Shown here: positions 1 to 41,277 of the stretch, piece after piece
Layout: every line of letters begins with the position of its first letter
Position numbering within the stretch: position 1 is the first letter of the stretch
DNA from: an uncultured Gammaproteobacteria bacterium
Lineage (GTDB): Bacteria > Pseudomonadota > Gammaproteobacteria > Enterobacterales > Psychrobiaceae
Reading direction: 5' to 3'
Length of the DNA: 41,277 nt
Assembly (NCBI GenBank): GCA_913060565.1
Contig: CAJXRU010000021.1
Span: 1-41,277, forward strand
Notes under the pieces: generated by a model
Told to the model about the DNA's origin: nothing
Seen by the model: the letters and a program-made list of their open reading frames with translations, nothing else
Databases searched by the model: none
Position numbers and translations under genes: made by a program

Positions 1-55
<55 letters not shown>

Positions 56-75
56 GTTCCGTTTCAGTGGGGCGT

Positions 76-104
76 ATATTAGTGATTTGAATTGCCCAAT
101 GCAA
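76..104 (-). promoter_or_regulatory. Putative sigma-70 promoter of the tRNA-Thr operon
   Basis: On the minus strand, TTGCAT (99-104) lies 17 bp before TAATAT (76-81). The -10 element is followed by a GC-rich discriminator, ACGCCCC, typical of stringently controlled stable-RNA promoters. The mature tRNA 5' end is about 20 bp downstream. The start point is inferred. Confidence 0.6.
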
Positions 105-174
105 ACACTTTTTTCAAAAAAAACCACTTTTTTAATAAAAAACTGACCAAGTGTTCAAATACAACGCAATAAGA

Positions 175-933
175 CTATTTAACGTACAAAACCAACCCTT
201 CTAAAACCAGATGAGGCCTATTTAAACCAAGTTCTACTATTTCTGGCGGTAAATGATTAATGCCTCCCCCAGTTAAATAGAGCGTTGGCTCTTCATGATC
301 GGTAAACATCGACTTAGCTTTTTGGATAGCATAAAGCACTGTCCCAGCCAGGGCAGCACGACTACCATTTTGAACGCAGGCTTTAGTATTGGTGCCCATG
401 GTTAGTTCATCACCATGATGACCACCGGCACGAACTAATGCAGTATGCTCTGTAAGCGCCAAATTCATCAATCGAAAACCAGGACTAATCCAGCCACCTA
501 GATGCATTCCACTGCCATCTACGACATCAACAGTCATTGCAGTCCCAATATCAATGACAACAACTGGCCCATTAGCATCTTTGTAAGCCGCAAGAAATGC
601 AAGCCATCGATCGATACCAAGCTTTGTTGGCGCATCATAACTATTGGTAACACCAAACGCTTGAGCAGGACTCGTAATTTGTTGATAACGTACGTTCAGC
701 TTTTTAGATAACGCTTTAACGTGCTGATAATTTTTGCGGTCACCAACGTTAGAATAAATAATTTGATCGACATTACCGATCTTTTCTCGATTAGGGCGAT
801 AACAAAAACTCGTCACACTATAACTACCTATATAGTGCATACCGGTGACGCCACCTTTAGCGTCAAGGTGCAGCTGAGCCGCCTTTAATTTGCTATTACC
901 AATCTCGATGAGTAATTTAACACTTGTTGTCAT
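175..933 (-). CDS. coaX: Type III pantothenate kinase CoaX
   Basis: This cytosolic enzyme phosphorylates pantothenate, the first step of coenzyme A synthesis. The 252-residue protein has the ASKHA-type layout of the family: an N-terminal phosphate loop (EIGNSKLK, residues 10-17), the motif GIDRWLA near residue 106, and DIGTAMTVDVV followed by GGWISPG, which bind phosphate and substrate. The first acidic residue is Glu10, where the family normally has Asp (DxGN). This is conservative but unusual. Its ATG overlaps the birA stop as ATGA, so the two are probably translationally coupled. E. coli has the unrelated type I kinase coaA at this position. Downstream, before the tRNA promoter, there is only an AT-only stem-loop (about 118-148) as a weak terminator candidate. 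Confidence 0.93.
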   Translation of the reverse strand: MTTSVKLLIEIGNSKLKAAQLHLDAKGGVTGMHYIGSYSVTSFCYRPNREKIGNVDQIIYSNVGDRKNYQHVKALSKKLNVRYQQITSPAQAFGVTNSYDAPTKLGIDRWLAFLAAYKDANGPVVVIDIGTAMTVDVVDGSGMHLGGWISPGFRLMNLALTEHTALVRAGGHHGDELTMGTNTKACVQNGSRAALAGTVLYAIQKAKSMFTDHEEPTLYLTGGGINHLPPEIVELGLNRPHLVLEGLVLYVK

Positions 934-1916
934 GATGATATTTTTCTCAAAGATATTTCGCCGCCGAAAAATGATTGTACTTGTTGCTCAACCTCTAATA
1001 ACAAGCCACCTTGAGCATCAACCCCTTTTGCAATACCTTTCACTTGTCGTTGTCCCATTTGTAACTGTACATGTTGATTGATAAAACAATCATACTGATG
1101 CCAACGGTCAACAAAAGCATTAAAGCCACAAGACTCAAATTCAGTTAAAAGCTGCTTAAGGTGCGACAAAATACGACCTGCAATATGATTTCTGCTTAAT
1201 GATAATCCAACTTCATTAATATCTGCATAAGGCTGATCAATCTCTTTAGTTACCGCATCGGGTAAATGCACATTGATGCCGACACCGATAATAATATCGC
1301 AGCTGTCAACGCCTTGCCCTTCTAATTCCACTAAAATACCCGCCAATTTTCGACCTTGGTAATACACATCGTTTGGCCACTTTAATCCTAAATTAGGGAT
1401 CCCTAACTCCGTAAGCGCTTCAACAATCGCGATACCAACAACTAAACTCAGTCCCGTTGTAGCACTTATGCCCTGCTCAAACCGCCAATGGGTAGAGAAA
1501 TACAGACTAGCGCCCAATGGAGATACCCATTGTTTTCCACGTCGGCCACGCCCTTGAGTTTGAGCTTCACTAAAAATAGTCGTGCCTGACGGGCTATTTA
1601 CTAATTCGCCAGCGGCTATTGCTTCTTTTATCCAATTATTGGTTGAATCAATGACTGTTTTTACTTTTATAGGAGCAGCTAAAGAGCTAAGTGCCGCGTG
1701 ACTAATAGCCTCACTATTAAGTAACTCGATTGGAACAGATAGCCGATGGCCTTTCCCAGTCACCGAATAAATATCTAAGCCCAATTTCTGCAATGCCTGA
1801 ATATGCTTACCAATAGCGGCGCGACTAATGTTATTAGCTTCACCCAATTGTTCTCCAGAACAAAACTCACCACTTGCTAAAGCATTTAAAATATTTTGAG
1901 TTATGTGATTAAACAT
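930..1916 (-). CDS. birA: Biotin-[acetyl-CoA-carboxylase] ligase / biotin operon repressor BirA
   Basis: The 328-residue protein activates biotin to biotinyl-5'-AMP and transfers it to the carrier subunit of acetyl-CoA carboxylase. The N-terminal 65 residues form a winged helix-turn-helix (ISRAAIGKHIQALQKLG), so this is the bifunctional type that also represses biotin synthesis genes. The catalytic domain shows GRGRRGKQWVSP (biotinyl-AMP loop, about 122-133) and LKWPNDVYYQGRKLAGILVE (about 179-198). A C-terminal SH3-like domain follows. Length matches E. coli BirA (321). It overlaps murB by 8 bp upstream and coaX by 4 bp downstream, which indicates one operon. Confidence 0.97.
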   Translation of the reverse strand: MFNHITQNILNALASGEFCSGEQLGEANNISRAAIGKHIQALQKLGLDIYSVTGKGHRLSVPIELLNSEAISHAALSSLAAPIKVKTVIDSTNNWIKEAIAAGELVNSPSGTTIFSEAQTQGRGRRGKQWVSPLGASLYFSTHWRFEQGISATTGLSLVVGIAIVEALTELGIPNLGLKWPNDVYYQGRKLAGILVELEGQGVDSCDIIIGVGINVHLPDAVTKEIDQPYADINEVGLSLSRNHIAGRILSHLKQLLTEFESCGFNAFVDRWHQYDCFINQHVQLQMGQRQVKGIAKGVDAQGGLLLEVEQQVQSFFGGEISLRKISS

Positions 1917-2940
1917 TTTGTTCCTTAATTAACAGCCCTAATGTGCTATAACCTTGACTGCCTATGATATTCACTTCAGGCTCTAAGATTACCCCATATT
2001 CTAGAGTAACCCGCTCAATAATAGATTGTGCGAGCGCCATAACATCGCGACTGGTTGCATTGTCTTTGTTAACTAACACTAGCGCTTGGTTTTCATGAAC
2101 TGCTGCGCCGCCAATTTGATACCCCTTCAACCCGAGTTGATCAATGAGCCAACCAGCAGCAAGTTTCACTTCATGCCCGACCTTATATTGTGGCATTGCG
2201 CAATAGTTTGATTTGAGCGCTTGAGCATGATGAGCACTAACAATAGGATTTTTGAAAAAGCTGCCGACGTTAGGGAGCACATCAGGATCTGGTAATTTAT
2301 TATTGCGCACTCTCATTACTTCATTAGCAACAGATAACGGCGTCGGTTCATTACTTAATTCGCTCGACCATGCTTTTAATTCACCGTAATTAAGCGCAGC
2401 TTGCCATTGCTTTGGTAACTTAAACACAACATGATGAATAAAATAGTAACGATTGGTTTTAAAAACACTTTCACGATAAGCAAACTGACACTGTTGATGA
2501 TTAAAAATAACCTCGTCACCCGTTCGTAAGTCTGTTGCCATCACAGATTCACAAACCTCAGCTAATTCCACGCCATAGGCACCAATATTTTGGACTGGCG
2601 CCGCACCAACACTACCGGGAATGAGTGCTAAGTTTTCTAGCCCACCAATGCCTTGCCGTGCGCAATGCATAACAAATTGATGCCAATTCTCGCCACCAGC
2701 AACTTTAAAATAATGATTATTTTTATCCTGCCAATGTTCAATACCATGCAACTGATTATGAATTATAGTGCCATCAAAAGTGTCACAAAATAGCATATTA
2801 GAACCACCACCTAGAACAAGAAATGGCCGTGTTAGTGGCATACATTCTTTGAGCTGTCCCAGCTCTTTCACCGCAAGGAAGTTGCTCGCAGACGCCTTTA
2901 ATGCAAAGGTATTTAATAAATGTAGAGACGTGGTTGCCAT
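1909..2940 (-). CDS. murB: UDP-N-acetylenolpyruvoylglucosamine reductase MurB
   Basis: MurB reduces UDP-GlcNAc-enolpyruvate to UDP-MurNAc with NADPH and FAD in the cytosolic phase of peptidoglycan synthesis. At 343 residues it is the E. coli-type (type I) enzyme. Visible motifs are the FAD-binding LVLGGGSNMLF (about 42-52), IPGSVGAAPVQNIGAYG (about 107-123), the catalytic serine region NVGSFFKNP (about 224-232), and the C-terminal glutamate in EPEVNIIG. It is the first gene of murB-birA-coaX. The 101 bp to metL holds a small hairpin and probably the operon promoter. Confidence 0.97.
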   Translation of the reverse strand: MATTSLHLLNTFALKASASNFLAVKELGQLKECMPLTRPFLVLGGGSNMLFCDTFDGTIIHNQLHGIEHWQDKNNHYFKVAGGENWHQFVMHCARQGIGGLENLALIPGSVGAAPVQNIGAYGVELAEVCESVMATDLRTGDEVIFNHQQCQFAYRESVFKTNRYYFIHHVVFKLPKQWQAALNYGELKAWSSELSNEPTPLSVANEVMRVRNNKLPDPDVLPNVGSFFKNPIVSAHHAQALKSNYCAMPQYKVGHEVKLAAGWLIDQLGLKGYQIGGAAVHENQALVLVNKDNATSRDVMALAQSIIERVTLEYGVILEPEVNIIGSQGYSTLGLLIKEQNV

Positions 2941-3005
2941 ATCATTGCTTATCTAAATAATTACAGCGGCAGTTTAAAGTAAATTAGCGGTTATGAACAG
3001 AATAG

Positions 3006-3027
3006 AGCGCGACAGAGGTGCCGCGCT
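3006..3027 (-). terminator. Weak stem-loop between metL and murB
   Basis: AGCGCG (3006-3011) and CGCGCT (3022-3027) can form a 6-bp GC-rich stem with a 10-nt loop. No clear U-tract follows on the minus strand, so its role as the metBL terminator is uncertain. Confidence 0.25.
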
Positions 3028-3041
3028 GTGAAACTTATGGA

Positions 3042-5459
3042 TTAAATAAGTTCTTTAATGAGCGTATATAAATCAGATTCAATAGCAGCTGCAGTCACTT
3101 CGCGCCCCGCACCAGGGCCTCTGATGATTAACGGGTTATCTTGATACCATTGGCTTGTCACTAAAAATACATTGTCTGAAGGCGTTAAAGATGCCAATGC
3201 ATGGTCGCTCGCAAGTTGTTGCAAACCAACAGACGCATGGCATTGTCCATTTACCCGTTCAAACTGGGCAACATAGCGCACGACTTCGTTACTCTTAGCA
3301 GCTTGATTAAATTGAATAGACATTATTTCGTCCATCTCTGTTACGCGCGCTAAGAATTCATCAAGTGGAATATCTCGTAACGCTGGTGGCACCATAGATT
3401 CAATAGCAATATCATCTAACTCAATATCTAAGCCACATTCACGCGCTAAAATCAGTAGTTTTCGTTGCTTATCTTTTCCAGATAAATCATCACGAGGATC
3501 TGGCTCTGTAATACCAAGCGCTAATGCTTTAAGTAATAAAGTAGAAAACGGTTGTTGATTATCGAAGTTTTCAAATAACCAGCTCAAGGTACCAGAAAAT
3601 ACGCCGCTAATGCCTAAGACTTTATCACCGCTATGATGCAAATCATTAATAGAATGTAAAATAGGTAAACCAGCACCCACACTAGCGTTATATAACCATT
3701 TACAATTGTTACTGTACGCCAATTGTTTAATGTCTTTATAAAAACTCAACGGTGCAGAGCCAGCAAGCTTATTTGCGCTGATCAAATGACAGCCAGCATC
3801 CAAAAGCGCTGGATACAGATTTGTTAGTCCTTGATCAGCACTTATATCTAAGACAATCAGATCATCAAATGGATGACTCGACAATGTTGAGACAACGTCT
3901 GACTGAGCAATCAAATCGGTATCATTGGTAAAATACGATTGCCAGTCACCTGCGTCAATTCCTGAAAAATCGACTACGCTACCCTTTGAGCGCCCGACTG
4001 CAATCAATGGTAACGACAAATTAAAGGAGTTCTCCAATTTATCTTGTTGTTCTTGAAAGAGACTAAGCCATTGCTGGCCAATATTACCGGCCCCCATTAA
4101 CGCAACACCAATCCGCTTTGGCGAACTGTAAATTTTTTGATGCAACAGATAAGCAAGAATATTAACGCGATTCTCTGGCACGATAGCACTTAAACTCATG
4201 CCATTCTCAGACAGAACGATTGGCCACTGTGATTCTTTCGCAAAAATCTTCGTAAATATTTTCCGGTACCAAGACACTCCAGCATCTAGTAACGAAATCA
4301 CGCCACAGCTTTTCTCAACATAGAAATTATCAACGTTATTCGATGCTAAAAAAGCGTCGAAATTGGCACATACTTCTAGGCGAATCACCACCGCAATTTT
4401 TTCATTGTGCTGAGTCACCAATAACGGAAAAAATCCATTATCTTCGAGATCAACAATCAATTCTTGATTAACACTCGTACTGTCAAAAATATATAACGAA
4501 ATATCTTTCGATCCATTAACAATACAATCACCAACATGACCTAATCGGCGGCCTATTTCAGTAAATGCAGCATCCGGCGTAAAACTACTGCGGACACGCA
4601 AGGCAATATTATCTTTTGCTAAAGGCTGTAGGGTTCTATGATGTAGGACAGGATTTCCTAACCGTGCCAGCTCTTCAGCTTCAGCTAAACTAAGCTGTTC
4701 AATCAGGGCTGCTTCATTGATTAGATTTGGATCGGCACTATAAACACCAGCGACATCAGTCCAAATATTTACCGTACTAGCACCCGCTAATTTAGCAATC
4801 AACGTTGCGCTATAATCGCTACCATTGCGGCCAAGCGTCAACGTTTGGTTATCTTGGTTGCGGCAAATAAATCCGGTAATGACTCGTTGCGACGAACGTT
4901 TATTGTGGCATAACTCTTGAAATTGCTGTTGTGATAAAGCTTCATCAACAACCGGTGAAATCTCACCTTTAGCCACTAAAAATTGGCGAGCATCGATGGC
5001 GCAGCTTTTACGTCCTTTCTCATTTAAGACAGCAGATAACAATCGAGATGACCATACTTCACCACAAGCAACTATACTATTTGCTGTGTAGTTGTCGATA
5101 CTCTCGTAACATAACCAACTACCTAATGCGTCTAATTCATTATCAAGCAAGCCTAGAACGTCTTGAGGATCTTGCAGTAACTCCTCCACCAATTGACGCT
5201 GGAATTGGCGTAATTTATTGAGAGTGTGATGATAGTCGATGCCTTGCTCGGCCATATCGATAAGCGATAACAAGTTGTTGGTCGTTTTACCGGCTGCAGA
5301 TACCACAACAAGATCATGGGGATGACCATACTGCATTAATAAACCAGCTACGCGCTGATAACACGCAGGGTCAGCTAAACTGCTGCCACCAAACTTGTGT
5401 AACGTAATAACTTCATCATTAGGATTTGAAGAAGGTAAAGGGCTTACGCTGTCGCTCAT
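3042..5459 (-). CDS. metL: Bifunctional aspartate kinase II / homoserine dehydrogenase II MetL
   Basis: The 805-residue fusion catalyses the first and third steps of the aspartate pathway toward methionine. The kinase half begins with HKFGGSSLAD (about 21-30) and contains GRNGSDYSATLIAKL and GVYSADPN. A regulatory linker follows. The dehydrogenase half has the NAD(P) loop GVALMGAGNIGQ (about 454-465), SANKLAG and the C-terminal GPGAGREVTAAAI. Length is close to E. coli MetL (810). The choice of MetL over ThrA rests on its position 13 bp after metB, under MetJ operators. It should be insensitive to threonine feedback and controlled by MetJ repression instead; that point comes from family knowledge. 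Confidence 0.94.
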   Translation of the reverse strand: MSDSVSPLPSSNPNDEVITLHKFGGSSLADPACYQRVAGLLMQYGHPHDLVVVSAAGKTTNNLLSLIDMAEQGIDYHHTLNKLRQFQRQLVEELLQDPQDVLGLLDNELDALGSWLCYESIDNYTANSIVACGEVWSSRLLSAVLNEKGRKSCAIDARQFLVAKGEISPVVDEALSQQQFQELCHNKRSSQRVITGFICRNQDNQTLTLGRNGSDYSATLIAKLAGASTVNIWTDVAGVYSADPNLINEAALIEQLSLAEAEELARLGNPVLHHRTLQPLAKDNIALRVRSSFTPDAAFTEIGRRLGHVGDCIVNGSKDISLYIFDSTSVNQELIVDLEDNGFFPLLVTQHNEKIAVVIRLEVCANFDAFLASNNVDNFYVEKSCGVISLLDAGVSWYRKIFTKIFAKESQWPIVLSENGMSLSAIVPENRVNILAYLLHQKIYSSPKRIGVALMGAGNIGQQWLSLFQEQQDKLENSFNLSLPLIAVGRSKGSVVDFSGIDAGDWQSYFTNDTDLIAQSDVVSTLSSHPFDDLIVLDISADQGLTNLYPALLDAGCHLISANKLAGSAPLSFYKDIKQLAYSNNCKWLYNASVGAGLPILHSINDLHHSGDKVLGISGVFSGTLSWLFENFDNQQPFSTLLLKALALGITEPDPRDDLSGKDKQRKLLILARECGLDIELDDIAIESMVPPALRDIPLDEFLARVTEMDEIMSIQFNQAAKSNEVVRYVAQFERVNGQCHASVGLQQLASDHALASLTPSDNVFLVTSQWYQDNPLIIRGPGAGREVTAAAIESDLYTLIKELI

Positions 5460-5472
5460 AATGTTCTCTAAC

Positions 5473-6636
5473 TTAAATGGATGCTAAAACAGCATCTAAA
5501 CTTTGCGATAAATCACTCACTAAATCTTCTACAGACTCAAGACCTACCGATAACCTCATTAAACTATTACTAATACCCGCAGTGATTCGAGCACTTTCTT
5601 CCATGCCAGCGTGAGTCATCGTTGCAGGGTGTGCAACCAAACTTTCTACGCCACCAAGACTTTCAGCCAAACAGAATAATTTAATCTCTTGAACAAAGAT
5701 TTGACTCTGCTCAATATCACCAACCAAATCAAAACTTAACATTGCACCAAAACCTGTCTGCTGCGACAAGGCTAATGCATGCTGGGGATGACTATCAAAA
5801 CCTGGGTAATTTACTTTCTCAACAGCCGGGTGAGACTGCAGAAACTCCGCTATTTTAGCAGCGCTTTCTTGATGCTGCCTTAACCTAACAGGTAGTGTAC
5901 GCAAACCACGCATTGCCATATAGCTATCAAACGCCGAACCTGTAGTACCAATGCAGTTAGCCCACCAATCAAGATCAACGCCTAATTGATGGTCTTTAGT
6001 AATAATAGCGCCAGCGACAACATCACTATGACCGTTGATATATTTGGTGCAAGAGTGTAACACAATATCGGCACCTAGCTTTAATGGCTGCTGTAAAATT
6101 GGGGTTAAAAACGTATTATCAACAACAACATAAGCGCCAAATGATTTCGCCTTAGTTGCCAATGACTTTATATCCACCAAACGCAACAACGGATTACTTG
6201 GGGTTTCAATCCACACCATTTTAGGTTGATGAGTTAATGCGGCTGAAAGCGCATCTTCGTCGTTTTGGTCAACAACTTGTAATTTGAACAAACCACGGCG
6301 TGCTAAATGATCGAACATACGGTAACTACCGCCGTAACAATCATGAGGAATGAGTAAAGTATCTTGCGGCGATAGTAATTGAATAATAGTCGTGATAGCT
6401 GATAAACCAGTGCTCGTGATAACACCGAACGCACCTTCTTCTAATTCAGCAAGTGCTTGCGCAAACTGACTACGTGTTGGATTACCACGACGAGCATAAT
6501 CATATTCACGTGGTTGGTCATAACCTTTAAAGGTGTAATTACTCGACAAATAAATAGGAGGCACAACAGCTCCGTGCTGCGTATCAGTATCTATTCCACC
6601 GCGCACCGCAATGGTTTGCTGCCCTAATTTGCTCAT
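5473..6636 (-). CDS. metB: Cystathionine gamma-synthase MetB
   Basis: This PLP enzyme condenses an O-acylhomoserine with cysteine to give cystathionine in methionine synthesis. The 387-residue protein matches E. coli MetB (386). It shows the PLP-phosphate contacts YDYARRGNPTR (about 46-56), STGLSAI, the Schiff-base lysine in SCTKYINGHSD (about 195-205) and the C-terminal SLGGVESLVAHPATMTHAG. It has a strong Shine-Dalgarno, GGAGG, 4 nt before the ATG. It is the first gene of metBL, transcribed away from metJ, with its promoter overlapped by MetJ operators. Confidence 0.96.
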   Translation of the reverse strand: MSKLGQQTIAVRGGIDTDTQHGAVVPPIYLSSNYTFKGYDQPREYDYARRGNPTRSQFAQALAELEEGAFGVITSTGLSAITTIIQLLSPQDTLLIPHDCYGGSYRMFDHLARRGLFKLQVVDQNDEDALSAALTHQPKMVWIETPSNPLLRLVDIKSLATKAKSFGAYVVVDNTFLTPILQQPLKLGADIVLHSCTKYINGHSDVVAGAIITKDHQLGVDLDWWANCIGTTGSAFDSYMAMRGLRTLPVRLRQHQESAAKIAEFLQSHPAVEKVNYPGFDSHPQHALALSQQTGFGAMLSFDLVGDIEQSQIFVQEIKLFCLAESLGGVESLVAHPATMTHAGMEESARITAGISNSLMRLSVGLESVEDLVSDLSQSLDAVLASI

Positions 6637-6681
6637 AAAACCTCCAACAAAGGTTGACTTAACGGGTGACTAAGTTATAAA

Positions 6682-6697
6682 GGATGTCTAGATGGCC
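6682..6697. promoter_or_regulatory. MetJ operator, start-proximal pair of met boxes
   Basis: Two adjacent 8-mers, GGATGTCT and AGATGGCC, resemble the met box AGACGTCT (6/8 and 5/8). They lie at the predicted metB transcription start, between its -10 element and the coding region. MetJ with S-adenosylmethionine binds such tandem boxes cooperatively (established for E. coli). Confidence 0.6.
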
Positions 6698-6726
6698 AAT
6701 TTAAACGAACACAACGTAGCCGTCAA
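6698..6726 (-). promoter_or_regulatory. Putative metBL promoter
   Basis: On the minus strand, TTGACG (6721-6726) and TAAATT (6698-6703) are separated by 17 bp. The -35 element lies inside the upstream met-box array and the start point inside the downstream pair, so MetJ binding at either would block RNA polymerase. Confidence 0.6.
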
Positions 6727-6741
6727 GATGTTTAGACGTCT
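6718..6741. promoter_or_regulatory. MetJ operator, three tandem met boxes
   Basis: Three consecutive 8-mers, AGCCGTCA, AGATGTTT and AGACGTCT, lie in perfect 8-bp phase. The last is an exact match to the met-box consensus. The array overlaps the metB -35 element and sits about 27 bp upstream of the metJ -35. It probably represses metBL and moderates metJ itself. Confidence 0.85.
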
Positions 6742-6767
6742 AAATAAAATTAATATCACTAAGATAT

Positions 6768-6795
6768 TTGACAGTGTTCATGTAACCGTTAAAAT
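6768..6795 (+). promoter_or_regulatory. Putative metJ promoter
   Basis: A perfect TTGACA (6768-6773) is followed after 16 bp by TAAAAT (6790-6795). A second -10-like element, TATAAT (6821-6826), lies nearer the gene but lacks a good -35. Confidence 0.55.
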
Positions 6796-6869
6796 CGGCA
6801 AGATTTTTAACGTGCAGTACTATAATGTACGGCCACATTAACTCACACTATAATAGTAAAGGTAATTTC

Positions 6870-7199
6870 ATGACAGTCTGGAATGGCGAATATATTAGTC
6901 CATATGCGGAACACGGCAAAAAGAACGAACAAGTAAAGAAAGTGACCGTGTCTGTTCCATTAAAGCTGTTAAAAATACTGACTGACGAGCGTACTCGTCG
7001 CCAAGTCAATAACCTACGACACGCGACTAATAGTGAATTGTTATGTGAAGCATTTTTACACGCTTATACTGGCCAGCCGCTACCTGAAGATAGCGATTTA
7101 TCAAAAGACAAGCCGAGCACCATTCCTGAAGCTGCACGAGAGTTAATGGAAGAATTAGGTACTTTGGCAGACCATCTAGCTGAAAGCAGCGAAGACTAA
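6870..7199 (+). CDS. metJ: Methionine repressor MetJ
   Basis: This ribbon-helix-helix repressor uses S-adenosylmethionine as corepressor. The 109-residue protein is nearly the E. coli MetJ core: [13 protein letters not shown], then the DNA-reading beta strand [10 protein letters not shown] (about 23-32) and [20 protein letters not shown], which is essentially invariant in the family. I chose the ATG at 6870 (MTVWNGEY), preceded by AAAGG at a good distance, because it aligns with the known N-terminus. A more upstream ATG at 6825 would add 15 unrelated residues. It is divergent from metBL, with met boxes in the shared region. Confidence 0.97.
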
Positions 7200-7216
7200 T
7201 TTTATAAGTGCTTGTT

Positions 7217-7250
7217 AAAAAAGGCGACTTGATAGTCGCCTTTATTGTTT
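7217..7250. terminator. Rho-independent terminator, shared by metJ and rstB-like gene
   Basis: AAAGGCGACT (7220-7229), loop TGAT and AGTCGCCTTT (7234-7243) form a perfect 10-bp stem. It is flanked by A-rich and T-rich stretches, so it can end transcription in both directions between the convergent genes. Confidence 0.85.
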
Positions 7251-7254
7251 GTAA

Positions 7255-8547
7255 TCACACAGGTAGCTGCAAGCGTAACCTCGCACCACTAAGGCTTGAA
7301 TCGCTTCGCGCACTAACAGCGCCATGATGCCAATCCATGATTTTTGCCGTGATGGCTAATCCTAAACCGAAATGTCCAGACTCTCTCGATCGCTCCGAGT
7401 CCAAGCGTACAAAGGGGTCAAAAATAGCTTGATGCTGATTTGGCGCAATGCCCTGACCATCATCGTCAATATCAATGTAAATACTATTATCGTCACACGT
7501 TAATAGGCAAACCACTTGCTGGTTCGCGTAATCAATGCCATTACTAATTAAGTTTTGAACCGCACGATAAAGCCATTGACTATCAACATCACACAATACA
7601 ACAGCTTCTTCACTTTTAAAGATTAAATTCACCTGTTGTTGATTCGCTAAATCCGATAAATCGTTACACAATGTGTCTAACCAATTAACTAAATCAAGAG
7701 ATTGTAACCTTACGCTACCTAACTGACGCTCCATGCCTGCGTATTCTAAAAACGCATTGGTCATTTCTTCCATACGCGTCACTTCACTATCCATACGGCT
7801 AAGATACTTATCTTTTTTCGCCACATCGTCAGCAGACATTGCAGCCTCAATACCAAAACGCAAGCATGCGACAGGCGTTCTAATATCATGAGACAAACTA
7901 CGCGCTAGCACTTTGTTGTCCATAAGCAGCGTTTCAATGCGATCCGCCATGGCATTAAAACTGTCTTCGAGTTGTTGAATATATGAAAAGCGAGCCTGTG
8001 GCATTCGTGCCGACAAATCACCTTCACCAAACTTTGCAGAGGCATTACTTAATAAGTGTAAACGGCGAGTTAGCGGTAGTGTCCACAACACAATAATGAT
8101 GCTGACTCCTATGTACAACAATATCGTCAACATTAAATCAATATTAAAACTGCTATGCTCTTCAAGCGCAGGCAGCTGCAAATGCAGTAACGCTGAATCA
8201 TGCCCTTCAATACGCTTGTATAAATAAGAATCTTGCTCAGAGGCTAAATACAAGCCACCTTGTTGAGAGAGTTGATTGATAAGTGATGATGGTAACGCTA
8301 CTGAATTTTCATCAACTAAGGACAACGACAAGTTAAAATCCTGCGACAACTGAGCTACAGCTTCTGGCAACTGCTCAACTGAAACCTTACTAAGGTGCGC
8401 TGAAAATCCATCGATATTCTGACCGTAAATTGAGATTTCATCTTGATGGTCAGTCGCCGATTCACTCACTAATAAATCAACACCCCAGCCAATAATAAAT
8501 ATAGCCCCTAGCACCACAGCAATGATGCTAAAATAAAATCGCCTCAC
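7255..8547 (-). CDS. RstB-like sensor histidine kinase
   Basis: A 430-residue inner-membrane kinase. TM1 is at about 6-27, the periplasmic sensor at 28-135, and TM2 at about 138-160. A HAMP domain follows (FGEGDLSARM, about 173-182). The H-box SLSHDIRTPVACLR carries the phospho-acceptor His220. The ATPase domain shows NLISNGIDYA, DDDGQGI and GHFGLGLAI. Its ATG overlaps the response-regulator stop by 4 bp. RstB identity is inferred from the RstA-like partner and from linkage to MipA and DUF3019 genes, as in Shewanella and Vibrio relatives. The signal sensed is unknown. Confidence 0.85.
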   Translation of the reverse strand: MRRFYFSIIAVVLGAIFIIGWGVDLLVSESATDHQDEISIYGQNIDGFSAHLSKVSVEQLPEAVAQLSQDFNLSLSLVDENSVALPSSLINQLSQQGGLYLASEQDSYLYKRIEGHDSALLHLQLPALEEHSSFNIDLMLTILLYIGVSIIIVLWTLPLTRRLHLLSNASAKFGEGDLSARMPQARFSYIQQLEDSFNAMADRIETLLMDNKVLARSLSHDIRTPVACLRFGIEAAMSADDVAKKDKYLSRMDSEVTRMEEMTNAFLEYAGMERQLGSVRLQSLDLVNWLDTLCNDLSDLANQQQVNLIFKSEEAVVLCDVDSQWLYRAVQNLISNGIDYANQQVVCLLTCDDNSIYIDIDDDGQGIAPNQHQAIFDPFVRLDSERSRESGHFGLGLAITAKIMDWHHGAVSARSDSSLSGARLRLQLPV

Positions 8548-9248
8548 GATTTACCCCAAGCATCTGCAACAAACAAATACCCTTTACCCCACACCGTTTT
8601 AAACTTTTTAGGGTTTTGTGGATCATCATTAAAGAGTTTACGCAGCGTTGACAACATGACGTCGAATCGGCGATCTAATCCATCGTACTCTCTGCCTTTC
8701 AATGCCTTAAATACACTATCGCGATCGACAACTTCACCCGCTTGACTCGCAAGAAACCACATAAAAGCAAACAAATTAGTCGATAACTCGATTTCTTTGT
8801 CTTGGTATACAACCCGGTTCGATTCTTGGTCCAGACATAAGTCACCAAATATAAGCTGTTTAGTTTCTTGCGGTTGGGCAATACGCTGGCTTAATGCATT
8901 ATTGATTCTTGCGAGTAATGCTCGTGGGCGTACAGGTTTGATGACATAATCATTGGCGCCAGCCTCTAATCCAATGACTTCATCAAATTCATCAGCGCGG
9001 GCGGTTAACATTATTATCGGTAAAGCTGATTTCTCTCGAATAAGATGGCACACTTCGATGCCATTAATGCCAGGAAGCATCACATCAAGCAACACAAGAT
9101 CAGGCGAACACGTCTCAAATGCCGTCATTACTTTGTCACCTCGTTCGACATGCGTTACAACGTAATCTTGATCACGTAAATATTCACAGACCCAATCAGC
9201 CAGTGTCATGTCATCTTCTACCAATAAAATATGTCCTAAATTAGACAT
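8544..9248 (-). CDS. RstA-like response regulator (OmpR/PhoB family)
   Basis: A 234-residue regulator. The receiver domain has acidic residues at EDD (11-13), phospho-acceptor Asp55 in LLDVMLPG, and Lys104 in YVIKPV. The winged-helix DNA-binding domain ends with YDGLDRRFDVMLSTLRK and GKGYLFVADAW, which closely recall E. coli RstA (YDGLDR, KGYLFAPHAW). The start at 9248 is preceded by AGAGGA 6-7 nt away. A longer reading to 9317 would lie inside the upstream gene. It is probably cotranscribed with the DUF3019 gene 10 bp upstream, and may control the mipA-like gene heading the cluster. Confidence 0.88.
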   Translation of the reverse strand: MSNLGHILLVEDDMTLADWVCEYLRDQDYVVTHVERGDKVMTAFETCSPDLVLLDVMLPGINGIEVCHLIREKSALPIIMLTARADEFDEVIGLEAGANDYVIKPVRPRALLARINNALSQRIAQPQETKQLIFGDLCLDQESNRVVYQDKEIELSTNLFAFMWFLASQAGEVVDRDSVFKALKGREYDGLDRRFDVMLSTLRKLFNDDPQNPKKFKTVWGKGYLFVADAWGKS

Positions 9249-9258
9249 GTTCTTCCTC

Positions 9259-9660
9259 TTAGAATAAACGCCAACGTCTCTTACGAGACGTTTTCTGATG
9301 AACCCAAGCGACATCAATAACAGTCGTCGCTAGTTCTTGCTTTGTAGATTGCTCCACTAATACATAAGCTTGTTTGGTCTTTGACTGAAATTCAACATTA
9401 AACAAACCATATCGATCAATCGACTCGCAGTACAAAGGCTGCTTAGCATTCCGTTTTGTAATGCAATAACGACCTGGTTTTAAAACAGTAAACCTTAGTG
9501 TAATTTGCGCGAAACACGTTCTTCCATGGCGAAGGGCGACACATTTGTTAGGCAGTGCTGTTAATCGAGGAACATCAGTATTTTCAGCCGCATTGAGCAG
9601 TCCTGTTACAAATGCACTACTTCCTACGATAAAGTATGGAATTAGGCATCTAAAATACAT
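9259..9660 (-). CDS. DUF3019 family secreted protein
   Basis: A 133-residue protein with an N-terminal signal-like segment (about 4-24) ending near LNAAEN. The mature part contains KCVALRHGRTCFAQITLRF, a second cysteine pair in YCITKR and LYCES, and a basic tail RKRRWRLF. This fits the DUF3019 family found next to MipA/OmpV and RstAB genes in Alteromonadales. Four conserved cysteines suggest periplasmic disulfides. The ATG overlaps the mipA-like stop by 11 bp. The function is not known; linkage suggests it works with the outer-membrane protein or the sensor. Confidence 0.72.
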   Translation of the reverse strand: MYFRCLIPYFIVGSSAFVTGLLNAAENTDVPRLTALPNKCVALRHGRTCFAQITLRFTVLKPGRYCITKRNAKQPLYCESIDRYGLFNVEFQSKTKQAYVLVEQSTKQELATTVIDVAWVHQKTSRKRRWRLF

Positions 9661-10480
9661 AATTAAAACCTAGTTTAAAATAGGTTGTATTACTTCGAAT
9701 ACCAATTGGACTGTTGCTCAAATTGTCAGACAAATAACTCTTTGTAATCCCCAAACGCAATGTCCAGTCTTCAGCAAGTGGATAAATTGCATGAGCCTCC
9801 GTCTCAATAGCGTAAGCTGCACCAGGTCGATAATTAGGTAAACTTTCTCGAGCGTCCTTTGCATTAATCCCTACATAATAATTTACTGTATCGGCGCTTA
9901 AAAACGTTATGCCTGCGCCTAAATATATATCCCAATTTCTATATGGAATTAGATGACTGTAAAAGGTCTCCAGTGCCCAACCATTGGCTGAATTTTCAAT
10001 ATTAATGGTTGCCGTGTCTATGGTGATTAATGCGTCGTCCAAATAATGGGTATATCGCATCGCAATACCGATGGCCTCATTTCGAGGCGATAAATGAGAT
10101 GCATTACTTTTATCTAAATCCTCCTGACTAATGTCCTCAAAGAAGCTCTTTAGAATGATGTCAACAGCCCAGTCTTCACTAGTGAATACTTGATAGCCAA
10201 AGTCAATTTCCGCAGCACTAGAACGCCGGCGGTTAGACTGGATAAAAAATCCTTTGTAGTATAAATCTAAAGAAAACGTGAGCTCCAAATAGTCAATCGT
10301 ATCATCTTGTTCAACATATTTTAGCGGGTGCTTGTAAAAGCCAGCTCCCATATTGACTTGAATATCCCACAGCCATTTATCACTATCTTTAGTTTTTTCT
10401 TCTTCTATTTCTTGTCCATTAGCGCTCATACTTGCTATCAGCAGTATGGCAACCAACCATAACAACCTTGCCATGTTCAT
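9650..10480 (-). CDS. MipA/OmpV family outer-membrane protein
   Basis: A 276-residue protein with a signal peptide (LLWLVAILLIASMSANG) followed by a beta-barrel-like alternation and a C-terminal aromatic end (KLGFNYVF). The stretches YYVGINAKDARESLPNYRPG and AEDWTLRLGITKSYL resemble the conserved MipA/OmpV segments. Some family members scaffold peptidoglycan enzymes; others act in drug or salt responses. The first ATG is at 10480. The second, at 10474, sits better relative to GGGTAG and may be the real start. It heads the operon mipA-DUF3019-rstA-rstB, which suggests that the two-component system monitors or regulates this protein. Confidence 0.82.
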   Translation of the reverse strand: MNMARLLWLVAILLIASMSANGQEIEEEKTKDSDKWLWDIQVNMGAGFYKHPLKYVEQDDTIDYLELTFSLDLYYKGFFIQSNRRRSSAAEIDFGYQVFTSEDWAVDIILKSFFEDISQEDLDKSNASHLSPRNEAIGIAMRYTHYLDDALITIDTATINIENSANGWALETFYSHLIPYRNWDIYLGAGITFLSADTVNYYVGINAKDARESLPNYRPGAAYAIETEAHAIYPLAEDWTLRLGITKSYLSDNLSNSPIGIRSNTTYFKLGFNYVF

Positions 10481-10563
10481 CTACCCGTGAATTTTTATCT
10501 TGCCAGTGTAGCAAAGTATTAAATCAACGGGCATGGTGAAATTGTTTACTTTTTGTAAGATTA

Positions 10564-12612
10564 CTAAAAACTTGTTTTCAAACCAATCGATAAAAACGGC
10601 TCCATGCCTTCTTCGCCTTCAATTTTATAATTGGTCAACGTATCACTCTCCTCTGCTACGTAGTAATAACCTGATTCATTCTTCGCACCCAATGCATTAA
10701 GAATCGCAAATGACCATTGAACAGGATGATCATAAATAGTCGACTGCATATTAGCTTGTAAATCTAAACGAGAATAAACAGGTAATGTCTTAGAGTTTAA
10801 CTCGCCATAATTTGGTAAATAGTGACCTTCATGATCAGGGTTATCACGTAAACCAACAATTGGCGTATAACGCGCGCCGCTGCGCATCGTTAACCGAGCG
10901 CCAAAATCCCATTTATCATTAAGTTTGTAGTTAACCACAGCGTTACCAAGCAATGGCGTATCAAGGTAATAGTCTGACTTCATGCCAGTATTGAGATCTG
11001 TACGCTCGCTTTTAGACCAGCTAAGTGACGCCCAACCATACCAACCGTCTTGCAAATCTCGCTTTACAACCCACTCAACGCCAACCGCATTTCCTTCAAG
11101 CTGATTGTTATACCGAAGCGCTTGCGGATCATTCTCTTCGTCAATTGCTAGGGCAAGATCACCAAGGTTTTTCTGATAAACCTCAACACTCGTTTTCCAA
11201 ATATCATTAATTTGATAGTCTGCGCCAACAGCATAATGATCAGCAGTTGGTGACTTCAAACTTGGGTTACCAAGTTTTTTTAGCACCGTATCAATATCAG
11301 GGAATCGATTGTATTGACCTGCTTTGACTGAAAGCATTAAGTCATCAGTGGCATACCAATTGACAGCCATACGCGGATGGACAAAGTTTTGTTTGGTATA
11401 ATCGTTACGCTCGGCGCGCAATCCTAATTCAACTTCAACAACATCTGTGACATTCCACATATCGGTTACATATAACGATGTATTGGTGGTTTTCAAGGTA
11501 TCAATATCTTGGATTCTTTCACCTTTTCTCAATGCGCAATCAGCGTCTTGGTCAGTACAAAAATACGGGATCATATCGTAACTGTAATCGGCTTTACCTT
11601 GGTCTACTTCACCGCCAATAACTAGTTTGTGATCGCCAAATTCACGTTGATAACTTGTCGACAGATTCAAACGAGTAAACGTGCTTTCGACAAACTGGCC
11701 AGCGCCATAAGATTGCTTTGTTGTGTCCTTGGTGTGACTCAATGTCAGATTAAACGCCTGTGCATCGCCGCCAAAACTATCCCACGCGATCGACTGACTA
11801 TCAAAACCATTGTCTAGCTTCAAATCACCAATAGAATCAGGATCTGTTCGCCCTTCTTCAGATGCCTTTGAAATGTTTAATCCACCACTATCTTTGGCAC
11901 CCAATGCCGTAAGCGTTAAACGGTGGTCATCACCAATCAACCATTGATACTTCGCTTGATAATCGCTGCTTTTTGGTGACTTATTGATTGTTAAACCATC
12001 TTCTTCTTCACCCTCAGGTAAAAACAAATGCATCAATGACTGTCGATAAGACACGTAAAACGCGTGATCTTCACTAATACCACCTTCAACCATAAAGCCC
12101 GCTTTAAGCATACTGGCATCAATAGTTGTCTTAATGTCTTGGTTACGCGGCGCACGTAGTTTCACATCAAAAACACCACCTGTCGCGTTACCATATTGTG
12201 CGCCAAAAGCTGCAGGATGAAGTGAGAAGTCTTGCACCACATTTTCATTAAAAATACTGTCGCCAAACAAATGAAAAATATAGCCTACAGGCATTTTATC
12301 GATATAAAACGCGTTGTCTTCTGGCGAAGAGCCACGAATTGCAGGTTCACCACCGGCGTCACCACCAGCATATACAACGCCAGGCATTGTAAAAACTGCA
12401 CTTAATGGATCATTTGCAATACCTGCCACTTTAAATAACTTAGCTGTTTCATCAGAAACTTCCGTATCTGGCTTATTTCGCTGCCCAGTCACTTCAATCA
12501 CTTCGGCTTTTTCAACTATTTTACGTTTTTTCTCTTGGGCGCTAGTTGCGTGGCTTTGTAGCGCACAACTAATAAGTGACGCTAATAACGTCAAAGTGAA
12601 TACAGGTCTCAT
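10564..12612 (-). CDS. TonB-dependent outer-membrane receptor
   Basis: A 682-residue receptor for energy-driven uptake across the outer membrane. It has a signal peptide (about 1-23), a TonB-box-like EVIEVTGQR (about 38-46), and a plug domain with PGVVYAGGDAGGEPAIRGSS and AAFGAQYGNATGGVFDV. A 22-strand-type barrel follows, ending in GLKTSF with the expected terminal Phe. I chose the ATG at 12612 because AGGATGATTGTT gives a Shine-Dalgarno at proper distance; the ATG at 12621 would sit on it. The substrate cannot be inferred: no siderophore, vitamin or sugar genes adjoin it. It appears to be a single-gene unit. Confidence 0.92.
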   Translation of the reverse strand: MRPVFTLTLLASLISCALQSHATSAQEKKRKIVEKAEVIEVTGQRNKPDTEVSDETAKLFKVAGIANDPLSAVFTMPGVVYAGGDAGGEPAIRGSSPEDNAFYIDKMPVGYIFHLFGDSIFNENVVQDFSLHPAAFGAQYGNATGGVFDVKLRAPRNQDIKTTIDASMLKAGFMVEGGISEDHAFYVSYRQSLMHLFLPEGEEEDGLTINKSPKSSDYQAKYQWLIGDDHRLTLTALGAKDSGGLNISKASEEGRTDPDSIGDLKLDNGFDSQSIAWDSFGGDAQAFNLTLSHTKDTTKQSYGAGQFVESTFTRLNLSTSYQREFGDHKLVIGGEVDQGKADYSYDMIPYFCTDQDADCALRKGERIQDIDTLKTTNTSLYVTDMWNVTDVVEVELGLRAERNDYTKQNFVHPRMAVNWYATDDLMLSVKAGQYNRFPDIDTVLKKLGNPSLKSPTADHYAVGADYQINDIWKTSVEVYQKNLGDLALAIDEENDPQALRYNNQLEGNAVGVEWVVKRDLQDGWYGWASLSWSKSERTDLNTGMKSDYYLDTPLLGNAVVNYKLNDKWDFGARLTMRSGARYTPIVGLRDNPDHEGHYLPNYGELNSKTLPVYSRLDLQANMQSTIYDHPVQWSFAILNALGAKNESGYYYVAEESDTLTNYKIEGEEGMEPFLSIGLKTSF

Positions 12613-12719
12613 AACAATCATCCTTTAATTTGATAGCTGTAGCTTACGCAGAAGAATTGTTTAATACCGTTTTGCAAATGTAGTGAATGCGTTCGTAAAT
12701 GTGAGAAATTGTAAGAATG

Positions 12720-12751
12720 AATGAGGCAGCAGCGATTGCTACTGCTTCATT
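12720..12751 (-). terminator. Stem-loop downstream of the rsgA-type gene
   Basis: AATGAGGCAG and CTGCTTCATT pair over 10 bp (one G-U) with an inner AGC/GCT extension and loop GATT. The following U-tract on the minus strand is poor, so termination efficiency is uncertain. Confidence 0.5.
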
Positions 12752-12769
12752 ATTTATCAGAAGACCTAA

Positions 12770-13816
12770 CTAAAAATGGTCTTTTTTATTACGGCGAGAT
12801 TGTGTTTGAACGGTTTTATACATCTTGCTAAGCGACTTACCCTGAGCACGTTTTTCAGCAATACTGGCACCATTGATAGCTTGCTCACGTAGCAATTTTT
12901 TAAAATTTACCAAACGGCGCTCATCTATTTCGCCTTGCTCCACAGCTAAACGAACAGCACAACCGGGTTCTTGTTCATGTGAGCAATCGCTATATCGACA
13001 TTGCTTTGAGTATTCGCCAATATCGTTAAAAGTTGCGCTCACACCCTCTTCACAGGCCACTAGTTGCAGCTCGCGCATTCCAGGAGTATCTATTAATACC
13101 GCTCCACTACACATAAAGTGCATTGAACGAGCCGTTGTCGTGTGTCGTCCTTTAGAGTCATCGTCACGGATCCTACCCGTTTCCAATGCCTGCTCATCAA
13201 GCAACGAATTCACTAATGTCGACTTGCCCACACCGGAAGAGCCAAGAACAGCAACCGTTTTTCCAGTGCGACACCAAGATAATAAGCATTCAACACTACT
13301 GTGATCGAGCGCATTCACCGTTTCAATCATTAGTAAGGGATCTAACGCTTGAACCTGCTGCACATAATGCGCAGTATTGTCGCATAAATCAGCTTTTGTC
13401 AGTACGATGACAGCCTCGGCGCCAGCTTCATTTACAAGTGCAAGATAACGTTCTATTCGACTCAAACTAAAGTCATCATTGAGTGAACTTACAATAAATA
13501 CTGTATCAATATTCGCAGCAATTAACTGCGCTCTAATTTTGCTACCAGCAGCTTTGCGACTAAATTCAGACCGCCTGTCGAGCAATCTAATAAAAACATT
13601 GTCGCGATCGAGTAACAACCAATCACCGACCGTAATAGCTGGCATCTTATTGGTGTAATGCAATTGAATTTTACCGTGCTCAGAAAGAAGCTCTACGTAA
13701 GAGCGGTGTTGTGCAACAACACGAGCAGTGACAGTGGTTTCCCACTCGTTTAATGAAATTTGTTGTTGAAAAGTAGGTGACCATCCCATACGAGATAGTG
13801 AATAAGGTGTAGTCAT
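12770..13816 (-). CDS. rsgA: RsgA/YjeQ-type circularly permuted GTPase (probable second paralogue)
   Basis: This GTPase family assists late maturation of the 30S ribosomal subunit. The 348-residue protein has an N-terminal OB fold and a GTPase domain in permuted order: G4 (LTKADLC) precedes G1 (GSSGVGKST) and G3 (DTPGMRE). A zinc site CRYSDCSHEQEPGC (Cys-x4-Cys-x-His-x5-Cys) follows, then a Lys-rich tail ending in SRRNKKDHF. It differs from classical E. coli RsgA in the N-terminus, the G3 variant and the tail. It is also not next to orn or psd, so it is probably the second paralogue many marine gammaproteobacteria carry. The start at 13816 is set by AGGGG 5 nt upstream. A leader peptide and competing hairpins lie upstream. 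Confidence 0.88.
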   Translation of the reverse strand: MTTPYSLSRMGWSPTFQQQISLNEWETTVTARVVAQHRSYVELLSEHGKIQLHYTNKMPAITVGDWLLLDRDNVFIRLLDRRSEFSRKAAGSKIRAQLIAANIDTVFIVSSLNDDFSLSRIERYLALVNEAGAEAVIVLTKADLCDNTAHYVQQVQALDPLLMIETVNALDHSSVECLLSWCRTGKTVAVLGSSGVGKSTLVNSLLDEQALETGRIRDDDSKGRHTTTARSMHFMCSGAVLIDTPGMRELQLVACEEGVSATFNDIGEYSKQCRYSDCSHEQEPGCAVRLAVEQGEIDERRLVNFKKLLREQAINGASIAEKRAQGKSLSKMYKTVQTQSRRNKKDHF

Positions 13817-13855
13817 AATAACCCCTGACGTTTTCACGCCATCAATAAAATAGGT

Positions 13856-13919
13856 GGGGCTTAAATGCCCCGGTTAAAGCAACCGGGAGCTAGCGTTATA
13901 CGCTTAGCTAATTTCCCGG
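13856..13919 (-). promoter_or_regulatory. Leader with competing stem-loops upstream of rsgA paralogue
   Basis: In the minus-strand transcript three stems can be drawn. Stem 1 (13919-13883) pairs CCGGG and AGCT-A-AGCGT with ACGCT, AGCT and CCCGG, and includes the last codons of a leader ORF. Stem 2 (13886-13870) is CCGGTT/AACCGG. Stem 3 (13871-13856) is GGGGC/GCCCC. Stem 2 shares CCGG with stem 1 and two G residues with stem 3, so 1+3 and 2 are alternatives. The free GCCCC arm could pair with the rsgA Shine-Dalgarno AGGGGT (13821-13826). This is the architecture of translation attenuation; the direction of control is not determined. Confidence 0.6.
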
Positions 13920-13939
13920 AAGGTGTTGACTACAATCAT
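13904..13939 (-). CDS. Putative 11-residue leader peptide for rsgA paralogue
   Basis: The minus-strand ORF ATG...TAA encodes MIVVNTFREIS. A near-perfect Shine-Dalgarno GGAGGG (13945-13950) lies 5 nt before the ATG, better than that of rsgA itself. Its last five codons form the 5' arm of stem-loop 1, so a ribosome at its end would block that stem and favour stem 2. It lies about 90 nt upstream of the rsgA start and within the predicted transcript. Translation is inferred from the ribosome-binding site and the placement; conservation across species is untested. Confidence 0.6.
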   Translation of the reverse strand: MIVVNTFREIS

Positions 13940-13980
13940 GAATACCCTCCATTTTTAAATTTATTTCTTTATGCATCGCC

Positions 13981-14008
13981 AATGTATCAAATGCTAAATT
14001 GATGTCAA
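13981..14008 (-). promoter_or_regulatory. Putative promoter of the rsgA leader transcript
   Basis: On the minus strand, TTGACA (14003-14008, perfect) is followed after 16 bp by TACATT (13981-13986). The predicted start near 13974 gives a leader of about 157 nt before the rsgA ATG, including the leader peptide. Confidence 0.5.
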
Positions 14009-14038
14009 CGACACGCTTGTGTTTATCTGAAAAAGCGC

Positions 14039-14074
14039 AAAAAAAACCGCTTCATATAATGAAACGGTTTTTAA
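14039..14074 (-). terminator. Rho-independent terminator of malic enzyme gene
   Basis: On the minus strand AAAACCG-T-TTCAT, loop TAT and ATGAA-G-CGGTTTT form a long stem followed by a run of eight T. It lies 24 bp after the maeB stop and just upstream of the rsgA promoter. Confidence 0.85.
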
Positions 14075-14097
14075 TCACATAATTGACCAATGGAGAA

Positions 14098-15339
14098 TTA
14101 CTCCATATAACCTTTTGGCATTTCAATGGCAGCCACTTCAGAATCAATCGCTGCTTGCGCAACAGCCTTTGAAACGCGGGTTAATAAACGTGGATCCATT
14201 GGCTTAGGAATAATATATTCTTTGCCGAAAGTTAATGACTTATACCCACTGGCTTTTAATACTTCGGCAGGCACTTCTTCTTTCGCAATTTGACGAATTG
14301 CGTGTACAGCAGCCACTTTCATTTCCTCATTAATCGTCGAAGCACGCACATCTAACGCACCGCGGAAAATGAATGGGAAACACAGCACATTGTTTACTTG
14401 ATTTGGGTAATCACTACGACCAGTCGCCATAATTAAATCTTTACGGGCAGCGTGTGCCAGCTCTGGTTTAATTTCAGGATCAGGATTCGAACAAGCGAAG
14501 ATTACTGGCTTATCCGCCATCAATTTAACATGTTCAGCGCCAATAACATCAGGGCCAGATACACCAACAAAAATGTCAGCGCCACTAATAACTTCTTCAA
14601 GGGTACGCATATCAGTATTGTTAGCAAAACGGCGCTTATATTCATTTAAATCATCACGATTCGTGTGAATAACGCCTTTGCGATCTAACATGTATATTTT
14701 TTCACGCATCGCGCCACATGAAATTAATAGCTCCATACAAGAGATTGCTGCGGCACCCGCACCCATACAGACAATACGAGACTCTTCAATCTTCTTACCT
14801 TGAATATCAAGCGCATTAAGCATGCCGGCTGCCGTCACAATAGCAGTACCGTGTTGATCATCATGAAAAACAGGAATTGAACAACGCTCTTTTAGCGCCT
14901 TTTCAATCATAAAACATTCAGGTGCTTTAATGTCTTCAAGGTTAATGCCACCAAAGGTATCGGCGATGTTTGCTACCGTATCAACAAACTCATCAACGGT
15001 ACGATGCTTTACTTCAATATCAATAGAATCAATGTTTGCGAATCGTTTAAACAACAACGATTTACCTTCCATGACAGGTTTAGAAGCGAGCGGCCCCAGG
15101 TTACCTAATCCTAAAATCGCTGTACCATTAGTAATAACAGCAACTAAGTTACCTTTACCTGTGTACTTATAAGCATTTTCCGGATCTTGAGCAATCTCAC
15201 GAACTGGTTCAGCAACACCTGGGCTATATGCCAATGCTAAATCTTTTGCTGTTTCAGCTGGAGTTGAAAGCTCTACACTAATTTTGCCGGGTGTTGGCAA
15301 CGCATGGTAGTCAAGCGCCTGTTGACGAAAGTCAGTCAT
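14098..15339 (-). CDS. maeB: Malic enzyme (oxaloacetate-decarboxylating malate dehydrogenase)
   Basis: A 413-residue cytosolic enzyme converting malate to pyruvate and CO2 with reduction of NAD(P). Conserved parts are LAYSPGVAEPVREI, the catalytic Lys in MEGKSLLFKRFANID, the metal-binding NLEDIKAPECF and FHDDQHGTAIV, the nucleotide loop VCMGAGAAAIS, and FACSNPDPEI. It is the short form, without the phosphotransacetylase-like domain that extends E. coli MaeB to 759 residues. Cofactor preference cannot be read from sequence with certainty. The start at 15339 (MTDFRQQALDYHALP) follows AGGAAA by about 10 nt. An upstream TTG frame runs through the palindromic operator region and is rejected. Confidence 0.92.
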   Translation of the reverse strand: MTDFRQQALDYHALPTPGKISVELSTPAETAKDLALAYSPGVAEPVREIAQDPENAYKYTGKGNLVAVITNGTAILGLGNLGPLASKPVMEGKSLLFKRFANIDSIDIEVKHRTVDEFVDTVANIADTFGGINLEDIKAPECFMIEKALKERCSIPVFHDDQHGTAIVTAAGMLNALDIQGKKIEESRIVCMGAGAAAISCMELLISCGAMREKIYMLDRKGVIHTNRDDLNEYKRRFANNTDMRTLEEVISGADIFVGVSGPDVIGAEHVKLMADKPVIFACSNPDPEIKPELAHAARKDLIMATGRSDYPNQVNNVLCFPFIFRGALDVRASTINEEMKVAAVHAIRQIAKEEVPAEVLKASGYKSLTFGKEYIIPKPMDPRLLTRVSKAVAQAAIDSEVAAIEMPKGYME

Positions 15340-15385
15340 TGTTTTGCGGTTTCCTAGGTTAATCGCTGAGTTAAAATGAAATAAG

Positions 15386-15403
15386 CTTGGTAAATTTACC
15401 AAG
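15386..15403. promoter_or_regulatory. 18-bp perfect palindrome upstream of maeB
   Basis: CTTGGTAAATTTACCAAG is a perfect 18-bp inverted repeat 47-64 bp before the maeB ATG, in or next to where its promoter should be. It looks like a dimeric repressor operator. The half-site TTGGT recalls PdhR-type sites, but the spacing (6 rather than 3 bp between half-sites) does not match, so no regulator is assigned. Confidence 0.6.
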
Positions 15404-15749
15404 TCACTTTTAGACTTTATAAAATACGCTTAAAGTGGTTAATTACAAGCCATAAAATTCAATTAATTGCTGATCCAACCAGACTCATTCTCTTTGACTT
15501 TAACCGCAGATGAAATTGATGAAAACTATGTAAATTTTTTGATAAAAAATGGTAAAAATAGATGTTAAATAGCTAAATACCATCATTAAAATTGATTAAA
15601 CATTCACCAAACAACATTTTATTGGCATATTCTCCACTTTCCTTAAATATCATTTGAATTTATTACCATCCTATAACTTTTTATTATTAACTATATAAAA
15701 CTTAACAGTTAATGTTATATTCAAGCTTTTCTATTACAAGGAAGTCTAA
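15404..15749. other. AT-rich intergenic region between maeB and the beta-barrel gene
   Basis: About 350 bp without a credible ORF. It must hold the divergent promoters. A TATATAAA stretch (15692-15699) is the best -10 candidate for the downstream gene, without a convincing -35. No tRNA, sRNA terminator or long repeat is seen. Confidence 0.5.
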
Positions 15750-16331
15750 ATGAAACGCCTATCTCTCGCCCTTATTTTGTCTGCTTTAGTTACACCACAA
15801 GTCTTGGCCAACGACGTTAAAGATATTAACAACCCACATACCATTTTTATTGGCATAGGACATGGTGACGTTGAATTCCAATATACACTCGATGGTCTGT
15901 CTAAAAAAGACGATCGTACTAGTGAAGTAGAGTTCTCCGGGTATCGCTATCAATTTAACGAAACTTGGGCAATAGATGCTAGATATATGCGTGGAAAGCC
16001 AGGCTTTTTTACGGGATTGTTTCATTCAAGCAGTAAAGTAAGCTTCCATTCTCGTATAGTGTCAGCTCAGGGTCAACTGCCATTGAGTAAACGATGGTCT
16101 TTGTACGGTAATTTAGGCATAAATAATTATGACTGGGACATTGTGACAAGTTCAAATAACGGACAGGTTGAGCGCCAAGCATTACAAAAAGAAAATGGAA
16201 CGGGCCTCTTTGCGGCTGCAGGAGTTAAAGTTGCTTGGGAGCGAGTTGAGCTTACTTTTGATTATCAAGTTCTAAAAATGGGCGACCTAGACACAGACGT
16301 TTTCACACTGGCTGCCGGATTTAAGTTCTAA
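15750..16331 (+). CDS. Small outer-membrane beta-barrel protein, function unknown
   Basis: A 193-residue protein with a clear signal peptide (MKRLSLALILSALVTPQVLA). The mature part of about 170 residues shows alternating hydrophobic strands and turns and a C-terminal LAAGFKF with terminal Phe, as in 8-stranded OmpA/OmpX-like barrels. Strand-like pieces include SGYRYQFNETWAIDARYM, RWSLYGNLGINNYDW and ELTFDYQVLKMG. AAGGAA lies 6-7 nt before the ATG. It is a single gene ended by its own terminator. No specific family or ligand can be assigned; an adhesion, protection or stress role would be speculation. Confidence 0.75.
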   Translation: MKRLSLALILSALVTPQVLANDVKDINNPHTIFIGIGHGDVEFQYTLDGLSKKDDRTSEVEFSGYRYQFNETWAIDARYMRGKPGFFTGLFHSSSKVSFHSRIVSAQGQLPLSKRWSLYGNLGINNYDWDIVTSSNNGQVERQALQKENGTGLFAAAGVKVAWERVELTFDYQVLKMGDLDTDVFTLAAGFKF

Positions 16332-16356
16332 AACGGATAAAGCTATACAATAGACA

Positions 16357-16384
16357 CAAAAAAAGCACCCGAAGGTGCTTTTTA
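16357..16384. terminator. Bidirectional Rho-independent terminator
   Basis: AAAAAGCACC, loop CGAA and GGTGCTTTTT form a perfect 10-bp stem between the convergent beta-barrel and rpmE genes, with A and T tracts on both sides. Confidence 0.88.
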
Positions 16385-16402
16385 CTCAAATCAAAAGAAA
16401 TA

Positions 16403-16618
16403 TTATTTCTTAGATTTAAGTGAACCGAAACGTGATTTGAACTTATCAACACGGCCACCAGCGTCAGCAACTTTTTGCTTACCAGTGTAGAATGGGTGAC
16501 AAGCAGAACATACGTCTAGTGCTAGATCTTTACCAACTGTTGAACCAACGTTGATTACGTTACCACATGAACATGTTGCAGTGATTGCTTCGTATGTAGG
16601 GTGGATATCTTGTTTCAT
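16403..16618 (-). CDS. rpmE: 50S ribosomal protein L31, zinc-binding form
   Basis: The 71-residue protein bridges the ribosomal subunits. The four zinc ligands Cys16, Cys18, Cys37 and Cys40 (CSCGN and [12 protein letters not shown]) mark the C+ form, which can be replaced by the zinc-free paralogue under zinc limitation. The start MKQDIHP at 16618 matches the family and follows AGAGG. The longer frame to 16672 has no support. It is divergent from priA, as in E. coli. Confidence 0.97.
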
Positions 16619-16703
16619 TAGAAAAACCTCTAAATAGTTCGCATCGCTAACAAACCCGAAGTCTGACACCATACGAAGATTATAAATAAATATTAGGGCG
16701 CGG

Positions 16704-16732
16704 ATTATATAGCAATGTTTTTGCCCTGACTA
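16704..16732 (-). promoter_or_regulatory. Putative rpmE promoter
   Basis: On the minus strand TAGTCA (16727-16732), a 17-bp spacer and a perfect TATAAT (16704-16709) are followed by the GC-rich discriminator CCGCGCCC, typical of ribosomal genes. Confidence 0.55.
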
Positions 16733-16866
16733 GCGGTTTAAATAAATAAACAACCATAAAAAAGAATAAACTGTGAAAACGATCCTGTATCGATCCTTTC
16801 ATCAACACTCGCATCATTATTCAATTGCAGTTAAACTCATTTCATCTGACAACACCATATACTCCA

Positions 16867-19098
16867 ATGACTCACGAAACCTTGCTTGAAGTTGCTGTAC
16901 CAACGCCGCTTACCAGACCTTTTAACTACCTCTGCCCTACGGATATTAAACTTCCCGTCGTTGGTGCACGTGTGGTCGTGCCGTTTGGTTCAAGAGAGCT
17001 AACAGGTATGGTAACAAACCACGTTACCGAACTTGACGATTCAATTGATGAAAGCAAGCTCAAACCTATTATTTCAGCGCTAGATGATGAACCACTCCAA
17101 CCGCCGTCATTTCATAAATTGCTAACGTGGGCGAGTAACTATTATCACTACTCACTAGGTGAAATCTATAATCAATCGTGGCCAGCCTTATTAAGAAAAG
17201 GCGAAGCAGCAATACTCCAGCCTGTTATGCAATGGCAACTCTCCGAACAAGGAAAGCTCACCGAGTTAGATGAGCTAAAGCGCGCTAAAAAACAACAACA
17301 ATTACTAGCGCACATGCAGCAAAATCCGATTCAAACACCTCAACAACTTAAAGATTCGGAATTTGCGTCACCAGCTATCAAGGCGTGTACTGAAAAAGGC
17401 CTAATCGAACTGACAGAAAAACCAACACCTGCGCCCTGCCTCTGGAATGAAGACCACATTAATCAAAACGACAAACTTGTTCTTAACCCCGAACAAGCGA
17501 TTGCCGTTGCAGCTATTAACAACAAAACAACCTATCAAACCAGTCTATTACTAGGCATAACCGGCAGCGGTAAAACCGAAGTTTATTTACAAGCGATTGA
17601 GCGAGTGATTAGCGAAGGTAAACAAGCCTTAGTTATGGTGCCAGAAATTGGATTGACACCTCAAACACTTAGTCGTTTTCAGCGCCGTTTTAATGTGCCT
17701 ATAGTCTTCTTACATTCAGCACTGAATGACAAAGAGCGATTAGATGGCTGGCTCAAAGCTAAACAAGGCATAGCTGCCATTATTATTGGTACGCGCTCAG
17801 CTATATTCACCCCGATGTTAAGACCAGGGATGATTATTGTTGATGAAGAGCACGATGGCTCATTCAAGCAACAAGATACCTTTAGATATAACGCCCGAGA
17901 TCTAGCCGTCGTTCGTGCTAACACCGAAAACATCCCACTCGTCATGGGCAGCGCAACGCCAAGTTTTGAAACTATTCACAATGCTGACATGGGTAAGTAT
18001 CAGTTATTAACGCTCACTAAGCGTGCTGGAAATGCAAGTACCGCCAGTCATCAGCTTATTGATATTAAAGGGCTGCATTTACAAAGCGGATTGTCACCAC
18101 AACTCATTGAGTTAATGCGTCATCATCTCGATCGTGGCAATCAAGTAATGATATTTTTGAATCGCCGTGGTTATGCCCCTGCTCTGCTGTGTCACGAGTG
18201 TGGTTGGGTTGGTGATTGCCAGCGCTGTGACGCCAATTACACTGTTCATCAACAATACCGTTATATTCAATGTCATCACTGTGGTGACCAGCATCCCATT
18301 CCTTATCAATGCCCAGGATGCGGCAGTACACAATTAGTCACAGCAGGCGTAGGCACAGAGCAACTAGAGCACACCATTAACGAATTATTTCCCGAGTTTA
18401 AGAGTGTACGAATCGATCGCGATAGCACTCGTCGCAAAGGCGCACTCGATGAATCACTTAATGCCATCAACAACAACGACTATCAAATTCTCATCGGTAC
18501 CCAAATGCTTGCCAAAGGGCATCATTTTCCTGATGTCACCTTAGTCGCAGTGTTAGATGTTGATAGTGCACTGTTTAGCGGCGATTTCCGAGCCAGCGAA
18601 AAACTCGCACAGCTTTACTTACAGGTTTCAGGTCGTGCGGGACGTGCGAGTAAGCCAGGGCAAGTTGCCTTACAAACTCACCATCCGGAACACGCTCTGC
18701 TGCAACTACTCAACGATAAAGGCTATATGGCGTTTAGTGAAGTGGCGATGAAAGAACGTCGCATTGCCCAACTTCCACCTTATTGGCATATGGCGCTATT
18801 GCGCATCGAATCCCATAAAGGCGATCTCATCACCGCGTTTAATCAAACCATTCACGATGTCGCCATGCCTTTGCTACAACAATTAGGCAGCAAAGACCAT
18901 CCATTACGTCAAATAGGTCCAATGCCATCACCAATGGAACGCCGCGCTGGTAAATATCGCTGGCAAGTCATCTTTGAAGCATCAACACGCAGTCGATTAC
19001 ATTCATTTATTGATGCACTTCAAGCCGAATTAGCAAAACATAAATCAAGCCACAAGGTGCGTTGGTCAATAGATGTAGACCCGATAGACATGGTTTAA
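16867..19098 (+). CDS. priA: Primosomal replication restart helicase PriA
   Basis: PriA recognises stalled or recombination-generated forks and reloads the replisome. The 743-residue protein has the N-terminal 3'-end-binding domain, then a superfamily 2 helicase with Walker A GITGSGKTEVYLQ and Walker B VDEEHDGS. The cysteine-rich insertion carries eight cysteines in four CxxC pairs (CHEC, CQRC, CHHC, CPGC), and QVSGRAGRASKPGQV is helicase motif VI. The ATG at 16867 (MTHETLLEVAVPTPL) aligns with known PriA starts. The frame can be extended to a TTG at 16825, but neither start has a strong Shine-Dalgarno. Confidence 0.96.
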   Translation: MTHETLLEVAVPTPLTRPFNYLCPTDIKLPVVGARVVVPFGSRELTGMVTNHVTELDDSIDESKLKPIISALDDEPLQPPSFHKLLTWASNYYHYSLGEIYNQSWPALLRKGEAAILQPVMQWQLSEQGKLTELDELKRAKKQQQLLAHMQQNPIQTPQQLKDSEFASPAIKACTEKGLIELTEKPTPAPCLWNEDHINQNDKLVLNPEQAIAVAAINNKTTYQTSLLLGITGSGKTEVYLQAIERVISEGKQALVMVPEIGLTPQTLSRFQRRFNVPIVFLHSALNDKERLDGWLKAKQGIAAIIIGTRSAIFTPMLRPGMIIVDEEHDGSFKQQDTFRYNARDLAVVRANTENIPLVMGSATPSFETIHNADMGKYQLLTLTKRAGNASTASHQLIDIKGLHLQSGLSPQLIELMRHHLDRGNQVMIFLNRRGYAPALLCHECGWVGDCQRCDANYTVHQQYRYIQCHHCGDQHPIPYQCPGCGSTQLVTAGVGTEQLEHTINELFPEFKSVRIDRDSTRRKGALDESLNAINNNDYQILIGTQMLAKGHHFPDVTLVAVLDVDSALFSGDFRASEKLAQLYLQVSGRAGRASKPGQVALQTHHPEHALLQLLNDKGYMAFSEVAMKERRIAQLPPYWHMALLRIESHKGDLITAFNQTIHDVAMPLLQQLGSKDHPLRQIGPMPSPMERRAGKYRWQVIFEASTRSRLHSFIDALQAELAKHKSSHKVRWSIDVDPIDMV

Positions 19099-19293
19099 AC
19101 GGCCAAATGAGTTACTTCAAAGATAAGACTAAAGTCTGCTTTTAAAAAAAATTGCTCAAAATTATTAAATTTGCGCCACAGCGCCCTAGTGACGCCAGAT
19201 TTTTTACGATAGACTTAGCCGTTATAGCCGTGTGAAAAACGCGGATAATAAATAATAGCAATGACAATAATCAACGAGTGGTAAACAAACCTA

Positions 19294-21042
19294 ATGAAAG
19301 ACAATATCCAGCAATTACTTGAACAGACCGTCGAAATTTTAAAGCAAGAGAACATCTTGCCAGCAGATGCAGCGCCGCGAATTCAAGTAGACCGAACCAA
19401 GGATAAGTCTCATGGTGATTTCGCCACTAATTTAGCGTTAATGACATCAAAAGCAGCGGGTAAAAACCCACGCGAACTTGCGCAGTTAATTTGTCAGCAT
19501 TTACCAGCATCAGCTGTTATCGAAAAAACCGATATTGCTGGTCCTGGTTTCATTAACTTCTTCGTTGCTGATAATGCATTAACAGACCAACTAGAAGCCG
19601 CTTATCAAGACAGCCGCTTAAACATTCAAGTGGTTGCTAATTCACAAAACATCGTTGTTGACTACAGTGCACCAAATCTTGCTAAAGAAATGCACGTAGG
19701 TCACCTGCGTTCAGCAATTATTGGCGACAGCGTTGTACGCACGCTAGAGTTTTTAGGCCATAAGGTAACCCGTCAAAACCACGTTGGTGATTGGGGTACA
19801 CAATTTGGCATGTTGCTAACCTACATGGAGCGTTTGCAACAACAAGGCGGTGAAATCTCAATGGAGCTTCACAACCTAGAACAATTCTACCGCGCCGCAA
19901 AAACGTGTTTCGACGAAGACGAAAGCTTCTCAACACGCGCTCGTGAAATGGTTGTAAAACTACAAAGCGGCGATGAAAACTGTCAGAAATTATGGCAACA
20001 ATTTATCGATATTTCGCTAAGTCACTGTCAAGAAACCTACGACCGTTTAGGTGTAAGCCTAACCCGCGAAGACGTGATGGCAGAAAGCTCATACAACAAC
20101 ATGCTCGCAGGCGTTGTCGAATCATTAGAATCACAAGGTCTATTAATTGAAGACAACGGCGCACAATGTGTGTTCCTTGATGAGTTCAAAGGCAAAAACG
20201 ACGAACCTCTGCCAATCATCATTCAAAAAACTGGTGGCGGCTTCTTGTATGCCACAACAGACATGGCAGCAACTCGCTACCGTAACGACGTATTAAATGC
20301 CGATCGCGTTTTATACTTTGTAGATGCGCGTCAAAGCCTGCATTTCCAACAAATCTTTACCCTAGCCAAAAAAGCTAACTTTGCACGCCCAGAAATGTCG
20401 CTTGAGCACATGGCATTCGGTACTGTAATGGGTGAAGATGGCAAACCATTCAAAACTCGCTCTGGTGAAGTGGCTAAATTAGCCGACCTACTAACTGAAG
20501 CACAACAACGCGCATTCGATTTAGTAAAGTCTAAAAACCCAGACATGAGCGAAGATGAGTTGAAGAAAATTGGTGACGTTGTTGGCATCTCAGCAGTGAA
20601 ATACGCTGATTTATCTAAAACACGTACCAGTGATTACACATTTAGCTTCGACAGCATGTTAAGTTTTGAAGGTAACACTGCACCATACATCTTGTATGCA
20701 TACACTCGTGTATCGAGCATCTTTGCAAAAGCTGGTGTTGATGCAGCTAACTTACAGGGCGATATTCAGCTTAACAGCGATCAAGAAAAAGCATTAGGTG
20801 CTAAGTTAATGCAATTTAACGAAGCAGTTAACCAAGTAGCCGACAAAGGTCTACCACACGTTATGTGTAGCTACTTGTTCGATTTAGCTGGTACCTTCTC
20901 AAGCTTCTACGAAGCCTGTCCAATCCTAGTTGGTGATGACGAAGCCCTTAAACAAAGCCGCTTAAAACTAGCCGCACTAACAGCTAAAACCTTAAAACAA
21001 GGTTTATCGTTGTTAGGCATCGAGACGCTGGAGCGCATGTAA
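19294..21042 (+). CDS. argS: Arginine-tRNA ligase ArgS
   Basis: The 582-residue class I synthetase charges tRNA-Arg. It has the N-terminal Add-1 domain recognising the tRNA elbow (1-110) and the HIGH-type motif HVGHLRS (134-140). The KMSKS position is degenerate ([10 protein letters not shown]), as usual in ArgRS. A DALR anticodon-binding domain completes it ([15 protein letters not shown] onward). The 195 bp after priA contains no gene. The argS Shine-Dalgarno is weak. The ftsN-like ATG follows 3 nt after the stop, so the two are probably cotranscribed. Confidence 0.97.
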
Positions 21043-21045
21043 TCC

Positions 21046-21615
21046 ATGCCTGATCACGCTAAAAAAGGCCGCCCTAAAAAACCGGCGGCCAAACGCAATA
21101 CTCGCGGTAAAAAAGCACAACCAAGCGGCCCTAAGCCGCGTGTATGGTTTATGTTGTTTTTGGTGATTTTAATTGCTGGTGGTTTCGGCTACTTTTTAAT
21201 GTACATTAATGGCAGCGCAGAAGAACAACCTGTTGTTATTGAAAAAGTTAAGCCTAAGAAAAAAGCCATCGCAAAAAACAAGCCTATCCCGAAGGCCCCA
21301 GAAGAATCTTGGGTGTACGAATCGCTTGATAAAAAAGAAATCACCGTCGATTTACCCAACGATGACATTAAAACGGTCAATCGACGTTATCGTTTGCAAT
21401 GTGCAAGCTTTAAAGCATTATCTCAAGCGGAAGAGATGAAAGCTAAAATGGCCTTTATGGGTGAAGAGCCCAATATCAAAAAGGTCAAAGGCTCAAAAGG
21501 CACATGGTACCAAGTCATCCTTGGACCGTACGACAACAAGCGTCAGGCTGAAAAAACGCGCCACAAAATGCAGCGTGCTAACATCAATACTTGTGAGATT
21601 TTTTACTGGACCTAA
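21046..21615 (+). CDS. ftsN: SPOR-domain protein, short FtsN-like
   Basis: A 189-residue bitopic inner-membrane protein. It has a basic cytoplasmic tail rich in KK and PKK (1-31), one transmembrane segment (about 33-53), a charged, proline-containing periplasmic linker, and a C-terminal SPOR domain (about 112-188: YRLQCASFKALSQAEEMKAKM to WYQVILGPYDNKRQAEKTRHKM). SPOR domains bind denuded septal glycan, and FtsN triggers constriction. It is much shorter than E. coli FtsN (319). The argS-ftsN-hslVU neighbourhood supports the name, but the fit to FtsN is by position and architecture rather than by motif. Confidence 0.8.
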   Translation: MPDHAKKGRPKKPAAKRNTRGKKAQPSGPKPRVWFMLFLVILIAGGFGYFLMYINGSAEEQPVVIEKVKPKKKAIAKNKPIPKAPEESWVYESLDKKEITVDLPNDDIKTVNRRYRLQCASFKALSQAEEMKAKMAFMGEEPNIKKVKGSKGTWYQVILGPYDNKRQAEKTRHKMQRANINTCEIFYWT

Positions 21616-21637
21616 CGAACAGTTAAAATCAACACAC

Positions 21638-21667
21638 AAAAAAGGCGTCGAAAGACGCCTTTTTTAT
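21638..21667 (+). terminator. Strong Rho-independent terminator after ftsN-like gene
   Basis: AAAAAAGGCGTC, tetraloop GAAA and GACGCCTTTTTT form a perfect 12-bp stem. It also serves the convergent gene ending at 21693 and marks the left edge of the accessory block. Confidence 0.9.
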
Positions 21668-21692
21668 TTTCCAACTAAGCAACAGCAATCAA

Positions 21693-22337
21693 CTAGTCAC
21701 CGTATCCCCAAGGCACCGCAGGCGGAGAAATCGGCTTGGTTAAATCAAAGTCAACTCTAAACTCGCGTCCTTCGCGGATCATACGATAGGTGAATTTTTC
21801 AGGGTAAATAAACATCTGCCATGTATTACCACTAGACTGGGGAATACCTTGTTGAGCAAATAACTCTTTTGAATATTGGTCGGCGGGAAAAGATTGTACG
21901 CGATCCCAACCCGCATCAAGTGTGTGGCCACCATACATAGTAGAGTCATCATAACTACCGTCAGACTGGCGATGATCGTGCTTTAACGAAATACCCGAAC
22001 CTGTTTTGGTCAAAATCCAAGTGCGTGAGGCATCATTGCCAACATGAAATGGAATTTGTAATTCACGGTCACTACAGCGGCGCACATGCATCACGAGTTT
22101 CTTGCCAGCAAAACCACCACCTTTGGCGTTATCGACAGTTATCTTGCCTTCATACGCTTTACCACAGTGTTTTCTAATATGATCCAAATAGGCATCATGC
22201 GTTGCAATAGAAACTTTTGGCGCTGGTAACACTACTGATTTTCCACTAGTGTTCTTGAGGTCTGCTGCATTCACGCCAGCAATAAGACATGTTGATAACA
22301 CACATGCGCTAGCTTTTATCAAATGTAATTTTTTCAT
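21693..22337 (-). CDS. Conserved-looking secreted protein of unknown function
   Basis: A 214-residue protein with a signal peptide (KKLHLIKASACVLSTCLIAGVNA). The mature part has a cysteine pair (HCGKAYEG and VRRCSDRE). It also has a core with polar and His-rich turns (RTWILTKTGSGISLKHDHR, DGSYDDSTMYGGHTLDAG) and a C-terminal beta-rich stretch (FTYRMIREGREFRVDFDL). I know no named domain for it, but the sequence gives the impression of a globular, beta-rich periplasmic protein with a possible metal site at HDH. The start at 22337 puts the signal peptide at the N-terminus; the Shine-Dalgarno is poor. It is divergent from hipBA, and repeat O1 lies 77 bp before its start. Confidence 0.7.
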   Translation of the reverse strand: MKKLHLIKASACVLSTCLIAGVNAADLKNTSGKSVVLPAPKVSIATHDAYLDHIRKHCGKAYEGKITVDNAKGGGFAGKKLVMHVRRCSDRELQIPFHVGNDASRTWILTKTGSGISLKHDHRQSDGSYDDSTMYGGHTLDAGWDRVQSFPADQYSKELFAQQGIPQSSGNTWQMFIYPEKFTYRMIREGREFRVDFDLTKPISPPAVPWGYGD

Positions 22338-22413
22338 TTCGAAACCAAGTTTAAACGAAGAATTAGCTGATACTAGCAGTAACTTTTGCCAGACGACAGC
22401 CATATAGCTCTAT

Positions 22414-22433
22414 AAGTAAACTAAATTTAACTT
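22414..22433. promoter_or_regulatory. HipB-type operator candidate O1
   Basis: AAGTAAACTAAATTTAACTT is an imperfect palindrome (half-site AAGTnAA) and the first of three similar 20-bp sites upstream of hipB. It is nearest to the divergent secreted-protein gene. Confidence 0.65.
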
Positions 22434-22463
22434 TTATATAAAAAAGAGCAATTTCCTTACTAA

Positions 22464-22483
22464 AAGTAAATTATGATTGACTT
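22464..22483. promoter_or_regulatory. HipB-type operator candidate O2
   Basis: AAGTAAATTATGATTGACTT lies exactly 50 bp after O1 and is embedded in a longer direct repeat with O3 (TAAAAGTAAATTA...ACTTATATG). It contains TTGACT (22477-22482), a possible hipB -35 element. Confidence 0.7.
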
Positions 22484-22513
22484 ATATGGTGATGACACTT
22501 AGTTTAAGTATAA

Positions 22514-22533
22514 AAGTAAATTAAAATTAACTT
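22514..22533. promoter_or_regulatory. HipB-type operator candidate O3, abutting hipB start
   Basis: AAGTAAATTAAAATTAACTT lies exactly 50 bp after O2 and ends 2 bp before the hipB ATG. HipB antitoxins bind palindromic operators upstream of hipBA and repress it (established for E. coli); assignment of these sites to this HipB is inference. Confidence 0.7.
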
Positions 22534-22535
22534 AT

Positions 22536-22850
22536 ATGAATAATGCACCTAAAGCTGGTACTGGACGCGCTGTTAAAGCTACCCAAATGCCCGATCTTGC
22601 GGATAAGTTCTCCACGCTCCAACTGGCAAAAGCCATTACAGCAAAACGCACCGGACTAAAGCTAACACTTGATGAGGTAGCCCGAACTCTCGTTATATCA
22701 AAGCCGACACTGATAAAAATCGAGAAAGGCGATAGTAATGTGAAACTCGCTAATCTATTAAAAGTAATGGAATATTTAGGCCTATCTTTTAGCGTTATTT
22801 CAGATGATGAAAATAACATTTCAGAGGTAAACGACGATGGATGGTTCTAA
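22536..22850 (+). CDS. hipB: HipB-like antitoxin (Xre-family helix-turn-helix)
   Basis: A 104-residue DNA-binding antitoxin. The HTH covers about 43-92: LTLDEVARTLVISKPTLIKIEKG as recognition region, then NLLKVMEYLGLSFSVI. It would neutralise HipA and repress the pair through the three upstream repeats. No Shine-Dalgarno precedes the ATG at 22536, because operator O3 occupies that space. The mRNA may be leaderless or nearly so, or a downstream ATG at 22590 may be used. It overlaps hipA by 14 bp, the usual coupled toxin-antitoxin arrangement. The adjacent DNA is AT-rich. Confidence 0.88.
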   Translation: MNNAPKAGTGRAVKATQMPDLADKFSTLQLAKAITAKRTGLKLTLDEVARTLVISKPTLIKIEKGDSNVKLANLLKVMEYLGLSFSVISDDENNISEVNDDGWF

Positions 22851-24228
22851 TGAAAATCAGCTGATTGTTTACATAGGTCAACAGCGCAAAGTTGCCACTA
22901 TAACATTGGATAAAAACTCTGAATCCAATATCCATTTATCTTACGATGAAGCATGGGTACAAAGTGGTTTCGCTATTTCTCCTCATCTGCCATTAAATGG
23001 TGATTTTAGTACCCGCGAAGTGCGAAACTTTTTACAAAATCTACTCCCCGAAGGTACTGGCTTAGAAGAAATAACAAGCAATACGACTATCTCAAAAAAC
23101 AATGTTTTCGGATTAATCAAAGTCATTGGTGAAGAGACTTCTGGTGCGCTATCGTTCAAGGCAGCCGCTAGCACTCTTAAAAAAACCTCTTATCGTGAAA
23201 TTTCCGAAGAAGAATTGAACATTAAGCTATCCAGATTTAAAAATAATGGCGAATCAGTTACCTACTGGGATGGTAAAACGCGTCTGTCTGTCGCTGGTGT
23301 ACAAGACAAACTGAACATATTAGAAATGGACGATAAATTAGGTTTTGGCGAAGGCGAGTTATGTTCAAACAAAATATTTAAATTTGAAACAGGGAAAGCT
23401 CCTTTTATTGCAGCCAATGAGTTGTTCACCATGCTGTTGGCTAAAGAAGTACAACTTACTAATTCTCCAGTTGAAATCCGCACCTATGGAGGTGTTCGCA
23501 CCTTTGTTATCGAACGCTTTGACCGACGTATCGAACAATCTAAACAGAGAGTCGCTCGTCGGCACGTTATTGATGGCTGCCAAGCAACAAATCTACCACC
23601 ATCCTATAAATATGAGCGTCAACATGGTGATGATGGTGACGGAGTTTATTATCGCGATGGCGTCTCTTTTCCAAAGTTATTCAATGTAAAAACATCAAAT
23701 AATCAGGCTTATCAAACAGTATTGATCAAATGGATGATTTTTAATATTTTGGTAAAGAATTACGATGCTCATGGCAAAAATATCAGCTTTTTTGTCACTA
23801 AACAGGGACTAGAACTAACGCCCTTTTACGATTTGGTAAATATAGAAGCAATAATCCAAACAATTCATAACATGAACGCTTCAGAGGCCCAAACTCCCAG
23901 TATTTCAAAAAGTTACGCCATGTCTATTGGCGACTATGAAGCTGATAATGCAGGTAACTTTAACAACCCAATAACCGCTTATATGCTCGCTGATTTTGCT
24001 TATGAATTTGGTATTTCTTTAGCAAGGTTGCAACTTCTTATCAGCACTACGATTCACAGTGTTTTAGGTGCTATTACGATAGCCAAAGAAAATGCGCTAA
24101 AACAACAACTAACCGATGAAGAAATTGATCATATTGATTTGTGCATAAGCATAATCAACAAAAGCGCCACTAAACTAAATAACGAAGTAGCATTACTCCC
24201 CGAAATGAAGCCGTTATTTGAAGATTAG
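22837..24228 (+). CDS. hipA: HipA-like serine/threonine kinase toxin
   Basis: A 463-residue toxin. In E. coli, HipA phosphorylates glutamyl-tRNA synthetase, triggers the stringent response and promotes persistence. The N-terminal couple-HipA domain spans about 1-105. The kinase shows RLSVAGVQDK with the autophosphorylation-equivalent Ser151, KFE with the ATP-binding lysine region, FVIERFDR, NYDAHGKN with catalytic Asp310, and TPFYD with metal-binding Asp332. These lie at nearly the same positions as Ser150, Asp309 and Asp332 of E. coli HipA, so the kinase appears intact. AGAGG precedes its ATG by 8 nt inside hipB. Its target in this organism is unknown. Confidence 0.93.
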   Translation: MDGSNENQLIVYIGQQRKVATITLDKNSESNIHLSYDEAWVQSGFAISPHLPLNGDFSTREVRNFLQNLLPEGTGLEEITSNTTISKNNVFGLIKVIGEETSGALSFKAAASTLKKTSYREISEEELNIKLSRFKNNGESVTYWDGKTRLSVAGVQDKLNILEMDDKLGFGEGELCSNKIFKFETGKAPFIAANELFTMLLAKEVQLTNSPVEIRTYGGVRTFVIERFDRRIEQSKQRVARRHVIDGCQATNLPPSYKYERQHGDDGDGVYYRDGVSFPKLFNVKTSNNQAYQTVLIKWMIFNILVKNYDAHGKNISFFVTKQGLELTPFYDLVNIEAIIQTIHNMNASEAQTPSISKSYAMSIGDYEADNAGNFNNPITAYMLADFAYEFGISLARLQLLISTTIHSVLGAITIAKENALKQQLTDEEIDHIDLCISIINKSATKLNNEVALLPEMKPLFED

Positions 24229-24244
24229 AAAACCCAAAAAAATA

Positions 24245-24266
24245 GACACCGCAGTGTCCACTTTTT
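24245..24266 (+). terminator. Probable hipBA terminator
   Basis: GACAC, loop CGCA and GTGTC form a short stem (24245-24258), followed after CAC by TTTTT. It stands between the convergent hipA and xre genes. Confidence 0.55.
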
Positions 24267-24289
24267 AGTTTTAGAGCCGATGTTTAAAG

Positions 24290-24703
24290 TTACCAAACTT
24301 CTTTGCGATCACCATAACGGACGATCCAACCCGTTATATAAGCACCTAAAAAGAATGTCGCAGACCCAAATTTATCATCGTTAAAAATCAAAAATACAAA
24401 GCCCAAGGCGAGTAAAAAGAACTCGACCATGAGTACGTGGCGTCTGGTGTATACACCAAACATGTTAGCTCTGAACCACCAAGGCAGTTCTTTCCATTGC
24501 GCAGATTCTTTATCAATCACTGTAATTTCCTCCGTTAGTTTTGAAATATCTACTTCAAAAACAGCGGCGAGGCATTTGAGTGTTTCTAAGCTGGCTTTGT
24601 TGCCACTCTCTACACGTTGAATAGTACGTACATTTAAGCCACAAGCGTCAGCTAACTGTTCTTGTGACCAACGATTTTTCTCTCGTAGTTTTTTGACTAT
24701 CAT
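24290..24703 (-). CDS. Membrane-anchored Xre-type transcriptional regulator
   Basis: A 137-residue protein. The N-terminal HTH (about 3-58: WSQEQLADACGLNVRTIQRVESG) is of Cro/CI type. After a linker, two hydrophobic segments (about 92-108 VEFFLLALGFVFLIF and 113-130 SATFFLGAYITGWIVR) form a hairpin-like two-TM domain. Such HTH-plus-2TM proteins occur widely as small membrane-tethered regulators. GAGG lies 8 nt before the ATG. The upstream region holds an inverted repeat (TGTCGG/CCGACA) that could be its operator. Target genes are unknown; the hydrolase gene lies upstream on the same strand. Confidence 0.82.
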   Translation of the reverse strand: MIVKKLREKNRWSQEQLADACGLNVRTIQRVESGNKASLETLKCLAAVFEVDISKLTEEITVIDKESAQWKELPWWFRANMFGVYTRRHVLMVEFFLLALGFVFLIFNDDKFGSATFFLGAYITGWIVRYGDRKEVW

Positions 24704-24752
24704 TTTCGATTCCTCACCAATGTTCGGAAAAATATTGCCATTAGATTAGCAT

Positions 24753-24777
24753 TGTCGGCCACGACTTTCGCCCGACA
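24753..24777. promoter_or_regulatory. Inverted repeat upstream of the Xre gene
   Basis: TGTCGG (24753-24758) and CCGACA (24772-24777) are 6-bp arms 13 bp apart, about 50-75 bp before the regulator start. It could be an operator or a weak stem-loop. Confidence 0.35.
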
Positions 24778-24815
24778 TTCGCTATTTTACTGGCTTATCA
24801 CTATGTAAATAGGCA

Positions 24816-25712
24816 CTAACCAACACCGTTCACAAAGGCGATAACGTGTGGAAAATAGTCATCCACAGCCTTGGGATGAGTCAACATATTGATGTGATTA
24901 TAATCTAGCGCATTACCGTTAGCCTTACTTAAAATGGTGTGTTTGCCATGCCCCATTTCTTCGCTAAAACGTCTGACGTCTTTTGGATGACCAAGCACAG
25001 GATCTTTTAATGCAGCAATAAACCACGTGCGCGGCCAACTAATATTTTTAGCGGCGCTAGCATAATCGAACCCATCTCGCGGATCGATCCATGCCACATC
25101 GCGCACCCACAATTGCCCTTCACTAATGGATAAATAGGTTTCGTTATCACTGCCCATTTTCCACTGTTTAAATGGAAAGAACCCTTTTTTCTTCGCGAGC
25201 CAAGGGCCAAAGCGTTTCCATAAAAACTCGACTTTAAACAGACGCTCAAAGCTCCATTGCTTAATAGTGCGCTTAGTGCCAAAAAAGACCTGTGACTCAA
25301 CAGAATCCACCAACTCTGGAAAACGTATTAGCGCCGCACACATCACTACACCACCCCATGAATGTGCCATCCAGTGAATTTTAGAATGATTAGTGTGCCG
25401 TTCAAGTACCCAGCGATGACACTCAGGTAGCGTGTGGGCAATCATTTCAAATTGTCCGTGATTATTATCTTTACCAATCGGCGGTGTGCTTTGGCCACGA
25501 CCGCGTGAATCAATCACATAAACGGTATGGCCAGCACGCGCTAATGTACTTGCCAAGCCCTTGCCTGATTTTGAGTAAAAAATGCGGCCATCTTCAATAG
25601 CGCCATGAAGCATTAACACCGGCGGCAAATCTGTCGGTTGCTCAGGTGCAATTTCTCGCAGGTGAATACGATGATCATCAAAATCAATGTGGTGAGAATG
25701 TTGGACTATCAT
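24816..25712 (-). CDS. Alpha/beta hydrolase
   Basis: A 298-residue hydrolase of unknown substrate. The oxyanion segment VLMLHGAIEDG is at about 32-42 and YVIDSRGRGQS follows. The nucleophile elbow is AHSWGG, in which the usual first Gly of GxSxG is Ala. A lid-like region rich in Lys, Trp and Phe comes next. The acid is probably the Asp in ALKDPVLGHP and the base the His in DYNHINMLTHP. There is no signal peptide. The ATG at 25712 is preferred over the TTG three codons upstream; neither has a good Shine-Dalgarno. A lipase, esterase or depolymerase role is possible. It forms the right end of the block inserted before hslV. Confidence 0.85.
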   Translation of the reverse strand: MIVQHSHHIDFDDHRIHLREIAPEQPTDLPPVLMLHGAIEDGRIFYSKSGKGLASTLARAGHTVYVIDSRGRGQSTPPIGKDNNHGQFEMIAHTLPECHRWVLERHTNHSKIHWMAHSWGGVVMCAALIRFPELVDSVESQVFFGTKRTIKQWSFERLFKVEFLWKRFGPWLAKKKGFFPFKQWKMGSDNETYLSISEGQLWVRDVAWIDPRDGFDYASAAKNISWPRTWFIAALKDPVLGHPKDVRRFSEEMGHGKHTILSKANGNALDYNHINMLTHPKAVDDYFPHVIAFVNGVG

Positions 25713-25794
25713 AGTTAACAAATTTAAGCGCTTAATTAAAACAAGAGTTTAAAAGTAACCTAATCGAGAAGAATACACAAACTCATGACTTCCC

Positions 25795-25822
25795 CTTGAA
25801 TTTAGCGTACCTGTCCCCACTT
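25795..25822 (+). promoter_or_regulatory. Sigma-32 (heat-shock) type promoter of hslVU
   Basis: CTTGAA (25795-25800), a 14-bp spacer and CCCCACTT (25815-25822) match the RpoH consensus CTTGAA-N(13-15)-CCCCATNT. The predicted start near 25830 gives a 5' UTR of about 70 nt. hslVU is a classical sigma-32 operon in E. coli. Confidence 0.85.
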
Positions 25823-25835
25823 CTATTTTATGTCT

Positions 25836-25854
25836 GATTTGAAGTATTCAAATC
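25836..25854 (+). promoter_or_regulatory. Perfect stem-loop at the 5' end of the hslVU mRNA
   Basis: GATTTGAA, loop GTA and TTCAAATC form a perfect 8-bp hairpin a few nucleotides after the predicted heat-shock start. A 5' UTR hairpin stabilising the E. coli hslVU transcript has been described (from memory). A similar role here is inference. Confidence 0.6.
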
Positions 25855-25899
25855 AAAAATTTCGCGCACTCTGCGCTTATCTCATATAAAGGACAGATA

Positions 25900-26439
25900 A
25901 TGACTACGATAGTATCTGTACGCCGTGAAGGCAAAGTTGTCATCGCTGGTGATGGTCAAGTATCACTGGGTAACACAGTAATGAAAGGCAATGCACGAAA
26001 AGTGCGTCGTTTATACAACAACAAAGTATTAGCAGGATTTGCTGGCGGCACCGCCGATGCGTTTACTTTGTTTGAGCGTTTTGAAGCCAAGTTGGAAATG
26101 CACCAAGGCAACCTTACGAAAGCAGCCGTTGAATTAGCTAAAGACTGGCGTAGTGATCGCGGTTTGCGCAAACTTGAAGCCCTTTTGGCGGTTGCTGATC
26201 ACACAGCATCGTTGATCATTACAGGGAATGGCGATGTTATTCAGCCTGAAAATGATTTAATTGCCATTGGCTCGGGTGGCCCTTTTGCACAAGCAGCAGC
26301 CACTGCATTACTTGAAAATACACAATTAGATGCCAACGATATCGCTACTCGCGCTCTCACTATTGCTGGCGATATTTGTGTATTTACCAACGGCAATCAA
26401 ACTGTTGAAACCTTAGACATCGAAACAGACAAAGCGTAG
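25900..26439 (+). CDS. hslV: ATP-dependent protease proteolytic subunit HslV
   Basis: HslV forms the double-hexamer peptidase core of the HslUV (ClpQY) protease in the cytosol. The 179-residue protein begins [20 protein letters not shown], so after Met removal the catalytic N-terminal Thr is exposed. [15 protein letters not shown] and [18 protein letters not shown] are standard family segments. AAAGGA precedes the ATG by 7 nt. Nine bp separate it from hslU; the pair forms one heat-shock operon. Confidence 0.98.
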
Positions 26440-26448
26440 GACGATACC

Positions 26449-27777
26449 ATGACACAAATGACACCAAGAGAAATTGTTTCTGAGTTAGACGCTCACATCA
26501 TTGGTCAAAGCGATGCAAAACGCGCTGTTTCTATTGCGCTACGTAATCGCTGGCGTCGTATGCAACTTAACGATGAGTTGCGTCAAGAAGTTACGCCTAA
26601 GAATATTCTAATGATCGGTCCTACCGGCGTTGGTAAAACCGAAATCGCTCGTCGTTTAGCCAAGCTTGCTAACGCCCCTTTTATTAAAGTAGAAGCAACT
26701 AAATTCACTGAAGTGGGTTATGTAGGTAAAGAAGTTGATCAAATCATTCGTGATTTAGCCGACGTTGCCCTAAACATCACTCGTGAAGAACAAATGAGTA
26801 AAGTACGTTATGCCGCTGAAGAAGCTGCTGAAGAGCGTATTTTAGATGCTTTATTACCACCAGCACGTGGCGGTTTTGAAGAAGAAGAAAAATCGGCAGA
26901 CTCTAGCACACGCCAAGTATTCCGTAAGAAATTGCGTGAAGGCAAACTAGACGATAAAGAAATCGAAATTGAAGTGGCAGCGCCGCAAGTTGGCGTTGAA
27001 ATCATGGCACCTCCAGGTATGGAAGAAATGACCAACCAACTTCAAGGCATGTTCCAAAACATGGGCAGTGCCCCTGCTAAAAAACGTAAGATGAAAATCA
27101 AAGACGCGTTCAAAGCATTGCAAGAAGAAGAAGCTGCCAAGCTTGTTAATCAAGATGATTTGAAAGAACAAGCTGTCGACATGGCAGAACAAAACGGTAT
27201 CGTATTTATCGACGAAATCGACAAAATTTGTAAACGTGGTGAAGCGTCTGGCCCCGATGTTTCTCGTGAAGGTGTACAACGTGATTTACTACCATTAATC
27301 GAAGGATGTACGGTTTCAACTAAGCACGGCATGGTAAAAACTGATCACATCTTGTTTATCACCTCTGGTGCATTCCAAGTGTCTAAGCCGTCTGATTTGA
27401 TTCCTGAACTGCAAGGTCGTTTGCCAATTCGTGTTGAGTTAAGTGCATTATCAACTGAAGATTTTGTGCGTATTTTAACAGAGCCAAACGCATCACTAAC
27501 TGAGCAACACAGAGCGTTGTTAGCGACGGAAGGTGTTGATATTGAATTTACGGATTGTGGTATTCAGCGTATTGCGGAATCTGCATGGCAAGTAAATGAG
27601 CGTACTGAAAACATCGGCGCGCGTCGTCTGCACACTGTTCTAGAGCGTCTAATGGAAGAACTTTCTTACCATGCATCAGATCGCACTGGCGAGTCAGTAA
27701 TAATCGACGCAGCTTACGTTGATAAATACTTAGACGATTTAGTTCAGAATGAAGATTTGAGCCAGTTTATTCTTTAA
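26449..27777 (+). CDS. hslU: ATP-dependent protease ATPase subunit HslU
   Basis: This AAA+ unfoldase feeds substrates to HslV. The 442-residue protein has Walker [10 protein letters not shown] (57-65), the pore motif GYVG (about 90-93) in [12 protein letters not shown], and a charged intermediate domain (about 110-240). Walker B is VFIDEIDKI, sensor/arginine-finger segments include [13 protein letters not shown], and the C-terminus is EDLSQFIL, which docks into HslV. Length equals E. coli HslU (443). It is the last gene of the operon, ended by a strong terminator. Confidence 0.98.
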
Positions 27778-27796
27778 TTAATACACTGCATACAAG

Positions 27797-27829
27797 AGCC
27801 GTTTAATCATTTGATTAAACGGCTTTTTT
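27797..27829 (+). terminator. Rho-independent terminator of hslVU
   Basis: AGCCGTTTAATCA, loop TT and TGATTAAACGGCT form a perfect 13-bp stem followed by TTTTTT, 20 bp after the hslU stop. Confidence 0.92.
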
Positions 27830-27846
27830 ATTTTTATAATTTAGTA

Positions 27847-28157
27847 GGGTCTGTTGATCTTTGTGGTTCAAATTTTGTTCAATCTAAAAGGATTTTGGGT
27901 AAGGCATGAGGATTGATGCTGGGTTTACCCCAGTGAATGACGAATAACGCTGCACAAAATACTTTTAGGTGAATCCTACGGACAGCATTTGTTTGTTATT
28001 TCTACGGCGTTATCGCCTATTCGTGTATTGCTACATGGATGTAGCTCATTAGGATAATGCAGGAGCTATTATCGAGCCAGCTACACCACATAGGCTCTGC
28101 CTTGTAGAACCCCCAAACAAATTGCTGCAAAAATGAACTTAAAAGTTCAACAGACCC
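27847..28157. mobile_element. MITE-like element, 311 bp, with 16-bp terminal inverted repeats
   Basis: The left end GGGTCTGTTGATCTTT and the reverse complement of the right end GGGTCTGTTGAACTTT match at 15 of 16 bases. Both ends are flanked by TA (27845-27846 and 28158-28159), the target duplication typical of IS630/Tc1-mariner-type transposition. The 311 bp in between has no credible transposase ORF, so this is a non-autonomous element. It fills most of the 417-bp gap between hslU and the next gene; its right end lies 38 bp before that gene's start and may supply or disrupt its promoter. Confidence 0.8.
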
Positions 28158-28194
28158 TAATACTACGAAAATAAAACAAGAATCAGGCAGCGGA

Positions 28195-29196
28195 ATGTAT
28201 AAGCAAGTCAGCATATTTATCACGCTATTGTGTTTATCAATCACAGTTAACGCTCAACACTTAGCGCAAAATCAATACGTTAAAGACCAAGTTATAGTCA
28301 CATTCGACTTAAAGCAAAAAGTTGATGGGTTAGATTTTGAAGTAAACTATATTTATCAACCCATTGAAAGTGACTTAAAAGTCTACATTGGCAAGAAGTT
28401 ATTTGACGGTGAGCATTGCCCACCCGAAGGCTACACCACCAAATTAACCCAAGATATCGCTGTTTATAGAGATGAAAAATTAATCTGGAAAGGTAGCGGT
28501 TACTTTGATTCTTTACGTTTTTCATCTGACGGAAAAACATTCAAAGTTTTTCGCCATTTCCATAATAAAAGTCAGAGAATTATCATTAATGATTTAGTCA
28601 CCATACATGAAAATAGGTATGCGCATTACGAAGAGGGTTACGTTCCGGACGACCAAGAATCTCGCCCTTGTTTCTTGAACTACGAAGGATTTGATGAGCA
28701 TCTCATTTCAAATTCAGGGACACACTCTCTTTCATTTTTTATACACGACGGACTAGAAACACCATTTTCTATTTGTACGATAAAAAAGCAAGAAAGTGGC
28801 TTAGTTTGTCAAGAAGTTAAACCCGACTGGACAAATCAAAATGCTTTTTTCAAAGCACAAATTGTCAGTGAGAATGAAGTATATGTGCTGTATGAACATA
28901 TGCTAACAAGACAAAGCCCTAGTAAGACATTTTGGAATACAAAATTTTCAGATAAATTTCATGAAAAATTCAACAATTTTTTTGTCTATAAAAACCTTCT
29001 CATTGTAAACGGAATGAATGACATAGCTGTTTTTGATAAAAGTAATGGGCAGATACTTTGGCAACGCTCAAGACGAGGTGAAGAAAAAGTCTTACAGACA
29101 TTTGATTCAGTATTTGCTAAAAATAATCAACTCATATTCCAGCTTGAAGGCACCACTATCCACGGCGCGCAAAGCTTAAGTCAGTTCATAGAGTAA
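28195..29196 (+). CDS. Secreted protein of unknown function, paralogue 1
   Basis: A 333-residue protein with a signal peptide (YKQVSIFITLLCLSITVNA). The mature part is beta-rich, with several cysteines (EHCPPEGY, RPCFLNY, SICTIK, LVCQEV). It ends in a propeller-like blade, FFVYKNLLIVNG...IAVFDKSNGQILWQRSRR, that resembles PQQ or WD-type repeats. The C-terminal end, SLSQFIE, parallels the next gene's SIEQYLE, and the overall order of motifs is shared (KLIWKGSGYFD versus TLWHGKGIFD; SSDGKTFKVFRHF versus SPNGKTLWLTRRF). I recognise no named family. GCGGA precedes the ATG. Base composition is lower in GC than hslU. Confidence 0.7.
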   Translation: MYKQVSIFITLLCLSITVNAQHLAQNQYVKDQVIVTFDLKQKVDGLDFEVNYIYQPIESDLKVYIGKKLFDGEHCPPEGYTTKLTQDIAVYRDEKLIWKGSGYFDSLRFSSDGKTFKVFRHFHNKSQRIIINDLVTIHENRYAHYEEGYVPDDQESRPCFLNYEGFDEHLISNSGTHSLSFFIHDGLETPFSICTIKKQESGLVCQEVKPDWTNQNAFFKAQIVSENEVYVLYEHMLTRQSPSKTFWNTKFSDKFHEKFNNFFVYKNLLIVNGMNDIAVFDKSNGQILWQRSRRGEEKVLQTFDSVFAKNNQLIFQLEGTTIHGAQSLSQFIE

Positions 29197-29276
29197 CTAC
29201 AGCGAGATAAAAAGAAGGCTTTATCCATCGATACAGATGATTTACTATTCTCGCTACATTGACCACGGATGACCAA

Positions 29277-30272
29277 ATGCGTACTTTTCAATTCATCACT
29301 ATTGTTTCACTATTTCTAATATCGATGCTTAGCAATTCATCAAGTGCGAGTGTCTATGACCAAGTGAGCTATAAGTCTGGTAAAACTAAGGTTGTTTCAG
29401 GAATATCACATCGCGCCAATAACTATTATAAGCACCTTCAAACTGGTATTACTGTTTATGCATTAGCAACTGAATACGAAGCAAACAACCCATCAATCCC
29501 TGAGTTTTGTTCAATCGATGCAAGTTATTATTATGAACTCACCGTTACATTTAAAAATGAAACTTTGTGGCATGGTAAGGGAATTTTTGACGAACCTGTT
29601 TTTTCACCAAACGGGAAAACGCTATGGTTAACTAGACGTTTTGATCACATAATTCAACATACAGTCATTACAAATGGTATTGTTAAAAGCATTTCTGAAC
29701 CTATAAAATCATCTTTTTCAGACAAAGAAAGCCACAAAGATAATTTAACAACAGAACACAGTTGCCCTTCATCAAATCGTGAAAATGTCAGAAAAATTTC
29801 TAATAGCGGTAAGCAGCAACTACATCTAGTCAAAAATGGCTATATTCGAAAAATCCATAGGTGCGACGATATATCTTACACCGTTAATGATAAATGTACT
29901 GACTTAGAACTAATTTCTACGCCTGTTGATATCGAGTTGGGCGAGTCTCAGCAAATATTTGTACTTTCAAACGCTCAAGTAGCAAGGTTCGACGATCAAG
30001 TTCTACAGTGGAGTAAATCCCTCAAAGATTTTACATACCAAGGGAATGCTCAGCTAACGTCGTATCGCAACTTACTGCTAGTAACAAGCAGAAATAAACT
30101 TCATTTGTACAACAAAAACAATGGCGAATTGCTTTACCAACGAACAAGGAAGGCTGACAATCAATTATTTGAGCCGTTTTTCGACGTATTTTTTAGTCGT
30201 AAATATTTAATTTTTCCGTTCTTCACTCACAACGAATTCGGTCGCGTTAGCATTGAGCAATACCTCGAGTGA
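29277..30272 (+). CDS. Secreted protein of unknown function, paralogue 2
   Basis: A 331-residue protein with a signal peptide (RTFQFITIVSLFLISMLSNSSSA). It shares the plan of the preceding gene: Cys-containing N-terminal half, TLWHGKGIFDEPVFSPNGKTLW, and a C-terminal blade-like piece LLLVTSRNKLHLYNKNNGELLYQRTRK ending in SIEQYLE. The two are diverged tandem duplicates. The ATG at 29277 is chosen because the signal peptide starts there; a TTG 18 bp upstream is less likely. It ends 5 bp before the DUF971 ATG. The function is unknown; a periplasmic or extracellular propeller fold is inferred from the NGELLYQ/NGQILWQ repeats only. Confidence 0.7.
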   Translation: MRTFQFITIVSLFLISMLSNSSSASVYDQVSYKSGKTKVVSGISHRANNYYKHLQTGITVYALATEYEANNPSIPEFCSIDASYYYELTVTFKNETLWHGKGIFDEPVFSPNGKTLWLTRRFDHIIQHTVITNGIVKSISEPIKSSFSDKESHKDNLTTEHSCPSSNRENVRKISNSGKQQLHLVKNGYIRKIHRCDDISYTVNDKCTDLELISTPVDIELGESQQIFVLSNAQVARFDDQVLQWSKSLKDFTYQGNAQLTSYRNLLLVTSRNKLHLYNKNNGELLYQRTRKADNQLFEPFFDVFFSRKYLIFPFFTHNEFGRVSIEQYLE

Positions 30273-30277
30273 CAATA

Positions 30278-30649
30278 ATGAAAATAACAGCAATCAAACA
30301 GCACTGTTTTTCTTATTTGCTAGAAGTTCATTTTAGCGATGGTTATCGCCAGCTTATTGGCTATGAGATGTTACGTGTTTATTCCCCTAACGCCACAGTT
30401 GTTCCGCAAGGTCTTAACAAACCGCCACTAGTGACAGCTAAGGCGTATGTGAAGATATTTAAATCTCAATTTAATGAGAGTCAGTTAGATATTTTATTTG
30501 ACGATGGACACCAAAGTGGTAGTTACAGTGCAGGCTATTTACGGCATATTTGTGAAGAACAAGATCTGTTATGGTCAGACTATTTGGCGCGCGTTAGCTA
30601 CGCCAAACAATTAAAAGATAATGCAATATCGCTAACGATTAGCGATTAG
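30278..30649 (+). CDS. DUF971 protein (gamma-butyrobetaine hydroxylase N-terminal-like)
   Basis: A 123-residue protein consisting of one DUF971 domain. Visible features are the central IGYEMLRVYSPNATV and the late FDDGHQSGSYSAGYLRHICEE, the latter resembling the substrate-gate segment HxSGIYS(W/Y)xYL of the family. Members bind zinc in eukaryotic BBOX/TMLH enzymes and are linked to Fe-S or iron handling in bacteria; here the role is unknown. In many gammaproteobacteria this gene follows hslU directly. In this window two secreted-protein genes and a MITE lie between. The ATG at 30278 is preferred over a GTG three codons upstream. Convergent with msrQ, with 3 bp between stop codons. Confidence 0.82.
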   Translation: MKITAIKQHCFSYLLEVHFSDGYRQLIGYEMLRVYSPNATVVPQGLNKPPLVTAKAYVKIFKSQFNESQLDILFDDGHQSGSYSAGYLRHICEEQDLLWSDYLARVSYAKQLKDNAISLTISD

Positions 30650-30657
30650 CGATTAGC
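30637..30657. repeat. Three tandem GATTAGC heptamers at convergent gene ends
   Basis: Three perfect copies of GATTAGC span the last codons and stop of the DUF971 gene and the stop of msrQ. Copy-number slippage would change only the C-terminal one or two residues. Confidence 0.85.
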
Positions 30658-31252
30658 GCGAGAATATCCGTTTTAACTGATCTTTTCTCGCCCATAACAA
30701 CAATGCCGTTAGTGCAATATAAATACTCGGTTCAATAATTTCAGATTTCACCGACCAAATAAAATGTAGCGGCACTAACAACGCCACCACATAGACGCTG
30801 TTATGAAGTTTTTGCCAACGTTTACCCATGTTGCGTTTAATCGAATTAAGCGATGTTATTGCTAGTGCAAACAGTAATAAATAGGCGAGCATACCCACTA
30901 AGATATAAGGTCGCTTAACGGTTTCAGTGAAAAAAAGCGACCATTCAAATAACAAATCTAAACTAATAAATGCTGCTAAATGCAATGTCGCATAGGCAAA
31001 CACATAAAGGCCTATTAAGCGCCTAGTTTGCACAAGCACGCCTTGTTTAAAGCGTTTAGCAATGGGCGAAATACATAGCATGATAAGTAACGTATTAAGC
31101 GCGCCAATACCTGTGTAATGAATAATATATTGTACCGGATCACCACCGGCTTCATCAGTCATTACTGCAAGCACTAAATATACGATGGGTACCAAGGCAG
31201 CCCAATGCATAAAAGCTTTTAATAAAAATAAATGTTTGTTTGTTAAGCGCAT
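30653..31252 (-). CDS. msrQ: Methionine sulfoxide reductase heme-binding subunit MsrQ
   Basis: This 199-residue inner-membrane cytochrome b passes electrons from the respiratory chain to periplasmic MsrP. It belongs to the ferric-reductase-like transmembrane family: about six hydrophobic helices with histidines in LHLAAF, KLHNSVY and PLHFIW that can ligate heme. It starts 10 bp after msrP on the same strand. The MsrPQ pair repairs oxidised methionines of envelope proteins, which fits the nearby Cpx envelope-stress genes. Confidence 0.93.
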   Translation of the reverse strand: MRLTNKHLFLLKAFMHWAALVPIVYLVLAVMTDEAGGDPVQYIIHYTGIGALNTLLIMLCISPIAKRFKQGVLVQTRRLIGLYVFAYATLHLAAFISLDLLFEWSLFFTETVKRPYILVGMLAYLLLFALAITSLNSIKRNMGKRWQKLHNSVYVVALLVPLHFIWSVKSEIIEPSIYIALTALLLWARKDQLKRIFSR

Positions 31253-31262
31253 AAATAACTAC

Positions 31263-32294
31263 TTAAAAATTCTTTCTTAAATCTAAACCACGATACAAGT
31301 CTGCCACTTGATCGCCATAACCATTAAACGGCAATGTCGGAATACGTTTTGCCGAGAATAAACCACCTTCTGCAATACGACGCTCACTTGCTTGTGACCA
31401 ACGAGGATGATCAACACCAGGGTTCACATTGGCGTAAAAACCGTATTCATTGGCAGCTAATTGATTCCAACTTGTTGGCGGTCGCTGACTGGTGACACGA
31501 ATTCGAACCACTGATTTGATGCTTTTAAATCCGTATTTCCACGGTACAACTAAACGAATTGGTGCACCATTTTGAGGTGGCAATGATTTTCCATACAATC
31601 CAACCGCCATAAACGTAAGGTCATTCATCGCCTCTGCGATAGTTAAACCTTCAACGTAAGGGTAGTGAATACCACCACCTAAGAAGCGATTTTTCTGTCC
31701 CGGCATTTGCTCAGGATCATGCAAGGTTTCAAACGCAACGTATTTGCCTTTGCTGGTTACCCCTGCACGCTTTAACAACGTTGCTAGTGGAAAGCCCAAC
31801 CAAGGAATCACCATTGACCAAGCTTCAACACAACGCATGCGATAGGTACGTTGTTCTAGCTCCATTAGCTTAGTAAAGTCGTCATAGCCCAATGTAATTG
31901 GACGCTCAACTTCGCCATCTATCACCAATGACCACGGCTCTACTTGAAACTCTTGCGAATTTTGAGCGGGTGCTTTTTTACTGGTTCCAAACTCATAAAA
32001 ATTATTATGAGTTGTTACCTTATTGTATGGCGTCACTATTTCATCGTTGGCGTAATTCGTATCTTTAGTAAATGCTAGCGGCTGCGTAACAAAATTTTTC
32101 TTTTCTTTATCCTTGCTAAAAAGATCAAAAATATCAGCTTGCGCAGCACTTGGCATGCTCGCACCAACAGCGCCTAAACCCAGCGCTTTAACAATATTGC
32201 GACGATCTTTAAACACAGCTTCAGGTGTGACTTCTGAGTCGTTAATATGCCACGGAATTTTGCGCAGTAACCCTTTGGTAAATTTATTAGACAC
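31263..32294 (-). CDS. msrP: Periplasmic methionine sulfoxide reductase, molybdoenzyme MsrP
   Basis: MsrP reduces methionine sulfoxide in oxidised periplasmic proteins using a molybdenum-molybdopterin cofactor. The 343-residue precursor has a Tat signal: twin arginine at 31-32 ([12 protein letters not shown]) and a likely cleavage after AQA (53). The Mo ligand is Cys155 in MRCVEAW, and [20 protein letters not shown] is a family signature. I chose a GTG start at 32294 because GGAGC lies 6 nt upstream and the resulting N-terminus resembles other MsrP proteins. A TTG-started extension to 32351 has no support. Export is therefore by Tat, folded with cofactor. Confidence 0.93.
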
Positions 32295-32451
32295 TGTGTT
32301 GCTCCAAGAAAAAGATTTCACGTAATGATTAATTGATAAGACAGCGAGCAAGGGAAAAAAATTTCCTCAGTCTCCATTAAACAGCTATTTATTTACTTTA
32401 ATTACGCCAATCAATGAATAACGATCACTTATTTACGCTGTATTTTGGGCT

Positions 32452-32482
32452 AAAAATAAAAAAGCCGACAAAGATGTCGGCT
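32452..32482 (-). terminator. Terminator of the Spy/CpxP-like gene
   Basis: On the minus strand AGCCGACA, loop TCTT and TGTCGGCT form a perfect 8-bp stem followed by TTTTTTATTTTT, 35 bp after the stop codon. Confidence 0.88.
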
Positions 32483-32517
32483 AATTTCATAATGCGTCAG
32501 TACAACTTAAATGATGA

Positions 32518-33015
32518 TTACTCACCATCATGGTCATGGCTGTGCTTCATGCGTTTTTTCATACGCTTTTTCATTTTGTGCTTTTTCTTATCCATCATGG
32601 CTAAGTACTGTTCGCGTTGCTCTTCGTTGAGCACTTGATAGATTGAATGCTTAAGCTTCATTTTTGAAATCTTGCGCTCTGCATGTTTATCAGCGCGGTC
32701 GGCCATTTTTGCACGTACTGCTGCTTCATCAAATTCTGGCGCATTCATCAATGCGACATAATCAGCCTTCATTTGCTTGCGCTTAGCTTTCATGGCGTCT
32801 TTATCAAACTCAGGACGTTGCTGTTTATGTGCATCGACTAACGCTTGAATTTTCGTTGTTTGCGCTTCTGTCAGTTCTAATTTTTTAGCCATACGCTCCA
32901 TTTTAAAGCCATGTCCTGCGAAGTGACGCTCGCCAGAACCCATTGCCATAGCGCCGCCAATAACGAGAGAGCTTGATAACGCTAATGTCGCCAAAATTTT
33001 TGTTGCTGTTTTCAT
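32518..33015 (-). CDS. cpxP: Spy/CpxP family periplasmic chaperone
   Basis: A 165-residue protein with a signal peptide (KTATKILATLALSSSLVIGGAMA) and two LTxxQ-type motifs (LELTEAQTTKIQ at about 47-58 and LNEEQREQY near 140). These define the Spy/CpxP fold, a cradle-shaped helical dimer. CpxP inhibits the sensor CpxA until titrated by misfolded envelope proteins. The tail is Lys- and Met-rich and ends HSHDHDGE, a possible metal-binding extension. AGGA lies 7-8 nt before the ATG. It is divergent from cpxR with CpxR boxes in between, as in E. coli. Confidence 0.85.
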   Translation of the reverse strand: MKTATKILATLALSSSLVIGGAMAMGSGERHFAGHGFKMERMAKKLELTEAQTTKIQALVDAHKQQRPEFDKDAMKAKRKQMKADYVALMNAPEFDEAAVRAKMADRADKHAERKISKMKLKHSIYQVLNEEQREQYLAMMDKKKHKMKKRMKKRMKHSHDHDGE

Positions 33016-33063
33016 ATCGATGTCCTTTTGTTTTAGTTCGAAATCTATACTAGCGGCCCCCAT

Positions 33064-33099
33064 GTAAAGCAGTGAATATTTAGTGTAAAACTGTGTAAA
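33064..33099. promoter_or_regulatory. CpxR binding boxes between cpxP and cpxR
   Basis: GTAAA-ACTGT-GTAAA (33085-33099) is a perfect match to the CpxR consensus GTAAA-N5-GTAAA. A third GTAAA (33064-33068) lies 21 bp upstream, two helical turns away. The site sits about 50-70 bp from both start codons and should mediate autoregulation of cpxRA and induction of cpxP. Confidence 0.88.
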
Positions 33100-33165
33100 G
33101 TAAGTGTGTTTCTTATTCACACTCGTTAGAATTCCAATCATAGATGCATCTTACTAAGGCTTGCC

Positions 33166-33855
33166 ATGACACATTCAAACAAACTGCTACTCATTGAAGA
33201 TGACCAAGAACTCAGCGAGTTATTGGTTCAACTACTGACAATGGAAGGTTACGAAGTTGATACGGCAAGTGATGGTGAATCTGGTCTAGCATTGGCACTA
33301 CAAGAAGCACATCAACTCGTATTGCTTGATGTAATGCTGCCAAAGCTCAATGGCTTTGATGTGTTGAAAAAGCTGCGCCAACAAAGTCAATTACCAGTAC
33401 TAATGCTAACAGCCAAAGGCGATGAAATAGACCGTGTGATAGGGTTGGAATTTGGCGCAGATGATTATTTACCTAAGCCATTTAATGACCGCGAGTTACT
33501 TGCACGCGTTAAAGCTATTTTACGCCGCAGTCAGTTAATGCCACAAAAGACGCAAAAATTACAGCGCGGAGATGTGGTGCTTCACCATGGTCGCCAAGAA
33601 GCATTTTGTGGTGACGAAAAACTCGATTTAACAGGTACAGAATTTTTACTGTTATCAGAATTGCTAGAGTTTCCAGGCGAGCTATTGGACAAAAATAATC
33701 TCAACCAGAAAGTGCTCGGCAAACGTTTACAAGCATTTGATCGCAGTTTAGATATGCACATGTCTAACCTGCGGAAAAAATTACCACCGCGCAGCGACAA
33801 TTTACCTCGTATCAAAACAGTGCGCGGTCACGGTTACATTTGGCTTGATAATTAA
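33166..33855 (+). CDS. cpxR: Envelope-stress response regulator CpxR
   Basis: A 229-residue OmpR-family regulator. The receiver has EDD (11-13), phospho-acceptor Asp55 in LLDVMLPK and Lys104 in YLPKPF. The winged helix includes LTGTEFLLLSELLEFPGELLDK and DRSLDMHMSNLRKKL, and ends RGHGYIW, all close to E. coli CpxR. AAGG lies just upstream of the ATG. It is followed by cpxA after 12 bp. Assignment is supported by the CpxR box and the divergent cpxP. Confidence 0.93.
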   Translation: MTHSNKLLLIEDDQELSELLVQLLTMEGYEVDTASDGESGLALALQEAHQLVLLDVMLPKLNGFDVLKKLRQQSQLPVLMLTAKGDEIDRVIGLEFGADDYLPKPFNDRELLARVKAILRRSQLMPQKTQKLQRGDVVLHHGRQEAFCGDEKLDLTGTEFLLLSELLEFPGELLDKNNLNQKVLGKRLQAFDRSLDMHMSNLRKKLPPRSDNLPRIKTVRGHGYIWLDN

Positions 33856-33867
33856 CGGTAAGTACTA

Positions 33868-35268
33868 ATGCCTAAGCAATTATTTTTAAAAATATTTTTT
33901 GGATTTTGGTTTGTTACTGTTGCTCAAATGGCGGCAATTTTAGTGCTGCCTAAAATGCTCGACTCTTCCCTTAAAGTTGACCCTAAGTTAAACGCATACC
34001 ATCAAAAAGTCGCGAAAACACTGCAAAAATCAACCAATCTTGAAAAAACAATTAAACGTCTTCAACACAAGATGCGCCCACCGCATTATTTAAAAAAACG
34101 CATCATTAAAAAACGTGGAAGACTCGACAGTATTTTTGTTGTGAATGAAAATAACATTGGCCTCAAAGGAGAGCGTATTCCAAAAGACGTTTATTTGGCG
34201 CTCATTCAATTAGAAGAAAAACCAGAACAACGCTATTTCCACTATAAACGTTGGGGCGTTTATGGCCCCTACAAATTTGAACATGACGGTCAAACGTATA
34301 GCTTATTTATCAGAGATTTCGAACATAAACATCGTTCTCAAATATTGAATTTTCTTAAAGAAAACCCATGGATAGTCTTAGCGATTGCAATGTTCATTAG
34401 TGCTGTAATTTGTGGCTTGTTAGCATGGCATCTGTCCAGACCAATACGTTCATTAGACCGCAGCGCCAAACGCTTAGCACAGGGTGATTTAACGGCGCGT
34501 GCTGATAAACTTGCCCTACGTTATCACGATGAAATTGGTCAGCTGGCTAAGTCTTTCAACGAAATGGCTGACTCAGTGCAATCAATGGTTAATGGTCAAC
34601 AGCGTTTGCTGGGGGATATTTCCCATGAAATCAGAACACCATTAACGCGATTACAATTGGCCAATGCCATTCATCGTCGCCAATTTGGCGACAATGAAGA
34701 GTTAACACGTATTGAACAAGAAACTGAAACGATTGATAAAATGCTTAATCAACTATTGGCATTATCTCGCTCAACGCTTTCCGGTGAGCATCCGTTTGAA
34801 CACACAGATTTTTCATTTTTCATGGAAGATATTATCGACAATGCACGTTTTGAAGCCCATCAAGCTCAGGTTGAATTGGTTAACGACATTGCGCCTGATA
34901 TAACCATTTCTGTTCAGTGGGACTCTCTTGCAAGTGCTATTGAAAACATCATTCGTAATGCTATTCGTTATGCTAAACAACGTGTTAATTTCTCTGCCTA
35001 TCAAGACGCTGATAACCTCATTATTAATATTATTGATGATGGTTGCGGTGTTGACGACGACCATTTAGGTAACTTATTCACGCCGTTCTACCGCGTATCT
35101 ACATCACGGGATCGCAAGACGGGAGGCACAGGATTAGGGCTCGCCATTGCACATGAAGCAGTGAAGCGCCATCAGGGAAATATTGTTGCGAGCAACAACA
35201 AGCAAGGTGGATTAACAGTCACAATATCTCTGCCACTAACGTCACATACACGGGACTCTAGCAATTAA
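33868..35268 (+). CDS. cpxA: Envelope-stress sensor histidine kinase CpxA
   Basis: A 466-residue inner-membrane kinase and phosphatase. TM1 is at about 8-28. The basic periplasmic sensor domain (30-165) ends with YSLFIRDF. TM2 is at about 168-188, then the HAMP domain (RPIRSLDRSAKRLAQGDLTARA). The H-box GDISHEIRTPLTRLQLA carries His253, and the ATP-binding domain shows NIIRNAIRYA, DDGCGV, FTPFYRV and GGTGLGLAI. The periplasmic part is where CpxP would bind. It is cotranscribed with cpxR. The trmL ATG lies 48 bp downstream with no terminator seen, so read-through is possible. Confidence 0.93.
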   Translation: MPKQLFLKIFFGFWFVTVAQMAAILVLPKMLDSSLKVDPKLNAYHQKVAKTLQKSTNLEKTIKRLQHKMRPPHYLKKRIIKKRGRLDSIFVVNENNIGLKGERIPKDVYLALIQLEEKPEQRYFHYKRWGVYGPYKFEHDGQTYSLFIRDFEHKHRSQILNFLKENPWIVLAIAMFISAVICGLLAWHLSRPIRSLDRSAKRLAQGDLTARADKLALRYHDEIGQLAKSFNEMADSVQSMVNGQQRLLGDISHEIRTPLTRLQLANAIHRRQFGDNEELTRIEQETETIDKMLNQLLALSRSTLSGEHPFEHTDFSFFMEDIIDNARFEAHQAQVELVNDIAPDITISVQWDSLASAIENIIRNAIRYAKQRVNFSAYQDADNLIINIIDDGCGVDDDHLGNLFTPFYRVSTSRDRKTGGTGLGLAIAHEAVKRHQGNIVASNNKQGGLTVTISLPLTSHTRDSSN

Positions 35269-35316
35269 ATCATAGGCTAGGTACAATGCGTGCAAAGACT
35301 CTCATTCGAGCCAAAC

Positions 35317-35793
35317 ATGTTACACGTTGCTTTATACGAACCAGAAATCCCGCCTAACACAGGCAATATTATTCGTCTGTGTGCTAACACCGGATATCAC
35401 CTTCACCTTATTGAACCTTTAGGCTTTGATATTGATGATAAAAAACTAAGACGTGCCGGTTTAGACTATAGCGAGATGACCCACGTAACCCGCCATAAAA
35501 ACTACCAAGCCATGCTAGAAACAGTTGCTCCCAAGCGTGTATTTGCGTGTACGACCAAGGCAACTTGTAGTCATAGTGAAGCCGGCTTTGAAGATGGTGA
35601 CATGTTATTATTTGGCCCCGAAACTCGCGGACTCCCAATGGAGATTATAGAATCTCTACCGCCACAACAACGAATTCGCATTCCTATGTTGCCAGAAAGT
35701 CGCAGCATGAATTTATCTAACGCTGTAGCTGTTATCGTTTACGAATCGTGGCGACAAGTCGGCTATCTGGGAGCTAAGGGTTATGAGAGCTAA
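35317..35793 (+). CDS. trmL: tRNA (cytidine/uridine-34-2'-O)-methyltransferase TrmL
   Basis: A 158-residue SPOUT enzyme that methylates the wobble ribose of certain tRNA-Leu isoacceptors. It begins [20 protein letters not shown], the family's usual N-terminus. The knotted SAM-binding C-terminus shows [11 protein letters not shown] and [20 protein letters not shown] chose the ATG at 35317; an upstream GTG-started extension is unlike the family. Its last codons overlap a 49-residue basic ORF by 11 bp. Confidence 0.95.
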
Positions 35794-35932
35794 TCGCATA
35801 CGCCATAAAAAACGCCTGCAAATTCGTCATCAATCACAACGTCGAATGGCGTTTTATGCGGAAGAAAATATGCGTAAAAACAAGCCTTTCAGATGCTATA
35901 CAGATCGCCAAAACAAAGTGATTGGTGAATAA
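35783..35932 (+). CDS. Small basic protein, 49 residues, overlapping trmL end
   Basis: The ORF starts with ATG at 35783, 11 bp inside trmL, in the -1 relative frame, and ends at 35932. It is followed at once by a strong terminator that would close the unit. The product starts [21 protein letters not shown] and has about 14 Arg/Lys residues and one Cys ([10 protein letters not shown]). GGGAG lies about 9 nt before the ATG, within trmL. The overlap suggests translational coupling. A nucleic-acid-binding or ribosome-associated role is only a guess from charge. It is too short for routine gene finders, so it may be unannotated. Confidence 0.65.
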
Positions 35933-35962
35933 AAAAATGGTCTGCATTAGCAGACCATTTTT
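35932..35962. terminator. Strong bidirectional terminator after trmL and the small ORF
   Basis: AAAAATGGTCTGC, loop ATTA and GCAGACCATTTTT form a perfect 13-bp stem between the small ORF and the convergent gpsA. Confidence 0.92.
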
Positions 35963-35986
35963 GTTTCTTGATATCGTGATGTGTTA

Positions 35987-37009
35987 TTAAGACTCAATCT
36001 TCTTCGAGCGTCCTAATAAAGCCTTGGCTGCAACTGCAGCGTCTTTACCTTCGTAAAGCACTTGATAGATTTGCTCAGTAATCGGCATTTCTACCCCTAA
36101 ACGCTGTGCGAGTAGGTACACTTCTTTAGTATTGCGATAGCCTTCGACCACCTGACCAATTTCAGCAATCGCGTCTTCGATACCAACACCTTTACCCAGT
36201 GCTAAACCAAAGCGGCGGTTACGAGACTGATTATCAGTACAGGTTAATACTAAATCACCCAAACCAGCCATGCCCATGAAGGTGGCTTGTTCAGCACCAA
36301 CGGCTTGACCAACACGGCATAGTTCGGCTAAGCCACGAGTAACCAGTGCAATGCGTGCATTGGCACCAAAACCTAAGCCATCTGACATGCCCGCACCAAT
36401 AGCAATAACGTTCTTAACCGCGCCGCCTAGCTGAATACCAGTGAAGTCTGTGTTTTGATAAACACGAAAATTCTTCTCATTGTGAAGTAACTGCGCTAAA
36501 TGCTCAGCAAACTCAGGCTCAGATGATGCAAGAGAAATGGCAGTTGGCATACCAGCAGCCATTTCTTTGGCGAATGTAGGACCAGATAAAACAGCTAATG
36601 CAATATCATCACCTAATACTTCACGAGCGACATCTTGCAATAAGCGACCTGTTTCCGCTTCCAACCCTTTAGTTGCCCACGCCAAACGATGTTCAGTTGT
36701 CAATAAAGGCTTAAGCTGCTTGAGCATGTCAACAAATGCAAAGCTCGGCACAACCACTAAGATTGTTTTAGTCGCAGCAACCACGCTCGTAAGATCATCA
36801 CTCATAGTTAATGAGTCAGGAAATTTTGCGCCTGGCAGATATTTTTCATTGCTGCCATCTTTTGCTAATTGCGCGACGTGCTCAGGGTTGTGAGCCCACA
36901 TTAAGGTGTCGTTATTATTGCGTGCTAAACAAATAGCAAGGGCAGAGCCATAAGACCCTGCCCCTAAAACCGCAATATCCGCCGTTGGCGTTTGATGCGT
37001 CGTAGTCAT
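35987..37009 (-). CDS. gpsA: Glycerol-3-phosphate dehydrogenase [NAD(P)+] GpsA
   Basis: GpsA reduces dihydroxyacetone phosphate to sn-glycerol-3-phosphate, the backbone of membrane phospholipids. The 340-residue protein has the Rossmann loop [11 protein letters not shown] (about 15-25), [26 protein letters not shown], and the catalytic Lys in [14 protein letters not shown] followed by [10 protein letters not shown]. It starts 1 bp after the secB stop, the same secB-gpsA order as in E. coli. Confidence 0.97.
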
Positions 37010-37010
37010 A

Positions 37011-37481
37011 TTAGTGAGCTACGTTTTCGCCTTGCGCTTCATCAGCACCTTCACGAGAATTCACATATTGTGCGAATAACGCGTCGAAGTTAACTGGCGC
37101 TAAGTTCAATTGTGGGAATGTACCACCAGCCACTAACCCAGCAATCACTTGGCGTGCGTATGGGAACAAGATGTTTGGACAGTATGAACCAATAGAATGT
37201 GCTAGCTGTTGGCCTTCAACACCAGAAATTGTGAAGATACCAGCTTGTTGAACTTCAGCTAAAAACGCAGTTTCTTCACCGATAGTTGCTGTCACTGTTA
37301 GTGATAAAACAACTTCAAATAAACCTTCTTCAAGTTTATTGCTACGAGTATCTAAGTCTAACTTAACATCTGGTTCCCATTCTTTTTGGAAGATAACCGG
37401 TGAGTTAGGCGTTTCAAATGATACATCTTTTGTGTATACGCGTTGAATGTGAAATTCTGGGTTTGCTTGTTCTTCAGCCAT
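37011..37481 (-). CDS. secB: Protein-export chaperone SecB
   Basis: This homotetrameric cytosolic chaperone keeps preproteins unfolded and delivers them to SecA. The 156-residue protein has [19 protein letters not shown] at the start, characteristic [19 protein letters not shown], and [31 protein letters not shown] near the end. It is longer than the GrxC and shorter than the GpsA neighbours and lies between them in the conserved yibN-grxC-secB-gpsA order, 36 bp after grxC. Confidence 0.97.
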
Positions 37482-37517
37482 GATAAATCCTTGGTTTTAT
37501 TCTTATGGTTAGCGTAA

Positions 37518-37769
37518 TTACGCTAATAATTTGTCTAAATCGCCAGATGAATGCAGTGCGAATAAATCGTCACACCCACCAACAGCTTGATCATTAATGA
37601 AAATTTGCGGTACTGAAGTTCGTCCAGTGCGCTCAATCATTTCATCTCTTTTTTCAGGTTGCTCTTCGATATCAATCGTATCGTAAGCTACGCCTTTGCT
37701 TTCTAGCAGCGCTTTAGCTTGCTTACAAAAAGAACACCACGAACGAGAGTAAATAGTTACATTGGCCAT
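37518..37769 (-). CDS. grxC: Glutaredoxin 3 (GrxC) with CSFC active site
   Basis: An 83-residue thiol-disulfide oxidoreductase that uses glutathione. It has the thioredoxin-type fold with active site WCSFC (Cys12 and Cys15), TSVPQIFINDQ with the cis-Pro, and VGGCDDLFAL that binds glutathione. Classical GrxC has CPYC; here Pro is replaced by Ser and the preceding residue is Trp. The ATG at 37769 follows GAGG by 8 nt; a GTG three codons upstream is less likely. The Shine-Dalgarno overlaps the yibN stop codon, which suggests coupling. Confidence 0.95.
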   Translation of the reverse strand: MANVTIYSRSWCSFCKQAKALLESKGVAYDTIDIEEQPEKRDEMIERTGRTSVPQIFINDQAVGGCDDLFALHSSGDLDKLLA

Positions 37770-37780
37770 AGCAGACACCT

Positions 37781-38209
37781 CTATTTTTTAGTTAACGGCA
37801 AATTCGCATTGCGCCACTCTGTAATACCACCTTGCAAATTGTATAGGTCATTAAAGCCTAACTTTTGCATCATTTGGCATGCTTGATTTGAAGTCATGCC
37901 TGAATTACATACAACAATAATGGGGGTATCTTTATACTTTTCAATGCTTGCTAGGTCATTATTTTTAAACTTTGACAATGGCATTAACTTAGAACCTAAG
38001 ATATGGCCCTTCTTATATTCGCCATCACCACGAACATCAACCACAACCGCATCTTCGCGATTCATTAACATAGTTGCTTGTTGGTGGTTAATCTTCTTAA
38101 CGCCATTAATACTTGCTCTAATGCTGGTAAATACTACGGCTACAAATAAAATTACCCAAGCTGTTGCCAACCAGATATTCGCTTGGAAAAATTCAATAAT
38201 CTCTTGCAT
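37781..38209 (-). CDS. yibN: Membrane-anchored rhodanese-like sulfurtransferase (YibN)
   Basis: A 142-residue protein with one N-terminal transmembrane helix (about 10-29: IWLATAWVILFVAVVFTSI) and a single rhodanese domain (about 45-138). The active-site loop VVCNSGMTSN contains the catalytic Cys. VVDVRGDGEYKKGHILGS and LGFNDLYNLQGGITEW are standard rhodanese segments. It is the first gene of yibN-grxC-secB-gpsA, divergent from gpmI, as in E. coli. The natural sulfur acceptor is not established. Confidence 0.93.
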   Translation of the reverse strand: MQEIIEFFQANIWLATAWVILFVAVVFTSIRASINGVKKINHQQATMLMNREDAVVVDVRGDGEYKKGHILGSKLMPLSKFKNNDLASIEKYKDTPIIVVCNSGMTSNQACQMMQKLGFNDLYNLQGGITEWRNANLPLTKK

Positions 38210-38525
38210 CTTGCGTCCTAAAAAATTCTAAACTCACGACAATATTTGTCGTTCAATTATTATCAATTGGCGCCTAGTATACAGACCAATAGCACAGTTA
38301 CCAATGGCCTATTTAATATTGTTTTTATCAATAGATAAGCGCAGTCTTAACGGATGTAAATTTTGCGATTTAGACGCCTTTTTTCCGCTGTTGGCTTACA
38401 GGTATATCAACACAAAATTGATGAAATAATTTATTATCACTTTCATCGACAATTGTGTTTTTTATCGTCATGGCTCAGTGTAATATATAGCGCAAATTCG
38501 TCTTTTAAGTTAGGAAGTTAAATTA
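38210..38525. other. Divergent intergenic region yibN/gpmI with a 15-bp inverted repeat
   Basis: 316 bp without a gene. CGACAATATTTGTCG (38237-38251) is a perfect inverted repeat close to the yibN start. On the gpmI side, TAATAT (about 38482-38487) is the best -10 candidate, without a convincing -35. The remainder is AT-rich and shows no RNA gene or terminator. Confidence 0.5.
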
Positions 38526-40067
38526 ATGTCTGCGGCCAAAAAACCTTTAGTGTTACTAATTCTGGATGGTTGGGGTTATCGTGAAGATCAAACCAACAAC
38601 GCTATTGCACTAGCCAACACGCCAGTGCTGGATAATTTATGGCAGCAATACCCAAGCACATTAATTTCTGGCTCAGGAATGGACGTAGGCCTGCCTGATG
38701 GTCAAATGGGTAATTCAGAAGTTGGTCACGTAAATATTGGCTCTGGACGAGTTGTTTACCAAAATTACACCCGTATTGATAAATCTATTAGCGATGGTGA
38801 CTTTAACACTAACCCTGCTTTTGTCGATCACATTGATGCCACAATCAAAGCTGGTAAAGCCGTTCACATCATGGGGCTTCTGTCACCAGGTGGCGTTCAC
38901 AGCCATGAGGACCATATGCTGGCACTCATTAAGCTTGCCGCAGAACGTGGCGCTAATAAAATCTACTTCCACGGATTTTTAGACGGTCGTGATACGCCAC
39001 CACGCAGCGCATTAGCATCTATTGAGAAAATACAGGCATTGTTTGCATCATTAGGTAAAGGACAAATTGCATCATTGATAGGTCGCTACTACGCAATGGA
39101 TCGAGACCAACGTTGGGATCGTGTTGAAGTTGCTTACGACTTACTTACTCAAGGTCAAGGGAAACATCAATACGATTGTCCAGTTACAGCGCTGAACGCC
39201 GCCTACGAGCGTGATGAAAATGATGAGTTTGTTGGTGCGAGTGCAATAACCAACAATGGTAAATCAGTGACGATTGAAGACGGCGACGCCATGTTCTTCA
39301 TGAATTTTAGAGCAGACCGTGCTCGTGAAATTAGCCGCGCCTTCGTTGACAGTGATTTTACGGGTTTTGAACGCAAAAAACGTGTTGCACTAAGTAGCTT
39401 TGTACAGTTAACGCAATACGCTGACGATATCATTAGCCCTGTTGCCTACGGCCCTGAAAAACTTGATAACGTGCTAGGTGAATGGTTACAGAATAACGAT
39501 AAAACGCAACTTCGTATTTCTGAAACAGAAAAGTATGCGCACGTTACCTTCTTCTTTAACGGTGGTATTGAAAAAGAATTCAATGGCGAAGACCGTATTT
39601 TGATTCCATCACCAGATGTTGCAACCTATGACTTGCAACCAGAAATGAATTCCACACTCTTGACTGACAAACTTGTTGGTGCAATTGATAGTGGCAAATA
39701 CGACGTCATCGTTTGTAACTATCCAAATGGAGATATGGTTGGTCATACTGGCGTCATGGAAGCGGCTATAAAAGCATGTGAAGCAGTTGATAGCTGTATT
39801 GGCCGTGTTGTTGATGCGTTAGAAAAAATCGGTGGCGAATGTCTCATCACCGCTGATCACGGCAACGCAGAACAAATGCTTAACGAGACAACTCAACAAG
39901 CCCATACCGCGCACACCAGCGAACCTGTACCATTCATTTACGTTGGTCGTCCTGCTACACCGTCTGGTGTTGGTAAACTTAGCGATATTGCGCCAACGAT
40001 GCTGCAATTGTTAGATATGGAAATCCCTGAGCAAATGACAGGCACTCCATTAATGACACTGAGTTAA
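38526..40067 (+). CDS. gpmI: 2,3-bisphosphoglycerate-independent phosphoglycerate mutase GpmI
   Basis: This manganese enzyme interconverts 3- and 2-phosphoglycerate in glycolysis and gluconeogenesis. The 513-residue protein (E. coli 514) has the metal and nucleophile sites [10 protein letters not shown] with Asp14 and [17 protein letters not shown] with phospho-acceptor Ser64. Others are [36 protein letters not shown] and [15 protein letters not shown] lies 8-9 nt before the ATG. The envC TTG start follows the stop codon by one nucleotide. Confidence 0.98.
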
Positions 40068-40068
40068 T

Positions 40069-41193
40069 TTGTTTTCTCGTCATACGCTCGTCTTACTAAT
40101 CACGCTGCTGCTGAGCAGCGTGAGTTTTGCCGATGATACAAAAGATCAATTAAATGCCATTAAAGGGAAAATAGACCAGCAAAAATCAATTCTTGCCAAA
40201 CAAAAGAAACAACAGCAACGTCTTAATAATTTGCTTCGCGATACCGATAAAAAAATCGCTAGCTCAGCCAATGATTTATTTAATACCCAACAGCAACAGA
40301 AAACAGCGCAACAAAATCAAATTCAATTAGTTAGCCGAAAAAAAGCGCTGACTAAAACGCAAACTCATCAACGTCAAGTTTTGGCTAAGCAACTTAAAAG
40401 TGCTTACATGACCGGTAATCATGATTTGATGCAATTACTGCTTAATCAAGAGCAAAGCAGTAAAACAGAACGCTTATTAGGTTATTACCAATACCTAAAC
40501 AAAGCGCGCGTTCAGGCACTTAACGAACTCAAGCAAACATTTGAAGAATTACAAACTGTTGAGCAGCAGCTGATTGATACGTTAGCCAAATTAGACAATC
40601 TGCTCAAACAACAACAACAGGCTCAAGCACTCCTCAAAAAACAAAAGCAGACTCGAAGCACTGCATTAGCACAATTGCGAAAATCTTATCAAACAAACAG
40701 CGCTCAACTCGAACAGTATCAGTTGTCTGAATTAGACATTAAACAGTTGCTGGCTATCCAACAGCAAGAAGAAGCTGAGCCTGTTAAAAAGCCCCTCAAC
40801 GGACTGGCAAAACTACGTGGTCGCCTAGCCAAGCCAACAAAAGGTAGAACGACTCACCTCTTTGGCCAAAAACGTAGTGGCCAATTACGCTGGAAAGGCG
40901 TCACCGTTGTTGGACGTGAAGGACAATCGGTGAATGCTGTTTACCATGGCAAAGTTGTATTTTCAGATTGGTTAAAAGGGTTTGGGTTAGTCTTAGTGCT
41001 TGATCATGGCTCTGGCTATATGAGCCTTTATGGACACAATCAAGCGTTATTAAAAAAGGCCGGAGATTACGTTGAGCAAGATGAACAAGTTGCTCTGTTA
41101 GGACAAAGTGGTGGCCAATCAACACCTGGACTTTATTTTGAGATCCGTCATAAAGGAAAGGCAATAAACCCTAATCGATGGTTTAAAAAGTAA
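40069..41193 (+). CDS. envC: Murein hydrolase activator EnvC
   Basis: EnvC is recruited to the septum by FtsEX and activates the amidases AmiA/AmiB to split septal peptidoglycan. The 374-residue protein has a signal peptide (FSRHTLVLLITLLLSSVSFA), long coiled coils rich in Gln and Lys (about 25-245), and a C-terminal LytM (M23) domain (about 255-374). The LytM metal ligands are degenerate: FGQKRSGQLRWKGV lacks the H-x3-D motif, and LYFEIRHKG replaces HxH, as expected for an activator rather than an enzyme. The start is TTG at 40069; no in-frame ATG occurs until residue 114, and the signal peptide begins at the TTG. The gene follows gpmI as in E. coli. Confidence 0.95.
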   Translation: MFSRHTLVLLITLLLSSVSFADDTKDQLNAIKGKIDQQKSILAKQKKQQQRLNNLLRDTDKKIASSANDLFNTQQQQKTAQQNQIQLVSRKKALTKTQTHQRQVLAKQLKSAYMTGNHDLMQLLLNQEQSSKTERLLGYYQYLNKARVQALNELKQTFEELQTVEQQLIDTLAKLDNLLKQQQQAQALLKKQKQTRSTALAQLRKSYQTNSAQLEQYQLSELDIKQLLAIQQQEEAEPVKKPLNGLAKLRGRLAKPTKGRTTHLFGQKRSGQLRWKGVTVVGREGQSVNAVYHGKVVFSDWLKGFGLVLVLDHGSGYMSLYGHNQALLKKAGDYVEQDEQVALLGQSGGQSTPGLYFEIRHKGKAINPNRWFKK

Positions 41194-41277
41194 ACGAACA
41201 AGCTATTTTTACAACAGTTAAAACCCTATATTTCGAATTTTATTGAATCTATATCGTAATTACGCATAAATTAGTTA

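Follow-up and report, generated by a model that had tools for sequence, protein, structure and literature searches.

Does the RNA upstream of a second rsgA-type gene in an uncultured gammaproteobacterium act as a switch that responds to ribosomes, and in which direction would such a switch work? The window, i.e., the whole stretch of DNA analysed here, comprises 41,277 nucleotides of contig CAJXRU010000021.1 (NCBI assembly GCA_913060565.1; Psychrobiaceae). A preliminary description of its sequence had proposed a translation attenuator in front of this gene.

The rsgA2 gene and its leader

The gene, labelled rsgA2 in this report, is located at 12770..13816 on the minus strand and encodes an RsgA-family circularly permuted GTPase, the second copy in the source genome. 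RsgA2 matches TIGR00157 with 150.4 bits (curated cut-off 100) and the Pfam RsgA_GTPase family PF03193 with 166.9 bits (cut-off 30), misses the cut-off of PRK12288 (173.5 vs. 360), and has RsgA/EngC proteins as its top-scoring solved chains. An action on ribosomes in 30S maturation would be expected from its family. The other rsgA, found elsewhere in the source genome, shares 34% identity with rsgA2. No close relative of rsgA2 was seen in eight genomes of the same genus (G001-G008, three of which are 80-88% complete), where the best matches (E 1.1e-34 to 1.7e-32) were of the strength expected for the other copy. That rsgA2 and its leader are apparently missing from these partly incomplete genomes suggests either gain by transfer or repeated loss. 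The rsgA2 copy of genome G055 (L016) has an internal stop, is continued by a second match, and is apparently a decaying gene; no leader was found there by the search rule given below.

An 11-codon leader ORF followed by a stop codon (MIVVNTFREIS; 13904..13939, minus strand) precedes rsgA2, and its Shine-Dalgarno (SD) sequence, GGAGGG, is found at 13945..13950. Both had been reported in the preliminary description and are present. A candidate sigma-70-like promoter (TTGACA-16 nt-TACATT; 13981..14008, minus strand), with a TG before its second hexamer and 10 of 12 matches, would give the leader its own short transcript. Promoter-like sites in the scanned stretch numbered four, against 3.7 expected by chance, which makes this site weak evidence.

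Five segments, a to e, form a chain of alternative pairings on the minus strand (a:b, b:c, c:d, and d:e), in which a is inside the leader ORF and e is the SD of rsgA2. Segment a (13900..13919) comprises the last codons of the ORF and the bases just past its stop, and its first paired base is at +21 from the AUG. Segment b (13880..13896) pairs either with a, through 13896-13883, or with c, through 13888-13880. Segment c (13867..13876) pairs with b through 13876-13868 or with d through 13871-13867, and segment d (13856..13861), an anti-SD, pairs with c or with e. The last segment, AGGGGUU (13820..13826), pairs with d through 13825-13820. The three overlapping stems of the preliminary description were all recovered: stem 1 is CCGGGA/UCCCGG with an inner extension (13919-13900 and 13896-13883), stem 2 is UCCCGGUUG/UAACCGGGG (13888-13880 and 13876-13868), and stem 3 is GGGGC/GCCCC (13871-13867 and 13860-13856). 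Its further statement that the GCCCC arm of stem 3 can pair with the rsgA SD also holds, AGCCCC (13861-13856) being complementary to GGGGUU (13825-13820). Directly upstream of the rsgA2 SD, hairpin f (UGGCGU-GAAA-ACGUCA; 13826..13841, minus strand), which the preliminary description lacks, is compatible with both states of the chain, and comparable hairpins were recognised by eye in several relatives.

The 130-nt leader folds with a z-score of -2.88 (1 of 200 shuffles as good), and the wider 201-nt stretch with one of only -1.75 (7 of 200). When only the stretch between the ORF and the SD was shuffled, none of 50 shuffles equalled the four-stem chain of the window (-57.6); their mean was -33.0 and their best value -45.8. 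The pattern GGAG-N4-9-ATGATTGT has one match in the 4.35-Mb genome and its backward control has four, so that the pattern is not rare in itself. Judged from sequence, the strongest evidence that the element is real is its conservation in relatives.

At the gathering score, Rfam 15 has nothing over the leader. With a relaxed threshold, seven matches were obtained across 13700-14120 (E-values of 0.73 to 3.6 or 6.7), all below the gathering score. An L31-Gammaproteobacteria ribosomal protein leader (RF03157; 39.9 bits) is located at 16626-16675 on the minus strand, a second cis-regulator of a ribosome component within 3 kb. No description of an rsgA leader was found in a literature in which subscription journals are thinly covered, including the accessible parts of PMC9966474, PMC12121999, and PMC6310831, while in the accessible parts of PMC6912228 and PMC10502375 the term "leader peptide" occurs only within the reference lists.

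Conservation and distribution in relatives

Upstream regions (n = 203) were collected from GTDB relatives of RsgA2. This set is redundant and includes close strains, duplicate entries of some genomes, and distant relatives with as little as about 41% identity; one relative search contributed the best 80 of 456, and 11 matches of another were left out. Leaders were identified by a rule that combines an ATG, an SD, a length of 7-26 codons, and a start of the form M-[IRN]-[VA], and four candidates (L047, L052, L105, and L185) were removed by hand. A leader ORF beginning with M-I-V, or nearly so, is present in 109 of the 203 regions of the redundant set, under a rule that itself favours M-I-V and that places an SD-like motif before all 109 by construction.

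These 109 leaders represent 84 distinct ORF starts. Codon 2 is Ile (ATT) in 81 of them, codon 3 is Val (GTN, with all four third bases occurring) in 81, and codon 4 encodes L, I, F, M, or V in 72. Thinning of the 98 non-identical leaders by shared 8-mers gave a diverse set of 68, in which the first two positions of codon 3 are nearly invariant, with variation mainly at its third base, and the second base of codon 4 is U in 57. The pattern at codons 3 and 4 suggests coding selection on the leader ORF. At codon 2, the third base is U in all 68 diverse leaders, and Ile is always encoded there by AUU, never by AUC or AUA, which is, on codon usage, a constraint beyond the amino acid. Since codon 3 likewise favours AT-ending codons, part of the preference for AUU may stem from weak structure around the start.

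The pairings were examined by partner swapping, because a MAFFT alignment of 22 leaders (A1) misplaced segment d in some rows. In this test, the segment pairs of each leader are compared with pairs swapped between species. Of the diverse leaders, 56 of 68 were included, and 12 that could not be parsed were left out (L013, L048, L055, L066, L067, L084, L087, L141, L146, L152, L181, and L189). Across the 56 leaders, own pairs are more stable than swapped pairs for a:b (-17.96 vs. -14.15 kcal/mol; z -11.7), c:d (-10.95 vs. -9.32 kcal/mol; z -7.0), and d:e (-10.35 vs. -8.53 kcal/mol; z -6.8), and three of the four pairings thus covary. The fourth, b:c, is nearly invariant, and its covariation was not confirmed in this test (z -1.5; 374/5000). 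Pairings between non-neighbours are flat (z 1.1 for a:e, 0.3 for b:e, and -0.5 for c:e), and a:c is disfavoured (z +3.9). As a:e, b:e, and c:e share the same relatedness and yet are flat, they argue that relatedness is not the cause of the swap signal; the chain, swap, openness, and set-point statistics all ignore kinship among leaders. Where the rsgA2 SD changes from AGGGGU to UAGGGU, UAGGUACU, GUAGGG, or UGGGAU in relatives, its partner d follows, as in the pairs UCAGGGGU/GCCCCUGA, AUGGGGU/GCCCCAU, UAGGGU/ACCCUA, GUAGGG/CCCUAC, UUAGGUACU/AGUACCUGA, and UUGGGAU/AUCCCAA. The conservation for which the preliminary description had looked to relatives is thus found in the ORF and in three covarying pairings, though the eight same-genus genomes lack a close relative of the gene.

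In a four-stem search with shuffling again confined to the stretch between the ORF and the SD, 38 of the 98 non-identical leaders were better than all 50 of their shuffles. The remaining 60, among them the long Vibrio splendidus-type leaders, were equalled or surpassed by at least one shuffle in this search, which allows no mismatches within a stem. Two divergent leaders, L084 and L087, read by eye and from duplex energies, would have a shorter relay of a:b against b:e with the predicted sign unchanged; the four-stem score of L087 was matched by 26 of 50 shuffles. Other candidate pairings were rejected. The leader SD with a pyrimidine-rich tract before b gave a z of 0.1 and was better than shuffles in 28 of 56 leaders, AUGAUUGU paired elsewhere in the leader with -3.97 against -4.06 for shuffles, and leader codons 2-7 with the rsgA2 SD were rejected as a general feature, being not conserved.

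Every verified leader is in front of rsgA2 or a relative of rsgA2, and the element recurs at this position in Vibrionaceae and other Gammaproteobacteria. The b:c motif is present at 55 non-identical loci, and at 52 of these an M-I-V-type ORF with an SD is found at most 230 nt upstream; the ORF is further out in L168 and L178, and none was found at L102. In 150 Vibrionaceae genomes, the b:c pattern occurs at 33 places in 30 genomes, and 28 of these places adjoin rsgA2 (27 by coordinates and L235 by reading). The five places away from rsgA2 are L225, L233, and L239, which have no M-I-V leader and look like chance matches, and second places in genomes G178 and G231. A leader-start pattern was found at 25 places in 23 of 369 class-level genomes. 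One of these (L270 in G347) is a known rsgA2 leader, and the other 24 resemble ordinary gene starts, judging from the matched letters. This pattern required A or G before GGAG and misses true leaders, including that of the window, so that absence elsewhere is weak evidence.

By the search rule, 94 of the 203 upstream regions have no leader. In several of them the rsgA gene was seen by eye to follow close behind another reading frame, and eight leaderless loci (L069, L070, L083, L085, L086, L093, L095, and L106) have a common upstream reading-frame family that looks GNAT-like. Records of Vibrio campbellii, V. alginolyticus, and Shewanella aestuarii have no leader. Seven records came from a plasmid collection, with a leader in L277, L278, L281, and L282 and none in L276, L279, and L280. 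The leaderless rsgA genes of L279 (a V. alginolyticus plasmid) and L280 (an S. aestuarii plasmid) are located behind annotated GNAT acetyltransferase and helix-turn-helix genes. Gene neighbours differ between groups and give no functional clue. In L007, the leader is about 480 nt upstream of rsgA2, and the extra stretch between them, with inverted repeats at its flanks as seen by eye, resembles a short mobile element inserted immediately behind an SD-like AGGGGUU.

Predicted polarity, set point, and alternative readings

Because a:b together with c:d frees the rsgA2 SD, and b:c together with d:e hides it, covering of segment a by a ribosome should hide the SD. In the window, the SD-open state is predicted to be favoured when no ribosome is present, since its energy is -35.9 kcal/mol (a:b and c:d) against -26.5 kcal/mol for the closed state (b:c and d:e). 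In folding calculations, moving the ribosome from codon 3 to the stop codon lowers SD openness in 86 of 98 leaders. This drop in openness exceeds that of the leader's own shuffles in 51 of the 68 diverse leaders (p = 3.7e-6), and in the other 17 no drop beyond shuffles is predicted.

A sliding-footprint profile (33-nt footprint, 68 diverse leaders, no shuffled control) gave a mean SD openness of 0.277 with no ribosome, 0.293 with the footprint edge at +18, 0.210 at +24, and 0.162 at +42. Mean openness is greatest on an empty leader or with the edge at +18, and declines from +21. The corresponding values for the window are 0.206 with no ribosome, 0.216 at +18, 0.129 at +21, 0.041 at +24, and 0.022 at +42. 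The SD is more open with the edge at +18 than at +30 in 50 of the 68 leaders and not in the other 18. These openness values are modest, and the calculation ignores co-transcriptional folding and pseudoknots.

Counted from the leader AUG, the first base to pair in a:b falls between +19 and +28 in 55 of the 56 leaders, and exactly at +19 in 23 of them. Its position varies less relative to the AUG (sd 2.2) than relative to the stop codon (sd 7.5; 56 leaders), and it is within 18-24 in 93% of leaders compared to 18% of codon-shuffled ORFs, a regularity to which shared descent of the Vibrio leaders contributes. The one outlier, L154, has a:b at +14 with a poor duplex (-9.3 kcal/mol). In E. coli under tetracycline, the leading edge of a ribosome stalled at a start codon is found at +16 to +18 (PMC12121999, accessible part). 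This edge precedes the start of a:b by so little that a ribosome at the start codon would just spare the helix, and an advance of one or two codons would start to unwind it. It is in this interval that the conserved codons 2-4 are decoded. That these codons are conserved, and that a keeps a nearly constant distance from the AUG, suggests an event at the leader AUG, or immediately beyond it, and not an arrest within stem 1; we therefore favour a sensor of ribosomes that fail to load or to leave the start codon.

The element is probably a ribosome-mediated translation attenuator of inverted polarity, in which rsgA2 would be expressed whenever ribosomes cannot begin translating the leader or cannot move off its start codon; its sign is predicted from the segment count and from folding. 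With no ribosome on a, or with a ribosome held at the start or the first codons of the leader, a:b and c:d would form, e would be free, and RsgA2 would be made. Ribosomes that are past the first codons and travelling along the ORF would open a:b, whereupon b would take c, and the released d would cover the rsgA2 SD and turn the gene off. As triggering conditions for the on state we infer a shortage of competent 30S subunits, inhibitors of initiation or early elongation, or slow decoding of codons 2-4 (Ile-Val-hydrophobic). More tentatively, the leader could be a dedicated gauge of the initiation-to-elongation step, with rsgA2 off once ribosomes have moved one or two codons; such an attenuator would work by negative logic, reading out the competence of ribosomes and responding with a GTPase of ribosome maturation. 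Of the attenuator first proposed for this locus, the conserved leader peptide and the exclusive pairings ending at the rsgA SD are retained, and the ermC- or cat-type layout is not, since the fifth segment means that a ribosome on a is predicted to hide the SD; the antibiotics, cold, or immature subunits named there are candidate triggers.

Classic polarity, with the rsgA2 SD exposed by ribosome arrest within the leader, is unlikely. The arrangement of leader and alternative stems does resemble ermC, and the leader toiL switches its gene on upon stalling (PMC12121999, accessible part), but a chain of five segments gives the reverse outcome, the SD is predicted to become less open once a is covered, and the versions in L084 and L087 also have the opposite sign as judged by eye. 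In the minimum-free-energy fold of the leader in the window (-40.9), codons 3-7 additionally pair with the rsgA2 SD, which could make a ribosome at the start codon necessary for the on state in the window: codons 3-7 of an empty leader would mask the SD, and a parked ribosome would cover them and keep a:b. Such a requirement is improbable given that this pairing is not conserved (swap z -0.9) and is no better than shuffles in 30 of 56 leaders. The same switch could also be operated by starvation for Ile or Val, with uncharged tRNA stalling ribosomes at codons 2-4, a kept free, and rsgA2 on. The residues at codon 2 (Ile, 81 of 84), codon 3 (Val, 81 of 84), and codon 4 (L, I, F, M, or V, 72 of 84) would fit, under a search rule that favours I and V, but there is only one codon for each, unlike in ilv or leu leaders, and we know of no link between RsgA and branched-chain amino acids; we consider starvation sensing a doubtful reading.

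The near invariance of the b and c sequences could instead reflect the binding of RsgA2 (autoregulation) or another protein to the b:c hairpin, or a metabolite aptamer, with the ORF incidental. CpgA is a relative of RsgA. In B. subtilis, CpgA also acts in metabolite proofreading (PMC12445079, accessible part). However, invariance is also expected when each base serves two SD-anchored pairings, the coding-type codon conservation and the AUG-fixed position imply a translated ORF, and no Rfam match was obtained at the gathering score, all of which makes a binding site or aptamer very unlikely. In the window, c:d is followed by ACCTATTTTA and was scored as terminator-like (4 such sites found against 1.6 expected), as would suit transcription attenuation with c:d as an intrinsic terminator and leader translation controlling read-through. 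A conserved terminator was rejected, though the c:d of the window is terminator-like, as only 15 of 51 leaders have a U-run (at least 5 in 8) behind d. The covarying pairing of d with the SD would moreover have no role in transcription attenuation, which is thus highly improbable.

Comparison with known attenuators

The inverted-polarity attenuator proposed here adds a regulatory RNA that no Rfam model matches at its gathering score, that recurs before rsgA2, and that would link a ribosome-assembly factor to what ribosomes do on a leader ORF. To our knowledge, the way in which bacteria might sense that competent ribosomes are scarce is largely an open question, and the rsgA2 element makes one answer to it testable. 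The inverted five-segment logic would also widen the range of attenuator designs.

The nearest known ideas are toiL, hflXr, and ermC. The leaders of L31 and other ribosomal proteins in Rfam are likewise cis-regulatory RNAs for ribosome components, but they bind proteins and are not known to have a leader ORF. Attenuators of the ermC and cat type share with the rsgA2 leader a leader peptide with a strong SD, alternative stems, and a target SD that is sequestered in one state. They have four segments with the target SD in the last, and a ribosome on the leader frees this SD. Stalling there turns the gene on, whereas in the rsgA2 leader, with five segments and the SD as the fifth, movement through the leader is predicted to turn the gene off. 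The arrest motifs of ermC-type leaders, such as IFVI, IAVV, or RLR, are near segment 1. The conserved part of the rsgA2 leader (M-I-V-hydrophobic at codons 1-4) is hydrophobic like IAVV, but N-terminal; its conserved codons at the very start, and an RsgA-family GTPase as the target, further distinguish it from ermC and cat. The regulation of ermC is described as translation attenuation of a ribosome-binding site (PMC6310831, accessible part).

The uORF toiL of E. coli topAI also controls exposure of a downstream SD; its first seven residues are conserved, and drugs that stall ribosomes at the start codon induce the gene (PMC12121999, accessible part). In the rsgA2 leader, by contrast, the segment relay is predicted to hide the SD when a ribosome elongates along the ORF. 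The hflXr attenuator of Listeria similarly has a small ORF that controls a second copy of a ribosome-associated GTPase, in this case by transcription attenuation, with RLR in a 14-residue peptide and stalling that turns the gene on (PMC6310831, accessible part). The rsgA2 leader differs from it in being translational, in its M-I-V start, in the lack of RLR from all 109 leaders, and in its reversed predicted sign. The leaders of vga(A) and, by presumed identity, vmlR have antibiotic-resistance targets and are set apart by the target gene (PMC12121999, accessible part); vmlR is the subject of PMC9226507 (accessible part). Against this background, we rate the rsgA2 leader as a ribosome-mediated attenuation device whose predicted logic is reversed and whose set point and target differ from those of the known systems.
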